The position numbers and the translations under genes were made by a program. Positions 1-59,493 of a stretch of 59,493 bases of DNA are shown here, in pieces. Below the pieces are notes generated by a model. The model worked only from the letters and a program-made list of their open reading frames with translations, was not told the DNA's origin and searched no databases. This stretch comes from Burkholderiaceae bacterium. GTDB taxonomy: Bacteria > Pseudomonadota > Gammaproteobacteria > Burkholderiales > Burkholderiaceae_C. Numbering within the stretch: the first letter of the stretch is position 1; each line of letters opens with the position of its first letter. Location: contig SCQQ01000061.1 in assembly GCA_004299095.1 (NCBI GenBank), forward strand, positions 1 to 59,493, given 5' to 3'.

Positions 1-746
1 TGCAGCGGTCGTCTGGACTCTCCGCCTGGCGCACGCGCTTGGCAATGATTCAAGCGCCGCCGTATATGTCCAGGACGCCGAACCGGCGTGGAAGCGACGC
101 GCGAGCAACGACTTGCTATCAGACCTTTTGCGGCTGGTGCGCCTGACGGGCGCGCTGATGTTTGAGGTCGGTGTCCGCGGGTGGTGGGGTTTTGTGGACG
201 ATCCAACGATCGAAAAATTTGCGACTGCGCCGCCCACCGGCACCCACCACCTGATCAGCCTGAACGCCGTGATCGAAGGCCGGTGCCGAGTCTGTCGCGC
301 GCCTGACAACTGGACGGCTGTCCCGGAGGGTCACGCCGTGGGTCATCGCCGCCCCGGACCCGCACGAACGCTGCGATCGACCGGGCCGCGCGGCGGCGAA
401 TCGTGTCGGCAAGATGCTGCACGGTCCAAGTGGCCGGCGCACCAGATCTCAATTGCCCCCGGCGTTTCGCAACGGTTGCGCGTGGCCGCTCGCCAGCGCG
501 AACGCGGGCGCACTGCCATCAACGTCGGCGCACTGGCCCGCAGCTCTCGTCGCGCGCAACGCCTTTGTTGCAATTGTTGCAACAGTGCTTTGCAACGCGC
601 GCTGCGCGATTTCGTAACGCGGCCGGGGCGACGTCTATCCAACACGGTGAAGGTCATTGCCGATAGGCCTTCAATCTCGAAGCTGGGGGCAATTGAGCGA
701 CTCGTCGAGTTCCTTGAATCGGTGCTTTGCAGGTAGGAGAAACATC
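1..746. other. Gene-poor left edge, no convincing CDS
   Basis: Several open frames run through this stretch on both strands, but they overlap one another, have arginine- and alanine-rich compositions typical of antisense reading of high-GC DNA, and none has a recognisable domain or ribosome binding site. I see no gene here. The region does hold several GTTGC/GCAAC inverted repeats: an arm pair at 468-480 (CGCAAC-G-GTTGCG) and a tighter cluster at 567-596. These precede the small secreted protein gene at 747. Confidence 0.5.
567..596. promoter_or_regulatory. Inverted/direct repeats of TTGCAAC, candidate operator
   Basis: GTTGCAA at 567-573 and TTGCAAC at 577-583 form a perfect 7-base inverted repeat with a 3-base spacer. 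A third TTGCAAC follows at 590-596, 13 bases downstream of the second. The cluster lies about 150 bases upstream of the secreted protein start at 747. A role as a regulator binding site is inference only; no regulator is identified. Confidence 0.3.
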
Positions 747-1031
747 ATGATCAAGTTCAACACCGCGCTCGTTGCTGCAGCCCTTCTGATTTCGGGCGGC
801 GCCATGGCAGCTTCCATTCAACCCGTGGCAGGCAACGTTCCGGTCTACAGCCAACCGGTGGCCGCGGGCGGCACGCTCGAACGCGCTGCGGTCGAGGCGC
901 AAGCCGCGGCGCAACGGCCGGCGGCGGGGAATTTGCCCTTCGTCGCCCAAGCGGATTCGGGTGCCGCAGCGGGTGCGGTCGAAGCGCTGGCGCAGCGTCC
1001 GGCTGCAGGCAATGCCCCGTATGCATCCTGA
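747..1031 (+). CDS. Small secreted protein with PxAGN-type repeats
   Basis: A 94-residue protein whose ATG at 747 is preceded by AGGAGA at 735-740. Residues 1-23 form a clear signal peptide (MIKF, hydrophobic core, then GGAMAA), so it should be exported by Sec and released into the periplasm or beyond. The mature part contains three degenerate repeats: QPVAGNVPVY, QRPAAGNLPFV and QRPAAGNAPYA, separated by Ala/Glu-rich linkers. I do not recognise a family. The next gene is an ECF sigma factor 195 bases downstream on the same strand, so an envelope-stress connection is possible but not shown. Starts further upstream in the same frame lack the signal peptide at the N-terminus and are unlikely. 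Confidence 0.75.
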   Translation: MIKFNTALVAAALLISGGAMAASIQPVAGNVPVYSQPVAAGGTLERAAVEAQAAAQRPAAGNLPFVAQADSGAAAGAVEALAQRPAAGNAPYAS

Positions 1032-1226
1032 TCGAATGGAGACGGCGTGAACGCCTCGAATGAGGTACTTCGACAGGCCACGTCGCAATCATGCGGCGCG
1101 GCCTTTTTCGCTGCTCACGCCGGCGCGATGCGGCGTTTGCCACCTGAAGCGAAACGCGGCGCCTGCAGCCGCCGCCCAAGCGTGATTCCGCATTGAGCCA
1201 CGGCCAAGTTTGAGAGGAGATGAATC

Positions 1227-1925
1227 ATGGTCGACAAAGTATCCGAAGAAACCGATCTGGCACTGGTCCAGCGCGCTGCGAGTGGCGACGTCAGGGCGTT
1301 CGACCTGCTCATGCACCGCCACAACCAGCGCCTCTTTCGTGCGGCGCGTGGCATCCTTCACGATGACGCCGAAGCCGAAGAGGCGATCCAGGACGCGTGG
1401 TGGAATGCGTACCAGCACTTCAAGGAGTTCCGCGCCGATTCCGAGCCTCTCACATGGCTCACGCGCATTGCCATCAATGAGTCCCTCGCGCGCCTGCGGC
1501 GCAACAAGTCGCGCGCCGCGGTCATCCAGCCGCTGGACGCCAGCGACGAAAGCGAGGATCGGCCATCACAGGAAGAACGTATGCCAGCACCCGAATCCAT
1601 CCGACCCGAAAACCAAGTGGCACGCAAGCAACTGCGCGGCCTGATCGAGTCGCGCGTGAACGAACTGCCCGACAAATACCGCTCGGTCTTCATGCTGCGC
1701 GGCATTGAAGGCATGGAGTTTGGCGACGTGGCGTCGCTCCTCGGCCTGTCGCCAGCCACCGTGCGGGTGCGCTTCATGCGCGCGCGCGGCCTGTTGCGCA
1801 AGGCTTTGCAAGGCGACATGGATTTTTCGGCCAGCGATGCGTTCGAGTTTGCCGGCGCGCGCTGCGACCGCGTGGTGGCCGGCGTGCATGCGCGGCTCAA
1901 GGCCGCCGGCGTCAAGGGGGCTTGA
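1227..1925 (+). CDS. RNA polymerase ECF-type sigma factor
   Basis: A 232-residue sigma-70 family protein of the extracytoplasmic function group, which directs core RNA polymerase to stress or envelope promoters. Region 2 covers about residues 12-90 (DLLMHRHNQRLFRAAR, then EEAIQDAWWNAYQHF and LTWLTRIAINESLARLRR). An acidic linker (ASDESEDRPSQEER) follows, and region 4 covers about residues 135-195 (LPDKYRSVFMLRGIEG, then the helix-turn-helix SLLGLSPATVRVRFMRAR). The start ATG at 1227 is preceded by GAGGAG. The C-terminal tail after region 4 is about 35 residues and has no visible anti-sigma or ligand domain. No anti-sigma gene follows: 1926-2454 holds no convincing CDS, so the factor looks orphaned here. 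Confidence 0.93.
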   Translation: MVDKVSEETDLALVQRAASGDVRAFDLLMHRHNQRLFRAARGILHDDAEAEEAIQDAWWNAYQHFKEFRADSEPLTWLTRIAINESLARLRRNKSRAAVIQPLDASDESEDRPSQEERMPAPESIRPENQVARKQLRGLIESRVNELPDKYRSVFMLRGIEGMEFGDVASLLGLSPATVRVRFMRARGLLRKALQGDMDFSASDAFEFAGARCDRVVAGVHARLKAAGVKGA

Positions 1926-2454
1926 GCGACGCGCGCGCGGAGATCGTCGAGGTCCGTGTGCTGTAGATCAAAACGTAATTCGCTTCAGTCAACCCGGCTG
2001 GTTCCAATTCCTGATGCGTGGTGCACGCGGCAACGGGTGCCGGCGTCCATTGCGGCGTTCACTGCGTTTACCGGTTATGCGGCCCCGGGTACGTCCGCGG
2101 CCGGCAGGCTGGCTGGATCCGTGGGCACTCGGGCACTTGGACGAGCCTGTCAGGAAGCGTGTGATTCACGCCTTTCATCTCTTTCATGCAGATCACTCGG
2201 CAGCGAAGGCCCGATCGTCAGACATCTGTACCGGCGCAGCGGACGGCGGCCTGGGTACGCCGAAGCCGATTGCGGCAGAGAGGGATGGCCGCGATCACCG
2301 CGATCTCGATGATTGCGTACAGGGATGATCCAGGACGGTTGGCAGGCGCCGGTTCATGAGGATTTGACGGGGGCGGCGCGAGCATCGCTGAAGCGAGCCG
2401 GATTGTGGGGTGCGACCTACACTTGGACGGATCTACCCACACGGGATTCGAACC
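1926..2454. other. Non-coding gap between sigma factor and gor
   Basis: About 530 bases with no supported gene. Open frames on both strands have no domain, no signal peptide and no ribosome binding site. In particular there is no membrane protein that could be the anti-sigma factor of the preceding gene. GGGATTCGAACC just before the gor start resembles the complement of a tRNA T-arm, but the stem does not pair. Confidence 0.5.
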
Positions 2455-3849
2455 ATGCCCTCAAGCGACTCTTTTGATTACGACCTCTTCGTCATCGGCG
2501 GCGGCTCGGGCGGGGTGCGCGCGGCGCGTTTTGCGGCCACGCGCGGGGCGCGGGTGGCGCTGGCCGAGAACGACCTGATGGGCGGCACTTGCGTGAACGT
2601 GGGCTGCATCCCGAAAAAAATGTACAGCTATGCCGCGGGCTATGCCGAGGGGTTTGCCGATTCACGCGGCTACGGCTGGCAATTGCCGGGCACGCCCACG
2701 CTGGACTGGGACCTGCTCAAGGTGCGGCGCGCCGAGGCCATCCGCTACTTGAACGACGTGTACGAGCGCCTGATGGTGGGCGCGCAGGTGCGGCGGCTGC
2801 AGGGCACGGCGCGTTTTCTGGATGCGCACACAGTCGAGGTGCGGGCGGGCAGCGGCGCGCCGCTCACTTTCCGCGCGCGCCACGTGCTGGTGGCCACCGG
2901 CGGCAAGCCCTGGATACCGGAGTTTCCGGGCAGCGAGCTGGCTGTGACGTCGGACGACATGTTCGACTTGCCGGTGTTCCCGCGCCGGCTGGTGGTGGTC
3001 GGCGGCGGCTACATCGGCTGCGAGATGGCGAGCATCTTCCACGGCCTGGGGGCAGAGGTCACGCTGCTTTACCGCGGCGAGCAGATCCTGCGCCATTTCG
3101 ATGATGAGGTGCGCGACTTCGTGGCCGAAGAAATGCGCAAGGCGGGCGTCGCCATCCGCACGAACACCGACGTGGCGCGCATCGAAGCGGTGGCCGGCGC
3201 GCGCCGCGTGCATTTGAAGGCGGGCGGCACGCTGGATGCCGACGTGGTGCTGTACGCCACCGGCCGCCACGTACACACGCAAGGCCTGGGGCTGGAACGC
3301 GTGGGCGTGGCGCTTGCCAAGACTGGCGCGGTGCAGGTTGACCGGCACCTGACCACCAACGTGCCCCACATCCACGCCATCGGCGACGTGGTGGGGCGCA
3401 AGGAGCTGACGCCGGTGGCACTGGCCGAAGGCATGGCGCTGGTCGATCATCTGTTTGGGCCGGCCGCGGGGCAGGCCAAGCGCGTGATGGATTACGACAA
3501 CATTCCGACCGCCGTTTTCACCCATCCGCCCATCGGCACCGTGGGCTTGACCGAAAGCGAAGCGCGCGCGCGCTACGGCGCGATCCAGGTATTCCGCAGC
3601 GACTTCCGGCCGCTGCAGCATGCGCTCTCCGGCCGCAGCGAGCGCACGCTGGTGAAGCTGGTGGTCGATGCTGCCAGCGACCGCGTGGTGGGCCTGCACA
3701 TGGTGGGCGCCGACGCCGGTGAAATCGTGCAGGGTTTTGCCGTGGCGATCAAGAGCGGCGCCACCAAGGCGCAGTTCGATCAGACGCTGCCGATCCACCC
3801 CACCAGCGCGGAAGAGTTCGTCACGCTGCGGCAGATGACGCGGACGTGA
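2455..3849 (+). CDS. gor: Glutathione-disulfide reductase
   Basis: A 464-residue flavoprotein that reduces oxidised glutathione with NADPH in the cytoplasm. The FAD-binding GGGSGG motif is near residue 14, followed by the redox-active disulfide in GGTCVNVGCIPKK around residue 48. The NADPH-binding VVGGGYIGCEMA lies near residue 183, the second FAD motif HAIGDV near residue 310, and the C-terminal dimerisation domain carries the catalytic HPTSAEEF. Length fits the family. I chose ATG 2455 (MPSSDSFDYDLFVIGGG) because it places the dinucleotide fold at the usual distance; the in-frame ATG at 2410 would add 15 unlike residues. No strong ribosome binding site is visible before 2455. Confidence 0.95.
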   Translation: MPSSDSFDYDLFVIGGGSGGVRAARFAATRGARVALAENDLMGGTCVNVGCIPKKMYSYAAGYAEGFADSRGYGWQLPGTPTLDWDLLKVRRAEAIRYLNDVYERLMVGAQVRRLQGTARFLDAHTVEVRAGSGAPLTFRARHVLVATGGKPWIPEFPGSELAVTSDDMFDLPVFPRRLVVVGGGYIGCEMASIFHGLGAEVTLLYRGEQILRHFDDEVRDFVAEEMRKAGVAIRTNTDVARIEAVAGARRVHLKAGGTLDADVVLYATGRHVHTQGLGLERVGVALAKTGAVQVDRHLTTNVPHIHAIGDVVGRKELTPVALAEGMALVDHLFGPAAGQAKRVMDYDNIPTAVFTHPPIGTVGLTESEARARYGAIQVFRSDFRPLQHALSGRSERTLVKLVVDAASDRVVGLHMVGADAGEIVQGFAVAIKSGATKAQFDQTLPIHPTSAEEFVTLRQMTRT

Positions 3850-3850
3850 T

Positions 3851-3925
3851 GCCCCGGCGCTTGCCGGCGCGATGACGAAATGACGGCGGCTGTGCCGCCA
3901 TGAACGGCCATGGCGGCAGGGACGA
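3851..3925. repeat. Hairpin cluster, GTCATG-type family (short copy)
   Basis: Directly after the gor stop are two tight hairpins: CCGGC/GCCGG at 3854-3858 and 3863-3867, and GGCGGC/GCCGCC at 3885-3890 and 3894-3899. They are separated by GATGAC/ATGAC units. The style matches the longer clusters at 20811-20930 and 26206-26366 but this copy is shorter and lacks their shared block. It could also act as a terminator for gor, although no T-run follows. Confidence 0.45.
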
Positions 3926-4061
3926 CGACGGTTACGCCGCGGTCGGAAATCAACGGGACACGGGTTGCGCGAGAGCGTCAGAACGATTTTTGAAGCCCCG
4001 AGGCCGCCGTCGGCGCGCAGGCGAGGGCCCAGGGATTTTCAGCCGGACACCGCCAACGCGC

Positions 4062-4095
4062 TGGATTCTTGCCTACGCGGGAACGACGGAATCCG
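4062..4095. repeat. Short palindromic intergenic repeat
   Basis: GGATTC at 4063-4068 pairs with GAATCC at 4089-4094, enclosing TTGCCTACGCGGGAACGAC. The layout resembles the common proteobacterial intergenic palindrome read as GGATTCCCGCCT...GCGGGAATGACGG. That similarity is from memory and was not searched. Confidence 0.4.
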
Positions 4096-4160
4096 AGGCA
4101 GCGCGGCTTTCCGGCCATGAATCGAAGTCACCAACGAAACAGCCATGGGACGGGTTGCCG

Positions 4161-4481
4161 CTACCCGCGATCCGCCTTGGGTGCGCGCGGCAGACGGCGG
4201 TTCACCGTGCCACGGCCGCCGGCCAGCGCGCCGGCCGAGCGGGCGTAGGGATCACCGGCAGGACCGCAGTCGGGCTCGTCCACGCCGAACATCATGCGGG
4301 CGCCGCTGCCGAAGCGCACCGGCACGGTCTGGTGCAGCGGCAACGCCATGTCGACCGGTGGCGTGGAGGTTTGCGACAGCACGTCGCCCTTGGGGTTGAC
4401 CACGATGTAGCAACTGGCCTCGGCCGACGCGGCCGCCAGCAGGCCGATGCCCAGAACCGCGATCCATCGAAACATCGTCAT
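4161..4481 (-). CDS. Small exported protein of unknown function
   Basis: A 106-residue protein with an N-terminal signal peptide (MTMFRWIAVLGIGLLAAASA) followed by EASCYIVVNPKGDVLSQTST. Two cysteines remain in the mature part (SCYIV and DCGPAG) and could form a disulfide in the periplasm. The C-terminus is basic. I do not recognise the family. It lies 69 bases downstream of the DUF3482 GTPase on the same strand and may be the last gene of that transcription unit. The start could be the first or second methionine, two residues apart. Confidence 0.7.
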   Translation of the reverse strand: MTMFRWIAVLGIGLLAAASAEASCYIVVNPKGDVLSQTSTPPVDMALPLHQTVPVRFGSGARMMFGVDEPDCGPAGDPYARSAGALAGGRGTVNRRLPRAPKADRG

Positions 4482-4550
4482 GACATGGCCTCCTCGCGTG
4501 GTTGTGGGCCGCAGTGGCTCACGCGCGCTGCGACCTTGAATGGGGCAATC

Positions 4551-5984
4551 CTACTTCAGCGCTGCCGCGCCGTCATGGCTGGGGAGTCGCTCGACGGCCG
4601 CGACCGGCTCGGCCAGCAGCGGCAACAGCTTGTCGGCCACCCGGTCCTGGAGCAGCGCGCGGTCGGCGTCGTCCTTGAAGCCGCGCTGTCCGCGCTCCCA
4701 TTCGGCGTGGCCGCGCGCGGGCGCGAGCTGTTCGATCGTGTCGCGCAGCGCATCCGGCAAGGCGTCGTCGGCGCCCGCATCGCCGACGCGCAGGGAGTGC
4801 TGTGCGCCGTGTCCGCGCAGCGCCAGGGCGCTGCCGAGGCGACACAGGCGCTCAGCCAGCAGCAGCAGCACCGGCTCTTCCACCGTGAGTTCGCGCACGC
4901 CGGAAATCCGGTTCCCGAGCTTGTGCCACAGCGGCCGCCAGCCGCCGGAGACGGCGCCGCCCAGCGTGGCGCCGATGGCCGTGGCCGCGCCGAGCGACAG
5001 GCCGGCAGTGACCACGTCGACCGCGGCGCCGACGCCCGCGCCCACCGCCGCCCCCCAGCCCAGGCGGGTACCGGCGCGCTTCAGCAGCTCGGAGTTGAAC
5101 AGGTCGTCGGTCCAGCGGCCGGAGAGCTCGGGCAGATCGGTCAATTCGGCATCGCCCGGTCGGAAGGCGAACAGTTCCAGCAGCTCGCTTGCGCCCTGGT
5201 CGGCGTGCGCGCGCACGGCGTCGCGGAATTCGCGCAGGAATGGTTCCGCACTTTTCCCGCGCTCGCTGCGCCGCATGGCGGCCACGTCGATCAGAACGCT
5301 GGCGGCCACGCGGCTGGCGGCAGCGCGCAGTTGGCGTTGCTGCAGCGCCAGCGCTTCGATCACGTCGGCCAGCTCCTCGCGGCGCTCGGGCAGGAGCGCG
5401 CCCAGGTCGCGGTAAAGCTGCGGCTCCGCGCCGAACGAGGGTGCCACCACGTCGAACTCGGCGCGCGCGTGCAAATTGCTTTCCAGCAGCGCTCGATGCC
5501 ATTCGTCGCGCCGGCTCGCCGGATCGCGCACGAAATTCAGCACCGGCATGAGGGGGCGTGCGCACCAGCTCAGGATTTCGATTTCGGCGCGGTACTTGGG
5601 CAACACCGGCTCGCGTGTGTCGATCACCAGCATGCCGGCGTCGGTGGCGGTCACCAGCGCGCGCAGCACCTTGGCTTCCTGCTCGAAAACGCCGTGCGCT
5701 TCGGGGCCGCGCAGGAACGCGCGGATACGCTCGGTCTTGGTGTCGCCCGGATGGTTGGTGAGAAAGCTCAGCAGCGCGACCGAATCTTCCAGGCCGGGCG
5801 TATCGACGAAGCGCACCGCGGTGCGGCCGTCGAAGCGCAAGTCAATCGTTTCGGCGTGGCGCGTGGTGCCGGGGGCGTTCGACACCTTGCCAAAGCGCGC
5901 GTTGCGCGTGAGCGTGCGCAGCAGCGACGTCTTGCCGGCATTGGTGTGGCCGACGACAGCGATTTGCAGTGGAACGTCAGGCAT
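4551..5984 (-). CDS. GTPase with DUF3482 domain
   Basis: A 477-residue P-loop GTPase. The N-terminal G domain has G1 GHTNAGKTS (residues 12-20), a G2-like APGTTRH, G3 DTPGLED near residue 62, and a candidate N(K)xD-like segment VLNFVRDP near residue 150. The C-terminal half carries a Gly/Ala-rich segment (about residues 300-345, AAVGAGVGAAVDVV then GAATAIGATLGGAVSGG) that could insert in or lie on the membrane. This architecture matches DUF3482-containing proteins of beta- and gammaproteobacteria; their substrate is unknown. It sits downstream of a DUF2868 membrane protein and a ClC gene on the same strand, an arrangement implying a joint role at the inner membrane. Confidence 0.88.
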   Translation of the reverse strand: MPDVPLQIAVVGHTNAGKTSLLRTLTRNARFGKVSNAPGTTRHAETIDLRFDGRTAVRFVDTPGLEDSVALLSFLTNHPGDTKTERIRAFLRGPEAHGVFEQEAKVLRALVTATDAGMLVIDTREPVLPKYRAEIEILSWCARPLMPVLNFVRDPASRRDEWHRALLESNLHARAEFDVVAPSFGAEPQLYRDLGALLPERREELADVIEALALQQRQLRAAASRVAASVLIDVAAMRRSERGKSAEPFLREFRDAVRAHADQGASELLELFAFRPGDAELTDLPELSGRWTDDLFNSELLKRAGTRLGWGAAVGAGVGAAVDVVTAGLSLGAATAIGATLGGAVSGGWRPLWHKLGNRISGVRELTVEEPVLLLLAERLCRLGSALALRGHGAQHSLRVGDAGADDALPDALRDTIEQLAPARGHAEWERGQRGFKDDADRALLQDRVADKLLPLLAEPVAAVERLPSHDGAAALK

Positions 5985-6058
5985 GGCTGGCCATTGTCAC
6001 GAACGGGGCGAGCGGATGCATGTGAGGCGTGCGGTGACGATAAGCGTGGCCGACCGTT

Positions 6059-7543
6059 TCACGGGGCGCGCGGTGCCGGTGCGGGCGCGACCCAGTCGCG
6101 CGCGGCGTCGGTGGAAGCGAACAGCCGCACGTCGCCCAGGCCCTCGTCGTTCAGCCAGCGCGCCCAGCGCTGGTCGTCGGTGTCGGCCACGTCGTCGTCA
6201 TCGCTCGAACTGACCAGCAGCAGCGCGCAGCGCTGCACCTGGTTGACCACGCCGCGCACGAAGCGCGCCGTCCCCCGGTCCGGGCTGGACGCGGCATGCA
6301 CCGCCAGCACCAGCGCCTCGGGCGCGGAACTGCGCAGGCGGTCGATGGCTTGTTCGCGCTCGCGCGCGCCGCCTTCGATGCGTTGCGTGTTGCCGGTCGG
6401 CGGCAGGTCGGCGGGCGGCCACGCGGCTTCGGGCGGCAGCTCGAAGCCGATCAGCGCCCAGGTGCCGGGAATGGCCTGTGCGCGGAACGGGGCGCGAGCG
6501 CGACCGGTGCCGCCGTCATCGGCGTCGATCACGTGGCCGCCCGGGTCTTGCGCGTCGAGGTGTTGCAGGATGCGCTGCGTGTACGGATCGGCCGGATCGA
6601 TGGGTTTCACGCGCACGCTGCCCGCGTTCCAGCGCCAGAAACTCAGCAGCGCCAGCAGCAGGCGCGGCAGGAAACCATACACCGCCACGCAACCGATCAG
6701 CCACCAGGCCCAGGCGCGCTGCGCCAGCGGGTCGCCGAGCGCGGACTTGGCGGCGCTGCCCACTTGCTGGACTTCGGCCGCGTCCGGGATCGGCAAGCCC
6801 AGCAGCGCCGGCAGGTGGCCGGTCAGGTGCACGAATTTCTGGAAGAAAGCGGGCGTGAGAATCGTGGTTTCCCATGACAGGTGGTAAGCCTGAAACGCAA
6901 ACCCGAAGAGCAGCACCACCAGCGTCAGCGCCAGCTCCAGCGCCCAGATGCTGTGGCTCAGCATGCCGATGAACCAGGGCCAGAGGCGCTCGCGCTGCAG
7001 CACGCGCACCGAGGCACGCAGCAACTGTAGGCGGTGCGGGTTTTGCTCCCACGGCAGACGTGCCGTGATGGCGAGCGCAAAACGCCCGAGCGACCGGTCG
7101 CCCCCGGCGACATGCGAGCGTGCTCCGTACGACCACACGAGCTCGACGATCCAGACGACGAACGTGATCGCGTGCAGCCCGAGCAGGCTGGCGAGGGCGG
7201 CTACGGCGTTGATGCTGCGGTCCGGCGCGAGCACGCTGCGCGCCGCGGCGAAACCGGCGAGCGCCAGCAGCGCCGCCAGCACCAGCATCACCCAGCGGCC
7301 CCAGAAGCGCCAGCGCGCCAGCTCCTGCGGCAAATCGAGGCGTTGACCGAGCAGCCAGGCGCGCTCCTGCAACTGGTCGGTGCGCGTGGCGCGGTCGCGC
7401 AGCGCTTGCTGCACTTCGGCGTGATCGTCCAGCGGGCCGGCCGCTTCGATGCGGCGCAGTGCTTCGGTCACCACCGCCAGGGTGTAGGGGTGCGGCCGCG
7501 CGTCGTCCTGCGGCTTGGTGGCATGAACGGGCGCAGCGGTCAT
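6059..7543 (-). CDS. DUF2868 domain inner-membrane protein
   Basis: A 494-residue protein matching DUF2868 by overall layout. A cytoplasmic N-terminal helix-rich part (about residues 20-75) precedes two membrane segments near residues 82-100 and 115-140. Further segments follow around residues 200-225 and 275-300, and a soluble C-terminal domain of about 190 residues ends the protein. That domain includes a Rossmann-like stretch (EALVLAVHAASSPDRGTARF and CALLLVSSSDDDDV). The ATG at 7543 overlaps the stop of the upstream ClC gene by four bases (ATGA), indicating translational coupling. The GTPase follows after 74 bases. Function is unknown; pairing of DUF2868 with DUF3482 is a known genomic association. 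Confidence 0.87.
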   Translation of the reverse strand: MTAAPVHATKPQDDARPHPYTLAVVTEALRRIEAAGPLDDHAEVQQALRDRATRTDQLQERAWLLGQRLDLPQELARWRFWGRWVMLVLAALLALAGFAAARSVLAPDRSINAVAALASLLGLHAITFVVWIVELVWSYGARSHVAGGDRSLGRFALAITARLPWEQNPHRLQLLRASVRVLQRERLWPWFIGMLSHSIWALELALTLVVLLFGFAFQAYHLSWETTILTPAFFQKFVHLTGHLPALLGLPIPDAAEVQQVGSAAKSALGDPLAQRAWAWWLIGCVAVYGFLPRLLLALLSFWRWNAGSVRVKPIDPADPYTQRILQHLDAQDPGGHVIDADDGGTGRARAPFRAQAIPGTWALIGFELPPEAAWPPADLPPTGNTQRIEGGAREREQAIDRLRSSAPEALVLAVHAASSPDRGTARFVRGVVNQVQRCALLLVSSSDDDDVADTDDQRWARWLNDEGLGDVRLFASTDAARDWVAPAPAPRAP

Positions 7544-8916
7544 GGCTTGTCGGTGTGCTTCTGGCGCCATTGCTGCAGCTCACGCAGGCGCTCGCGCCAC
7601 CAGCGCAGCAGTCCGTAGGAAAGCTGGATTTTTTCCTGGCCCACGGGCACGTCCGGAATCGCCACCAGCCAAGCCGACTTGGCGTACGCCAGGTGCTGCG
7701 CCGGATAGACGCTGCGGTGGCCGATCATCAGGTAGGCCGTGGCGCAGGCGCCGGCCACGTACAGCGTGGAGCCGGCGCCGAACAGCTCCACGCCCATCAG
7801 GATCGCCGCCACCGGCGTGTTGGAAGCCGACGCCACGACTGCCACCAGCCCGACCGCCGCGCCTTGTGCCGGATCCATGCCCAAGAGCGGCGCAAGCGCG
7901 CCGCCCGCCACCGCACCGATCACGAACTGTGGCGTGACGATGCCAGCGTAATAACCTGACCCGAGCGTGATGGCGACCAGCAGCGTCTTCCAGAGAAAGC
8001 CGAGATACGGCATGGGGTCGCCCTGCAGCGCGTGTTCCATCACCGGCAAGCTGAGGCCGATGTAATCGGTGGGAACGAACCAGAGCAGTGCGGCCAGCAG
8101 CACGCCGCCCAGCGCCGGCAAGAGCGGCTGCCAGATCGAGAACTGCTGGTGCAGCCAGGCAAATGCCACGTGCACCAGCCGGATCAGTTCGACGAACCAG
8201 GCCGCGGCGATGCCGCAGAACACGCCGATGGCGATGGTTTTCAGGAACAGCAGCTCGGTGAAACCCGGGTCGAACGGAATCACGTATTGCGGATAGGGCA
8301 CGCCCAGGAACTTGCTGACCTCGAACGCCGTGACGCCGGCGACGATGCCGGGGAACAGGAAGTCGTGGCGGATGCGACCGATGGCGAGCATTTCCACGCC
8401 ATAGATCGCGCCGGCGATGGGCGTGCCGAACACGCTGGCAAAGCCGGCGCTCACGCCGCAGGCCACCAGTCGTTTGCGCAATTCGGCGTTCAGGCGCAGC
8501 GCCTGGCCGATGCCGGCGGCCACGCTCGCGCCGATGTGCGAGCACGGCCCTTCCTTGCCGGCCGAGCCGCCGCAGCCCAGCGTGATCAGCGCCGCCACCG
8601 GCTTGACCCAGAGCGTCTTGAACGGCATGCGGCCCTGTTGCTCGTTGACGGCGATGATGGGCTCGTCCAGCAGGCCGCCCCGGTCGCGCCGGTAGGCATA
8701 GTGCAGCAGCAGGCCGTTCAGCAGGCCGCCCAGCGGCAGCAGCAGCGCCAGCGTCCAGTACGGCGCCGCGTACAGCCGCCCTTCGGACATGAACAGCACC
8801 CGCAAAAAAATGCTGCAGCCCACGCCTACCAGCGCGCCGGTGACGATCGCCAGCAGCAACCATTGCACGATGGTCGCCAGCATGACGAGCGGTTCGGTGG
8901 GGTTGAGTCTTCGCAT
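7540..8916 (-). CDS. ClC-family chloride channel / transporter
   Basis: A 458-residue polytopic protein of the ClC family, moving chloride or a related anion across the inner membrane. The family signatures are visible: GCGGSAGKEGP around residues 110-120, with the gating glutamate in GKEGP (usually GREGP). The segment AGAIYGVEML follows, retaining the glutamate at the position of the internal proton glutamate of ClC exchangers. Further on are GYYAGIVTPQFVIG near residue 315 and NTPVAAILMGVELFG. There is no CBS domain. The classical GSGIP loop is replaced by GCGGS, so selectivity may differ. It is the first gene of an apparent three- or four-gene operon with the DUF2868 and DUF3482 genes. Confidence 0.92.
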   Translation of the reverse strand: MRRLNPTEPLVMLATIVQWLLLAIVTGALVGVGCSIFLRVLFMSEGRLYAAPYWTLALLLPLGGLLNGLLLHYAYRRDRGGLLDEPIIAVNEQQGRMPFKTLWVKPVAALITLGCGGSAGKEGPCSHIGASVAAGIGQALRLNAELRKRLVACGVSAGFASVFGTPIAGAIYGVEMLAIGRIRHDFLFPGIVAGVTAFEVSKFLGVPYPQYVIPFDPGFTELLFLKTIAIGVFCGIAAAWFVELIRLVHVAFAWLHQQFSIWQPLLPALGGVLLAALLWFVPTDYIGLSLPVMEHALQGDPMPYLGFLWKTLLVAITLGSGYYAGIVTPQFVIGAVAGGALAPLLGMDPAQGAAVGLVAVVASASNTPVAAILMGVELFGAGSTLYVAGACATAYLMIGHRSVYPAQHLAYAKSAWLVAIPDVPVGQEKIQLSYGLLRWWRERLRELQQWRQKHTDKP

Positions 8917-9021
8917 GGCGCGGCGCCGGCGCGCGCGCGCCCGGTTGCGAGGGATTGTAGGAGGCGAGGTGCGGCGGATGACGGCGCCGCTGGCCCGCCG
9001 AAAGGCCGTTCGGGCCGGGCG

Positions 9022-9468
9022 TTACAGGGCCGACGCGGGCAGGCCGAACAGGCGATCGAACACCCAGGTGAAGACCACGGTGTACGCCAGGAAAAACAGC
9101 AGCAGACCGACCTCGAGCCCAAGCGCCTGCCACACGCTCACGTCGAGCGTCCACGCCATGAACGGCACCAGCCAGATCGCCAGGCCGCCTTCGAAGCCGA
9201 TGCCGTGAATGGCGCGGCGCAGCGGACCGCGCCCGCGCACGCTCTGGCGCGTTTCCCAGCGCTCGAACAGGGTGTTGTAGACCCAGTTCCAGGCCATGGC
9301 GATGGTCGAACTGCCGACCGCCGTGATCCCTGCCGCTGTCGTGCCGTAGTCTCCAGCCGTGAGCGCCACGGCCACCAGAATGATCGCCAGTCCCTCGTAC
9401 ACCGCAACGTACACGATGCGGCGCCAGGGACCGCGGAAGGTGAAGAGCAGTGGGGGTTTGACGGCCAT
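9022..9468 (-). CDS. PACE-family multidrug efflux transporter
   Basis: A 148-residue membrane protein with two tandem bacterial transmembrane pair (BTP) domains: residues about 12-70 (RRIVYVAVYEGLAIILVAVA) and about 80-140 (RRAIHGIGFEGGLAIWLVPF). The conserved glutamate of each pair is present (VYEGL and FEGGL); the first corresponds to the proton-coupling residue of AceI. The family exports chlorhexidine, acriflavine and short-chain diamines. The gene starts 14 bases after the outer-membrane factor ends on the same strand, so the two probably share a transcript and the MarR-controlled promoter region. Confidence 0.9.
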   Translation of the reverse strand: MAVKPPLLFTFRGPWRRIVYVAVYEGLAIILVAVALTAGDYGTTAAGITAVGSSTIAMAWNWVYNTLFERWETRQSVRGRGPLRRAIHGIGFEGGLAIWLVPFMAWTLDVSVWQALGLEVGLLLFFLAYTVVFTWVFDRLFGLPASAL

Positions 9469-9482
9469 CGGTCGCAGCGCGC

Positions 9483-10919
9483 TCAGGGCTTTGCCTGCGC
9501 GCCCTGCGCCAAAGTCAAGTCGTCGGCCGACCAGCCGCCGCCCAGGTCGCCGATGAGCGATACGGTGTCGAGCAGGCGCTGCTGATGCGCGGCCAAGGCG
9601 GCCTGCTGATTGCTCAATTGCGTCGCCTGTGCCACCGCCACGGTGGTGAAGTCGACCGTGCCGGCCTGGTATTCGTTGCGCGCGATTTCGGTGCCGCGGG
9701 TGGCGTCGCGCACCGCGGCATCCAGCACGTCGGCTTGCTGCGCCAGGATGCGCAAGCCCGACAGGTCGTCTTCCACGTTGCGCAATGCCGTGAGCACGGT
9801 GCCGCGGTAGTTCGCCACTGTCGCGTCGTAGTTGGCTTTGGCAACGGCCACCTGGGCGTGGCGCTGGCCGCCTTCGAACAGCGCCACGCCCAGATTGGCT
9901 CCCAGCGACCAGACGTGGTTGGCCACGTTCAGCAGCCCGGCCAGCGGCGATTGCGAGAAGCCGTCGGCCGCCGACAGCGACAGATTGGGGAAATACGCGG
10001 TTTCGGCCACGCCGATGGCGGCGTTCTGCGCCGCCATCTGGCGCTCGGCGATGGCGATGTCGGGCCGGCGCTGCAGCAGCGTCGAGGGCACGCCCACTGG
10101 CACCGTCGGCAGGTTCGGCAGCGCGCTGCTGTGCGCGATGTCGAGCGCTTCCGGGGTCTTGCCCACCAGCACGGCAATCGCGTGGGTGTATTGGGCGCGC
10201 GCCACGCCCAGCGCGATCAGGCTGGCCTGGGTTTTTTCGAGCTGGGCGCGCGCCGAAATCAGGTTCGACGGCGGCACGGTGCCGGCCTGGTCCTGGTTGG
10301 TCACCACGGTAAGGAACTGCTGGTAGGCGTCGACCGTGTCCTTCAGCAAATCGATGTTGGCGTCGGTCACGCGCAAGTTGATGACGGCATTGGCAAACGC
10401 CGTCTGCATCGAGAGCGTGGCGTTGGCCAGGGTGGCTTCACTCGCTTGCGCAATCGCCTGGTTCTGCTGCACGCCGCGGCGCACCCGGCCCCACAGGTCC
10501 GGCGCCCAGCTCACGTTGCCATCGATCGAGCCGGCGCTGTGGACGGCGCTGACGCCGGCAGGACCCACGGCGCGCTGGCGCGACACGCCGCCGGCCACGC
10601 CGAGGGTTGGATAGAGCGCGCTTTGCGCCAGCTTGACCGCGGCCAGCGCGGCCTGGTAATTGGCATAACTCTGCGCCACGGTCTGATTGGAGACCGCGAC
10701 TTGCGGCTCCAGCTCGTTCAGCAGCGGGTCGTTGAACACCGTCCACCAGTCGCCCTTGGGCGCGGCGGCGGCCGGCGCGGCCTGGATCCAGCCGGGCAGG
10801 TCCTTGTACTGAGCCGGCATCGTGACGGACGGGCGCTGATAGTCGGGGCCGGCCATGCAGCCGCCGAGCGCGAGCACCAGCAGCGCGCCCGCGGCCGAGC
10901 GGCCGATCCGCGCGCTCAT
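9483..10919 (-). CDS. Outer-membrane efflux factor, NodT/OprM type lipoprotein
   Basis: A 478-residue TolC-like outer-membrane channel protein for an RND tripartite pump. The start at 10919 is preceded by GGAGG at 10927-10931 and gives a lipoprotein signal (SAAGALLVLALGGC) ending in the lipobox cysteine, then AGPDYQRP, typical of NodT-family factors. Two outer-membrane efflux repeats cover about residues 60-260 and 275-470, with the coiled-coil helices rich in Ala/Gln/Asn. It is divergent from marR and from the adaptor and pump genes it should serve. An upstream in-frame start at 11021 would add 34 residues before the signal and is rejected. Confidence 0.93.
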   Translation of the reverse strand: MSARIGRSAAGALLVLALGGCMAGPDYQRPSVTMPAQYKDLPGWIQAAPAAAAPKGDWWTVFNDPLLNELEPQVAVSNQTVAQSYANYQAALAAVKLAQSALYPTLGVAGGVSRQRAVGPAGVSAVHSAGSIDGNVSWAPDLWGRVRRGVQQNQAIAQASEATLANATLSMQTAFANAVINLRVTDANIDLLKDTVDAYQQFLTVVTNQDQAGTVPPSNLISARAQLEKTQASLIALGVARAQYTHAIAVLVGKTPEALDIAHSSALPNLPTVPVGVPSTLLQRRPDIAIAERQMAAQNAAIGVAETAYFPNLSLSAADGFSQSPLAGLLNVANHVWSLGANLGVALFEGGQRHAQVAVAKANYDATVANYRGTVLTALRNVEDDLSGLRILAQQADVLDAAVRDATRGTEIARNEYQAGTVDFTTVAVAQATQLSNQQAALAAHQQRLLDTVSLIGDLGGGWSADDLTLAQGAQAKP

Positions 10920-11028
10920 CGGCTGGCCTCCCGCGGATTGCGCGTGCGGTGGCAACACCGCTGCGCGGTCTGGCGCGGGTCGATGGAGGAAGGTTGGTGA
11001 CAAACCAGAACAGGCACTCACAGCTTTC

Positions 11029-11058
11029 TTGACTGATGTGTGAAGGCGTTAATATACT
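11029..11058 (+). promoter_or_regulatory. Candidate sigma-70 promoter of marR-RND operon
   Basis: TTGACT at 11029-11034 and TATACT at 11053-11058 are separated by 18 bases, a good match to a vegetative promoter, in the AT-richest part of the efflux locus. The start codon of marR is 35 bases downstream. A divergent promoter for the outer-membrane factor should lie in the same 174-base interval. I could not define a clear MarR palindrome by eye. Confidence 0.5.
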
Positions 11059-11093
11059 GATAATTCATCGCTTAACTATTCGTCAGCCAAACA

Positions 11094-11609
11094 ATGAGCA
11101 ATTTGGCTCTGCACGTGCAGAGCATGGAAGCCAACCTGGACCAGATCGGCCGCCATGTGACTGGTTTTCCGTCCGAGGACGCAACGCTGGCCGGATGGCT
11201 CAACTTGGTCACCGAGGGGTTGACGACCCTGTCCGAGGCTGCATTGAGCCCGCATGACCTGCATCAAAGCGATTTTCGCGCGCTCGTGCACTTGTTCAGC
11301 AGTGCCGATGGTTGCGCTTTCCCGGGCGAACTTTCAGCCTGCCTGCGGCAGACGCCGGCCAACATGACGCGCATCGGCAACCTGCTGGTCGCGCGCGGGC
11401 TGGTGGCGCGCACGCACAGCACCGAGGATCGCCGCCGGGTCGAATTGAAAATTACCCGCGCGGGCCGGGCTTTCGTGCTGGCGCTGTTGCCGCGGTTTTT
11501 TCCGCCGTTGCGAGACGCGTTCTCCTGCCTCAGCGCGAGCGAGAAGCGGACGCTGCGCGAGCTGTTGGAGCGCCTGGTGCGGGCCATTGACGGCGTGGCG
11601 GCTGCCTGA
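11094..11609 (+). CDS. MarR-family transcriptional regulator
   Basis: A 171-residue winged-helix regulator. The DNA-binding core is about residues 60-125: LHQSDFRALVHLFSSADG, GELSACLRQTPANMTRIGNLLVARGLVAR (recognition helix region), then the wing HSTEDRRRVELKITRAGRAF. Long helices at both ends form the dimer interface. Family members usually repress a neighbouring efflux operon and release DNA on binding a phenolic or lipophilic ligand. Its position upstream of the adaptor and pump genes, and divergent from the outer-membrane factor, fits that role. The ATG is at 11094 after a promoter-like interval; no strong ribosome binding site is visible. Confidence 0.92.
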   Translation: MSNLALHVQSMEANLDQIGRHVTGFPSEDATLAGWLNLVTEGLTTLSEAALSPHDLHQSDFRALVHLFSSADGCAFPGELSACLRQTPANMTRIGNLLVARGLVARTHSTEDRRRVELKITRAGRAFVLALLPRFFPPLRDAFSCLSASEKRTLRELLERLVRAIDGVAAA

Positions 11610-11696
11610 AGCGAACATGAAGACCCAAGCGACCCCGAACACGGTCACGCCAGAGAAGTGCCCAGGCTGCCGCGCGCCAGCGAAATCATCACTCTC

Positions 11697-12890
11697 ATGA
11701 AACCATTTGTTTTGCACGCCACGTCGTGGTGCGTCGTCCTGTTGTTGACGGCTTGCGGCCAAAGTGGCAGCAAGGACCCGGCCGCGGCGGCGCCGCCCGA
11801 AGTCGGCGTCATCACCGCGCAAGCGGCCAACGTGCCGCTTACGCGGGACCTGGTGGGACGCTTGTCGGCGTTTCGCAGCGCCGACGTGAATGCCCGGGTC
11901 GCCGGCGTGCTGTTGAAGCGTGCCTACGTCGAAGGCAGCGAAGTGAAGAAAGGCCAATTGCTGTTCGAGATCGACCCGGCGCCGCTGAAGGCCACGCTGG
12001 ACGGCGCGCTCGGGCAATTGGCCAAGGACCAGGCAACGCTGGCGCAGGGGCGTGCCAACCTGACGCGCTACGCCCGTTTGAACGAACAGAAGTCGATCGC
12101 CGAGCAAACCTATTCGGATCAGAAATTTCTGGTGCAGCAGCAGGAGGCCACCGTCAAGATCGACCAGGCTGCCGTCGAGACGGCGCGCATCAACCTGAAC
12201 TACGCATCCGTCAGGTCGCCGATCGCGGGCCGTGCCGGCGAGCAGCAGGTGACCGAGGGCGCCTTGGTGGGGCAGGGCAGCGCGACGCTGCTGGCGACGG
12301 TGAGCCAACTGGATCCGCTGTATGTCAATTTCACCATCGGCGTGAGTGACTTGAATGAATTGCAGGTCGCGGCCCAGAAAGGTGACATCCAGCTCAAGGC
12401 GCCCAACAAGACCACGGTCAAGGTGACGCTGCCCGACGGCACGCCCTACGAGCAGACCGGCAGCGTCGATTTCTCCGCGCCCACCGTGAATCCGGCCACC
12501 GGTTCGGTCGCGCTGCGAGCGGTTCTGCCCAATCCGAAGTTCACGCTGCTGCCCGGCAGCTACGTGAATCTGCAACTGGTGCTGGGCGAGCGCCACAACG
12601 CTTTTCTGGTGCCGCAGCCCGCGGTGCAGCGCGACATCACCGGTCCCTACGTGCTGGTGGTTGGCAAGGACGGCAAGGTGTCGCATCGCGACGTGACCAC
12701 CGTCGGCACGCATGACGTGGACGACGTGGTAACGGCTGGCCTGGACGCTGGCGACCAGGTAATCGTCTCGGGGCTGCAGACCGTTCAGGTGGGCGGCAGC
12801 GCCAAGACCGAGCCGTGGCACCGGCCCGCGGCCGCCGCGCAACTCACCGGCGCCGCCGCAGCCTCGGTCAAAGCCGCCGACGGGCAGTAG
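11697..12890 (+). CDS. RND efflux periplasmic adaptor (membrane fusion) protein
   Basis: A 397-residue membrane fusion protein linking the RND pump to the outer-membrane channel. Starting at ATG 11697 gives a lipoprotein signal (CVVLLLTAC), which is the usual anchor; an in-frame GTG at 11658 would bury it. The lipoyl half-motifs are RVAGVLLKRAYVEGSEVKKG (about residue 70) and SPIAGRAGEQQVTEGALVGQG (about 180), with an alpha-helical hairpin between. Beta-barrel and membrane-proximal domains follow (VNFTIGVSDLNEL and LLPGSYVNLQL). It lies 87 bases after marR and 12 bases before the pump gene, so the three are probably cotranscribed. Confidence 0.93.
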   Translation: MKPFVLHATSWCVVLLLTACGQSGSKDPAAAAPPEVGVITAQAANVPLTRDLVGRLSAFRSADVNARVAGVLLKRAYVEGSEVKKGQLLFEIDPAPLKATLDGALGQLAKDQATLAQGRANLTRYARLNEQKSIAEQTYSDQKFLVQQQEATVKIDQAAVETARINLNYASVRSPIAGRAGEQQVTEGALVGQGSATLLATVSQLDPLYVNFTIGVSDLNELQVAAQKGDIQLKAPNKTTVKVTLPDGTPYEQTGSVDFSAPTVNPATGSVALRAVLPNPKFTLLPGSYVNLQLVLGERHNAFLVPQPAVQRDITGPYVLVVGKDGKVSHRDVTTVGTHDVDDVVTAGLDAGDQVIVSGLQTVQVGGSAKTEPWHRPAAAAQLTGAAAASVKAADGQ

Positions 12891-12902
12891 CGAGATCTCC
12901 TG

Positions 12903-15900
12903 ATGTCGAATTTCTTCATCGATCGCCCCATCTTTGCGTGGGTGATCGCCATCCTGATCACGCTGGGCGGCGTACTCGCCATCGACAACCTGGGCGTGCA
13001 GTCCTACCCCAACATTGCACCGCCGCAGGTGTCCGTCGTCACCAAGTACCCCGGCGCCAGTTCCAGCACGGCCGAAGGTTCGGTGACGGAGGTGATCGAG
13101 CAGCAGCTCACCGGCATCGACAACCTGCTGTATTTCAACTCGTCCACGGCCTCCAACGGCCGGGTGGCCATCACCCTGACTTTCCGGCCCGGGACGAATC
13201 CCGACATTGCCGCCGTGCAGACGCAGAACCAGGTGACGCGCGCCGAGCCGCGCCTGCCGCCGGCGGTGCTGGCGCAGGGCATCGTGGTCGCCAAGGCCAA
13301 TCCCGACACGCTGATGGCGGTGGCGCTGCGCTCCGACAACCCGTCCATCGACCGCAATCGCTTGAACGACATCGTGGCGTCACAGGTGCTGAACCCGATT
13401 TCGCGTGTTCCGGGCGTTGGCACCACGAATCAGTTCGGTGCCGAATACGCCATGCGTATCTGGCTCAATCCGGCCAAGATGCATGGCTACGGCCTGTCGG
13501 CAACGGACGTCATCAACGCCTTGCAGACGCAGAACATCCAGGTGGCCGCGGGCACGCTGGGCGCCGATCCGGCGGTGAAGAACTGGGGCTTCACCGCCAA
13601 CGTCGCAGGCGAGGATCTGTTTTCGACACCGGAACAGTTTCTCGACATCATCCTGCGCGCCAATCCCGATGGCACGGTGGTGAAACTGGGCGATGTCGCC
13701 ACCGCCGATTTCGGCCCCCAAGGCTACGGCTTCGACACCAGCTACGACGGCAAGCCTGTCGGCGCGTTTGCCATCCAGACCCTGCCCGGCGCCAACGGAT
13801 TGGATGTGGCCAAGGCGGTGCGCGCCGAAATGGCCAAGCTGCAAGTGGGCTTCCCCGAAGGGGTGAGCTGGTTCGTGCCCTACGACACCACCACCTTCAT
13901 CACGATTTCCATCGAAGACGTGCTCACCACGCTGGTCGAGGCCTTGATCCTCGTATTCCTGGTGATGCTGGTCTTCCTGCAGAACTTCCGCGCCACCATC
14001 ATTCCGGCCATCGTGATTCCAGTGGCGCTCCTGGGCGCGTTCATCGGCATGGACGCGCTCGGCTTCACCATCAACCAGCTCAGCTTGTTCGGCATGGTGA
14101 TGGCCATCGGCATCGTCGTCGACGATGCCATCGTCGTGATCGAGAACATCGAGCGCATCATGACCGAGGAGGGCCTGTCGCCCCGGGACGCGGCGCGCCA
14201 GGGCATGAAGGAAATTTCGGGCGCGGTGGTGGCGATCACGGCGGTGCTGCTGGCGGTGTTCGTGCCGTCGGCCCTGCAGACGGGATCGACCGGGATCATT
14301 TACCGGCAATTCGCCTTGACGATCGCGGTGTCGATGTTCTTTTCTGCGTTCCTGGCGCTCACGTTCACGCCGGCGCTGTGCGCGGCTTACCTGAAGCCGA
14401 CGCACGAGCGCAAAAAGAACGTCTTCTTCCGCAAGTTCAACACCTTGTTCAACTGGACGCACAACACGTACGTCGGCCACGTCGCGCACGCGGTGCACCA
14501 CGCGCCGCGCTGGATGATGGTGTTCGTCGTGGTCGCGGTGCTGGCTGGCTTTCTTTATGCCCGGCTGCCGGGCAGCTTTCTGCCGCAGGAAGACCAAGGC
14601 TACCTGTTGGCGATGGTGCAATTGCCGCCTGGTGCGACCAAGCAGCGCAGCGAAGCCGTGATGAAGCAGGTCTGGGGTGTGCTGCAGAAGAACCCTGACG
14701 TCGAGCATTCCATGCAGATCATTGGTTTCAGCCCGGTTGGTTCGGGTGAGAACAACGGCATGGCGTTCCTGCAGCTCAAGGACTGGAGCCAGCGCAAGTA
14801 CACCGCGGAGCAACTGATTCCGCGCCTGAACGCACAACTGCACAAGGAAATTCGCGACGCATCCATCGTCGTCGTCAATTTGCCTACGGTGCACGGTCTC
14901 GGGCAATTCGGCGGCTTCGACATGTACCTAGAAGACACCGGCGGCCTGGGGCGCGAAGCGCTCGGCCAGGCGCTGCAGACGGTTGTGGCCAAGGCCAAGC
15001 AGGACAAGGTGCTGGTGAACGTGCGCCCGAACCAGTTGCCGCCCGCGCCGCAGCTTGATTTCACGATCGACCGCGTGCAGGCCGCATCCATGGGACTTTC
15101 GGCCACCGATGTGGCCAACGCGGCCAGCCTGATGCTGGCGCCCACCAACGTCGGCCAGATGTTTGCCGAAGGGCGCGTGAAGTTCGTGGTGGCGCAGGCG
15201 GCCGCCCCGTTCCGCATGGACCGCGCGGCGTTTGGCGATTTCTACACGCCCAGCAGCACGCAGAAGAACGCCGACGGCACGCCCGCCATGATTCCGATTT
15301 CCAGCGTCATCAAGAGCCACTGGGATCTTGTTTCACCGTCGCTCGCGCGCTTCAACGGCAATCCGGGCATCGAGGTCGTGGGCGACGCCGCGCCCGGTTT
15401 TGCGTCGGGCCAGGCCATGGATGCCATGCAGAACATCGTCACGCACGATCTGCCGCGCGGTTTCAGCTTCGACTGGACCGGCCAATCATTCGAGGAAGTG
15501 GAATCGAGCAGCGGCGCGGCCATGCTGATGGCGCTGTCTATTCTGGTGGTGTTCCTGGCGCTGGCGGCCTTGTACGAAAGCTGGTCGGTGCCGATTGCCG
15601 TCCTGCTGATCGTGCCGCTGGCACTGCTGGGAACAGTGCTGTTCACCATGGGGCGTGGGCTTTCCAACGACGTGTTCTTCAAGATCGGGCTGGTCACCGT
15701 GATCGGTCTCGCGGCGAAGAACGCCATCCTGATCATCGAATATGCCGTGGCGGCCCGACACGAAGGCAAGACCTTGCGTGAAGCGGTCATCACGGCGGCG
15801 CGGCTGCGCTTCCGCCCCATCCTGATGACGTCATTCGCTTTCATCCTGGGCGTGTTTCCGCTCTTCATCTCCAGCGGCGCCGGGGCCAACGCGCGCCACG

Positions 15901-16052
15901 CCATCGGCACCGGCGTGATCGGCGGCATGCTGTTTGCCACCATCTTCGGTCTGCTGCTGGTGCCGGTGTTCTACGTGATCGTGCGGCGCATCGTGGGCGA
16001 CAAACTGGATGGGGATGGCGCGGCGCAAGGGAATCCGGCCGCCAAGGAATAG
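12903..16052 (+). CDS. RND multidrug efflux pump, HAE1/AcrB type
   Basis: A 1049-residue inner-membrane proton-driven drug exporter. The first membrane helix is MSNFFIDRPIFAWVIAILIT, followed by the periplasmic porter domains. The helix IGIVVDDAIVVIENIERI carries the adjacent aspartates of the proton relay, and VTVIGLAAKNAILIIEYA carries the partner lysine. Length matches AcrB. Family members expel hydrophobic and amphiphilic drugs through the adaptor and outer-membrane channel encoded in the same locus. No frame disruption is seen. The gene ends 160 bases before the convergent copper gene. Confidence 0.96.
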   Translation: MSNFFIDRPIFAWVIAILITLGGVLAIDNLGVQSYPNIAPPQVSVVTKYPGASSSTAEGSVTEVIEQQLTGIDNLLYFNSSTASNGRVAITLTFRPGTNPDIAAVQTQNQVTRAEPRLPPAVLAQGIVVAKANPDTLMAVALRSDNPSIDRNRLNDIVASQVLNPISRVPGVGTTNQFGAEYAMRIWLNPAKMHGYGLSATDVINALQTQNIQVAAGTLGADPAVKNWGFTANVAGEDLFSTPEQFLDIILRANPDGTVVKLGDVATADFGPQGYGFDTSYDGKPVGAFAIQTLPGANGLDVAKAVRAEMAKLQVGFPEGVSWFVPYDTTTFITISIEDVLTTLVEALILVFLVMLVFLQNFRATIIPAIVIPVALLGAFIGMDALGFTINQLSLFGMVMAIGIVVDDAIVVIENIERIMTEEGLSPRDAARQGMKEISGAVVAITAVLLAVFVPSALQTGSTGIIYRQFALTIAVSMFFSAFLALTFTPALCAAYLKPTHERKKNVFFRKFNTLFNWTHNTYVGHVAHAVHHAPRWMMVFVVVAVLAGFLYARLPGSFLPQEDQGYLLAMVQLPPGATKQRSEAVMKQVWGVLQKNPDVEHSMQIIGFSPVGSGENNGMAFLQLKDWSQRKYTAEQLIPRLNAQLHKEIRDASIVVVNLPTVHGLGQFGGFDMYLEDTGGLGREALGQALQTVVAKAKQDKVLVNVRPNQLPPAPQLDFTIDRVQAASMGLSATDVANAASLMLAPTNVGQMFAEGRVKFVVAQAAAPFRMDRAAFGDFYTPSSTQKNADGTPAMIPISSVIKSHWDLVSPSLARFNGNPGIEVVGDAAPGFASGQAMDAMQNIVTHDLPRGFSFDWTGQSFEEVESSSGAAMLMALSILVVFLALAALYESWSVPIAVLLIVPLALLGTVLFTMGRGLSNDVFFKIGLVTVIGLAAKNAILIIEYAVAARHEGKTLREAVITAARLRFRPILMTSFAFILGVFPLFISSGAGANARHAIGTGVIGGMLFATIFGLLLVPVFYVIVRRIVGDKLDGDGAAQGNPAAKE

Positions 16053-16211
16053 ATTGGTTGCTCAGCGCGGGAGGGCTGCTCGAAGGCCATCGATGCTGGG
16101 GCGAGGAACGCTCCGCGATTGAGCGGGCTGCAGAGAAGTTCGACGCATTTCAAGGGCGCACTGTCGCAACGTGGGGGCCGCGTCTTGGCTGGCCCCGATC
16201 GTGGGGCGCCG

Positions 16212-17621
16212 TCAGGGATTCATGGCGCCCCGCGGCATGTCGGGCATTGCGGCGCCTGGAGGCATCGCAGCGGCGCCCTCGACGGCGCACGCGGCCGAAA
16301 ATCCCTGACCGTTGGTCAGCGTGAAATCGATCCGGGCCGTGTCGCCTATCTTGAGTTCGGCCCGGGGTTGTTCCAGCATCAAGTGGTAGTGCCCCGGTGC
16401 GAACGTGATTTCACCGCCGGCCGCGACCGTCAGATCGTGCGCCATCGACATCGAGCTCACGCCGTTGCTTTCGGTGGTCTCGTGCATCATGACGGCGCCG
16501 TAATCGGGTGAGCGCGCACTCTCGAGCACGATCGCATGGCTGCCGTTGTTGTGCACGGTCAGATAGCCTGCCGATGGTATCGGCGCCGGGAGTTGGCGAA
16601 TCCAGCAGCCCGTGGCGACCACGGACCCGCCCTGTGCGCTTGCGGTCGCGGCATCGGCGTGTGAGGCGGCCGCCATGTCCATCGACGGCATGTCGCCCGG
16701 CGGCATTGCGTGGATCAATATCGCGGTGACGCCGATGACGGCCAGTCCCAGCAGGCCTTCGATCAGCACCGCGCGTGCGCACGAGCGCAACACCTCGGCA
16801 TCGGTGCGAACCGAAGCGGCATGGAGCCGCTGCAGCCACCGCGCGATCATGCGGGTTCTTGCACTCGCGCCGGATGCCGCCTGGAGCGACGGCAGCTTCA
16901 CGTAGCGGTTGTGCGCGCCAATGCCGATCATGGTCAGCACCAATGCAAGCTTCACGGTCAGGAGGGCGCCGTAACGCGTGGTCCACAACGCGTGCACCGA
17001 TCCCAACTGCTGCACGGCGCTGTACGCGCCACACGCCACCAGCACCGCCAGCGCGATGCCGGACAGCGTCGACAGGCGCTGAAAAACACCCAGTCCCATG
17101 GCGCTTCCGGTTTTCGGGTCGCGCAGCAAGTGGGGGAATACGGCCAGCGTCATGCCGAACAGGCTGCCCACCCAGGTGGCGGCGGCCATCAGGTGCAGCC
17201 AGTCGACCCACACCGCGAGGGTGAAGTCACCATGGTCGGCCGGGTGGCCGGTATCGCTGCGCGTGAGTGCGATCACTGCGGCCGCGAGCAGCATCCACTC
17301 GGCGGCGGCGCGGTTGGAACGTGGCTGGCGCGCGCCCAGGCTCCAGGCGAGCCACAGCACCGCGAGCGCCGGCAGGCGCCACAGCCAGACATGGCCGAAA
17401 TGGGTTGCGGTGATGGCCGGTCGCAAGTCCTGCCACAGCTCGGCCCACGCGCCGCCGTTCAGTTCCAGTGTGCGCGAAAGCAGGATGCCGAAGCTCGCCA
17501 GCGTCGCGAGCGCCAGCGCGCCACCGAGCATGGAATGCAAGCGCGGCCCCAGCGCCGTGTCCGCAGCGCGCGGCACCACCGCGAGCCGGCATGCGATCGT
17601 GCCGACAAGCGCGATCAGCAT
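16212..17621 (-). CDS. copD: CopD copper permease fused to PCuAC copper chaperone domain
   Basis: A 469-residue fusion. The first about 310 residues form a CopD-like bundle of about eight membrane helices (motifs HFGHVWLWRLP, WVDWLHLMAAATWVGSLFG and ARAVLIEGLLGLAVIG) that handles copper import across the inner membrane. The rest is a PCuAC (DUF461) periplasmic domain with the complete H-x10-M-x21-H-x-M copper motif: His380, Met391, His413 and Met415. A Met/His-rich linker (MPPGDMPSMDMAAASH) lies between and the C-terminus is also Met-rich. The frame is open 17 codons further upstream (ending SAFDIAM), so the true start may precede ATG 17621. CopC is encoded just upstream on the same strand. 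Confidence 0.9.
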   Translation of the reverse strand: MLIALVGTIACRLAVVPRAADTALGPRLHSMLGGALALATLASFGILLSRTLELNGGAWAELWQDLRPAITATHFGHVWLWRLPALAVLWLAWSLGARQPRSNRAAAEWMLLAAAVIALTRSDTGHPADHGDFTLAVWVDWLHLMAAATWVGSLFGMTLAVFPHLLRDPKTGSAMGLGVFQRLSTLSGIALAVLVACGAYSAVQQLGSVHALWTTRYGALLTVKLALVLTMIGIGAHNRYVKLPSLQAASGASARTRMIARWLQRLHAASVRTDAEVLRSCARAVLIEGLLGLAVIGVTAILIHAMPPGDMPSMDMAAASHADAATASAQGGSVVATGCWIRQLPAPIPSAGYLTVHNNGSHAIVLESARSPDYGAVMMHETTESNGVSSMSMAHDLTVAAGGEITFAPGHYHLMLEQPRAELKIGDTARIDFTLTNGQGFSAACAVEGAAAMPPGAAMPDMPRGAMNP

Positions 17622-17667
17622 CGCGATGTCGAACGCGCTCAGGGCAATCGAGATCGGCGTCGCGGCC

Positions 17668-18030
17668 TCACTTCACGGTAAAAGTGAAGTGCCCTTCGGT
17701 GTGGTGACCATCGTGCGCGATCACGCTCCAATGAACCGTGTACTGACCCGGCGCAAGCGTCTCGGGGATGTCGGTCTCGAGCAGCGCCTGGTCCGCCGCG
17801 TCGACTTTGCCCTTACCTCTGCTGACGGCGCCGCCGACGGCGTTGGTGACAATCAAGGTCGAAAACACCGGCTCGATCTCACCGTTGAACCAAACCTTCA
17901 CCTGGGGTGGTGACGAATCGACGATTGCGCCGACGTGCGGCAAGGAATTATCGGGAAAGGCGTGCGCCCACGCGGGCGCCGCCGCGGCGCATGCCAAGGC
18001 GAGTGCCGCAACCAATGCAAGAAGACGCAT
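17668..18030 (-). CDS. copC: CopC-type periplasmic copper-binding protein
   Basis: A 120-residue CopC-family protein. The start at 18030 gives a signal peptide (MRLLALVAALALACAAAAPAW) with predicted cleavage before HAFPDNSLP, so the mature chain begins with the histidine that ligates Cu(II) in this family. The C-terminal part has the other Cu(II) ligands in VIAHDGHHTEGHFTF, matching the Asp/His pair of CopC. The Met-rich Cu(I) site of classic CopC is not evident. The open frame extends 31 codons further upstream into the preceding gene but that would bury the signal. It lies 16 bases after the outer-membrane protein gene and before copD, forming one operon. Confidence 0.92.
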   Translation of the reverse strand: MRLLALVAALALACAAAAPAWAHAFPDNSLPHVGAIVDSSPPQVKVWFNGEIEPVFSTLIVTNAVGGAVSRGKGKVDAADQALLETDIPETLAPGQYTVHWSVIAHDGHHTEGHFTFTVK

Positions 18031-18046
18031 CGAAACCCCCAACCGC

Positions 18047-18937
18047 TCAGTGGAACATCGGCGCGCCGAAGCCATGGGGCGCCAGGTCGTCGAGATAGAA
18101 ATCGAGGCCCACCATGAAGCCAACCGAATGGCCGGTGCGCCGGTTCAACGGCACCATGAGTTCGGCGCCCAGTTGGAAGTACTTGCCGACCCAAATCACG
18201 CCCGGGGAAAGGTAGCCCGTGACCTGGCCGTGGCAGCCTTGGTCGAGGCACGTCTGCGTGCTCAGTTCCACGATCGGAATCATTCTGTCGAATGGCGCTT
18301 TGAAGCCTGCGTATTTCACGAAATTCTGCAGGTATGGGATGCTGTATTGCAGCGACAGGTTCAAATTCAACGTGCGTGGCTGCGACGACATGTCGGGCAA
18401 GTCGAAGCCCACGCCGCCGGTGATCGCAAACGGCCGCAGCCATTGCGCGCTCGCATTCCCCAAACCCTGGCCGAAATTGAATTCGGGCGACCAGGTGGAG
18501 AAATCGTCACGCAGGGCCTGGCTGCCGGTATTCGCGAAGCGGCGGCTGAGCGTGAGCGACCCCAGCGACTCGGTTTTGGGATTGTTGTAGGCCTGCCACG
18601 CGCCGCCGAAGCTGACGTTGCCCCACCCATGCTGCGTGGGCGAACCCGACGAATTGACGCCGAGGTAATCGGTGCTGGCGGTGATCGAGAAGTTCTGCGT
18701 GACGGGCTTGGTGACGGAAATGCCGAAATCGTTCTGGCTGCCGTCGTCGCTGCCGACGTGACTGAAGGTCATGGGAAGCTCGGCGCCGATGCCGGGGTCG
18801 TCGAACGTCAGGGTCGATGGGAACAGCCGCTGGCCGGCGATGGCGTGTGCGTCTGCCGATGGCGGGGCCGAAACAACCAACAATACGGACGCGACCGCCA
18901 CCCACAGCGGTCGCCACGATGTGCGAGAAATTGACAT
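18047..18937 (-). CDS. Predicted outer-membrane beta-barrel protein of copper locus
   Basis: A 296-residue exported protein with a signal peptide (VAVASVLLVVSAPPSADA) followed by HAIAGQRLFPSTLTFDDPGI. The rest alternates polar and hydrophobic residues with many aromatic and Gly/Asn turns (GNVSFGGAWQAYNN, TLSRRFANTG, NLNLSLQYSIPYL), the pattern of an outer-membrane barrel. The chain ends in an aromatic/His residue pair (MFH). It has two cysteines, in QTCLDQGCHG. I do not recognise a named family. As the first gene of the copC-copD operon it may be a copper-related porin or sensor, which is inference from context. Confidence 0.75.
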   Translation of the reverse strand: MSISRTSWRPLWVAVASVLLVVSAPPSADAHAIAGQRLFPSTLTFDDPGIGAELPMTFSHVGSDDGSQNDFGISVTKPVTQNFSITASTDYLGVNSSGSPTQHGWGNVSFGGAWQAYNNPKTESLGSLTLSRRFANTGSQALRDDFSTWSPEFNFGQGLGNASAQWLRPFAITGGVGFDLPDMSSQPRTLNLNLSLQYSIPYLQNFVKYAGFKAPFDRMIPIVELSTQTCLDQGCHGQVTGYLSPGVIWVGKYFQLGAELMVPLNRRTGHSVGFMVGLDFYLDDLAPHGFGAPMFH

Positions 18938-19016
18938 GGGGCGTGACTTTAGCCCTCATTCGCGCAGCACCGCCCGCGCATAATGGAAACGGTCGATTCC
19001 TGAGCCTCATCCGCGC

Positions 19017-19727
19017 TTGCGTCAACTTCCTGTTTCTCGCTCACGTGACGTGTCGCCGCCGCGCGCCGTGTGGCCGCCCGGGCGCGCCGGCATCGTGCTG
19101 GATGCGAACGGACTGACCTGCCGCGTGGAAAGCCGGCTGCTTTGGAGCGACCTGGCACTGCGTTTGATTGCGGGCGAGCGCCTCGGCGTCACTGGTCCGT
19201 CGGGCAGCGGCAAGACCATGTTGTTGCGCGTGTTGTGCGGGCTGGAGCCGATCGCGCAAGGGACGATCACGTTTCGCGAACGACCGCTCGACGCGTGGGC
19301 CATGCCTGAGTACCGCGCGCGCGTGATGTACGTGCCGCAGCGCCCGCTGCTGCGCGAAGGCAGCGTGCAGCAGGCGCTGCGCGCGCCATTCGCGTTTCGC
19401 GTGCACAGCCGGTCGGCGTGGGACGCGGGCAGCATCAGCGAATGGCTGGCGCGGTTCGGCCGCGACGGAGCGTTCCTGCGGCAGCGCTGCGAGCGCCTGT
19501 CGGGCGGCGAAACGCAAATCCTGGCGCTGGTACGCGCGCTGGCGCTGGCGCCGCAGGTGCTGTTGCTGGACGAGCCCACGGCGTCGATGGATCGTGAAGC
19601 CGCCGCTGCCGCCGAACGCCTGATCGGCGACTGGCTGCATGCCCGCGCCGATCGCGCTTGCCTCTGGGTGAGCCACGACGAGGCACAACTGGCGCGCACC
19701 TGCGACCGCTTGCAGGCCATCGCATGA
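19017..19727 (+). CDS. fetA: FetA/YbbL-like ABC transporter ATP-binding protein
   Basis: A 236-residue ABC ATPase of the FetA (YbbL) type, working with the FetB-like permease encoded next. FetAB is linked to iron export and peroxide tolerance in Escherichia coli. Walker A is GPSGSGKTM near residue 60, the signature is RLSGGETQ near 160, Walker B is VLLLDEP near 180 and the switch histidine is in WVSHDEAQ. The TTG at 19017 is the longest start; GTG at 19050 is a plausible alternative. The stop TGA (19725-19727) lies inside an ATGA that begins the repeat element described next, so the gene probably once overlapped fetB directly. Confidence 0.85.
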   Translation: MRQLPVSRSRDVSPPRAVWPPGRAGIVLDANGLTCRVESRLLWSDLALRLIAGERLGVTGPSGSGKTMLLRVLCGLEPIAQGTITFRERPLDAWAMPEYRARVMYVPQRPLLREGSVQQALRAPFAFRVHSRSAWDAGSISEWLARFGRDGAFLRQRCERLSGGETQILALVRALALAPQVLLLDEPTASMDREAAAAAERLIGDWLHARADRACLWVSHDEAQLARTCDRLQAIA

Positions 19728-19967
19728 TCCCAAATCCGGCGGTCGACCGCTTGTGATTCCCTTGAGACCTGCATGAACACTCGCTTTGACTGCTTCGATC
19801 ATGCTCACCATAAAAGTGAACAGCGCTATGCACCCGCCAGTGCCGCGCTTGACGCGCCATGCGGCGTTGCTCCTCCTTGCGGGCACGAGCCCGCCGCGTC
19901 GTCGCGTCTTGCCTGGCACGCCAATCCCGACTCTGCCGGGCACATTCAACTGCCGGATTTAGGATGA
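19724..19967 (+). mobile_element. MITE-like element between fetA stop and fetB start, copy A
   Basis: A 244-base interval, counted with its flanking ATGA at each end, containing imperfect terminal inverted repeats. The left arm at 19729-19747 (CCCAAATCCGGCGGTCGAC) matches the reverse complement of the right arm at 19945-19963 (CCTAAATCCGGCAGTTGAA) at 15 of 19 positions. The left ATGA (19724-19727) supplies the fetA stop and the right ATGA (19964-19967) supplies the fetB start. A related copy lies at 32352-32594 with the same boundaries; the last 26 bases are identical and a block about 100 bases from the left end is roughly 80 percent identical. No transposase is encoded. Whether ATGA is a true target duplication or part of the element is not settled. 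Confidence 0.7.
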
Positions 19968-20779
19968 ACGCGCCGGCCTACATCCAGCTTGGGCCGCTGC
20001 AGCTTGCGCTGGCGGCAGCGCTGATCGTCATCAACCTCGGCATTTCGGTCTGGCTACGGCTCGGCCTGGCGCGCAACCTGCTCGTCGCCAGCGCGCGCAT
20101 GGTGGTGCAGTTGCTGCTGGTGGGCTTCATCCTGGACGCCATTTTTGCGTTGCGCACGCCGTGGCCGGTGCTGGGCATCGGCCTGGTGATGGCGGCGCTC
20201 GCGGGCTGGACCGCGGTGCGCCGCACGCGCCGGCGCTTTCGGGGGATTTTCTGGGACAGCCTGCTATCCATTCTCGGTGCGTCGTTCGTTGTGACCGGGA
20301 TCGCGCTCGTCGGCGTGATCCACGTGCGCCCGTGGTTCCTGCCGCAGTACGCCATACCGCTGTTGGGCATGGTGCTCGGCAACCTGCTCACCGGCGTGTC
20401 GCTCGCGCTCGACCGCTTCATGGAAACCGTGGTGCGCGAAGCCGGCGCCGTCGAAGCCGATCTGGCACTGGGCGCCACGCGCTGGGAGGCGGCGCACCCG
20501 CTCGTGGCGGACGCGCTGCGCACCGGCCTGATTCCTACCATCAACGCGATGATGGTCATGGGCCTGGTGAGTCTGCCCGGCATGATGACCGGGCAAATGC
20601 TGGCCGGCGCCGCGCCCGCTTCCGCCGTGCGCTACCAGATCGTGATCATGTTCGTGATCGCGGCGACCACGGCGCTGGGCACGCTGGCAGTCTGTGCGCT
20701 GGCGTTTCGCGCCCTGTTCAATGCGCGGCACCAGTTGTGTCTGGAGCGGTTGCGCACCGTGGAGCGCAAGCGGCTCTGA
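19964..20779 (+). CDS. fetB: FetB/YbbM-like ABC transporter permease
   Basis: A 271-residue polytopic membrane protein of the UPF0014/FetB family. About seven membrane helices are visible (for example LGPLQLALAAALIVINLGI, VQLLLVGFILDAIF, VLGIGLVMAALAGW). The family-conserved cytoplasmic stretch is present as GNLLTGVSLALDRFMETV, then EADLALGATRWEAAHPL and PTINAMMVMGLVSLPGMMTG. With the FetA-like ATPase it would form an exporter, iron in the characterised case. Its ATG is the right edge of a repeat element. The same frame is open through the element, so automated annotation may add about 35 spurious N-terminal residues. Confidence 0.9.
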   Translation: MNAPAYIQLGPLQLALAAALIVINLGISVWLRLGLARNLLVASARMVVQLLLVGFILDAIFALRTPWPVLGIGLVMAALAGWTAVRRTRRRFRGIFWDSLLSILGASFVVTGIALVGVIHVRPWFLPQYAIPLLGMVLGNLLTGVSLALDRFMETVVREAGAVEADLALGATRWEAAHPLVADALRTGLIPTINAMMVMGLVSLPGMMTGQMLAGAAPASAVRYQIVIMFVIAATTALGTLAVCALAFRALFNARHQLCLERLRTVERKRL

Positions 20780-20810
20780 TTGTGCGCCGACCGGTGCGAC
20801 GAAAAATGAC

Positions 20811-20930
20811 GTCACCGCGTTCGCGGCGTCATGACGGCGGCTTCACCGTCATGACCTGTTCATGGCCGCCGTGGTGGCCGTCATTGAAGCGCAGCGAAGT
20901 CATGCCGCAGCGCAGCGGAGGCGGTCATCA
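20811..20930. repeat. GTCATG-spaced hairpin array, copy 2
   Basis: A run of short inverted repeats separated by GTCATG. CCGCG/CGCGG is at 20815-20819 and 20822-20826, and a 10-base inverted repeat GTCATGACGG/CCGTCATGAC is at 20828-20837 and 20846-20855. A block at about 20878-20929 (GTCATTGAAGCGCAGCG, then GTCATGCC and GCAGCGCAGCG) is nearly identical to the reverse complement of 26206-26259. It lies between fetB (plus) and the convergent histidine kinase gene, and could serve as a transcription stop for both. Confidence 0.65.
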
Positions 20931-20977
20931 CCGCGGTGGTTCACTGTGGGCACGCCATAGCGTGCCTGGCGTGGCGC

Positions 20978-22369
20978 TCAATCGTGCGTCGGCGCCGAAT
21001 CTTCGGCAGCCGGCAAGCGCAACACCATGCGCAGTCCGCCGAGCGGTGATTCGAGCGCCTGCACGTGGCCGCCGTAGGTCTCGGCCAGCGTGCGCACGAT
21101 GTCGAGCCCGAGGCCCGCGCCCGGGCGGCGTTCGTCGAGCTGCACGCCGCGCTCGAACATGCGCTCGCGCGCCATTGCGGGGATGCCGGGGCCGTCGTCG
21201 TCCACGGTCACTTGAAGTGTGTCGCCTGCACGCTGCACGTCCACCCGCACGCTCTGGCGCGCCCATTTGCCGGCGTTGTCGATCAGGTTGCCGAGGAGTT
21301 CGTACACGTCCTGTTCTTCGCCGCGGAACGCAGCATCCTGCGCGTCCGGCGCGAGCTCGAATGAAATGCCGCGCCCGCCGTGCAGCCGCGCCATGGTGCG
21401 CAGCAGGGCACGCAGCGGCTTCAACACCGGCGTCGCCAGGCCCGTCGCGCGTACGGCGGCTGCGGCGCGCGTGCGCGCGAGGTGGTAGTCCACCTGGCGG
21501 CTCGCGGCTTGCGTCTGTTCGCGCACCAGTTGTGCGAGCGGCGTGTTTTCATGCGCGGCCGCGTTTGCGAGGATGGCAAGCGGCGTGTGCACCGCGTGCG
21601 CCAGGTTGCCGGCCTGGGTGCGCGCGCGCTCCACCATGTCGGCGTTTTCTGCGAGCACGTGGTTGAACTCGGTAACCAGGGGTTCGAGTTCTTGCGGAAA
21701 GGGGCCGGCCAGTTCCTTCGCTTGCCCCTGGCGCACGGCGGCGAGCCGTTCACGCAGTGCTTTCAAGGGTCGCAGCGCCAACTGCAGCTGCAGCGCGACG
21801 GCGATCGCGAGGCCCAGCGCCAGGATCGCCAGCGCCGCGAGCAGCAGGCGCGTGAAGCGCTGCAGCGGTTCGGCCAGGAACGCCTGGTCGCCAGCCACCA
21901 CGAGGCGCAGCGGCGGTGCGCCGTCTTCGGGCAGTTGCACCACGCGCGCCACCGCCAGCAGCCGCTGATGTTGCGGGCCTGCGAGGTGCAGCACGCCATA
22001 GCCCTCGCGCGGGTAGAGCACCGGCGCCGGCGGCAGCGCAAGCGCCTGGTCCCAGAGCGAGCGCGAGCGCGCCAGCGCCGCTGCGGGCAGGTCGCCCAGG
22101 CGGTCGATTTGCCAGTAAAGGCCGGATAGCGGCTGCTCCAGGCGCGCGTCGGACACCATGGGCGTGACCGTCACGTGCCCGCCCGGTTCCCAATCCACCG
22201 CGGCGCTCAGGCGGTCGAGCTGCATCACCAGCTGCGCCTGGAACTGCTGTGTGATGTGCTCCAGAAACAGGGCGCGCAAGCCCCAGCCGGCCACTGCAAT
22301 GCTCACGACCACCCACGCGAGCGTGCCCGCGAGCAGTCGCAGGCGCAGGGAATGGCCAGGGAATTTCAT
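20978..22369 (-). CDS. Sensor histidine kinase, PhoQ-like
   Basis: A 463-residue membrane sensor kinase. One membrane helix is near residues 10-35 and a second near 178-200, with a periplasmic sensing domain of about 140 residues between, then a HAMP-like linker (LALRPLKALRERLAAVRQGQ). The phospho-acceptor box is GNLAHAVHTPLAIL, like PhoQ-type kinases. The ATPase domain has the N box (LLGNLIDNAGKWA), G1 (DDDGPGIP) and G2 (GAGLGLDIV). The ATG at 22369 overlaps the response-regulator stop by four bases (ATGA), so the pair is translationally coupled. The frame remains open upstream through the regulator gene, but that part is an out-of-frame reading. Confidence 0.94.
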   Translation of the reverse strand: MKFPGHSLRLRLLAGTLAWVVVSIAVAGWGLRALFLEHITQQFQAQLVMQLDRLSAAVDWEPGGHVTVTPMVSDARLEQPLSGLYWQIDRLGDLPAAALARSRSLWDQALALPPAPVLYPREGYGVLHLAGPQHQRLLAVARVVQLPEDGAPPLRLVVAGDQAFLAEPLQRFTRLLLAALAILALGLAIAVALQLQLALRPLKALRERLAAVRQGQAKELAGPFPQELEPLVTEFNHVLAENADMVERARTQAGNLAHAVHTPLAILANAAAHENTPLAQLVREQTQAASRQVDYHLARTRAAAAVRATGLATPVLKPLRALLRTMARLHGGRGISFELAPDAQDAAFRGEEQDVYELLGNLIDNAGKWARQSVRVDVQRAGDTLQVTVDDDGPGIPAMARERMFERGVQLDERRPGAGLGLDIVRTLAETYGGHVQALESPLGGLRMVLRLPAAEDSAPTHD

Positions 22370-23037
22370 GCGCGGGCGCCGGGGTCCACCAGCCGGTAGC
22401 CGAGGCCGCGTACGGTTTCTATGCTGCCTTCGGGCAGCTTCTTGCGCAGGCGCCCGACGAACACTTCGATGGTGTTGGAATCGCGGTCGCCGTCCTGCGG
22501 ATAAATGTGCTCCGAGAGCTCGGTGCGCGACAGCACTTCGCCCTTGCGCTGCATCAGGAGCGACAGCAGCTTGAATTCGTGACCGGTGAGCGCCAGCGGC
22601 TCGCCGTCCACCAGCACGCGCGCCTGGCGCGTGTCCAGCCAAATGCTGCCGCACTGCCACTCGGCGCTGCCGTGCGGCCCCGCGCGCCGCAGCAGCGCGC
22701 GCAGGCGCGCGAGCAGCTCTTCCATGTGGAACGGCTTGGCGAGATAGTCGTCGGCGCCGGCATCCATGCCGGCCACTTTTTCCTGCCAGGCGCTGCGCGC
22801 CGTCAGGATCAGCACCGGCATGTTGCGCCCGGCAGCGCGCCAGCGGCGCAATACCGAGAGGCCGTCGAGCACCGGCAGGCCGAGGTCGAGCACGACGGCG
22901 TCGAAATCTTCCACTTCGCCCAGGTAATGCGCTTCGCGACCGTCGCCCGCGCCTTCGACCGTGTGGCCCGCGGCGCTGATGGCTTGCACGAGTTGCGTGC
23001 AGAGCGTGGGTTCGTCTTCGACCACCAGGATGCGCAT
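22366..23037 (-). CDS. Response regulator, OmpR/PhoP family
   Basis: A 223-residue regulator. The receiver domain (residues 1-115) has the acidic pair in VVEDEP, the phospho-acceptor aspartate in VVLDLGLP, the switch Thr in ILTARS and the Lys in LAKPF. The C-terminal winged helix (about 125-220) shows LTGHEFKLLSLLMQRKGEVLS and the recognition region NTIEVFVGRLRKKL. The gene starts on the last base of the upstream PepSY gene stop (TGATG) and overlaps the kinase downstream. It may bind the GATGAACG direct repeats at 23430-23448 to control the two divergent transcripts, which is inference. Confidence 0.95.
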   Translation of the reverse strand: MRILVVEDEPTLCTQLVQAISAAGHTVEGAGDGREAHYLGEVEDFDAVVLDLGLPVLDGLSVLRRWRAAGRNMPVLILTARSAWQEKVAGMDAGADDYLAKPFHMEELLARLRALLRRAGPHGSAEWQCGSIWLDTRQARVLVDGEPLALTGHEFKLLSLLMQRKGEVLSRTELSEHIYPQDGDRDSNTIEVFVGRLRKKLPEGSIETVRGLGYRLVDPGARA

Positions 23038-23405
23038 CAGTCGCCATCCCGGTCGTCGCCGTGGCCCGTGCCTTTGCGCTTGACGCTCAGGACGTGGCCG
23101 TCGACCGCATCGACCTTGAGTTTGACGATGCGGCCATCGGGCTGCAGCAGGCGGATTTCGTAAATGAAGCGGCCGTCGTCGTGCTCGAACTCGATTTTCA
23201 GCACCTGGCCCTGATAGTCGTGTTCGACCTTGGCAAGCACGGTGCCGAGCGGCAGTACGTCACCGCGCTCCAGCGCCTGGCGCGCCAGTTCGTGGTCGCT
23301 GGGCTCGGCCACGGCGGCGGCGGTGACGAGCGCGCCCGCGCAGGCGAGCACGACCGACGCCGCCAGGATGGTCCGGCGCGGCAAATGCGTCCGCGGTGCG
23401 TTCAT
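23037..23405 (-). CDS. PepSY-domain periplasmic protein
   Basis: A 122-residue protein with a signal peptide (RTILAASVVLACAGALVTAA) and a C-terminal PepSY domain (about residues 55-112: LGTVLAKVEHDYQGQVLKIE, RFIYEIRLLQPDGRIVKLKV). PepSY domains are thought to be protease-inhibitory or metal/heme-linked modules. The C-terminus is charged (GTGHGDDRDGD). It is the first gene of the operon encoding the two-component system and overlaps the regulator start by one base, so it may act as an accessory sensor for the kinase. Confidence 0.88.
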   Translation of the reverse strand: MNAPRTHLPRRTILAASVVLACAGALVTAAAVAEPSDHELARQALERGDVLPLGTVLAKVEHDYQGQVLKIEFEHDDGRFIYEIRLLQPDGRIVKLKVDAVDGHVLSVKRKGTGHGDDRDGD

Positions 23406-23429
23406 GCCCGGGATTTTTACCGAGGGCGG

Positions 23430-23448
23430 GATGAACGGCAGATGAACG
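23430..23448. promoter_or_regulatory. GATGAACG direct repeats, candidate response-regulator box
   Basis: GATGAACG occurs at 23430-23437 and again at 23441-23448, exactly 11 bases apart, one helical turn. This is the layout of OmpR-family binding sites. A related inverted half, GCGTTCAC, lies at 23462-23469. The sites fall in the 133-base interval between the divergent PepSY genes, next to the regulator gene itself, so autoregulation is plausible. Confidence 0.45.
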
Positions 23449-23538
23449 CGCGCTTCAGCTTGCGTTCACCCGGGCTTTTCAAGAATGCGTTCCAAGGCCT
23501 GGCGCGGTGTCGGGCCGTGGACTTTTCAAGGAGTGACC

Positions 23539-23856
23539 ATGACGTTTCATTCAAATCCCATTCACGCTGTGCTGGCCATGCTGATCGCGGGCTCCGCGCT
23601 GGCGTTCTGGGCTGCGCAAGCGCAGACCGCTGCACCCGCCCAGGCTACGCAGACGGTTGCGGCGCCCGCCGCGCCGCAACTCACCATTCGCGACATCTAC
23701 GACCGGCTGGAAGCAGCGGGCTATCGCGACATCCGCGAAATCGAATTCGACGATGGCCGTTACGAAGTCAAGGCGCAGAACGCCAAGGGCGAGCGCGTCA
23801 AGCTGAAAGTCAACGCCGCCACAGGCGCGGTCGAGCAGGAGCGGGTGCACCGCTGA
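23539..23856 (+). CDS. Small PepSY-domain protein, secreted
   Basis: A 105-residue protein with ATG at 23539 after AAGGAG at 23528-23533. A signal peptide covers roughly residues 1-28 (AVLAMLIAGSALAFWAAQAQ). The C-terminal part is a single PepSY-like unit: LTIRDIYDRLEAAGYRDIRE, FDDGRYEVKAQNAKGERVKL, NAATGAVEQE. It is divergent from another PepSY gene that heads the two-component operon, and is followed 52 bases later by a cytochrome b561 gene, so it probably belongs to the regulon of that system. Confidence 0.85.
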   Translation: MTFHSNPIHAVLAMLIAGSALAFWAAQAQTAAPAQATQTVAAPAAPQLTIRDIYDRLEAAGYRDIREIEFDDGRYEVKAQNAKGERVKLKVNAATGAVEQERVHR

Positions 23857-23908
23857 TTTCCTGTGGGCGGTACGCCGCCGCCCTCCAATGAATTTCCTAG
23901 GGAGCATC

Positions 23909-24490
23909 ATGCAAACGCGCAACACCTATCACTCGGCGCTCATTGGCATCCACTGGCTGACCGTGGTGCTGATCGCCGCCGCCTACGCCCTCATCGAGTT
24001 CCGCGGCATCTTTCCCAAGGGAACCGGCGCGCACGACCTGATGAAGACCTGGCACTTCATGCTGGGCCTCACGGTCCTGGCGCTATTGCTGGCGCGCATT
24101 CCGCTGCGCCTGGCGTTCCGCGCGCCGCCCACTACGCCGGAGCCGCCGGTGTGGCAGGAACGGCTCGCGGGCGCCATGCATCTGGCGCTCTATGCCTTCC
24201 TGGTCGTGATGCCCATCCTCGGTTGGCTCACGCTGAGCGCCAAGGGAACGCCGATTCCCTTCTTCGGGCTGGAATTGCCGGTGCTGCTTTCACCCGACAA
24301 GGGGCTGGCGAAGAACCTGGAAGGCATCCACGAGTGGATCGGCAACCTGGGCTACTGGCTGATCGGCCTGCATTCGGCCGCGGCGCTGTTCCACCACTAC
24401 GTGTTGCGCGACGACACCTTGCGGCGCATGGGGTTCAAGCGCAAACCGGCGAAGCGGCTCGGCCGATCGTTGGAAGCGACGCGGTCGTGA
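23909..24490 (+). CDS. Cytochrome b561-family membrane protein
   Basis: A 193-residue four-helix membrane protein of the bacterial cytochrome b561 family, which transfers electrons between quinol and periplasmic acceptors such as superoxide. The heme-ligand histidines are visible in SALIGIHWLTVVLI, TWHFMLGLTVLALLLAR, AGAMHLALYAFLVVMPILGW and GLHSAAALFHHYV. ATG at 23909 follows AGGGAG; an in-frame ATG at 23888 would add seven residues. It ends 23 bases before a strong terminator hairpin. Pairing with a PepSY protein recalls PepSY-type electron transfer systems. Confidence 0.92.
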   Translation: MQTRNTYHSALIGIHWLTVVLIAAAYALIEFRGIFPKGTGAHDLMKTWHFMLGLTVLALLLARIPLRLAFRAPPTTPEPPVWQERLAGAMHLALYAFLVVMPILGWLTLSAKGTPIPFFGLELPVLLSPDKGLAKNLEGIHEWIGNLGYWLIGLHSAAALFHHYVLRDDTLRRMGFKRKPAKRLGRSLEATRS

Positions 24491-24513
24491 TCCGCGAGCG
24501 CATGCCCGTAACC

Positions 24514-24556
24514 ATCGAGCCCCGGTGGAATCTTTCGGATTCCGCCGGGGCTCGAT
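24514..24556. terminator. Bidirectional terminator, 19-base stem
   Basis: The arm at 24514-24532 (ATCGAGCCCCGGTGGAATC) pairs with 24538-24556 with one mismatch around a TTTCG loop. GCGTTTTCGG follows on the plus strand. It separates the convergent cytochrome b561 and allA genes and probably stops transcription from both sides. Confidence 0.8.
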
Positions 24557-24581
24557 GCGTTTTCGGAATGGATGCTGAAGG

Positions 24582-25097
24582 CTACGGCAAACGCACGCTC
24601 ACCTGCGCCGGAATTGCCACCTCATCGCAGTTTTTCCCCGGCCCGACGCGATGCACTTCCAGGAAGTCGCAACGCTGGTCGAGCGCGATCATCGGATGGT
24701 GCCAAGTGCCGCGGTGGTAGTTGACGCCCTGCTTGCCGGTCGCGATGAACGCGCGCAGTGAGGCGACTGTCGGCGGATCGCCCGCGGGCGCGACCACCAC
24801 CAGGTAGCGCTGGCCATCGACCGGCGTGAACACCTGGCTGCCGAGCGGATGGCGCTCCATCAGGCGCAGCGGCACCGGCAGCGCTTCGGGCGCGCAGGTG
24901 ACGCGGCTGACGCCGGCGTGGCCGCCTTCGGCGGTGACGTCGATCCGCGCCAGATCCAGGTAGCGCCAGCCCTTGCCCTGGTTGATCGGAATCGGCTCGC
25001 CGACCGATTCGATCACGTCACCGTAGGGCGCAAAGGCTTCCGCGGTGAGCGGCGCGGCGGTCAGCGTGACTTTTTCCAGCGTTGCAGTCGAGGTCAT
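24582..25097 (-). CDS. allA: Ureidoglycolate lyase
   Basis: A 171-residue AllA-family enzyme that splits ureidoglycolate into glyoxylate and urea, the last step of allantoin breakdown. Recognisable stretches are LTAEAFAPYGDVIE, ERHPLGSQVFTPVDGQRYLV and GVNYHRGTWHHPMIAL; the His residues in the last are typical of the active site. The start at 25097 (MTSTATLEKV) is favoured over 25139. It lies 38 bases after puuE on the same strand, so the two likely form an operon. Confidence 0.93.
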   Translation of the reverse strand: MTSTATLEKVTLTAAPLTAEAFAPYGDVIESVGEPIPINQGKGWRYLDLARIDVTAEGGHAGVSRVTCAPEALPVPLRLMERHPLGSQVFTPVDGQRYLVVVAPAGDPPTVASLRAFIATGKQGVNYHRGTWHHPMIALDQRCDFLEVHRVGPGKNCDEVAIPAQVSVRLP

Positions 25098-25135
25098 GGA
25101 AGAGTTCCTTGTGTCGGGATAGCGATGCAAGCGTC

Positions 25136-26065
25136 TCAAGCCTTGTACGCGTGCACTTTGCGCCAGTGGCGCGCGATCTGCTCGCGCGTGCAGATCCAGG
25201 CGCCGTCGTGGCTTTTCACGTAGTCGATGAAGCGCTTCAGCGCCGCGGTGCGCGCCGGCCGGCCGCTGATGCGGCAGTGGATGCCGCAGGACATCATCTT
25301 GGGTGAGGTTTCGCCTTCGGCGTAGAGCGTGTCGAACGCGTCCTTCATGTAGGTGAAGTACTGCTCGCCCGAGTTGAAGCCTTGCGGCGCGACGTAGCGC
25401 ATGTCGTTGGTGTCGAGCGTGTACGGCACGATCAGTTGCGGCTTGCCCTTGACCAGCTCCCAGTAGGGCAGGTCGTCGTTGTACGAATCGGCGTCATAGA
25501 GGAAGCCGCCGTAATCGGCCACCAGGCGGCGCGTGTTCGGGCTGTTGCGGCCGGTGTACCAGCCCACGGGGCGCTTGCCGGCGAGCTTGGTGATGGTTTC
25601 CACGGTCCTGGCGATGTGCTCGGCTTCTTGCGTTTCGCCCATGTACTGGTAGTTGATCCAGCGCCAACCGTGGCAGGCGATCTCGAAGCCGGCATCGAGC
25701 ATGGCCGGAACCACGGCGGGGTTCTGCTCCAGCGCCAGGCCGACCGCGAAGATCGTGGCGGTGATTTCTTCTTCCTTGAACAGGCGCAAGAGGCGCCAGA
25801 AGCCGGCGCGGCTGCCGTATTCGTACAACCATTCCATGCTCATGTGGCGCTGGCCCTGCAAGGGCGGCGTGCCGACCATCTCGGAAATGAAGCTCTCGGC
25901 CGCCGGATCACCGTTCAGCACGCAGTTCTCGGCGCCTTCTTCGTAGTTGATGACGAACTGCACCGCCACGCGCGCCTTGTTCGGCCACTTGGCGTTGGGT
26001 GGATTGGCGCCGTAGCCGATCAGGTCGCGTGGCTGGTGCAGGGGAGAGACGGGACTTCCATTCAT
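25136..26065 (-). CDS. puuE: Allantoinase PuuE, polysaccharide-deacetylase fold
   Basis: A 309-residue metal-independent allantoinase that opens the hydantoin ring of allantoin to allantoate. Family stretches include DLIGYGANPP near the start, EITATIFAVGLALEQNP, EIACHGWRWINYQ, RPVGWYTGRNSPNTRR and DADSYNDDLPYW. The start at 26065 is preceded by AAGGAG and gives the usual length; the frame is open 84 codons further upstream through a hairpin repeat array and that extension is not coding. AllA follows. The next step, allantoate amidohydrolase, is not in the window, but ureidoglycine aminohydrolase is at 27244-28074. Confidence 0.94.
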   Translation of the reverse strand: MNGSPVSPLHQPRDLIGYGANPPNAKWPNKARVAVQFVINYEEGAENCVLNGDPAAESFISEMVGTPPLQGQRHMSMEWLYEYGSRAGFWRLLRLFKEEEITATIFAVGLALEQNPAVVPAMLDAGFEIACHGWRWINYQYMGETQEAEHIARTVETITKLAGKRPVGWYTGRNSPNTRRLVADYGGFLYDADSYNDDLPYWELVKGKPQLIVPYTLDTNDMRYVAPQGFNSGEQYFTYMKDAFDTLYAEGETSPKMMSCGIHCRISGRPARTAALKRFIDYVKSHDGAWICTREQIARHWRKVHAYKA

Positions 26066-26205
26066 GAACGACTCCTTTTCATGCGCAGTGTCTGGTGCGT
26101 TTTCGTGTTGAATGCGCTGGTTGTACCAAATTCCACAAAACGCCGGCACACCGTGGAGCGCTGCGTAGCCGCTCCAAAAGAAGCGGTGCGTCAAGTGCCG
26201 TTTGG

Positions 26206-26366
26206 GATGACCGCCCGCGCTGCGCTGCGGGGCATGACCTCGCTGCGCTTCAATGACCGGCGCTTCCGCGCCCATGACCCAAGTCATGGCAGCAAAGCTG
26301 CCGTCATGCCGTCGCACGACGGCGACGGCATTTCGTCATGCCGTCCGCCGCAAACGGCGGGTGCGG
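26206..26366. repeat. GTCATG-spaced hairpin array, copy 3 (inverted relative to copy 2)
   Basis: The stretch 26206-26259 matches the reverse complement of 20878-20929 almost base for base (GGTCATTGAAGCGCAGCG on the minus strand). It is followed by further small hairpins separated by GTCATG: GGCAGC/GCTGCC at 26288-26293 and 26297-26302, GCCGTCG/CGACGGC at 26308-26323, and CCGCCG/CGGCGG at 26345-26360. It lies in the promoter region of puuE and just after the mtgA stop. Confidence 0.65.
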
Positions 26367-27098
26367 CTACCGCGGCGGCGTCATGTCTTCGACATAGCCC
26401 GGTCCGCCCAGTTGTCGCATCTGCCGTTCTATCCACGCGCTGCGGCGCAGCACGTAAGCGCTCGGGCGATCGACATGCAGGACCCGAGGATTGGGCAGCA
26501 CGGCGGCCAGCCGCGCGGCCTGCGCCGGACCCAGGCGCGCCGGCGGCGTATGGAAATACGCGGCGCTGGCGGCGCCCACGCCATAAATGCCGTTGCCGAA
26601 CTCGGCGATGTTCATGTACACCTCGAGGATGCGCCGCTTCGGCCACGTGAGTTCGAGCAGGACGGTGAAGTAGGCCTCGATGCCCTTGCGCACGAAGCTG
26701 CGGCCGTTCCAGAGAAACAGGTTCTTGGCGGTCTGCTGGCTGATCGTGCTGGCGCCGCGCAGGCGCGCGCCGTCGTCGGCCGCGGCGATCGCCTGGTTGA
26801 TGGAGTCGAAATCAAAGCCGTGGTGGTAGGGAAACTTCTGGTCTTCGCTGGCGACCATCGCGAGCGGCACCCAAGGCGATATCTGGCCCCACGGCACCCA
26901 GCGCTGGCGCAGCTTGAAATTCTTTTCGCCATCGACCCACGCGGACACGTGGCGCTCGACCATGACGGCCGAGGTCCATGGCGGAATGAAGCGCAGCAGC
27001 AGCACCGCCGACCAGGTGATCGCCAGCCAGGCGAGCGCCGCGTAGCCCAGCGCGCGCAGCGGTCTGCGCCAGAGCGGTCGATGGGGTGCGCGAGACAT
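26367..27098 (-). CDS. mtgA: Monofunctional biosynthetic peptidoglycan transglycosylase
   Basis: A 243-residue family 51 glycosyltransferase that polymerises lipid II into glycan strands at the inner membrane. A single N-terminal membrane helix (ALGYAALAWLAITWSAVLLL) is followed by the catalytic domain with the family signatures VASEDQKFPYHHGFD (catalytic glutamate), GASTISQQTAKNLFLW and KRRILEVYMNIAEFG. There is no transpeptidase domain. Length is normal. It interrupts the purine catabolism genes on the same strand and has no obvious functional link to them. Confidence 0.96.
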   Translation of the reverse strand: MSRAPHRPLWRRPLRALGYAALAWLAITWSAVLLLRFIPPWTSAVMVERHVSAWVDGEKNFKLRQRWVPWGQISPWVPLAMVASEDQKFPYHHGFDFDSINQAIAAADDGARLRGASTISQQTAKNLFLWNGRSFVRKGIEAYFTVLLELTWPKRRILEVYMNIAEFGNGIYGVGAASAAYFHTPPARLGPAQAARLAAVLPNPRVLHVDRPSAYVLRRSAWIERQMRQLGGPGYVEDMTPPR

Positions 27099-27243
27099 GG
27101 GTGGGCGTGCGTCCGTGCAGTCGTGCCGGCCGCTGCGTGCTTCGGTTCACGCGTGGCCTCGGCGGCGGCTGAAGTGCGCACCCGATCCGAATGTCCGATG
27201 CGCTTTTTGCCGGATGCCGGCGTTGCGGGCCAGCGCGCCGGGA

Positions 27244-28074
27244 TCAGCCGTGAATCGTGAGCGCCGGATGGCGGCTCATGTCCTTGTACAGCAGGTAGCG
27301 GAACGGTCCCGGCCCGGCGGTGTAGCAGGCCTGCGGGCAGAAGGCGCGCAGCCAGAGGAAGTCGCCCGGCTCCACTTCCACCCAGTCCTCGTTCAGGTTG
27401 TAGACCGCCTTGCCCTCGAGCACGTACAGGCCGTGCTCCATCACGTGCGTTTCCTGGAACGGAATCACGCCGCCCGGCTGCAGCGTGACGATGGTCACGT
27501 GCATGTCGTGCGCCACGTCATTGGTGTCGATGAAGCGCGTCGTGCCCCAGACGCCATTGCAGTCGGGCATGAGCTGCACGTCGTGCTCGTCGTCGTGCGT
27601 GACGAAGCTCTTCGGCGGCTCGATGCCGTCGACGTAGCTGTAGCGCTTGCGCACCCAGATGAACTGCGCCGGCTCCTTGCCGCCATGGCTCAGGCTCCAG
27701 CGCGATCTGGGGCCGATGAAGACGTAGCTGCCGGGTTTCAGGGTGTGGCGCTTGCCATCCAGCGTGAGTTTGGGGTTGCCCTGGAGCACGAACAGCACGC
27801 CTTCGGCGTCGGGGTCGGGCTCTGGCTGGTCGCTGCCGCCGCCGGACGACACCTCCACCACGTATTCGGCAAAGGTTTCGGCAAAGCCTGAAAGCGGTCG
27901 TGCCAAGACCCAGAAACGCGTGTTTTTCCAGTGCGGCAGGCGCGTGGTGACGATGTCGCGCTGCACGCGTGCCGGAATCACGGCGTACGCGGTCTTGAAA
28001 ACCGAGCGGTCCATCGTGAGCGCGGTTTGCGGCAGCAGTCCGGCGGGTGGCGTGGCGTAAGTGCGTTTGGCCAT
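27244..28074 (-). CDS. allE: (S)-ureidoglycine aminohydrolase, bicupin
   Basis: A 276-residue bicupin enzyme that converts ureidoglycine to ureidoglycolate and ammonia, between allantoate amidohydrolase and AllA. The second cupin has the manganese site in ETHVMEHGLYVLEGKAVYNL and FCPQACY (Glu, two His and Gln). The first cupin is GVLFVLQGNPKLTLDGKRHT to PGSYVFIGP. The start at 28074 (MAKRTYATPP) is the family-typical one; a longer frame starts at 28221 but reads unlike the family. The gene is separated from puuE-allA by mtgA. Confidence 0.92.
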   Translation of the reverse strand: MAKRTYATPPAGLLPQTALTMDRSVFKTAYAVIPARVQRDIVTTRLPHWKNTRFWVLARPLSGFAETFAEYVVEVSSGGGSDQPEPDPDAEGVLFVLQGNPKLTLDGKRHTLKPGSYVFIGPRSRWSLSHGGKEPAQFIWVRKRYSYVDGIEPPKSFVTHDDEHDVQLMPDCNGVWGTTRFIDTNDVAHDMHVTIVTLQPGGVIPFQETHVMEHGLYVLEGKAVYNLNEDWVEVEPGDFLWLRAFCPQACYTAGPGPFRYLLYKDMSRHPALTIHG

Positions 28075-28402
28075 GGGATTCGATGTGATGAAGGCAGGTT
28101 TGAACGCTGAGAAGCGTCGTAGCATACCGCGTCGATCGGCCGCCGGACACGGCGATCGCGCCGGCTTCGCAGGTCTCTGCGCGGTGCGTGTGGCAGGCCG
28201 CGGCGGGTCGCGCTGCCGCAACGCGATCGCTAAGATGGCGGCCGCGCCCGAACAGGCGGGGCCGTCATCCGGTCTGCGCCCGACGCGGGCGCGACGGCAG
28301 GGGAGGCGCCGGCGCTGCTGGCTTCAGCGCGCGGGCGTGGAACGCCCCGGCCGTATCCCCATTCACGATGCCTGCGGTTGCCGCGGGCGCAGGGTGCATT
28401 CA
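28075..28402. other. Divergent intergenic region, no gene seen
   Basis: About 330 bases between the divergent ureidoglycine aminohydrolase and hydrolase genes. The open frames that continue into it from both sides are arginine-rich and look like read-through of non-coding high-GC DNA. Promoters for both genes should lie here, but I could not pick a convincing pair. Confidence 0.5.
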
Positions 28403-29311
28403 ATGCAAGTCAAGGCAAACGGTATTCATCTCGAAGTCGAGGATTCGGGCGGCAACGGCCCGGCCGTGCTGCTCATCATGGGCCTCGGCATGCAACTGAT
28501 CGGCTGGCCGGCCGGACTGGTCGACGAGCTCGCGCAGGCTGGCTACCGCGTGGTGCGCTTCGACAACCGCGACGCCGGGCTGTCGCAATCATTCGCGTCG
28601 TTTCCGCAGCCCAACATGATGTGGACGTTTCTGCGCTACCGGCTGGGAATGAAGATTCCGACCGCGTACAGCCTGGGCGACATGGCGCAGGATGCCCTGG
28701 GCGTGTTGGATGCGCTCGGCATCGCGCAGGCGCACGTCGTCGGTGCCAGCATGGGCGGGATGATCGCGCAGCGCGTCGCCATCGCCGGGCCGACGCGCGC
28801 GCTCAGCCTCACCAGCATCATGAGCAGCAGCGGCGCGCGGCGCTTGCCGGGGCCCCGGCGCAAAGTCGCCAGGGCCATGATGCAACGGCCGACCAAGGGC
28901 GACACGCTGGCGGCCATCAACCAGGCGGTGAAATTCTTCCAGTTGATCGGCAGCACGCGCCTGGCGGATCCGGTCGAGGAGTTGCGCGTGCAAATGACGG
29001 CGGCGCTGACCCGGGCCTACAACCCTGCGGGTACGCAGCGGCAAATGCTGGCGATCGCGGCCGATGCCGGGCGCGCAACTGAATTGGCGCGCATCAGTTG
29101 CCCCACGCTCGTGATCCACGGCCGTGACGATCCGCTGGTGCCGCTGCCGTGTGGCGAGGACACCGCGCGCCGCATTCCCGGTGCGCAACTGGCGGTGATC
29201 GACGGCATGGGGCACGACCTGGCGCGCGGCGTGGTGGCGCAAGTGATGCCGCTGATGTTGAGTCATTTCGAGCGCAGTTCGGCGGCGCGCACGCAAGCGG
29301 AGGCGGCGTGA
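28403..29311 (+). CDS. Alpha/beta-hydrolase fold protein
   Basis: A 302-residue alpha/beta hydrolase. The nucleophile elbow is GASMGGM around residue 115, the oxyanion-hole region is [14 protein letters not shown], the acid residue is probably in [12 protein letters not shown] and the catalytic His in GMGHDLARG. The family includes esterases, epoxide hydrolases and lactonases; the substrate cannot be told. The start at 28403 ([14 protein letters not shown]) is chosen because the frame upstream has no family-like sequence. The stop overlaps the queF start by one base (TGATG), indicating coupling. Confidence 0.88.
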
Positions 29312-30174
29312 TGGCGGAAGACGTCAAGGAAGCGCTGCACGGCAGCGCGCTCGGCAAGGCCACCACCTACGCGGACCAGTACGACCCCGGCCTGCTGTAT
29401 CCGATTGCGCGCCAGCCGCAGCGCGCCGCCATGGGCCTGGCCGAAGGCGCGGCGCCGTTTTTCGGCGCCGATTTGTGGACCGCGTACGAGCTCTCGTGGC
29501 TGAACCGGCGCGGCAAGCCGCAAGTGGCGATCGCGCGCCTGATGGTGCCGTGCGAAAGCGCGTATTTGATCGAGAGCAAATCGTTCAAGCTCTACCTGAA
29601 CAGCTTCAGCGGCAGCGCGTTTGCCGACCCGGCCGACGTGCGCGAGCGCATCGCGCGCGACGTCAGCGCAGCGTTGTGGCACGGCGGGCCGGTGCGCGCC
29701 AGCGCCGCGGTGCAACTGCTGCTGCCCGACGATTTCGAGCGCGAAAAAGTCCGCCCGCTGGCGGGATTGGACTTGGATCGTCTGGACATCGAATGCACCC
29801 ACACGGCGCCGGCGCCCGAGTTGCTGACCGCCGCTTTCGACGAGCAGCCGGTGCACGAGGTGCTGGCGAGCCGCCTGCTCAAGAGCAATTGCCCCGTGAC
29901 CGGCCAGCCCGACTGGGGCAGCGTGCAAATCGATTACACCGGGCCGCAGATCGAACAGGGCGGGCTGCTGCGCTACCTGGTGAGCTTTCGTCACCACAGC
30001 GAATTCCACGAACACTGCGTCGAGCAGATCTTCATGGACGTTTGGCGGCGCTGCCACCCCAGTCAGCTCACGGTGTATGCGCGCTACACGCGGCGCGGCG
30101 GGCTGGAAATCAACCCCTGGCGCACCAGCCATCCCGGACCCGCCCCGCAGTCGGTGCGCACGGCACGACAATAG
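29311..30174 (+). CDS. queF: NADPH-dependent 7-cyano-7-deazaguanine reductase (long form)
   Basis: A 287-residue QueF of the two-domain proteobacterial form, which reduces preQ0 to preQ1 in queuosine biosynthesis. The N-terminal half holds the [13 protein letters not shown] signature near residue 90. The C-terminal half carries the catalytic cysteine in [11 protein letters not shown] and the substrate-binding FHEHCVEQI. The start overlaps the preceding hydrolase stop. No other queuosine gene is in the window, so this step is encoded apart from queCDE here. Confidence 0.95.
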
Positions 30175-30242
30175 GCCGTCGCCCGGCACGGTCTGCGCTC
30201 TCACGCATCCGGCGGGTCGCGCAGGAATCCGCCGGAGGGAAT

Positions 30243-31586
30243 ATGAAGCGCCGTTTTTTTGGTACTGATGGCATTCGCGGCACGGTCGGCCAGGAGCCGA
30301 TCACGCCCGATTTCGCATTGCGCCTGGGGCACGCGGTCGGGCGCGTGCTGAAGCGCCACGAGGCCAATCCGCTGGTGCTGATCGGCAAGGACACGCGCAT
30401 CTCCGGTTACGTGCTGGAGAGTGCGCTGGAATCCGGGCTGATTTCGGCCGGCGCCAGCGTCATGTTGCTGGGGCCGATCCCGACGCCCGCCGTGGCCTAC
30501 CTGACGCGCGCCCAGCGCGCCGACCTGGGCGTGGTCGTGAGCGCCAGCCACAACCCGTATCCGGACAACGGCATCAAGTTCTTCAGCGCGCAGGGCACCA
30601 AGCTGCCCGATGCCTGGGAGCTGGAAGTGGAAGCGGCGCTGGCCGAAGCGCCGCAGTGGGTCGGTTCCGCCGGCCTCGGGCGCGCGCAGCGCTTGGACGA
30701 TGCGGCCGGGCGCTACATCGAGTTCTGCAAGAGCACGTTCGATCACACGCTCAGCTTGCGCGGGCTCAGGATCGTGGTCGATGCGGCCAACGGTGCCGCC
30801 TATCAGATCGCGCCCAAGGTGTTTCACGAACTCGGCGCCGATGTGTCCGCCATCGGCTGCACGCCCGACGGCCTCAACATCAACGACGGCGTGGGCGCCA
30901 CGCATCCGCAGGCGCTGATCGCTGCGGTGCGCGAGCGCGGCGCCGACTACGGCATTGCGGTCGATGGCGACGCCGACCGGCTGCAAATGGTCGATTCCAG
31001 CGGCCGCCTGCACGATGGCGACGAGTTGCTGTACGTGTTGGCGCTGGCGCGCGCCAAGGCAGCGGGCGGTGCGCGGCCCGCGGGTTCCCTGGGCGGCGTC
31101 GTCGGCACGCTCATGACCAACCTGGCGGTGGAACAGGCGCTCGCCGCGCATGGCTTCGGCTTTGCGCGCGCCAACGTGGGCGACCGCTACGTGCTGGAAG
31201 AAATGCAGCGCCGCGGCTGGATCCTGGGCGGCGAAGGCTCCGGCCATCTGCTGGTGCTGGACAAGCACACCACCGGCGACGGCTTGATTTCCGCCCTGCA
31301 GGTGCTGCAGGCGTGCGTGCAGCAAGGCGCGTCGCTGGCTGACCTGTTGGCCGGCGTGCGGCTGTTCCCGCAAGTGCTGCTGAACGTCAAGCTGAAGCCG
31401 GGTGAGGACTGGACCCGGAACGCACGCCTAAAAGAAACCACGCACGCCGTCGAGGACGAACTCGGCACCAGCGGCCGGGTGCTGGTGCGCGCCAGCGGCA
31501 CCGAACCGCTGCTGCGTGTGATGGTCGAAGCCGCCGATCCGGCGCTGGCGCGGGCGGCGGCCGAGCGCGTGGCTGCGGCCGCCTGA
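30243..31586 (+). CDS. glmM: Phosphoglucosamine mutase
   Basis: A 447-residue enzyme that converts glucosamine-6-phosphate to glucosamine-1-phosphate for UDP-GlcNAc and so for peptidoglycan. The phosphoserine loop is [11 protein letters not shown] (Ser near residue 102), the metal loop is [10 protein letters not shown] near 241, the sugar-binding loop GEGSGH near 325 and the phosphate-binding loop [12 protein letters not shown] near 410. ATG at 30243 follows GGAGGG. The in-frame extension upstream reads through queF and is not coding. Confidence 0.97.
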
Positions 31587-31599
31587 TGGCTGGTCCACC

Positions 31600-32355
31600 T
31601 TGACGGCCACTCCTTCATCCCCGGGCGAAGTCAACCTGTCGGAAGTCGACGGGGTGCGTTATTTGCACTTCGGCACCGAGTGGGTGCAGGGCGCCATGCG
31701 GATCGATGCGCCGTTCGCGATCGAGCTGGAATACGTGCGCCGCATGATGGCGTGGCTGCTGTTCGTCGATGCGGATACGGTTGCCGACCGGCACGCCATG
31801 CAGCTCGGCCTGGGCGCGGGCGCCATCACCAAGTTTTGCCATCGGATCCTGGATATGCGCTGCACCGCCGTGGAAATCAACCCGCGCGTGGTCGACGTGT
31901 GCCGCGCGTGGTTCCATTTGCCGCCCGACGACGTGTGCTTGCAGGTGGTGGTCGACGATGCCGCCCATGCGATCGAGAACGCACAATGGCGAGACACGGT
32001 GGATGCGCTTGCAGTGGACATTTATGACGATGACGCCGCCGCACCGGTGCTCGACAGCGTTGAAACGTATGCGGCGTGCCGGCGCTTGCTCTCCGACTCG
32101 GGGGTTATGACCGTGAACCTGTTCGGGCGCACGGCGCAGTTCGATCGCAGCCTGGCACGCATCGCAGAGGTGTTCGGCGCGCGCGCCGTGTGGCGCTTCC
32201 GGCCGACGCGCGCGGGCAATACCATCGTTCTGGCGCAGCGCACGCCGATGCGGCCGACGCTGGCCCTGTTGCAGCAGCGGGCGCGGGCTATCGAGGCGCG
32301 TTTTGGGCTTCCGGCGCGGCGCTGGCCGCGTCTTTTGCAGGTCTTGGAACCATGA
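31600..32355 (+). CDS. Spermidine synthase-like methyltransferase-fold protein
   Basis: A 251-residue Rossmann-fold protein related to spermidine synthases. Visible motifs are a nucleotide-binding loop MQLGLGAGAITKF near residue 68, the acidic AVEINPRVVDVCR near 90 and DALAVDIYDDDA near 138. The glycine loop is GLGAGA rather than GGGDG, and the DxxDP-type catalytic segment is replaced by DIYDDD, so aminopropyl transfer should not be assumed. The likely start is TTG at 31600, 13 bases after glmM. The stop TGA (32353-32355) falls in the ATGA that opens the second repeat element. Confidence 0.75.
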   Translation: MTATPSSPGEVNLSEVDGVRYLHFGTEWVQGAMRIDAPFAIELEYVRRMMAWLLFVDADTVADRHAMQLGLGAGAITKFCHRILDMRCTAVEINPRVVDVCRAWFHLPPDDVCLQVVVDDAAHAIENAQWRDTVDALAVDIYDDDAAAPVLDSVETYAACRRLLSDSGVMTVNLFGRTAQFDRSLARIAEVFGARAVWRFRPTRAGNTIVLAQRTPMRPTLALLQQRARAIEARFGLPARRWPRLLQVLEP

Positions 32356-32590
32356 TCCTGAAGCCGACAGTCGACCGCTTGTTATCGTTTGCAAAGCCGT
32401 ATGAATATTGAGTTCTGTCGATTCGATGCGCTGGACCGTTCGGGTGATGGCGCCATGCACCCACCGGCGCCACGCTCGACGCGTCATGCTGCGTTGCTCG
32501 TCCCTGCGCACGCCAGTGCGCTGCCTCCTCGCGTTTTGCCTGACACGCCGATCACGGCACTGGCGGGCGCATTCAACTGCCGGATTTAGG

Positions 32591-32594
<4 letters not shown>
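32352..32594 (+). mobile_element. MITE-like element between gene stop and GspE-like start, copy B
   Basis: A 243-base interval including an ATGA at each end, the same arrangement as copy A. The left arm at 32357-32375 (CCTGAAGCCGACAGTCGAC) matches the reverse complement of the right arm at 32572-32590 at 14 of 19 positions. Its first 31 bases match copy A at 26 positions; its last 26 bases are identical to copy A. The left ATGA gives the stop of the spermidine-synthase-like gene and the right one the ATG of the secretion ATPase. The middle diverges between copies apart from a conserved block near 32451-32507. No protein-coding gene is supported inside. Confidence 0.7.
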
Positions 32595-34393
<1,799 letters not shown>

Positions 34394-34521
34394 CGCGGAC
34401 GCTGCGTCGATCCGGCCATCCGTGTTCCTTTGATTTCCGTCGCCGGCTCGACGCTTGCAGCGCGCGCGCCGTGCGACCAGAATCAACGGCTTGATTGGCT
34501 CTCTTTCAGCAAGGAAACATC

Positions 34522-34974
34522 ATGAGTTTGCTCAATTCGATTGTGGGTGCCGTGACCGGAAACCAGGGCGCCCAAGGGGGCCTGGGGAGTCTGGTGGGAG
34601 CACTTGGGAGCAATCCGCAAATCAGCCAGGTGCTGGGCGGCCTGTTGGCCAACGACGGCGAGCATGGCGGCCTCGGTGGCTTGGTGTCCAAGTTCGAACA
34701 GGCAGGGCTTGGCAACGTCATCAACTCGTGGGTGGGCAACGGCCAGAACCAGCCGGTGAGCGGCGAGCAGTTGACGCAGGTGCTGGGCTCGGGCGCAATC
34801 GGCCAGATCGCCAGCAAGCTGGGCGTGGACCCCACCCAGGCGGCGGGGCAGCTCTCTAGCATCCTGCCGACGCTGGTGAACCACCTCACGCCCAACGGCC
34901 AGGTGCCTGCGGGCGGCGCCGGCAGCACGAGCGAACTGGCGTCCCTGCTGGGCGGCTTGTTGAACAAGGCGTAG
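34522..34974 (+). CDS. YidB-like DUF937 protein
   Basis: A 150-residue protein of the YidB/DUF937 family. It is rich in Gly, Leu, Asn and Gln (GLGSLVGALGSNPQISQVLG, GLGNVINSWVGNGQNQPVSG), with the conserved stretch LTQVLGSGAIGQIASKLGVD and LSSILPTLVNHLTPNG. ATG at 34522 follows AAGGAAACATC. Function is not established. It has no signal peptide or membrane segment, so it is probably cytoplasmic. Confidence 0.9.
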   Translation: MSLLNSIVGAVTGNQGAQGGLGSLVGALGSNPQISQVLGGLLANDGEHGGLGGLVSKFEQAGLGNVINSWVGNGQNQPVSGEQLTQVLGSGAIGQIASKLGVDPTQAAGQLSSILPTLVNHLTPNGQVPAGGAGSTSELASLLGGLLNKA

Positions 34975-35000
34975 CGCACGGAAGAGCGGGTACCCCCCGC

Positions 35001-35303
35001 TCAGCGTTCGACGCGAACGCGTTTGATCCGGCCTGCCAGGCCTGCCGCAATCGTCACGTTGGCCTTGGGAACGCCGAACCGGCGTGCCACCAGCGCGACC
35101 AGTTCCGCGTTGGCCTTGGGAACGCCGAACCGGCGTGCCACCAGCGCGACCAGTTCCGCGTTGGCCTTGCCGTCGACAGGCGGCGCTTTCAGGCGCGCGA
35201 GCCAGGTGCCGTCGGCATCCTGTGTCAATTCCGAGATGCGCGACCCCGGTTTGACTCTGACGCAGAGCGTGAGGCTTGCCATCGCGGGTGATTGGATCGG
35301 CAC
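35001..35303 (-). CDS. DUF167 (YggU-like) protein with internal 17-residue duplication
   Basis: A 100-residue protein of the DUF167 family of small cytoplasmic proteins of unknown role. The family core is LCVRVKPGSRISEL, WLARLKAPPVDGKANAEL and the C-terminal KANVTIAAGLAGRIKRVRV. The segment NAELVALVARRFGVPKA occurs twice in tandem because of a perfect 51-base duplication, where the family normally has it once; the protein is therefore longer than usual and the helix after PPVDGKAN is repeated. The start may be GTG 35303 or ATG 35282. Confidence 0.85.
   Translation of the reverse strand: MPIQSPAMASLTLCVRVKPGSRISELTQDADGTWLARLKAPPVDGKANAELVALVARRFGVPKANAELVALVARRFGVPKANVTIAAGLAGRIKRVRVER
35059..35160. 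repeat. Perfect 51-base tandem duplication
   Basis: Bases 35059-35109 and 35110-35160 are identical, beginning TTGGCCTTGGGAACGCC and ending CAGTTCCGCG. The next nine bases (35161-35169) repeat the unit start again. The unit is a multiple of three and lies inside the DUF167 gene, so the frame is kept. Confidence 0.97.
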
Positions 35304-35336
35304 GTGACCGGCAATCCTGGTGGTGCTCTGCCGGTT

Positions 35337-36098
35337 TCAGGGCTTCAGGTGCCAGCCGGTGCGGAAGATCCACCACACGCCGGCCAGGCACAGCGCGAGG
35401 AAGCCCAGGGTCGCGGCGACGCTGACGGCCACGTTCACGTCGGCCAGGCCGTAGAAGCTCCAGCGGAAACCCGAGATCAGGTACACCACCGGGTTGAACA
35501 GCGTCACCGTCTGCCAGAACGGCGGCAGCATGTGGACCGAATAGAAGCTGCCGCCCAGGAACGCGAGCGGCGTGATGATCATGAGCGGCACCACCTGCAG
35601 CTTCTCGAAGTTGTCGGCCCAGATGCCGATGATGAAGCCGAACAGGCTGAAAGCGACGGTCGTCAGCACCAGGAACAGGACCATCATCGCCGGGTGCGCG
35701 ATCGAATAGTCGACGAACACCCGTGCCGTGATCAGGATGATGACGCCGACGATGATCGCCTTGGTCGCCGCCGCGCCGACGTAGCCGATCACGATCTCCA
35801 GGTAGGAGAGCGGCGCCGAATGCACCTCGTAAATGGTGCCGATGAATTTCGGGAAGTAGATGCCGAACGAGGCGTTGGAGACGCTTTGCATCAGCAGCGA
35901 CAGCATCACCAGCCCGGGGATGATGAAGGCCGCGTAGCTCACGCCGTCGACGCTCGTGATGCGCGAGCCGATCGCTGCGCCGAACACCACGAAATAGAGC
36001 GAGGTGGAGATCACCGGCGACAGCACGCTCTGCATCAGCGTGCGTCCGGTGCGGGCCATCTCGAAGCCATAGATGGCGCGCATGCCGTGCAGATTCAT
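35337..36098 (-). CDS. ABC-2 type exporter permease
   Basis: A 253-residue membrane protein of the ABC-2 permease family with about six helices ([97 protein letters not shown]). It resembles YadH-type permeases paired with YadG ATPases. The ATG at 36098 overlaps the ATPase stop by four bases (ATGA). The substrate is unknown. The frame is open further upstream inside the ATPase gene but that part is out of frame with the real protein. Confidence 0.93.
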
Positions 36099-37177
36099 GC
36101 GTTCTCCTTGACGAGTTCCACGAAGATTTGCTCCAGCGTGTCCTGGTGGGTGCTCAAGTCCTTGAAGCTGATGCCGGCCGCGGCCAGGTCGCGCAGCAGC
36201 GCCGCAATGCCGGTGCGCTCGGCCTGGGTGTCGTAGGTGTAGGTGACCTCGTCGCGCTTGCCGTTGAGTTCGAGCCGGTAGCCCGACAGGATGTCGGGCA
36301 ACCCGGCGATCGGCGCGTTCAGTTGCAGCCGCAACTGCTTTTTGCCGAGCTTTTGCATGAGCGTGGCCTTGTCCTCGACCACGATCAGCTCGCCCTTGTT
36401 GATCACGCCCACGCGGTCGGCCATGTCTTCGGCCTCCTCGATGTAGTGGGTGGTGAGCACGATGGTCACGCCCGATGCGCGCAGGCGCCGCACCATGGCC
36501 CACATGTCGCGGCGCAGCTCCACGTCGACGCCGGCGGTCGGCTCGTCGAGGAACAGCACGGTGGGCTCGTGCGCCAGCGCCTTGGCGATCATCACGCGCC
36601 GCTTCATGCCGCCCGAGAGCATCAGGATCTTGGCGTCGCGCTTGTCCCAGAGCGTCAGGTCTTTCAGGAGGCGTTCCAGATACGCGTCGTTGCGCCGTTT
36701 GCCGAACAGGCCACGGCTGAAGCGCACCGTGTTCCACACGGTCTCGAACGAATCGGTCTTCAGCTCTTGCGGTACCAGGCCGATGATGGTGCGGGTCTGG
36801 CGCCAGTCGCGCACGATGTCGTGGCCGTCTACCGTGACCGTGCCGTGGCCGGGATTGACGATGCCGCAAATGATGCTGATCAGCGTTGTCTTGCCCGCGC
36901 CGTTCGGCCCGAGCAGCGCGAAGATTTCGCCGTGCTGCACCGTCAAGTCGATGCCCTGCAGAGCCCGGAAGCCGCTCTGGTAAGTCTTGTCGAGGCCGCG
37001 GATTTCGATCACGGGGTCGGCGGCGGCGTGCGCCGATGTCGGCGGGTGTTGCGGGGAAGCGCTCAAGGGAGGGTTGCGGGTTGTTGGAACAGGGCCGTAT
37101 CGTAGTCCGTGGGCGTTTATCGGCGGCCGAGGGAACAGACGTTCACGCCTGAAAAGCAGGCCAACGCACCTCAGCAT
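36095..37177 (-). CDS. ABC-2 type exporter ATP-binding protein
   Basis: An ABC ATPase of up to 360 residues, partner of the permease encoded next. Walker A is [12 protein letters not shown], the Q-loop region LVPQELKT, the signature [15 protein letters not shown], Walker [11 protein letters not shown] and the switch [10 protein letters not shown]. It matches YadG-like exporters. The start is uncertain: the conserved part begins at [14 protein letters not shown] near residue 54, there is no good ribosome binding site before ATG 37177, and the first about 50 residues look unstructured. TTG 37066 is one alternative. Confidence 0.92.
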
Positions 37178-37287
37178 TTAATGTGCCCGGGCTTTTCCGC
37201 GAATGCTGGCAAACGGCAGCCACCGCGCGCCATCGGCCCGCGCGGCGCAAAATAAAGAGGAAATCCCATCGCAGAAGGAGTCAACAG

Positions 37288-37602
37288 ATGATTTCGAGCC
37301 GGGCCACCGAGCCCCAATCCAAAGCGGCCGGCGCCGCAGCAGCAGCGACGCAAGTCGACCGCATGCGCGCAGCGGTCAGAAAGGCCGTGACCGTCGGCCT
37401 CGATTTCCAGCGCGGCAAGGTCGATGCCGACACCATGGCGCACGCCATGACCGGCGCCGTGCAGGACTTCGTCGCACAGGAAAAGGCCGCGGGTGGCGAC
37501 GGCACGCCGCGCAGCGCCGAGGCCCGGCACCTGGGCGAGGCTCTGATGGAGCTCAACACCTGCGGCTCGGGCTTCCTGGCCGGCCGCTGCGGTGCCGACT
37601 GA
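37288..37602 (+). CDS. Small conserved-looking protein of unknown function
   Basis: A 104-residue protein with ATG at 37288 after AGAAGGAG. It is mostly helical by composition (Ala/Glu/Arg-rich: QVDRMRAAVRKAVTVGLDFQ, ADTMAHAMTGAVQDFVAQE) with a C-terminal cysteine pair in ELNTCGSGFLAGRCGAD. It has no signal peptide or membrane segment. I do not recognise a family. It lies 47 bases before the rlpA-like gene on the same strand. Confidence 0.7.
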   Translation: MISSRATEPQSKAAGAAAAATQVDRMRAAVRKAVTVGLDFQRGKVDADTMAHAMTGAVQDFVAQEKAAGGDGTPRSAEARHLGEALMELNTCGSGFLAGRCGAD

Positions 37603-37649
37603 GTGCTGCGCACGATGACCTGGATGGTCTCGAATTTTCCCGCGCATCA

Positions 37650-38315
37650 ATGATCGGCTGGCACCGCGCATGGCCTGTTTTCCGGGTCGGCTTTCTGTGG
37701 CTGGCGGCAACGCCGCTGGCAGCGCAGACGTTGGCGCCCGACGCTGCCACAACAAACGCAACGCCACCGTGCCGGTCGGCGCGCGCCATCTACGATTTGA
37801 GCTGTCCAAATGACACCGGCTACGCGCACCCGTTGGATGCGGACGCCGAATCGCTTGGAGCGAGCGGTTCCGGGCTTCCGGCTGGCGCGTCCGCGCCGGG
37901 TTCCGCTGAGCGCTCGACCGCGCCCTCGCTGCAGAACAAGGGGCCCGTGCTGGAGCGCGGGCTTGCCTCGTGGTACGGAGAGCGCCACCACGGCGCGCGC
38001 ACCGCCAGCGGCGAATCTTTTTCCAAGAACGCGTTCACGGCGGCGCACAAAACGCTGCCGTTCGGCACGCGCGTGCTGGTGCGCAATGTCCGCACTGGCC
38101 GCGAGGCGGTGGTGCGCATCACCGACCGCGGTCCGCACACCCGCAAACGGGTGATCGACGTGAGCAAGGCCGCCGCTGAAGCGCTCGGCATGGTCGCCCG
38201 CGGGCACGACACGGTGGTGCTCCATGCGCTTGCGCCCGGAGCAAGCGGTGGGGCGGCTGCTGCTGCGTCGGCGCCCAATTCGGGTAACGGCTTGCTTGAG
38301 AGCGGCAGCGAATAG
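37650..38315 (+). CDS. rlpA: RlpA-like septal ring lytic transglycosylase
   Basis: A 221-residue exported protein. A signal peptide (AWPVFRVGFLWLAATPLAAQ) is followed by a low-complexity Ser/Ala/Gly linker. The double-psi beta-barrel RlpA domain covers about residues 105-195: LASWYGERHHGARTASGESF, NAFTAAHKTLPFGTRV, VVRITDRGPHTRKRVIDVSK. RlpA family members cleave denuded glycan strands at division sites or, in many species, serve structural roles. There is no C-terminal SPOR domain, so septal targeting by that route is absent. The start at 37650 is preferred because it gives the signal peptide. Confidence 0.9.
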   Translation: MIGWHRAWPVFRVGFLWLAATPLAAQTLAPDAATTNATPPCRSARAIYDLSCPNDTGYAHPLDADAESLGASGSGLPAGASAPGSAERSTAPSLQNKGPVLERGLASWYGERHHGARTASGESFSKNAFTAAHKTLPFGTRVLVRNVRTGREAVVRITDRGPHTRKRVIDVSKAAAEALGMVARGHDTVVLHALAPGASGGAAAAASAPNSGNGLLESGSE

Positions 38316-38432
38316 GCCGATCACGGCGTTAGGCGTCTATCTGCCGCCTTGGGCGGGTGTGGCAGAGGTGCCGCTGGCGGCGACGTCGCGCCGCCCGGAC
38401 GGCGTCGCGCGTGTCGAAGGACTGCATGGCCG

Positions 38433-40835
38433 TCAAGGGATGAACATCGTCGCGTCGGACACTCGATCCGCTCGCGCGCCGCGACCGGCGGCCGGAGGCG
38501 TCATCTGGACCGCAAGCGAGGTGCCGGCTGACACCACGTACTCGGTCGCCTGGCCGCTTTCCGACAGCAGGCCGATGTAGGCGTCTTCCGGCTTCAGGTC
38601 GCGCCAGCCGTTGAGCTTGGCGCCGGCGAGGCGTGGATCGCGATCCACGTCGACTTTGCACGCCTCGGTGGACGTCTTGACGATGATCAGCGGCTGCTTC
38701 TCCGCCGTGGTCGCTTCGATGGCTTGATCCAACGCTGCGGTTTGATTCACGTCTGCACCTCCGGCGCTGCAGACCGGGAAGTGGCGGAGCTTCGGCGGAC
38801 CGGAATCGGCACGGGGATCGATGATCGTGATGCCTTTGTCCAAGTAGGTCTTCTGCGTCTTGATCTCGATGAACGATGCCCGATCCGCGCCGGCGCCCGT
38901 GACGATGGCGTAATCGTTCGCGGATTTCCCGTCGCCAAAAGGCCGGACCACGTGGGCGGTGCCGTATTGCTTGATGGTGTTCAGCAAAGGCAGGCGATCG
39001 GCGTAGAAGACTGGTTTGCCTGCGACGTAAGTCGACGCCCTGGCGAGTGTCTCGGGATTGAATTGGTAGACCTGCTGGTTCAGATGGGTGATCGGCAATT
39101 GCGCGCTGTCCAATGATCCGTACGTAAAGCAATAGCCGCCGTCGTCGGCGTCGGAAGCGGCGCCCAGCCAGGACAGTTCGCCGCAGCGGTCGACCCACAG
39201 GAACCGCTGCCCGCGCGGCAGTCGCGCGACATAACCCGACAGGGCGTAGAAGTCGTTGCGACCCGGAAAGACCACGTCCTTGGTGTCACCGTCCGGATCC
39301 AGCAGGAAGATGACCGGCAGGCGAATGCGGCGCGTTTGAACTGACAAGACGGCCTGAACCGGGTCGATGGTGGTGGCGGCGTCAAGCGCCGGAAAATCCC
39401 ACAGCGTGTTCAGAAAAGGCACTTTGCTTTTCAGGAACAGGCGCGAATCGAGCTTGCTTTGGAGCAGCGTGTTCGCGTTGCCGCGCAAATCGGTACCAAA
39501 ACCCAGGTTGTGGATGTCTGAAAACAGCCCAAGCAGCGTGGGCGCGACGTCGAGTGTCGTGCCGGGCTTGTCGATTCGTACCGGTGCCGCGCCGGGGACG
39601 AGCATCAGCAGCAGGTCGCGGCGCTGCTGCCCTTCCAGCCAGCGCTCGGTGGTGGGCGAGCGCATGGCCAGATGGTCCGAACCGATGACGATGATGGTGT
39701 TGTCGCCCGCGCTGGAATGGCGGATGTGATCCACCACGGCGGCCACGTAGAGATCCGTGCATTGCACCGCGTCGAGGATGCCGTCGGAGCCGTCGCCGTA
39801 GCGTGCGCTGCACGTCCGCGGGACGTTGCCGTCCGGCGGGTGGGTGCTGTTGGTCAGGGTGAAGAGCCCGAATGGCCGGCCGCTGGCCACCCGCTCGTCG
39901 AAGCGCTGCTTGAAGATGTCGAACAGGGTGTCGTCGTACAGGCCCCAGACGTTTTGATAGGTGGGATCGCGCAGCAGGCTGGCGAGCTCGGTTTGCCCTT
40001 GCACCTGGTCGAACCGATGCGTTTTGTAGAAAGAGCCCTTGCCGGCGAACGCGATGTCAGCGCCACCGACGTAATCGAGCGCGTAGCCTTGCGCAGCGAG
40101 CAGATCACCCAGGCAGGTCGCACCCGGCAGGAACGAGTCGAGCCCGGCCATCGAGTTCCAGACGTCGGTGCTCAAGGGAATGCCGCACTGGCTCGCCACC
40201 ATGCCGGCCAGGGTCCAGCCGGTGCCATAGGTCTGCTGGATGTTGGTGAAGCTGATGGCTTCGGACTCGATCTTCTTCAGATTGGGGGCGAGCCCCGGAA
40301 AAATGGCCCCGTTCAGGAAGGTGTGTTCCAGCGATTCCAGGTAGATGTAGACGATGTTGGGTTTGCGCGTGAAGCGGGTGGGGAGGGGCGTTTGGTATTC
40401 GGCGGGCCGCGCCGCGTTTTCCGTCAAGTAGAAGTACCCCGAGGTGGCCATGTCGAGCGTCACCGGATTGGTGCAAAAGGCAATCGCGGAAAGCGCCGAA
40501 ATCGGTAGAAGCAATCGCTTCGGGGCCGTGCTTCGGGATGATCTGAAGTAGAGCCAGACACTGAGCGCCGCTGCGGCCACGAGGCCGAATACCGTGACCG
40601 CGATGATCGGCACCAGGATGCTTTTGGGAACGCCCCGAATCCCGCTGAAGACGTGGAAGATGACGGATTCGTCAAATTCCTCGGCGCCCAGGTGGCGCGA
40701 CAGCGCGATCACGGCATACAGCACCAAGCCGTCGAAAATGCCCACGCAGATGATGAGCGCCGCAAAGCGCGGCAGCCGCGCTCGCGTCATCAGGCAGAGC
40801 AGCAGGCCGAAAGCGGCGATGGATACCGGCAGCAT
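38433..40835 (-). CDS. opgB: OpgB/MdoB-like phosphoglycerol transferase I
   Basis: An 800-residue membrane-anchored sulfatase-fold protein closely resembling OpgB, which transfers phosphoglycerol from phosphatidylglycerol to osmoregulated periplasmic glucans. Four N-terminal helices (to about residue 120) precede the catalytic domain. Metal-site and active residues are in NIVYIYLESLEHTF (metal glutamate), GTGWTLAGMVASQCGIPL (nucleophile threonine), FTLTNSTHPPDG and IVIGSDHLAM. A long C-terminal periplasmic part of about 330 residues follows, as in OpgB and unlike short LtaS enzymes. The start at 40835 has GGAG upstream; the frame opens 15 codons earlier. It is convergent with rlpA and has no glucan synthesis genes nearby. 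Confidence 0.88.
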   Translation of the reverse strand: MLPVSIAAFGLLLCLMTRARLPRFAALIICVGIFDGLVLYAVIALSRHLGAEEFDESVIFHVFSGIRGVPKSILVPIIAVTVFGLVAAAALSVWLYFRSSRSTAPKRLLLPISALSAIAFCTNPVTLDMATSGYFYLTENAARPAEYQTPLPTRFTRKPNIVYIYLESLEHTFLNGAIFPGLAPNLKKIESEAISFTNIQQTYGTGWTLAGMVASQCGIPLSTDVWNSMAGLDSFLPGATCLGDLLAAQGYALDYVGGADIAFAGKGSFYKTHRFDQVQGQTELASLLRDPTYQNVWGLYDDTLFDIFKQRFDERVASGRPFGLFTLTNSTHPPDGNVPRTCSARYGDGSDGILDAVQCTDLYVAAVVDHIRHSSAGDNTIIVIGSDHLAMRSPTTERWLEGQQRRDLLLMLVPGAAPVRIDKPGTTLDVAPTLLGLFSDIHNLGFGTDLRGNANTLLQSKLDSRLFLKSKVPFLNTLWDFPALDAATTIDPVQAVLSVQTRRIRLPVIFLLDPDGDTKDVVFPGRNDFYALSGYVARLPRGQRFLWVDRCGELSWLGAASDADDGGYCFTYGSLDSAQLPITHLNQQVYQFNPETLARASTYVAGKPVFYADRLPLLNTIKQYGTAHVVRPFGDGKSANDYAIVTGAGADRASFIEIKTQKTYLDKGITIIDPRADSGPPKLRHFPVCSAGGADVNQTAALDQAIEATTAEKQPLIIVKTSTEACKVDVDRDPRLAGAKLNGWRDLKPEDAYIGLLSESGQATEYVVSAGTSLAVQMTPPAAGRGARADRVSDATMFIP

Positions 40836-41084
40836 CTGGGGTCTCCAAGGTGCGTGCGGATGGCAAGACGCCGTCTGCACGGCGCGCGCAGGAACGGGAC
40901 AGCAGCGCGGTCACGCGCGATGTCGCAGCGCGGACGGGAGACCGATGGACCGTTCGATGACGCAGTCCGGATTGGAGATCGAGCGAGGCGGCCGGTTCCG
41001 CGCGGAATGGCGCGCCGCGCCGGCTTTACTTTTCTTTGCACAGCCCCTTTGCGCGGCCCGACCCAGGGGGGCGTTCGGAAGCGC

Positions 41085-42248
41085 TCAGGCCGTCGGGAAC
41101 GTCCCCGGCCGCAAGATGCCTTGATCGACGGTTTCGATCTGGGTGTGACCGCAAAACGCCATCGTCAAATCGAGTTCGTTGCGGATGATTTCCAGCGCCT
41201 TGGTCACGCCTTGCTCGCCGGCGGCGCCCAGGCCATACAGGAAGGCGCGGCCAACATAGGTGCCGCGCGCGCCCAGCGCCCAGGCGCGCAGCACGTCCTG
41301 GCCGCCGCGGATGCCGGAGTCGAAGTGCACTTCGATGTCCTTGCCCACGGCATCGACGATGGCAGGCAGCGCGGTGATGGTGGAGGGCGCGCCATCCAAC
41401 TGGCGGCCGCCGTGGTTGCTGACGATCAGCGCGTCGGCGCCGCAATCGACGGCGTGGCGCGCGTCTTCCGGCTCCATGATGCCCTTGATGATGATCTTGC
41501 CGCCGAAGCGCTTCTTGATCCATTCGACGTCGCCCCAGTTGAGGCGCGGATCGAACTGGCCCGCGGTCCACGCGGCCAGGTTGCTCATGTCGGTCACGCC
41601 CTGGACGTGGCCCATGATGTTGCCGAAACCGCGCCGCTTGGTGTGCGCTATGTCCCAGCACCAGCCCGGTTTGCACAGCAGATTGAGCAGGTTGGCGAGC
41701 GTCGGCTTGGGCGGCGTGGACAGGCCGTTCTTGATGTCCTTGTGGCGCTGCCCCAGGATTTGCAGGTCCATGGTGATGACCAGCGCGCCGCAGCCGGCTT
41801 TCTTGGCGCGGTCGATCAGGCGCTCGATGAAGTCGCGGTCGCGCATCACGTAGAGCTGGAACCAGAAACCGGGGCCAGCCTGTTCCGCGACGTCCTCGAT
41901 CGAGCAAATGCTCATGGTCGAGAGCACGAACGGAATGCCGAATTTTTTCGCCGCGCGCGCCGCCAGGATTTCGCCGTCGGCATGCTGCATGCCAAGCAAA
42001 CCCACCGGCGCCAGCGCCACCGGCATGGCCACGCGCTCACCGATCATCGTGGTGGTGGTGCTGCGGCCTTCCATGTTGATCGCCACGCGCTGGCGGAACA
42101 GAATCTTCTGCAGGTCGGCGACGTCGGCGCGGTAGGTCTGCTCGGTCCAGCTGCCGGTATCCGCGTAGTCGTAGAACATCCGCGGCACGCGCCGTTTGGC
42201 GCGCAGGCGCAAGTCCTCGATGCAGGTGATTTTGCTCAAGTCGGTCAT
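41085..42248 (-). CDS. lldD: FMN-dependent alpha-hydroxy acid dehydrogenase, LldD-like
   Basis: A 387-residue FMN enzyme of the L-lactate dehydrogenase / glycolate oxidase family, oxidising an L-2-hydroxy acid and passing electrons to quinone or oxygen. Active-site stretches are FYDYADTGSWTE (Tyr), LSTMSICSIEDVAE, FQLYVMRD (Tyr), VITMDLQILGQR (Asp, Arg) and the catalytic SNHGGRQLDGAPST (His, Arg). Length is as in LldD. It is divergent from an acyl-CoA synthetase gene, with 139 bases between the starts. The exact substrate (L-lactate or another) is not decided by sequence alone. Confidence 0.92.
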   Translation of the reverse strand: MTDLSKITCIEDLRLRAKRRVPRMFYDYADTGSWTEQTYRADVADLQKILFRQRVAINMEGRSTTTTMIGERVAMPVALAPVGLLGMQHADGEILAARAAKKFGIPFVLSTMSICSIEDVAEQAGPGFWFQLYVMRDRDFIERLIDRAKKAGCGALVITMDLQILGQRHKDIKNGLSTPPKPTLANLLNLLCKPGWCWDIAHTKRRGFGNIMGHVQGVTDMSNLAAWTAGQFDPRLNWGDVEWIKKRFGGKIIIKGIMEPEDARHAVDCGADALIVSNHGGRQLDGAPSTITALPAIVDAVGKDIEVHFDSGIRGGQDVLRAWALGARGTYVGRAFLYGLGAAGEQGVTKALEIIRNELDLTMAFCGHTQIETVDQGILRPGTFPTA

Positions 42249-42387
42249 GCCATCGCCTCTTCCAGAAGATCAGCGCCGATCTTAGCGCCGGCTGCGGCCG
42301 GCTCAGGGGCGCAAGGGGGTGTCAACCCTTGGGCGCGATAAGCTGGCGGCGTGCAGGGTTTTGAAATCGACACAAGGAGACATCGTC

Positions 42388-44010
42388 ATGCCTGTTTCTG
42401 ATTCGCCCGCTGCCACCGTCTCGATCGCCGAGGCGCCGTGGCAGGCGCTTCCGGTGGTCGTGGCCGAAGTGACGGCCATGAAAAAAGAGTATTCCGCCGC
42501 GGACGTGTGCGTGGCCGAGGTGTTGTGCGACCGACACCCCACGGGCGACACCGCGTTCATCCTGGTGGACGGCCAACTGAACGTGCAGCGGCTCACCTAT
42601 GGCGAACTGGCCGACGCGTCGCGTCGGCTCGCCGGCGTTTTTGCCGAGCGCGGCGTGCAGCGTGGCTCGCGTGTCGGCGTGCTCATGGCCAAAACGCGAC
42701 AACTGCCCATCGTGTTGCTTGCGCTCTGGCGTTTGGGTGCGGTGCACGTGCCGCTGTTCACGGCGTTCGCCGGGCCTTCCATTGCGCTGCGCGTGAAAGC
42801 GGCCAAAGCCAGTCTGATCGTGACCGATCCGGATCAGCACGCCAAGCTTGCCGGGATCGACATTCCGGCGCTGGAAAGCGGACCCGAACTGGACCGGTCG
42901 ATCGAATCGCACGAGCCCATCGCGCACGCCGAAAGAATCGGCGGCGAGGGTATTTTTCTGCAGCTTTATACCTCGGGGACGACCGGCGAGCCCAAGGGCG
43001 TTCCGGTGCCGGCGTTCGCCATCGCATCGTTCGTCGCCTACATGCGCTATGGCTTCGATGTGCAGCCGGGCGACGTTCTCTGGAACGGCGCCGATCCCGG
43101 TTGGGCTTACGGCCTGTATTACGCCGTGGTCGGGCCGCTCGCCATCGGCCGCCCCAACGTGCTGCTGGCCGGCGGCTTCACCAGCGCGGTGGCGCGCGAA
43201 GTGATCGAAAAGGTCGGCGTGAACAACTTCGCCTGGGCGCCCACGGTGTACCGCGCCTTGAAGCGCGACGGCGTGCGGCTGGCCAGGCTGCTGCGCGTGG
43301 CGTCATCGGCCGGAGAGCCGCTCACGCCCGACATCACCGAATGGGCGCCGCAGGCGCTCGGCACCACGGTACGCGACCATTGGGGCCAGACCGAACAGGG
43401 CATGGGCATCATCAACGGCTGGGATGCGCGCTTGCGGCGCGACGTCAAACCCAGTTCCATGGGACAGGCCATGCCGGGGTTCGTGGCGGGCACGGTGGGC
43501 GACGCGCTGGCGCTGTCGGTGGCAGAAAGTCCGCTGATGTGGTTCAGGGCTTACGTGAACGCGCCCGACAAGACGCGCGAGCGCTTCACTCCGGATGGCC
43601 ATTGGTACCTCACCGGCGATGCAGGACGTCATGAAGGCGCCGACTTTTTCTTTGCCTCGCGCGATGACGACGTGATCATTTCCGCCGGCTACCGCATTTC
43701 CCAGTTCGACATCGAAAGTATCCTCACCGCCGACCAGGCCGTGGTCGAAGCCGCCGTGGTCGGGCGCCGCCACGCGGGTTCGGTGAGCGGGGAGGTGATC
43801 GAGGCGTTCGTCGTGCTCGCTCCCAACGCGGGCACGGGCGGGCTGGTGCCCCGGCTGCAGGAGGCCGTTCGTCACCAGTACGGCGCGCACGGCTATCCGC
43901 GCCAGGTGCATGTGGTGCACAGCCTGCCCAAGACGCCCAGCGGCAAGGTGCGACGCATCGAATTGCGTGCGCTCAGCGACGATCAGGTGCGGGCGATGAC
44001 GACGTCCTGA
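42388..44010 (+). CDS. AMP-forming acyl-CoA synthetase
   Basis: A 540-residue adenylate-forming ligase that activates a carboxylic acid through an acyl-AMP to acyl-CoA. Motifs: LYTSGTTGEPKGVPV (A3), WNGADPGWAYGLYY, VRDHWGQTEQGMGI (A5), YLTGDAGRHEG, DDDVIISAGYRISQFDIE (A8 hinge) and PKTPSGKVRR with the catalytic lysine (A10). It resembles medium-chain or acetyl/propionyl-type synthetases; chain length is not clear. ATG at 42388 follows AAGGAGA; the GTG at 42319 is an unneeded extension. It may act with the divergent hydroxy-acid dehydrogenase in organic-acid use, which is inference. Confidence 0.93.
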   Translation: MPVSDSPAATVSIAEAPWQALPVVVAEVTAMKKEYSAADVCVAEVLCDRHPTGDTAFILVDGQLNVQRLTYGELADASRRLAGVFAERGVQRGSRVGVLMAKTRQLPIVLLALWRLGAVHVPLFTAFAGPSIALRVKAAKASLIVTDPDQHAKLAGIDIPALESGPELDRSIESHEPIAHAERIGGEGIFLQLYTSGTTGEPKGVPVPAFAIASFVAYMRYGFDVQPGDVLWNGADPGWAYGLYYAVVGPLAIGRPNVLLAGGFTSAVAREVIEKVGVNNFAWAPTVYRALKRDGVRLARLLRVASSAGEPLTPDITEWAPQALGTTVRDHWGQTEQGMGIINGWDARLRRDVKPSSMGQAMPGFVAGTVGDALALSVAESPLMWFRAYVNAPDKTRERFTPDGHWYLTGDAGRHEGADFFFASRDDDVIISAGYRISQFDIESILTADQAVVEAAVVGRRHAGSVSGEVIEAFVVLAPNAGTGGLVPRLQEAVRHQYGAHGYPRQVHVVHSLPKTPSGKVRRIELRALSDDQVRAMTTS

Positions 44011-44097
44011 GCCCGCGGGTGCGCGCAGGGGAATTGCCCTTGCACGCGGGGCGGCGCGGCCTGATCCGTAACCGGGTGGCCTGCCACAATCGCTGCC

Positions 44098-45504
44098 GTG
44101 GTTTCTTTTTTCCGACGCCAAGCGCGGCCGCGGGGCGATCTGAAAGCCGTGGCGGTGCACGCGGTCACGGTGTACGCGGGCCAGATCGCGATCATGGGGT
44201 TTGGCGTGACCGACACCATCGTGGCCGGCCGCTACTCCGATATCTCGCTGGCGGCGCTGTCGATTGCGTCGGCCGTTTTCATCACGGTATTCGTCTCGCT
44301 CACCGGGCTCATTACCGCGTTGCTGCCGATCTGGGCGGAAATGCACGGGGCGCGGCGACCACGGGACATCGGTCCCTCGATTCGCCAGACTCTCTATGTC
44401 TGTGCGCTGGCAAGCGCTGCGGGCATGGTCGTGATGCTGCACCCGGCGCCGATCCTGCACTGGACCGAGATACCGGAAGACTTGCAGCCCGACGTGATCG
44501 CATATCTGGCGGTCGTCGGCTGGAGCCTGCCGGCCGCGCTGCTGTTTCGTGTCTACAGCACGCTGAATCAGGCGCTCGGCAAGCCGCAACTGGTGTCCTG
44601 GCTGCAGGTGGCGGCGCTGGTGGTCAAGGTGCCGCTCTCCATCTGGTTTGCGTTCGGCGGCGCGGGGTTGCCGGCGATGGGCGTGGTGGGCTGCGCCTGG
44701 GCCACGTTCGTGGTCAATTACCTGCTGCTGTTTCTCGGGCTGTTCCTGCTGCGCGTGGAAAAATTCTATCTGCCGCTCGGCCTGTGGCATCGGCTGGAGC
44801 CGCCGCACGGGCCGACGCTCGGTGCCTTCGCCCGCCTCGGCGTGCCGGCGGGTTTCACGATCGGGGTCGAGATCACGTCGTTCACGCTGATGGCGCTGTT
44901 CATCGCGCGCCTGGGCACCGTGGCCGCGGCCTCGCACCAGATCGCCGCCAACGTGGCCGCGGTGCTGTACATGACGCCGCTTTCGCTCGGCGTGGCAGCG
45001 AGCGCGCGCGTCGGCTTCTGGCGCGGCGCGGGCGATGAGCAGCGCGCCCGCGCGGTGGCGCTGCAAGGGACGCACGCGGCGCTCTTTCTGGGCGTGTTCT
45101 TTGCCGCTGCGCTGTTCATCCTGCGCGCGCGCATTGCCGCGATCTACACCACCCACGCCGACGTCGCTGCGCTGGCCGCGACGCTGCTCGCCATCATTGC
45201 GTTCTTCCACCTGGCCGACGCCACGCAAACGGTGGCGATTTTCGTGCTGCGCTGCTACCGCGTGACCATCGCGCCCATGATCGTGTACTGCGTGCTGCTG
45301 TGGGGCGTGGGGCTGGCGGGCGGCTACCTGCTGGCGTATCGCGGCATTGGCCTGTTTGCCGCGCAGGAATCGCCCACCGCGTTCTGGTTCGCCGCCACCT
45401 TTGGCTTGGGGTTGACGGCGCTGGCGGTGAACGTGATGTTGCGCCGCGTGAGTGCGCATGTCGTCTCAGAGCGGCCGACCGTGAGAAGCGGTCGCCCCGC
45501 GTGA
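44098..45504 (+). CDS. MATE-family efflux transporter
   Basis: A 468-residue twelve-helix exporter of the MATE (NorM-like) family, driving drug or metabolite export with sodium or protons. The two MatE halves cover about residues 18-180 and 245-405. Characteristic stretches are VTVYAGQIAIMGFGVTDTIV, ALLFRVYSTLNQALGKPQL, GVPAGFTIGVEITSFTLMA and SHQIAANVAAVLYMTPLSLG. The start is GTG 44098. It converges with the DUF482 gene downstream. Substrate unknown. Confidence 0.94.
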   Translation: MVSFFRRQARPRGDLKAVAVHAVTVYAGQIAIMGFGVTDTIVAGRYSDISLAALSIASAVFITVFVSLTGLITALLPIWAEMHGARRPRDIGPSIRQTLYVCALASAAGMVVMLHPAPILHWTEIPEDLQPDVIAYLAVVGWSLPAALLFRVYSTLNQALGKPQLVSWLQVAALVVKVPLSIWFAFGGAGLPAMGVVGCAWATFVVNYLLLFLGLFLLRVEKFYLPLGLWHRLEPPHGPTLGAFARLGVPAGFTIGVEITSFTLMALFIARLGTVAAASHQIAANVAAVLYMTPLSLGVAASARVGFWRGAGDEQRARAVALQGTHAALFLGVFFAAALFILRARIAAIYTTHADVAALAATLLAIIAFFHLADATQTVAIFVLRCYRVTIAPMIVYCVLLWGVGLAGGYLLAYRGIGLFAAQESPTAFWFAATFGLGLTALAVNVMLRRVSAHVVSERPTVRSGRPA

Positions 45505-45547
45505 GTGCCGCCATGCGCGCGGCGCCCGGCATACAGCTGCTCGTTCT

Positions 45548-46738
45548 CTACCCTGGCTGCGCTGCGTGCGCATATGGCGCATGTTCGTCCAGCACGGCGC
45601 GATAGCGTTCGACGCCGGCGTTTTCCCGGGCGAGGAAACGGGCGATGGCCTGGGCAAACGCCGGGTGCGCTATCCAGTGCGCGCTTTGCGTCATGGCGGG
45701 CAGCAGGGCGCGCGCCAGCTTGTGTTCGCCTTGCGCGCCGCCCTCGAAGCGCGTGACGCCGTGGGCGATGCACCACTCGATCGGCTGGTAGTAGCAGGCT
45801 TCGAAGTGCAGGCAATCGACGCGCTCGATGGCGCCCCAGTAGCGGCCGTAGGCAACTGCGCCGGATCGCGGGTGCGGGGGAGGCTGCAGGCCGATCAGGC
45901 TGCAGGCGATCGGTTCTCCGCGGCGTTCGGCGATGAAGAGCAGCCAGGTCGCCGCCATGCGCTCGGCCATCGCGGCGAAAAAGGCAGGCGTGAGGTAGGG
46001 CGCGTTGCCATGTTCCAGGTAGGTGCGCTCGTAGCAGCGGTAGAAGAACGCCCAGTCCTCGGGCGTGATGTCGCGGCCTCGTGCAGAGCGGAATGTGACG
46101 CCCGCATCGCGCACGCGGCGCCGCTCCTGGCGGATTTTCTTGCGCTTGTCACGCGCGAGAGCGGTCAGGAAATCGCCGAAGTCGGCAAACGGCTCGCCGG
46201 TTTGCGGATGCCGGTTGTGCCAGTGGAATTCGACCTGGCGGCGTGCCATCAGGCCGGATGCCGCGCAGGCCGTCGCGTCGGCCGCATCGCAAAAAAGTAC
46301 GTGCAATGACGACAGCTGCCGCGCAGCGCACCAGTCGAGCAGGTGGCGCACGAGTGCGGCGCGGCCCACGGCGTCTTTGGCCAGCAGGCGCGAACCGGGT
46401 ACCGGCGTGAACGGTACCGCCACCACCGCTTTTGGGTAGTAATCCAGGCCGTGCTCGGCATAGGCATTGGCCCAGGCAAAGTCGAACACGTACTCGCCCC
46501 ACGAGTGGCTCTTCACGTAGACAGGACACGCCGCGACCAGCTCGCGGTCCTCGCGCAGCAGGAAGAAGCGCGGTGTCCAGCCGGTGCGCCGCGTGGCGCT
46601 GCCGCTTGCGTGCAATGCGGCGAGATATTCCATGCGCATGAACGGCGTCGGCGCGCGCTGTTGCTCCAGGAGCGCGTCCCACTCGGCCGCGTCGACGGCT
46701 GCCGGCTGATCGACAATCTGCAACTTTTGCGGCATCAC
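45548..46738 (-). CDS. GNAT/FemAB-like DUF482 protein
   Basis: A 396-residue protein of the DUF482 (peptidoglycan-biosynthesis/FemAB-like, PF04339) family of predicted N-acyltransferases. Characteristic stretches are EWDALLEQQRAPTPFMRMEYL, VYVKSHSWGEYVFDFAWANAY, ARDKRKKIRQERRRV, CYERTYLEHGNAPYLTPAFF and FEACYYQPIEWCIAHGVTRF then EGGAQGEHKLARAL. The biochemical role is not established. The start codon is 15 bases from that of the divergent nadE frame, so both genes share a very short promoter region. Confidence 0.92.
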   Translation of the reverse strand: MMPQKLQIVDQPAAVDAAEWDALLEQQRAPTPFMRMEYLAALHASGSATRRTGWTPRFFLLREDRELVAACPVYVKSHSWGEYVFDFAWANAYAEHGLDYYPKAVVAVPFTPVPGSRLLAKDAVGRAALVRHLLDWCAARQLSSLHVLFCDAADATACAASGLMARRQVEFHWHNRHPQTGEPFADFGDFLTALARDKRKKIRQERRRVRDAGVTFRSARGRDITPEDWAFFYRCYERTYLEHGNAPYLTPAFFAAMAERMAATWLLFIAERRGEPIACSLIGLQPPPHPRSGAVAYGRYWGAIERVDCLHFEACYYQPIEWCIAHGVTRFEGGAQGEHKLARALLPAMTQSAHWIAHPAFAQAIARFLARENAGVERYRAVLDEHAPYAHAAQPG

Positions 46739-46783
46739 GGCGCGTGATCTACGATGCCGAAAGCGTCATACGGGATGGATGTC

Positions 46784-48807
<2,024 letters not shown>

Positions 48808-48929
48808 CGCGGCCTTCCTCGGCGGCAGTTTCGAAACCGCGCCATGGCTTGAACGGCCGTGCCCGGCGCGCCGTGAGTCGCCTGAATCCGGTTTCCAATT
48901 GACGCGGCGTGTTCGCGGCGCGACGGCGC

Positions 48930-49997
48930 TTATCTAGTCGTGTCTGCCGGCACGTCCTCAAGCGGCAGCGCGCTCACCGTGTACCCGTAGATCGTCCGGA
49001 TGCGTTGCGTGAGTGGCGGATGCGTGTCCAGCCAGCCCGGGGTTTCGGTTGCAGCGGCGCGCCCATCGCCCCATTCGGATGCGAGCCAGAGGTGCGCAAC
49101 CTGCTGGGATGAAGCCGACGGGTGCGGGATCTCGTCCGCTTGGCGCTGCTGCGTCAACAACTTGCGCAGCACGCGCCCCAGGCCATCGGCGTTGCGGGTC
49201 CATTGCACCGCACGCGCGTCGGCCAGCAGTTCGCATTGGCGCGATACCGCTGCCTGAAGCGCGCGGCCGGCGACCCAGCCGACCCAGCCGGCTGCCATGA
49301 TGAGCGTGCCAAAGATCGTGCCCACGGCGCCGAGCGAAAAAGTCGCGGCCAGGTCGTCATCGCCGTCGCCCGCATCCGGTCGCAGGCTGCGGCCAAAGCC
49401 CCAGATCATGTGCAGGCCGGCGACCATGCCGATCAGGTGCATGTTGAGTTCGGTATCGCCTTCGCGCAAATGGCTGCATTCGTGCGCTACCAGCCCCTGC
49501 AATTCCTCCCGCGTCAGGTAGTGCAGCGCGCCGTCGCTCACCGTGATGGCCCAGTCCGCCGGTGCAAAGCCGGTGGCAAACGCGTTGATCTGATCGTGAT
49601 TGGGCAGCACCATCACCGCGGGCCGCGCCATGCTGGAGGCGATGCACATTTCGCTCACCACGTGCGTCAGTTGCTCCTCCTCGAAACGCACCGCGGGCTG
49701 CGCCGGGCGCGCTCCCAGCCGCTCGGCCAGATGGACGCCGCCGCCCGCGAGGTTGCTGCTTTCAATCCACCAGCCGCCCAGGATCAGCGCGACCGTCACG
49801 CCGACGTTGACCGGCATGAATCCGAGCGGATAAGCGAGCGGCCAGTGCATCAGCCAACGCACCAGCACCCACGGGATGCTGAGCGCCACATGCACGCCGA
49901 TGACGGTGGCCGGCAGCGCCACCAGCAGGAACACCGCCGTCAGGCGGCGAATGCGCGTGCGCGCGCTGGCCTGATGGTCGAAGAAGCGCATGGCCAT
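48930..49997 (-). CDS. M48-family membrane metalloprotease
   Basis: A 355-residue integral membrane zinc peptidase related to HtpX. Helices lie near residues 20-45 and 60-80. The zinc motif is LVAHECSHL (HExxH) near residue 178, with the third ligand glutamate in QCELLADARAV near 253. Another hydrophobic region (LGAVGTIFGTLIMAAGWVGW) lies between. The C-terminus has the M48-typical WLDTHPPLTQRI. It lies 48 bases downstream of lemA on the same strand; LemA and M48 proteins are commonly encoded together, implying quality control of membrane proteins. Confidence 0.92.
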   Translation of the reverse strand: MAMRFFDHQASARTRIRRLTAVFLLVALPATVIGVHVALSIPWVLVRWLMHWPLAYPLGFMPVNVGVTVALILGGWWIESSNLAGGGVHLAERLGARPAQPAVRFEEEQLTHVVSEMCIASSMARPAVMVLPNHDQINAFATGFAPADWAITVSDGALHYLTREELQGLVAHECSHLREGDTELNMHLIGMVAGLHMIWGFGRSLRPDAGDGDDDLAATFSLGAVGTIFGTLIMAAGWVGWVAGRALQAAVSRQCELLADARAVQWTRNADGLGRVLRKLLTQQRQADEIPHPSASSQQVAHLWLASEWGDGRAAATETPGWLDTHPPLTQRIRTIYGYTVSALPLEDVPADTTR

Positions 49998-50045
49998 TTG
50001 AGCAAATGCCCTGAGAGGGTTGCGCGGGCTCCAGACGCAGGCGCT

Positions 50046-50648
50046 TCAGAGGACGACTTTGGGGGTGGTGCGCTCGTCGTCGGCGGTGGTGGATTTCAGT
50101 GGTGCCGCAAGCGCGAACCCGGTCAGGCGCGCGACCAGCAGTTGCGGAAACGCCTGGACCTCGTTGTTCAGGTCGAGCACCGCGTCGTTATAAGCCTGGC
50201 GCGCGAAGCCGATCTGGTTTTCGGTGGTGGTGAGTTGCTCGCTCAGATTGCGCAGGGTCTGGTCGGCTTTCAATTCGGGGTAGGACTCCGCAATCGCCAG
50301 CAGGCGGCCGACATGGCCCATCAGCGTTTGCTCGGCGCCCGCCAGCGTGGCGATGGTGGCCGCGTTGGCCGGCTGGCTGCGCGCATCGGCTGCGGCCTGC
50401 AGCGCCTTGCCGCGCGCTTCGGTCACGGCCTGCAGCGTCGACTGCTCATGCTGCAAATAGCGCCGGGCGGTTTCCACCAGGTTGGGGATCAAATCGTGGC
50501 GGCGCTTCAGTTGCACGTCGATCTGCGCAAACGCGTTGGCGATGCGGTTGCGCAAGTCGACCAGGCGGTTGTAGCAGCGCATCGTCCAGACCACGACGAC
50601 AGCCACGATGGCCAGAATGAGCCATGCACCCATGGATCCGTTGTTCAT
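50046..50648 (-). CDS. lemA: LemA family protein
   Basis: A 200-residue LemA-family protein with one N-terminal membrane helix (AWLILAIVAVVVVWTMRCYN) and a periplasmic or cytoplasmic helical bundle: VDLRNRIANAFAQIDVQLKR, HDLIPNLVETARRYLQHEQS, ESYPELKADQTLRNLSEQLT and ENQIGFARQAYNDAVLDLNN. The start at 50648 has AGGGAG upstream. Function in bacteria is unclear. The M48 protease gene follows, and both are probably in one transcript. Confidence 0.95.
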   Translation of the reverse strand: MNNGSMGAWLILAIVAVVVVWTMRCYNRLVDLRNRIANAFAQIDVQLKRRHDLIPNLVETARRYLQHEQSTLQAVTEARGKALQAAADARSQPANAATIATLAGAEQTLMGHVGRLLAIAESYPELKADQTLRNLSEQLTTTENQIGFARQAYNDAVLDLNNEVQAFPQLLVARLTGFALAAPLKSTTADDERTTPKVVL

Positions 50649-51016
50649 GCGGGGTCTCCCTTCTTGTTTTATCCGTTCAATCGCGACCGGGCGCTGTCGG
50701 GCGCATCGCTGCCGCGGCCGAGCGCCTCGGTGCAAGGCGCGATTTTGCATGAAGCGCCTGGGCGGCCGATGTGGCGAGCGGGCGAGTGAACGGCTCCGGT
50801 GGGCGGCGGCAACTGCGCAGCTCCGGTGCGATCCGGAACGGGGGCACGTCGTGGGCGCTGTGTCACCGAGACGGCACCCGAAGTACCGCATTGCGTGCCG
50901 TGGTTGGCTCGCGACTCCGGCGGACGCTGAATTTTCACGTGTTACCCTCGAACGGTCGCAGCTTTCGTGCGGCATCCCCACCACGTTTTCCGAATTTTCA
51001 GGAGGATATTGCGCTG
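50649..51016. other. Divergent intergenic region, no gene seen
   Basis: About 370 bases between the divergent lemA and SH3-protein genes. Frames continuing into it from either side have no family-like sequence. GGAGG at 51001-51005 is the probable ribosome binding site of the SH3 gene. I could not identify promoters with confidence. Confidence 0.5.
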
Positions 51017-51493
51017 ATGTCTTTGTGGCTGTCGTTGTTCGTTCGCCGCGTGCTCGCCTTTGGGTTCGCATTTTTGATGTTGTCGGCCGCATGGGTGCCT
51101 GCCAGCGCATCTGCGGCGGAATACGTGAGTGTCCACGCCAGCACGGCGAACGTTCGGGCACAACCCACGACGCGTTCGGCCATCCTGTGGCGACTGACCG
51201 CGGGTTACCCGTTGCAGGTGCAGCAACGCCGCGGCAAGTGGCTCAAGGTGCGCGATTTCGAGGCACCGCTGGGCTGGATTTACGCCACCCTGGTCGATCG
51301 CACGCCGCATCGCGTGGTCAGCGTCGAGACGGCGAACTTACGCAGCGGCCCCGGCGTCAAGCACCGGATCGTCGGCAAGCTGCATCGCTACGACGTGCTG
51401 CGCTCCATCGGCCGGTCCGGCTCGTGGGCGCACGTGCGCCTGACCAGTGGAAAAATGGGCTGGGTGGCCAGGAGCCTGACCTGGGGTTGGTGA
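51017..51493 (+). CDS. Exported protein with two bacterial SH3 domains
   Basis: A 158-residue protein with a signal peptide (LAFGFAFLMLSAAWVPASASA) followed by two SH3b (SH3_3) domains. The first covers residues about 36-92 (VSVHASTANVRAQPTTRSAI to KWLKVRDFEAPLGWIYATLV) and the second about 97-155 (VVSVETANLRSGPGVKHRIV to WAHVRLTSGKMGWVARSLTW). Such domains bind peptidoglycan or proteins in the periplasm. There is no catalytic domain. ATG at 51017 lies 11 bases after GGAGG. Confidence 0.92.
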   Translation: MSLWLSLFVRRVLAFGFAFLMLSAAWVPASASAAEYVSVHASTANVRAQPTTRSAILWRLTAGYPLQVQQRRGKWLKVRDFEAPLGWIYATLVDRTPHRVVSVETANLRSGPGVKHRIVGKLHRYDVLRSIGRSGSWAHVRLTSGKMGWVARSLTWGW

Positions 51494-51589
51494 ACCTGCG
51501 GCGGACGTGCCGCCGCGGAGTGGGCAGGCCACAGGAGGACACGGGCTGCGCTATGCTCGCGGCGCTCATCTTTCTTGCGCCGTATCCCC

Positions 51590-52330
51590 ATGTTCACGCC
51601 GCCTTTCTCCTCCCAGAACCACTACGTGGACGATTTGCGCGAGCGCGGTTTTGCCGTACTGGGTGCTGCCGCCGTTCACGCGCTGGCCGGCGCCAAAGCA
51701 CCCGGCCTGGCGGAATTGGTGCCTGACTGGGACTTGCTGGAGCCCGATCAGTACTTGAAGGACGGCGGGCATTACCGGCGCCGCCGGCATGCCTCGTTCG
51801 TGCTGGAGGGCGATCACGTGCGCAACGTGCCGTATCGGCCGCACTGGCAACCCAAGGCGTACAACGCGTTGCACGGCGGGCTGGAGCGCTGGTTCACGCC
51901 GGTGGCGCCGCGCACGCTGGTGCAGGCCGACTGGTGCGCGCTGCTGCGCTGGCTGGGGCGCGTGGCCGACCGGCTCATGGGGGTGCAACCCTGGTACGGC
52001 GAGGCGCACCAGTTTCGCGTCGACACCACCAACGGCATTGGCCGCCCGACGCCCGAAGGGGCGCACCGTGACGGCGTTGATCTGGTGGCCGTCTTTCTGA
52101 TCGCGCGCCACGCCATCAAAGGCGGCGAAACGCGCGTGTTTGATCTCGACGGGCCGCGGGGCCAGCGTTTCACGCTGGACGAGCCTTGGTCCGTTCTGCT
52201 GCTGCACGACCCGCAGATGATCCACGAAACCACGCCGATTCAGCCCTTGGATGCCGATGAGCTGGGCTGGCGCGACACGCTCGTGATCACGTTGCGGGCG
52301 GGTGGCTTCATGGAGCCGCCTGGTCATTGA
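51590..52330 (+). CDS. 2-oxoglutarate/Fe(II)-dependent dioxygenase family protein
   Basis: A 246-residue protein matching the 2OG-Fe dioxygenase family PF10014, which includes bacterial amino-acid hydroxylases such as isoleucine 4-hydroxylase. The iron triad is visible as HRDGVDLVAVF (His and Asp) and HDPQMIHETTPI (distal His), with the Arg of GWRDTLVITLRAGG as the likely 2-oxoglutarate anchor. Upstream TTG 51575 in the same frame adds five residues. The substrate is not known. It stands alone between the SH3 gene and a universal stress gene. Confidence 0.88.
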   Translation: MFTPPFSSQNHYVDDLRERGFAVLGAAAVHALAGAKAPGLAELVPDWDLLEPDQYLKDGGHYRRRRHASFVLEGDHVRNVPYRPHWQPKAYNALHGGLERWFTPVAPRTLVQADWCALLRWLGRVADRLMGVQPWYGEAHQFRVDTTNGIGRPTPEGAHRDGVDLVAVFLIARHAIKGGETRVFDLDGPRGQRFTLDEPWSVLLLHDPQMIHETTPIQPLDADELGWRDTLVITLRAGGFMEPPGH

Positions 52331-52511
52331 GCGCCGTGCGGCGCGTACTCGACCACGTGCGACGGGCCGCTGGATTGAGAGCCCCCGCGCCGAACCGCAG
52401 CGCGCCGGCGTCAGCGGCGTCAGGGGCGTCCCGTCCGTGAGTTCGCTTGACTTGTGTGCGCGGCCGGTGCATGGTGAATAATTGTCAACGCACAGGAAAG
52501 CGAGGTTCATC

Positions 52512-52979
52512 ATGTTCAATCGCATTCTGGTTCCCATCGACGGATCCAACACGTCGCTGGCGGCGCTGGATCAGGCCATCGCCATGGCCAAGGCGTTCCA
52601 ATCGACCGTGACCGTGGTCTACGTGATCGACCCGTACCCGTTCACCGGCGTCGGACCCGAGTTCACGTACGGGCAGGATCAATATCAAAACGCCGCCCGC
52701 GCCGAAGGCCACGCAGCGCTTGAAGTCGCGACCACGCGCCTCAAGGCGGCCGGGGTCACGCCCGATACGCACGTGGTCGAAGCGCACGCCATCTGGCGCG
52801 GCATCATCGAGACGGTGACCAACACCAAGGCGGACTTGGTGGTGATGGGCTCGCACGGTCGCCGCGGACTGGAACGTCTGGTGCTTGGCAGCGTGACCCA
52901 AAGCGTGCTGGCGCACAGCACGGTCGATACGCTGGTGGTCCACCCGGCCCCGCAAGCGGCCAAGCCAGCCAAGGGTTGA
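52512..52979 (+). CDS. Universal stress protein family (UspA-like)
   Basis: A 155-residue single-domain universal stress protein. The N-terminal NRILVPIDGSNTSLAALDQA and the ATP-binding loop GSHGRRGLERLVLGSVTQSV (G-2x-G-9x-G(S/T)) are complete, so it should bind ATP. ATG at 52512 is preferred over an upstream frame start at 52482. Family members assist survival under stress or starvation by unclear means. It is followed by an intergenic region with a near-perfect palindrome. Confidence 0.95.
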   Translation: MFNRILVPIDGSNTSLAALDQAIAMAKAFQSTVTVVYVIDPYPFTGVGPEFTYGQDQYQNAARAEGHAALEVATTRLKAAGVTPDTHVVEAHAIWRGIIETVTNTKADLVVMGSHGRRGLERLVLGSVTQSVLAHSTVDTLVVHPAPQAAKPAKG

Positions 52980-53043
52980 AGGGCGCGGGTCGCGGCACGC
53001 CGCGCGTGGTGCGCGGGCGGCGCGCCCAGGCAGAGCGGGCGGT

Positions 53044-53062
53044 TCGTACCACCGTGGTGCGA
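53044..53062. promoter_or_regulatory. Near-perfect palindrome, candidate operator upstream of FmdE-like gene
   Basis: TCGTACCAC (53044-53052) and GTGGTGCGA (53054-53062) form a 9-base inverted repeat with a single mismatch around one central base. It lies 180 bases before the FmdE-like start and has the size of a dimeric regulator site. No regulator is assigned. Confidence 0.4.
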
Positions 53063-53242
53063 CCTTGATGCAATCGCTGGTACTCCGTTTGGAAATAATG
53101 ATTCCGGTCACCTGATGGCGCGCGGTCGGTGCGCTTCGCAGGTCCGGTGGATCGTTTCGGGCGCAGCGCCCGGAGCGATTCAACCATTTTCAGTTGAGCG
53201 CCCGCCAGTGGCTGGATCGGGCGCTCAAAACGGAGTTTTGCC

Positions 53243-53887
53243 ATGCCGAATGCAGCACCCACGCCTATGTTCCCGTCTTTTTTTGCCGACGTCCCGGCCA
53301 TCACGTTGCGTGATCCGCTTGCCGGATTCCTCGGCGCCGCCAAGGACGGCATCATGGAATACCACTACGCCGACGCAGTGCGCTTGGCAGGCCACTCCTG
53401 CCCGACCGTGGCCGGTTCCTGGCTGATGGTGCTGAAGGGCCTGCGTGCACTTTATGGCGACGAATTGCCGGTCCGCGGCGAAATCGAAGTGTTCCTGAGC
53501 GATGGCCGCGACGAGGGTGCCACCGGCGTCGTGGCCACCGTGGCGCAGCTTATTACCGGCGCCGCCAACGAAATGGGCTTTCACGGTATCGGCCCGCGCT
53601 TTTCGCGCAAGTATTTGCTGAATTTCGATCAGCCCATGCAAGGTACGCTGGGCTTGCGCCGGCGCGATACCGGCAAGGCCGTGCAAGTGGCGCTCGATTC
53701 GTCCATCGTGCCGTGGCCGGACGAAATGCGCGCCATCATGCCGAAAGCCGTCACCGGCCAGGCGAGCGTGGAAGAGCAGGAGCGCTTCAGCACCCTGTGG
53801 CAAAACCGCGTGCGCCAGATGCTGATCGAACACTTCGACGATGCGCAGATGGTGCAGGTCACCGAATGGACGCCGACCGAACAGTGA
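53243..53887 (+). CDS. FmdE-domain protein
   Basis: A 214-residue protein resembling the FmdE family (named after a molybdenum formylmethanofuran dehydrogenase subunit). The conserved core is EYHYADAVRLAGHSCPTVAG (His and Cys likely bind metal), SWLMVLKGLRALYGDELPV and GEIEVFLSDGRDEGATGVVA, then ITGAANEMGFHGIG. The C-terminal zinc-ribbon of some archaeal members is absent. Stand-alone FmdE-like proteins occur in many non-methanogens with unknown roles, possibly linked to molybdenum or metal cofactors. It ends just before a strong bidirectional terminator. Confidence 0.85.
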   Translation: MPNAAPTPMFPSFFADVPAITLRDPLAGFLGAAKDGIMEYHYADAVRLAGHSCPTVAGSWLMVLKGLRALYGDELPVRGEIEVFLSDGRDEGATGVVATVAQLITGAANEMGFHGIGPRFSRKYLLNFDQPMQGTLGLRRRDTGKAVQVALDSSIVPWPDEMRAIMPKAVTGQASVEEQERFSTLWQNRVRQMLIEHFDDAQMVQVTEWTPTEQ

Positions 53888-53904
53888 TCTGAGGGCACCA
53901 AACG

Positions 53905-53941
53905 AAAAGCCGCGCCGGGATCCGATCCGGGCGCGGCTTTT
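53905..53941. terminator. Bidirectional rho-independent terminator
   Basis: AAAAGCCGCGCC at 53905-53916 pairs perfectly with GGCGCGGCTTTT at 53930-53941, and further T residues follow on the plus strand. It separates the convergent FmdE-like and thiolase genes and carries A/T tracts on both sides, so it can stop transcription in both directions. Confidence 0.92.
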
Positions 53942-53954
53942 TTTGCGACTTTGC

Positions 53955-55142
53955 TTATGTCAGGCGCTCGAAAATCGCCGCGATGCCTTGCCCGCCGCCG
54001 ATGCACATCGTGACCAGCGCGTAGCGGCCCTTGATGCGCTGCAGCTCATAAATGGCTTTCACCGTCAGCACTGCGCCGGTGGCGCCGATGGGGTGACCGA
54101 GTGAAATGCCGGAGCCGTTCGGATTCACTTTCTCGGGGTCGAAGCCGAGCTGCTTGCTGACCGCGCAGGCCTGCGCCGCAAACGCTTCGTTGGCTTCGAT
54201 GGTGTCCATCTGGTCCAGCTTGAGACCGGTGCGCGCCAGCACGGCCTTGGTGGCTGGCACCGGACCCATGCCCATGATCTTAGGATCGACGCCAGCGTGC
54301 GCATAACCCACCAGCCGCGCCATCGGTTTCACGCCGCGCGCCTTGGCAGCCGCTGCCTCCATCAACACCACGGCAGCTGCCGCGTCGTTCAGGCCGCTGG
54401 CGTTGCCCGCGGTCACGCTGCCATGATCCTTCGAGAAAACGGGTTTGAGTTTCTGGAAGTCTTCCAGCTTGGCGCCGACGCGGAAATGTTCGTCTTTCTC
54501 GAACACCACGTCGCCTTTGCGCGACTTGATGGTGATCGGCAGGATCTGCCCGGCGAAGCGGCCTTCCTTCCAGGCGCGCTCGGCGCGGTGGTGGCTTTCC
54601 AGCGCGAGCGCGTCCTGCTCTTCGCGTGTGATGTTGAATTTCTTGGCCACGTTTTCTGCGGTCACGCCCATGTGGATCACGTCGAACGGGTCGTGCAGCG
54701 CGCCCACCATCATGTCCACGAGCTTGACGTCGCCCATGCGCGCACCCCAGCGCGTGTCCAGGCTGGAAAAAGGCGCGCGGCTCATGCTCTCGGCGCCGGC
54801 GCCAATGGCGACGTCGCAGTCGCCCAGCAGGATGCTCTGGCTGGCGCTCACGATGGCCTGCAGGCCCGAGCCGCACAGGCGGTCCACGTTCATGGCCGGC
54901 GTTTCCTTGGGGCAGCCGCCGTTGATCGCGGCTACGCGCGACAGATACATATCGCGTGGCTCGGTGTTGATGACGTGGCCGAAGACCACGTGGCCGACAT
55001 CCTTGCCTTCGATGCCGGCACGGCGGATGGCATCTTTCAGGACGGCGGTGCCCAGTTCACACGGCGGTACGGATTTGAGGCCGCCGCCGAAACTGCCGAC
55101 GGCAGTACGCACGCCACTGGCGATAACAACTTCACGGGTCAT
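53955..55142 (-). CDS. Acetyl-CoA acetyltransferase (thiolase)
   Basis: A 395-residue biosynthetic-type thiolase that condenses two acetyl-CoA to acetoacetyl-CoA or cleaves 3-ketoacyl-CoA. The nucleophile cysteine is in DRLCGSGLQAIV (near residue 90), the catalytic His and second Cys in GHPIGATGAV and CIGGGQGIA, with NEAFAAQA. Length is normal. It resembles PhaA/BktB-type enzymes used for polyhydroxybutyrate or fatty-acid metabolism; no phaB or phaC lies nearby. Confidence 0.95.
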   Translation of the reverse strand: MTREVVIASGVRTAVGSFGGGLKSVPPCELGTAVLKDAIRRAGIEGKDVGHVVFGHVINTEPRDMYLSRVAAINGGCPKETPAMNVDRLCGSGLQAIVSASQSILLGDCDVAIGAGAESMSRAPFSSLDTRWGARMGDVKLVDMMVGALHDPFDVIHMGVTAENVAKKFNITREEQDALALESHHRAERAWKEGRFAGQILPITIKSRKGDVVFEKDEHFRVGAKLEDFQKLKPVFSKDHGSVTAGNASGLNDAAAAVVLMEAAAAKARGVKPMARLVGYAHAGVDPKIMGMGPVPATKAVLARTGLKLDQMDTIEANEAFAAQACAVSKQLGFDPEKVNPNGSGISLGHPIGATGAVLTVKAIYELQRIKGRYALVTMCIGGGQGIAAIFERLT

Positions 55143-55319
55143 GGTAGGGTTCCTGGTTGGGAAAAGTGGGATCGAAACCGCTTGGGGTTATCGTGTCTCA
55201 GTATAGGTTTGGGGCTGCATTTCGGCGCCTTGCGCGGCATGCCGCGGCGCCGGGCAGGGGAATCGCTGGGTGATGTCGATCGGAAAGAAGGCGCTTCGGG
55301 CCAGCGATCTCCCCGCAGT

Positions 55320-56090
55320 TCACGCCGCGCTGTCGCGGATGTCCGCCACCGGGTTCTGGCCGAAATCCGGTCGCTCCAGGTAAGCCAGGATGCGGCGCGC
55401 GGTATCGGCGGGGGACGTCAAAGCGCCTTTGTTCTTCAGGTCGGCAAAGCGCTGCCGATCCGGGAATTGCCCGGCGTCGGCACCGCGCAATTGCACCTGC
55501 ATGTCGGTATCGATCACGCCCGGCGCCAGCGCGCAAACGCGCGCACCGCCTGGCGTCTGCGCTTCTTCCAGCGCCACGCAGCGGGTGTACAGGTCCATCC
55601 CGGCCTTGGCCGCGCAGTACACGGCTTGCGATGCCATCGGGTGACGGCCCAGCCCCGAGGAGATGTTGAGCAGGCGCCGCGCGCCGGCCCAGTCGCGCGT
55701 GGCGCCCAGGAAAACGGCCGACAGGATCATGGTGGCTTCCAGTCCGAGGCGGATGCCTTGCGCGATGGCGCCGGCGGTCACGTCGCGCAGCGGCGCGAGG
55801 GCCGGGATCATGCCGGCGTTGTTGATCAGCGTGGCGCTGGCAAGCTGTGCGTGTGGCGTTTGGGCGAGCCACTCCGTCAGGCGTTTGCCCGCGGGCGCGG
55901 CGTCGGTCAAGTCTGCCGACCATTGGGTGAGCTGCGCGCCGTGTGCGTTGGCGTGTTGCTGCAAGCCGTCGTTCGGGTGGCGTGCCAGCGTGAGCAGCGT
56001 ATGTCCCTGATCCAGAACCTGCTCGGCCAACGCCCTGCCGAGCCCGCGCGACGCGCCGGTGATGATGAAAAGGTGTGACGAAGAACTCAT
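55320..56090 (-). CDS. Short-chain dehydrogenase/reductase
   Basis: A 256-residue NAD(P)-dependent oxidoreductase. The cofactor motif is IITGASRGLGRAL (TGxxxGxG), the structural LINNAGM follows near residue 90, and the active site is NISSGLG (Ser) with AVYCAAKAG (Tyr-x3-Lys). It resembles sepiapterin reductase or benzil reductase-like members rather than FabG, based on its C-terminal part (VCALAPGVIDTDMQVQLR). Substrate unknown. Confidence 0.92.
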   Translation of the reverse strand: MSSSSHLFIITGASRGLGRALAEQVLDQGHTLLTLARHPNDGLQQHANAHGAQLTQWSADLTDAAPAGKRLTEWLAQTPHAQLASATLINNAGMIPALAPLRDVTAGAIAQGIRLGLEATMILSAVFLGATRDWAGARRLLNISSGLGRHPMASQAVYCAAKAGMDLYTRCVALEEAQTPGGARVCALAPGVIDTDMQVQLRGADAGQFPDRQRFADLKNKGALTSPADTARRILAYLERPDFGQNPVADIRDSAA

Positions 56091-56262
56091 AAGGTGTTGC
56101 GGTCCGGCAAAGGTGATGATTGCAGTTTATCCCTGCGTCTGCCCGGATCGGGCTGGATGACATCGCTTCTCGAACGCATCGAACTGCGCCGCGCCGGGGT
56201 TTCTCTCGCGTTTTCGGGCGTCTGGAGCGGGGCGATGACGGTACGATCCTCGACAATAACGC

Positions 56263-57324
56263 ATGGTCAAATATTCTCCCGAGCCGGCGCAGCCGGGCCC
56301 TCAAGCCGGAAAAATCGGCGTTCTTCTGTGCAACTTGGGTACGCCCGCCGCGGCCACCGCGCCAGCATTGCGCGACTACCTGCATCAGTTCCTGAGCGAT
56401 CCGCGCGTGATCGAGTTGCCCGCCGCCATCTGGAAGCCCATCCTGCACGGCATCGTCCTGCGCCGCCGGCCCGAGCAGTCGGCGAAGAAATACGAGAGCG
56501 TCTGGCTGCCCGGGGGCTCGCCCCTGGCCGTGTGGAGCGAAAAGCAGCGCGTGTTGCTGCGCGGCTATCTGGGCCAGCGCGGGCTGGACGTGCAGGTGGG
56601 CCTGGCCATGCGCTACGGCGAGCCGGCCATTGCCGCGCAGCTCGGCCAGCTCAAGGCGGCCGGTTGCGACCGCATCCTGGTGCTGCCGCTCTACCCGCAA
56701 TACGCCGCCGCCACTGTCGGCAGCGTGCTGGACGACGTGGCCGACTGGATCAAGACCACGCGCGTCGTGCCCGAGCTGCGTTTCGTGCAGCACTTTCATG
56801 ACCACGAGGGCTATCTGAAGGCGCTCGAACAAACCGTCCTGGCGCACTGGCAGACGCACGGCCGCCCCGATCGCCTGCTGATGAGCTTCCACGGCCTGCC
56901 GCAGCGCATGATCGACCGCGGCGACCCCTACCAGAAGCAATGCGCCGCCACTGCGCAGCGCCTGGCGGCGCGCCTCGCCTTGCCGCAGGATGCGTGGACG
57001 CTCGCGTTCCAGTCCCGCTTTGGCCGCGCCAAGTGGATTGGCCCCTCCACCCAGGACGTGCTGAAGCAACTGGGCCGCGCCAAGGTCGCACGCGTGCACG
57101 TGATTTGCCCTGGATTCGTGAGCGACTGCCTGGAAACGCTGGAAGAAATCAACATCGAAGGACGCGCGCTGTTCCAGAGCGCGGGTGGCGGTGAATTGCA
57201 ATACATCCCGTGCCTGAACGACCACCCCATGTTTATCAACGCGCTGGCCGATCTGGTGGGGCGGCACGTGGGCGGGTGGTTGGATGCTGCGGCGGACGAC
57301 CGGAAAGCCCCACAGGGTTTGTGA
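56263..57324 (+). CDS. hemH: Ferrochelatase
   Basis: A 353-residue enzyme that inserts Fe(II) into protoporphyrin IX in the last step of heme synthesis. Family stretches are IGVLLCNLGTPAAATAPALR, YESVWLPGGSPL, GLAMRYGEPAI, VLPLYPQYAAAT and the catalytic MSFHGLPQRM (His), with LAFQSRFGRAKWIGPST and ICPGFVSDCLETLEEI near the C-terminus. Length is normal for the proteobacterial form. It is divergent from the SDR gene. Confidence 0.97.
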   Translation: MVKYSPEPAQPGPQAGKIGVLLCNLGTPAAATAPALRDYLHQFLSDPRVIELPAAIWKPILHGIVLRRRPEQSAKKYESVWLPGGSPLAVWSEKQRVLLRGYLGQRGLDVQVGLAMRYGEPAIAAQLGQLKAAGCDRILVLPLYPQYAAATVGSVLDDVADWIKTTRVVPELRFVQHFHDHEGYLKALEQTVLAHWQTHGRPDRLLMSFHGLPQRMIDRGDPYQKQCAATAQRLAARLALPQDAWTLAFQSRFGRAKWIGPSTQDVLKQLGRAKVARVHVICPGFVSDCLETLEEINIEGRALFQSAGGGELQYIPCLNDHPMFINALADLVGRHVGGWLDAAADDRKAPQGL

Positions 57325-57573
57325 AATCGGATCCGCGTACCCGTGCCGAGCGACGGCCTGCTGCCGTGGTCGCCCTCAAATCGGCTGGCCATGAAACAAC
57401 GTGGCGCCGCCGCGGGTCCTACGTGGTGATTGCGATCGGCGGTGTCCTTGCCGACGACGCAGTCTTGCCGGTTCGCTAGAGTCACGCCGGTTCCATCGCG
57501 TGGGCCGATGGAATGCGATGCGCGGGCCGGGTGGCTTTTTCCGCGGATGGCTTTTTGAGTTGGGTGGATTTTT

Positions 57574-57834
57574 ATGCGTATGTTCAAAGACGACCAAGGC
57601 GAGCGCTGGCAGGCGGCGCTGATGCAAGGCTCGTACGGCCACATCCTGCTGCTCTTCAGCCCGATGGGCCACAGCGAAACCAGGCAGGTGCTGATGGACG
57701 CCAACTACATGGCCGAAGCGGGCGAGCGCCTGGCGGAAAAGACCGAAGATCAGCTGCGCGAGCTGCTGAAAGCCGCTCAACCCTGGGATGGTGGCAAGAT
57801 ATTCGCCGGCGTCGGTGCGCCCGGCGCTGCCTGA
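57574..57834 (+). CDS. Small conserved-looking protein of unknown function
   Basis: An 86-residue protein beginning MRMFKDDQGERWQAALMQGS, followed by YGHILLLFSPMGHSETRQVL and a helical part (AEAGERLAEKTEDQLRELLK). The N-terminal half looks like an antiparallel sheet and the remainder like a helix. It has no signal peptide or membrane segment. I do not recognise a named family. GGGTGG lies upstream of the ATG. It follows hemH on the same strand after 249 non-coding bases. Confidence 0.68.
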   Translation: MRMFKDDQGERWQAALMQGSYGHILLLFSPMGHSETRQVLMDANYMAEAGERLAEKTEDQLRELLKAAQPWDGGKIFAGVGAPGAA

Positions 57835-57945
57835 GTTGCCGCGCTCCGCCGGCAGCAGATCGCGCCGACGACGCGTCGGTGCGGTGCGGAAGTCTTGCCA
57901 CGCCGGTGGCGCGGAGCGCGGCGTTGGCGCGTTGTGCCGACCCGT

Positions 57946-58392
57946 TCAGCCGTGCGCCACGTGCGAGAGCACGGTGCCGACAATCGAGCTCGCCAGCAGG
58001 ACCACGATCATCACGCGGTACCAGATCAATCCGGCCTGCGGCGCTTTGGGGCGCGCGCACAAGCCCAGCCAGGCTACGGCCACGAAGTAGGGCATAGTGG
58101 CGGCGGCCACCAACGGAAACAGTCCGGCCAGCGTGCCCGCAATGACGCCGGCGTGGCCGATATTCAGCAGGACCCATTGGGTCCAGACCGTTTTCGGTTG
58201 CGGCGGCTTGGCCGCATAACGCATCACGCCGAAGCCGATGGCGTGCTGCGACGCACCGACGACCAGCACCAGGTAGGCAATCATCCAGACCAGGTATTTG
58301 GTCGGGTGGTCGGCGATGGCGGCGCCGACCAGGCCGGCTGCCACGATGGCGAGCCAACTCAAGACGATAAAGGGTGCGGAGGCAGATTTCAT
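57946..58392 (-). CDS. Small integral membrane protein of unknown function
   Basis: A 148-residue protein with four or five membrane helices: FIVLSWLAIVAAGLVGAAIA, YLVWMIAYLVLVVGASQHAI, WVLLNIGHAGVIAGTLAGLF, FPLVAAATMPYFVAVAWLGL and VMIVVLLASSIVGTVLSHVA. Histidines recur near helix ends (SQHAIGFG, NIGHAGV, LSHVAHG), which might bind a metal or heme, but no named motif is clear. The start at 58392 (MKSASAPF) is inferred; a long frame upstream is antisense-like reading of lipA. It lies 26 bases downstream of lipA on the same strand. Confidence 0.75.
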   Translation of the reverse strand: MKSASAPFIVLSWLAIVAAGLVGAAIADHPTKYLVWMIAYLVLVVGASQHAIGFGVMRYAAKPPQPKTVWTQWVLLNIGHAGVIAGTLAGLFPLVAAATMPYFVAVAWLGLCARPKAPQAGLIWYRVMIVVLLASSIVGTVLSHVAHG

Positions 58393-58418
58393 GTGAGGCC
58401 CATCAAGGCCGGGGCATT

Positions 58419-59462
58419 TCAGCAGCGCAGGCTGGTGGCGACCGAGTCGCGGATGCCCTGGAGTACGGGACTTTCCAGCCCGACGTTGTTGTGTTCGATC
58501 ACGCGCTCGGCGCGATAGCTGGAGCGCACCAGCGGGCCGGAGACCACTTCCAGGAAACCCTTGGCCAGTGCGATTTCGCGGTAGCGCCGGAATTCGTCCG
58601 GCGTCACATAGCGCTCCACCGGCAAGTGGTTGCGCGTCGGGCGCAAGTATTGACCGAGCGTGACCACGTCCACGTCTACCGCCCGGATGTCGTCCAGTGC
58701 CTGGTCGATTTCGGCATCGGTTTCGCCCAGACCCAGCATCATGCTGGTCTTGGTGATGGTGTCGGGGGCATAGCCCTTGGCGAACTGGAGCACGTCCAGC
58801 GTTTGCTCGTAGCCGGCACGGATATCGCGCACCGGGTGCGTCAGGCGGCGCACGGTTTCCAGGTTCTGCGCGTACGTGGCCAGCCCGGCGTCCAGCACCT
58901 TGGCGACCAGGTCGTGTCGGCCCTGGAAGTCGGGTGTGAGCGCTTCCACTGCCGTTTGCGGCATGTGCTTGTGGATGGCGCGAATGCAGGCGGCGTAGTG
59001 GCCGGCGCCCAGGTCCGGCAGGTCGTCGCGATCCACCGACGTCAGCACCACATATTTCAGGTTCATCAGGCGAACCGCGTCGGCCACATTGGCCGGCTCC
59101 ATGGCATCGAGCCAGCCGTGCGGGTTGCCGGTGTTGACCGAACAGAACTTGCAGGCGCGCGTGCACACCGATCCCATCAGCATCAGGGTGGCCGTGCCGC
59201 GGCCCCAGCATTCGGCGATGTTCGGGCACTTGGATTCGGCGCACACCGTGGACAGCTTGTGCGTGCGCACGATGTCCATGATTTCCTGGAACTTGGCGCC
59301 GCTCGGCAGGCGCACGCGCAGCCAGTCCGGTTTGGGCTCGGCGTTGGGCACGTCGCTCAGCGCGCTCGGTTTGATGCCATCCAGGATCGCATGCGTGCCT
59401 TCGGGCGTAACAAACTTGCTGCCGGATGCGGCGCGTGGCTTGTGCGATGGGAGTTCGTTCAT
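58419..59462 (-). CDS. lipA: Lipoyl synthase
   Basis: A 347-residue radical SAM enzyme that inserts two sulfurs into octanoyl groups on lipoyl domains. The auxiliary cluster cysteines are in [12 protein letters not shown] (C-x4-C-x5-C) and the radical SAM cluster in CTRACKFC. The C-terminal RSSYRAE provides the serine ligand of the auxiliary cluster. Length is normal. The 31 bases upstream contain an in-frame TGA (59475-59477, minus) that may be the end of lipB, which usually precedes lipA, but too little is visible to call it. Confidence 0.97.
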
Positions 59463-59493
59463 GCTGGCGGCCTTTCACGCAGCGCGAGCTTCG

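Follow-up and report, generated by a model that had tools for sequence, protein, structure and literature searches.

A MITE-like family whose duplicated target holds a stop triplet lies at stop/start overlaps in a Burkholderiaceae genome

Copies A and B, two short inserts that each lie between the stop codon of one gene and the start codon of the next in a Burkholderiaceae genome, are members of a MITE-like family of about 234 bp whose ends are of the form CCTARAAACGGCAGTTGA...TCAACTGCCGTTTYTAGG. The family is an IS1380-like MITE variant that, by duplicating its target, keeps stop codons intact and, where genes overlap, start codons as well. On the evidence of ends and targets, we consider it very probable that both copies are MITEs, putatively mobilized by a DDE transposase from a divergent group resembling IS1380 that uses a 5-bp NTNAN target. 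They show a concrete route for mobile DNA into a tight operon that leaves both proteins undamaged, the target copy serving as the stop codon and sometimes also as the start codon.

Copies A and B and their empty sites

Both copies lie in the window, i.e., the whole 59,493-nucleotide stretch of DNA that was analyzed. The geometry originally noted for copy A is borne out: an ATGA at 19724–19727 is followed by 236 bases and a second ATGA at 19964–19967. The upstream gene encodes a fetA-like ABC transporter ATPase (19068–19727, plus strand; Pfam ABC_tran, 99.8 bits) with its stop codon at 19725–19727, and the downstream gene a fetB-like UPF0014 membrane protein (19964–20779, plus strand; Pfam UPF0014, 291.7 bits) with its start at 19964. 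The 19-base arms, TCCCAAATCCGGCGGTCGA on the left and TCCTAAATCCGGCAGTTGA as the reverse complement of the right end, match at 16 of 19 positions. As the first A of the right ATGA belongs to the right arm, the invariant core of copy A is CC...GG, which spans 235 bp (19729–19963, plus strand) in the family alignment. The core is flanked by a left target copy ATGAT (19724–19728, plus strand), which holds the fetA stop TGA, and a right target copy ATGAA (19964–19968, plus strand), which holds the fetB start ATG.

Copy B has the same geometry, again as noted, with ATGA at 32352–32355 on the left and at 32591–32594 on the right. Its left target copy, ATGAT (32352–32356, plus strand), holds the stop of a gene encoding 251 amino acids (31600–32355, plus strand) that has no Pfam match at 1e-5; this stop failed a stricter per-frame score and passed in two other gene-calling runs. 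The core, CC...GG, spans 234 bp (32357–32590, plus strand) and the right target copy, ATGAA (32591–32595, plus strand), holds the start of a type II/IV secretion ATPase gene (32591–34393, plus strand; T2SSE and MshEN domains). Copies A and B can be aligned end to end, with a mean column identity of 83%, flanks included, and at both the exact duplication comprises four bases only, with ATGAT on the left and ATGAA on the right. The three insert-free overlaps noted at 7540, 22366, and 36095 were all recovered by the gene caller used here.

The single overlap expected of an empty site is seen in relatives at both junctions, in all those with fetB at the first and in part of those examined at the second. 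The fetB gene is present in six relatives, and in all six an upstream frame of at least 222 open codons overlaps its start by four bases, with ATGA in five and GTGA in one; the long fetA–fetB spacer that had been named beforehand as evidence against insertion is absent. For the copy-B junction, 56 relatives had a match and 29 loci were sampled, of which 27 were examined (L250 and L253 were left out). A clean ATGA overlap was seen in 13 of these 27; two others have an ATGA overlap but also a possible earlier stop, and one has a TTGA overlap, while the remaining 11 have a spacer (in one case the stop lies about 130 nt ahead of the start codon), lack a stop under the criterion used, or carry the element itself. 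The element is present at this junction in L241 (genome G004), where an independent, shortened copy sits in the opposite orientation exactly at the copy-B stop upstream of the secretion ATPase. The copy-B stop site is empty in G012.

Family, target site, and innermost flanking bases

We found 13 distinct copies of the family in this 3.14-Mb genome; 13 similarity matches account for 12 of them, as one copy was matched in two parts, and the last was found through its ends. A family match at E ≤ 0.001 was present in 21 of the 60 genomes searched, this genome included (i.e., in 20 of 59 relatives); G035 and G042 each had one weak match with no recognizable ends. Relatives were sampled by best match, at most 13 candidates per genome being scored in a first search and at most 40 in a second. 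Ends of this type with ATGA after them were also found in 51 stretches of named public genomes, spread over many phyla and groups that include Verrucomicrobia, Nitrospira, Acidobacteria, Chlamydiae, and Burkholderiales. Most copies are 231–237 bp long; the outliers in this genome measure 142 bp (L007), 154 bp (L008), 317 bp (L009), and 315 bp (L012), and all are too short to hold a transposase gene, as is expected for a MITE. Two of them, L008 and L012, are decayed. End mismatches average 3.6 in the copies of this genome, compared to about 1.2 in relatives, and judged by their ends the copies here appear older. The proposal of a small non-autonomous mobile repeat is thus upheld, since the copies are scattered, share inverted ends, duplicate their target, and have empty-site counterparts in relatives. 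No known RNA family was detected in the window at the gathering threshold.

In one relative, G023, the best 40 of 222 first-look candidates gave 43 family matches, and the full-length ones are 92–98% identical to the query copy; this is a recent burst of the element. A search of G023 for an IS1380-family transposase found none.

To define the target we used copies with both ends at no more than five mismatches, which comprise 131 of the 146 copies found (L007 dropped out at this step); 107 of the 131 carry TNA on both sides. An identical 5-mer is present on both sides of 66 of the 131 copies, against a mean of 9.7 and a maximum of 19 in 2000 shuffles of the right flanks, and the other 65 have no exact 5-bp duplication. 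Palindromes of the form XTNAX', among them TTGAA, ATGAT/ATCAT, TTCAA, CTGAG, and GTGAC, make up 53 of the 66 exact 5-mers, compared to 71 of the window's 300 intergenic TNA sites. At the central position of the 5-mer, the left and right bases are identical in 98 of the 107 TNA copies and complementary in two, which makes this a direct duplication of the target and not an extension of the inverted repeat. Taken together, the flanks indicate that the target is a duplicated NTNAN, usually the palindrome XTNAX'.

Because TNA reads as TGA or TAA on one strand, each such target contains a stop triplet. Read on the plus strand of the element, both flanks carry TRA in 74 copies, and TYA in another 30. 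When the 98 copies from relatives with TNA on both sides are read on the stop strand, the first four target bases are TTGA in 37, ATGA in 24, TTAA in 10, and CTGA in 9, followed by the rarer GTGA (6), ATAA (5), GTAA (4), and CTAA (3). The original prediction that the repeat targets or tolerates ATGA and duplicates it therefore holds for the duplication, but is too narrow for the target, which is NTNAN. We rejected an ATGA-only target because TTGA is commoner than ATGA in relatives and most of their copies are intergenic.

It had also been suggested that the element ends are ATCC...GGAT, in which case the repeated ATGA would be intrinsic to the element and no target copy would exist. The base adjoining each end is indeed complementary to its partner in 86 of the 107 copies, as in an inverted repeat. 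However, the bases further out vary among copies, are repeated directly and not inverted (the center base being the same in 98 and complementary in two of 107), and occur once in empty relatives. This suggestion, which we regard as scarcely credible, is refuted for the TNA and survives for the single innermost base only. A separate candidate, a 3-bp duplication combined with a terminal base pair borne by the element, was rejected since it misfits 13 exact non-palindromic 5-mers.

Where the duplicated NTNAN is inexact, the differences follow a pattern. The two 5-mers differ in 41 of the 107 copies; complementarity is found between the two bases next to the element in 33 of these, and between the two outer bases in eight. 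Among 26 copies with one outer difference and the same center, 23 pair only inside, two only outside, and one at neither position. Later mutation of one target copy was rejected as the cause, since it would mispair inner and outer bases equally often (23 vs. 2 observed, p = 2e-5). When inner pairing is kept, the side that differs is the right one in 12 copies and the left one in 11. Those gene-start copies that differ between sides in the fifth base (A, B, L003, L005, L007, L009, and L049) consistently have T as the left fifth base, and the right target copy keeps the start codon; at ATGA junctions, ATGAT on the left faces ATGAA, ATGAC, or ATGAG on the right. In relatives, however, ATGAT is absent from the 18 empty ATGA overlaps, all of which are ATGAA, ATGAC, or ATGAG. 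The opposite outcome, ATGAA/TTGAA, is seen in L290 and L310, the latter at a stop without a start, and L006 (ATAAC/ATAAA) is an exception to the inner-pairing pattern.

We infer from these flanks that a 5-bp duplication may be followed by hairpin-templated correction of the innermost base (quasi-palindrome correction), with selection preserving the start codon; a donor-borne flanking base is the alternative. A wider proposal, tentative and on balance doubtful, is that integration or its aftermath makes the end-touching bases complementary and that the junction copies of this genome have in addition been retained as spacers between overlapping operon genes, so that stop/start overlaps would form a preserved niche for mobile DNA. 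The complementary inner flanking bases provide a directly testable clue to the integration mode of such transposons.

Positions relative to genes and predicted effects

Stop/start overlaps hold 7 of the 13 copies in this genome by a hand-curated count (A, B, L003, L005, L007, L009, and L031), of which five are firm (A, B, L003, L007, and L031). Six of the junctions are of the type ATGA/ATGA and one, L003, is GTGA/ATGA. At L005 there are two consecutive TGA triplets, giving a gene overlap of TGATG, and at L009 the upstream frame has only 81 codons and no Pfam match. Three further copies lie at real stops without a junction (L002, L006, and L011), and L010 borders a gene start to the right, with no stop to the left. 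By domain matches, the co-directional neighbors of copies in this genome include an ABC ATPase and UPF0014, HlyD and AcrB, Na+/H+ antiporter subunits, DsbD and a thioredoxin-like protein, and RNB and TonB.

For comparison with relatives we used a custom gene caller, for which 27 long frames from the window served as the training set and which misses or mis-sets some genes. The classification left out 22 copies without TNA on both sides and five with short flanks, leaving eight copies in this genome and 96 in relatives. The caller placed 24 of these 96 at stops, 64 in intergenic DNA, and eight inside called frames. Stops are enriched among the relatives' copies (24 stop, 64 intergenic) compared to control XTNAX' sites in the same loci (53 stop, 362 intergenic; odds ratio 2.6, p = 0.0016), and the same caller gave six stop and one intergenic copies in this genome, compared to one and eight for control sites (p = 0.009). 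In contrast to this genome, stop/start overlaps account for only 2 of the 96 relative copies; the junction excess is significant with the caller alone (4/8 here vs. 2/96, p = 2e-4) and when the hand count of 7/13 is set against the caller's 2/96 (p = 2e-6), a comparison that mixes two count methods. The expectation that copies lie mostly at ATGA overlaps is thus correct for this genome, where one of the seven is GTGA/ATGA, but fails for the family. Copies at arbitrary sites without ATGA, which had been proposed as contrary evidence, do occur in relatives, given that 64 of the 96 relative copies are intergenic and TTGA is the commonest target motif.

In other phyla, where copies were chosen for a right-hand ATGA, 3 of 24 lie at stops compared to 11% of control ATGA sites, i.e., there is no enrichment. 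General junction targeting across phyla was rejected because none of the 24 copies with a left end combines a stop with a start, and because frames of at least 80 codons follow 9 of 52 copies, compared to 28% of control ATGA sites. We also rejected the idea that older copies are more often at stops, as no such trend was seen in relatives (1.16 vs. 1.19 end mismatches, p = 0.37).

These counts suggest that, in the relatives sampled, copies land or survive preferentially at stop codons, and that the preference for junctions is peculiar to this genome. With a junction excess confined to this genome and no stop enrichment in other phyla, simple tolerance is insufficient as an explanation; survival in a compact genome and retention for an effect of the element at junctions are both candidate causes. 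One could instead suppose that the element specifically recognizes stop/start junctions, or ATGA, in place of a general NTNAN. The contrast within this genome would fit such recognition, with 7 of 13 copies at overlaps, whereas of the 344 eligible TNA sites that the window contains three are empty junctions. For the family, however, a junction-specific target is contradicted by the relatives, in which 64 of 96 copies are intergenic, two are at overlaps, and TTGA exceeds ATGA, and likewise by other phyla, in which none of 24 copies chosen for a right-hand ATGA is at a stop plus a start. We consider specific recognition highly improbable and retain the general NTNAN target.

The following sequence of events would account for the positions observed. 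A transposase would cut a 5-bp NTNAN target, with a preference for XTNAX'. Insertion exactly at an in-frame stop would leave the upstream protein unchanged, since TNA is TGA or TAA on one strand, and where the stop overlaps the start of the next gene, as in ATGA, the target copy would restore the start too. Junctions would therefore be among the few sites within operons where insertion spares both proteins. Selection would presumably purge insertions within genes, with the result that copies accumulate at stops and junctions. After insertion at a junction the start would lie about 240 nt from the upstream stop, positions 1 and 2 of the start codon would be drawn into an RNA stem formed by the element ends, and translational coupling would probably be lost or weakened.

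Copies A and B are consistent with this sequence of events. The fetA stop and the fetB start are retained at the flanking ATGA copies, so that both frames survive as had been predicted, and the proteins on both sides of either copy stay intact. RNA folding, performed for copy A alone, gave z = −4.3, with the ends paired in a strong hairpin whose outermost pairs are predicted to include positions 1 and 2 of the fetB start codon. Translational uncoupling of fetA and fetB is plausible given this modeled structure. The fetA–fetB and secretion-ATPase junctions offer natural pairs, with and without the insert, for measuring the role of the 4-base overlap in coupling.

A 64-codon frame in copy A (19773–19967, plus strand) terminates at the TGA within the right ATGA. 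Frames of this length ending on the TGA of the right target are found in L001, L002, L003, and L010, and L007 has a 33-codon version, shortened by a 93-bp in-frame deletion. It is conceivable, though in our view unlikely, that junction copies are retained for function, either because such a frame re-couples translation or because the hairpin governs the relative amounts of the two proteins. Consistent with retention, the frame begins with ATG in L001 and L003 (64 codons) and in L007 (33 codons); reversed junction copies have a frame with a start codon on the gene strand (44 codons in L005 and L009, 22 in L031); and the copies here, despite their age (mean 3.6 end mismatches vs. about 1.2 in relatives), are still recognizable. 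Against it, differences between L001, L002, and L003 are spread evenly over codon positions (16, 14, 17; 17, 17, 22; and 17, 15, 18), copy B has no internal frame of that kind, and the +1 base shared by L001, L002, L003, and L007 may reflect common descent. With no codon-position constraint among L001–L003, we rejected the internal 64-codon peptide as a gene and treated it as incidental.

Candidate mobilizer and related elements

Nine full-length insertion sequences of the same genus or family, 1630–1666 bp long, have similar ends with one to four mismatches per side: L323 (1648 bp), L324–L328, and L332–L334. A Nitrospira element of 1637 bp, L102, has the same kind of ends, and in all ten cases the ends that the MITEs share with these autonomous elements differ by no more than four mismatches per side. 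No good end pair was obtained for the partial elements L329–L331. An exact NTNAN 5-mer is present on both sides of five of the nine (L324, L325, L326, L332, and L333), whereas the 5-mers differ between sides at L323, L327, L328, L334, and L102. The targets of the five exact cases are all non-palindromic (TTGAT, TTCAG twice, GTGAA, and CTAAT), whereas those of the MITEs are mostly palindromic; the true mobilizer may therefore be another enzyme.

Two of the transposases were scored on the IS1380 model NF033539 and reached 118.2 bits (L102) and 140.6 bits (G014), which places both below the curated cut-off of 180 bits for IS1380 membership. The next best model for the L102 transposase scored 28.4 bits, and both proteins contain Pfam DDE_Tnp_1 and DDE_Tnp_1_4. 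No transposase of this IS1380-like kind was found in the present genome, a draft of 122 contigs from which the gene may be missing. Around the canonical IS1380 genes of the genus (>400 bits; L187–L189, L200, L201, and L207), no matching ends within four mismatches were found in the flanking DNA retrieved.

Like other bacterial MITEs, the present elements are short, lack a transposase gene, share inverted ends with full insertion sequences, occur in many copies, duplicate their target, and fold into a hairpin. Unlike them, the family has a 5-bp NTNAN target with a stop triplet on one of its strands, and its copies in this genome are concentrated at gene overlaps. The IS1380 family has a target duplication of 4–5 bp, in keeping with the exact 5-mers at five of the insertion sequences, and the ends of ISEcp1 begin with CCT, as do those of the present elements. 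The candidate mobilizer resembles this family in its DDE transposase, which scores best on the IS1380 model, its size of about 1.65 kb, and its 5-bp duplication, but differs in that its transposases, at 118 and 140.6 bits, fall under the 180-bit cut-off. One report gives IS1247, of the IS1380 family, as 1672 bp with a DR of 5 (PMC3281130). A target that supplies a stop codon is described in one account of ISPsp10, of the IS427 group of the IS5 family (PMC4133298); as described there, the stop terminates the transposase frame, whereas in the present family it terminates a host gene. We found no description of the present family in the open-licence literature searched.

Several other repeats were observed. 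Several IS1380-like fragments in G054 (L191, L209, L211, and L213–L216) have in common the conserved end GCCTCAACTGCTGTTTTTTGGACGCACTGCTTC, or a close variant of it, together with conserved flanking bases; perhaps they represent a related element with a different target rule. In the window, an inverted pair of about 70 nt (20860–20929 and 26206–26277), which contains TCATTGAAGCGCAGCGAAGTCATG, comprises two blocks that are 83% and 92% complementary. A similar motif lies directly after the element in L055 and L136, so this may be another dispersed repeat. Finally, a 51-nt unit is present in two perfect head-to-tail copies at 35057–35158.
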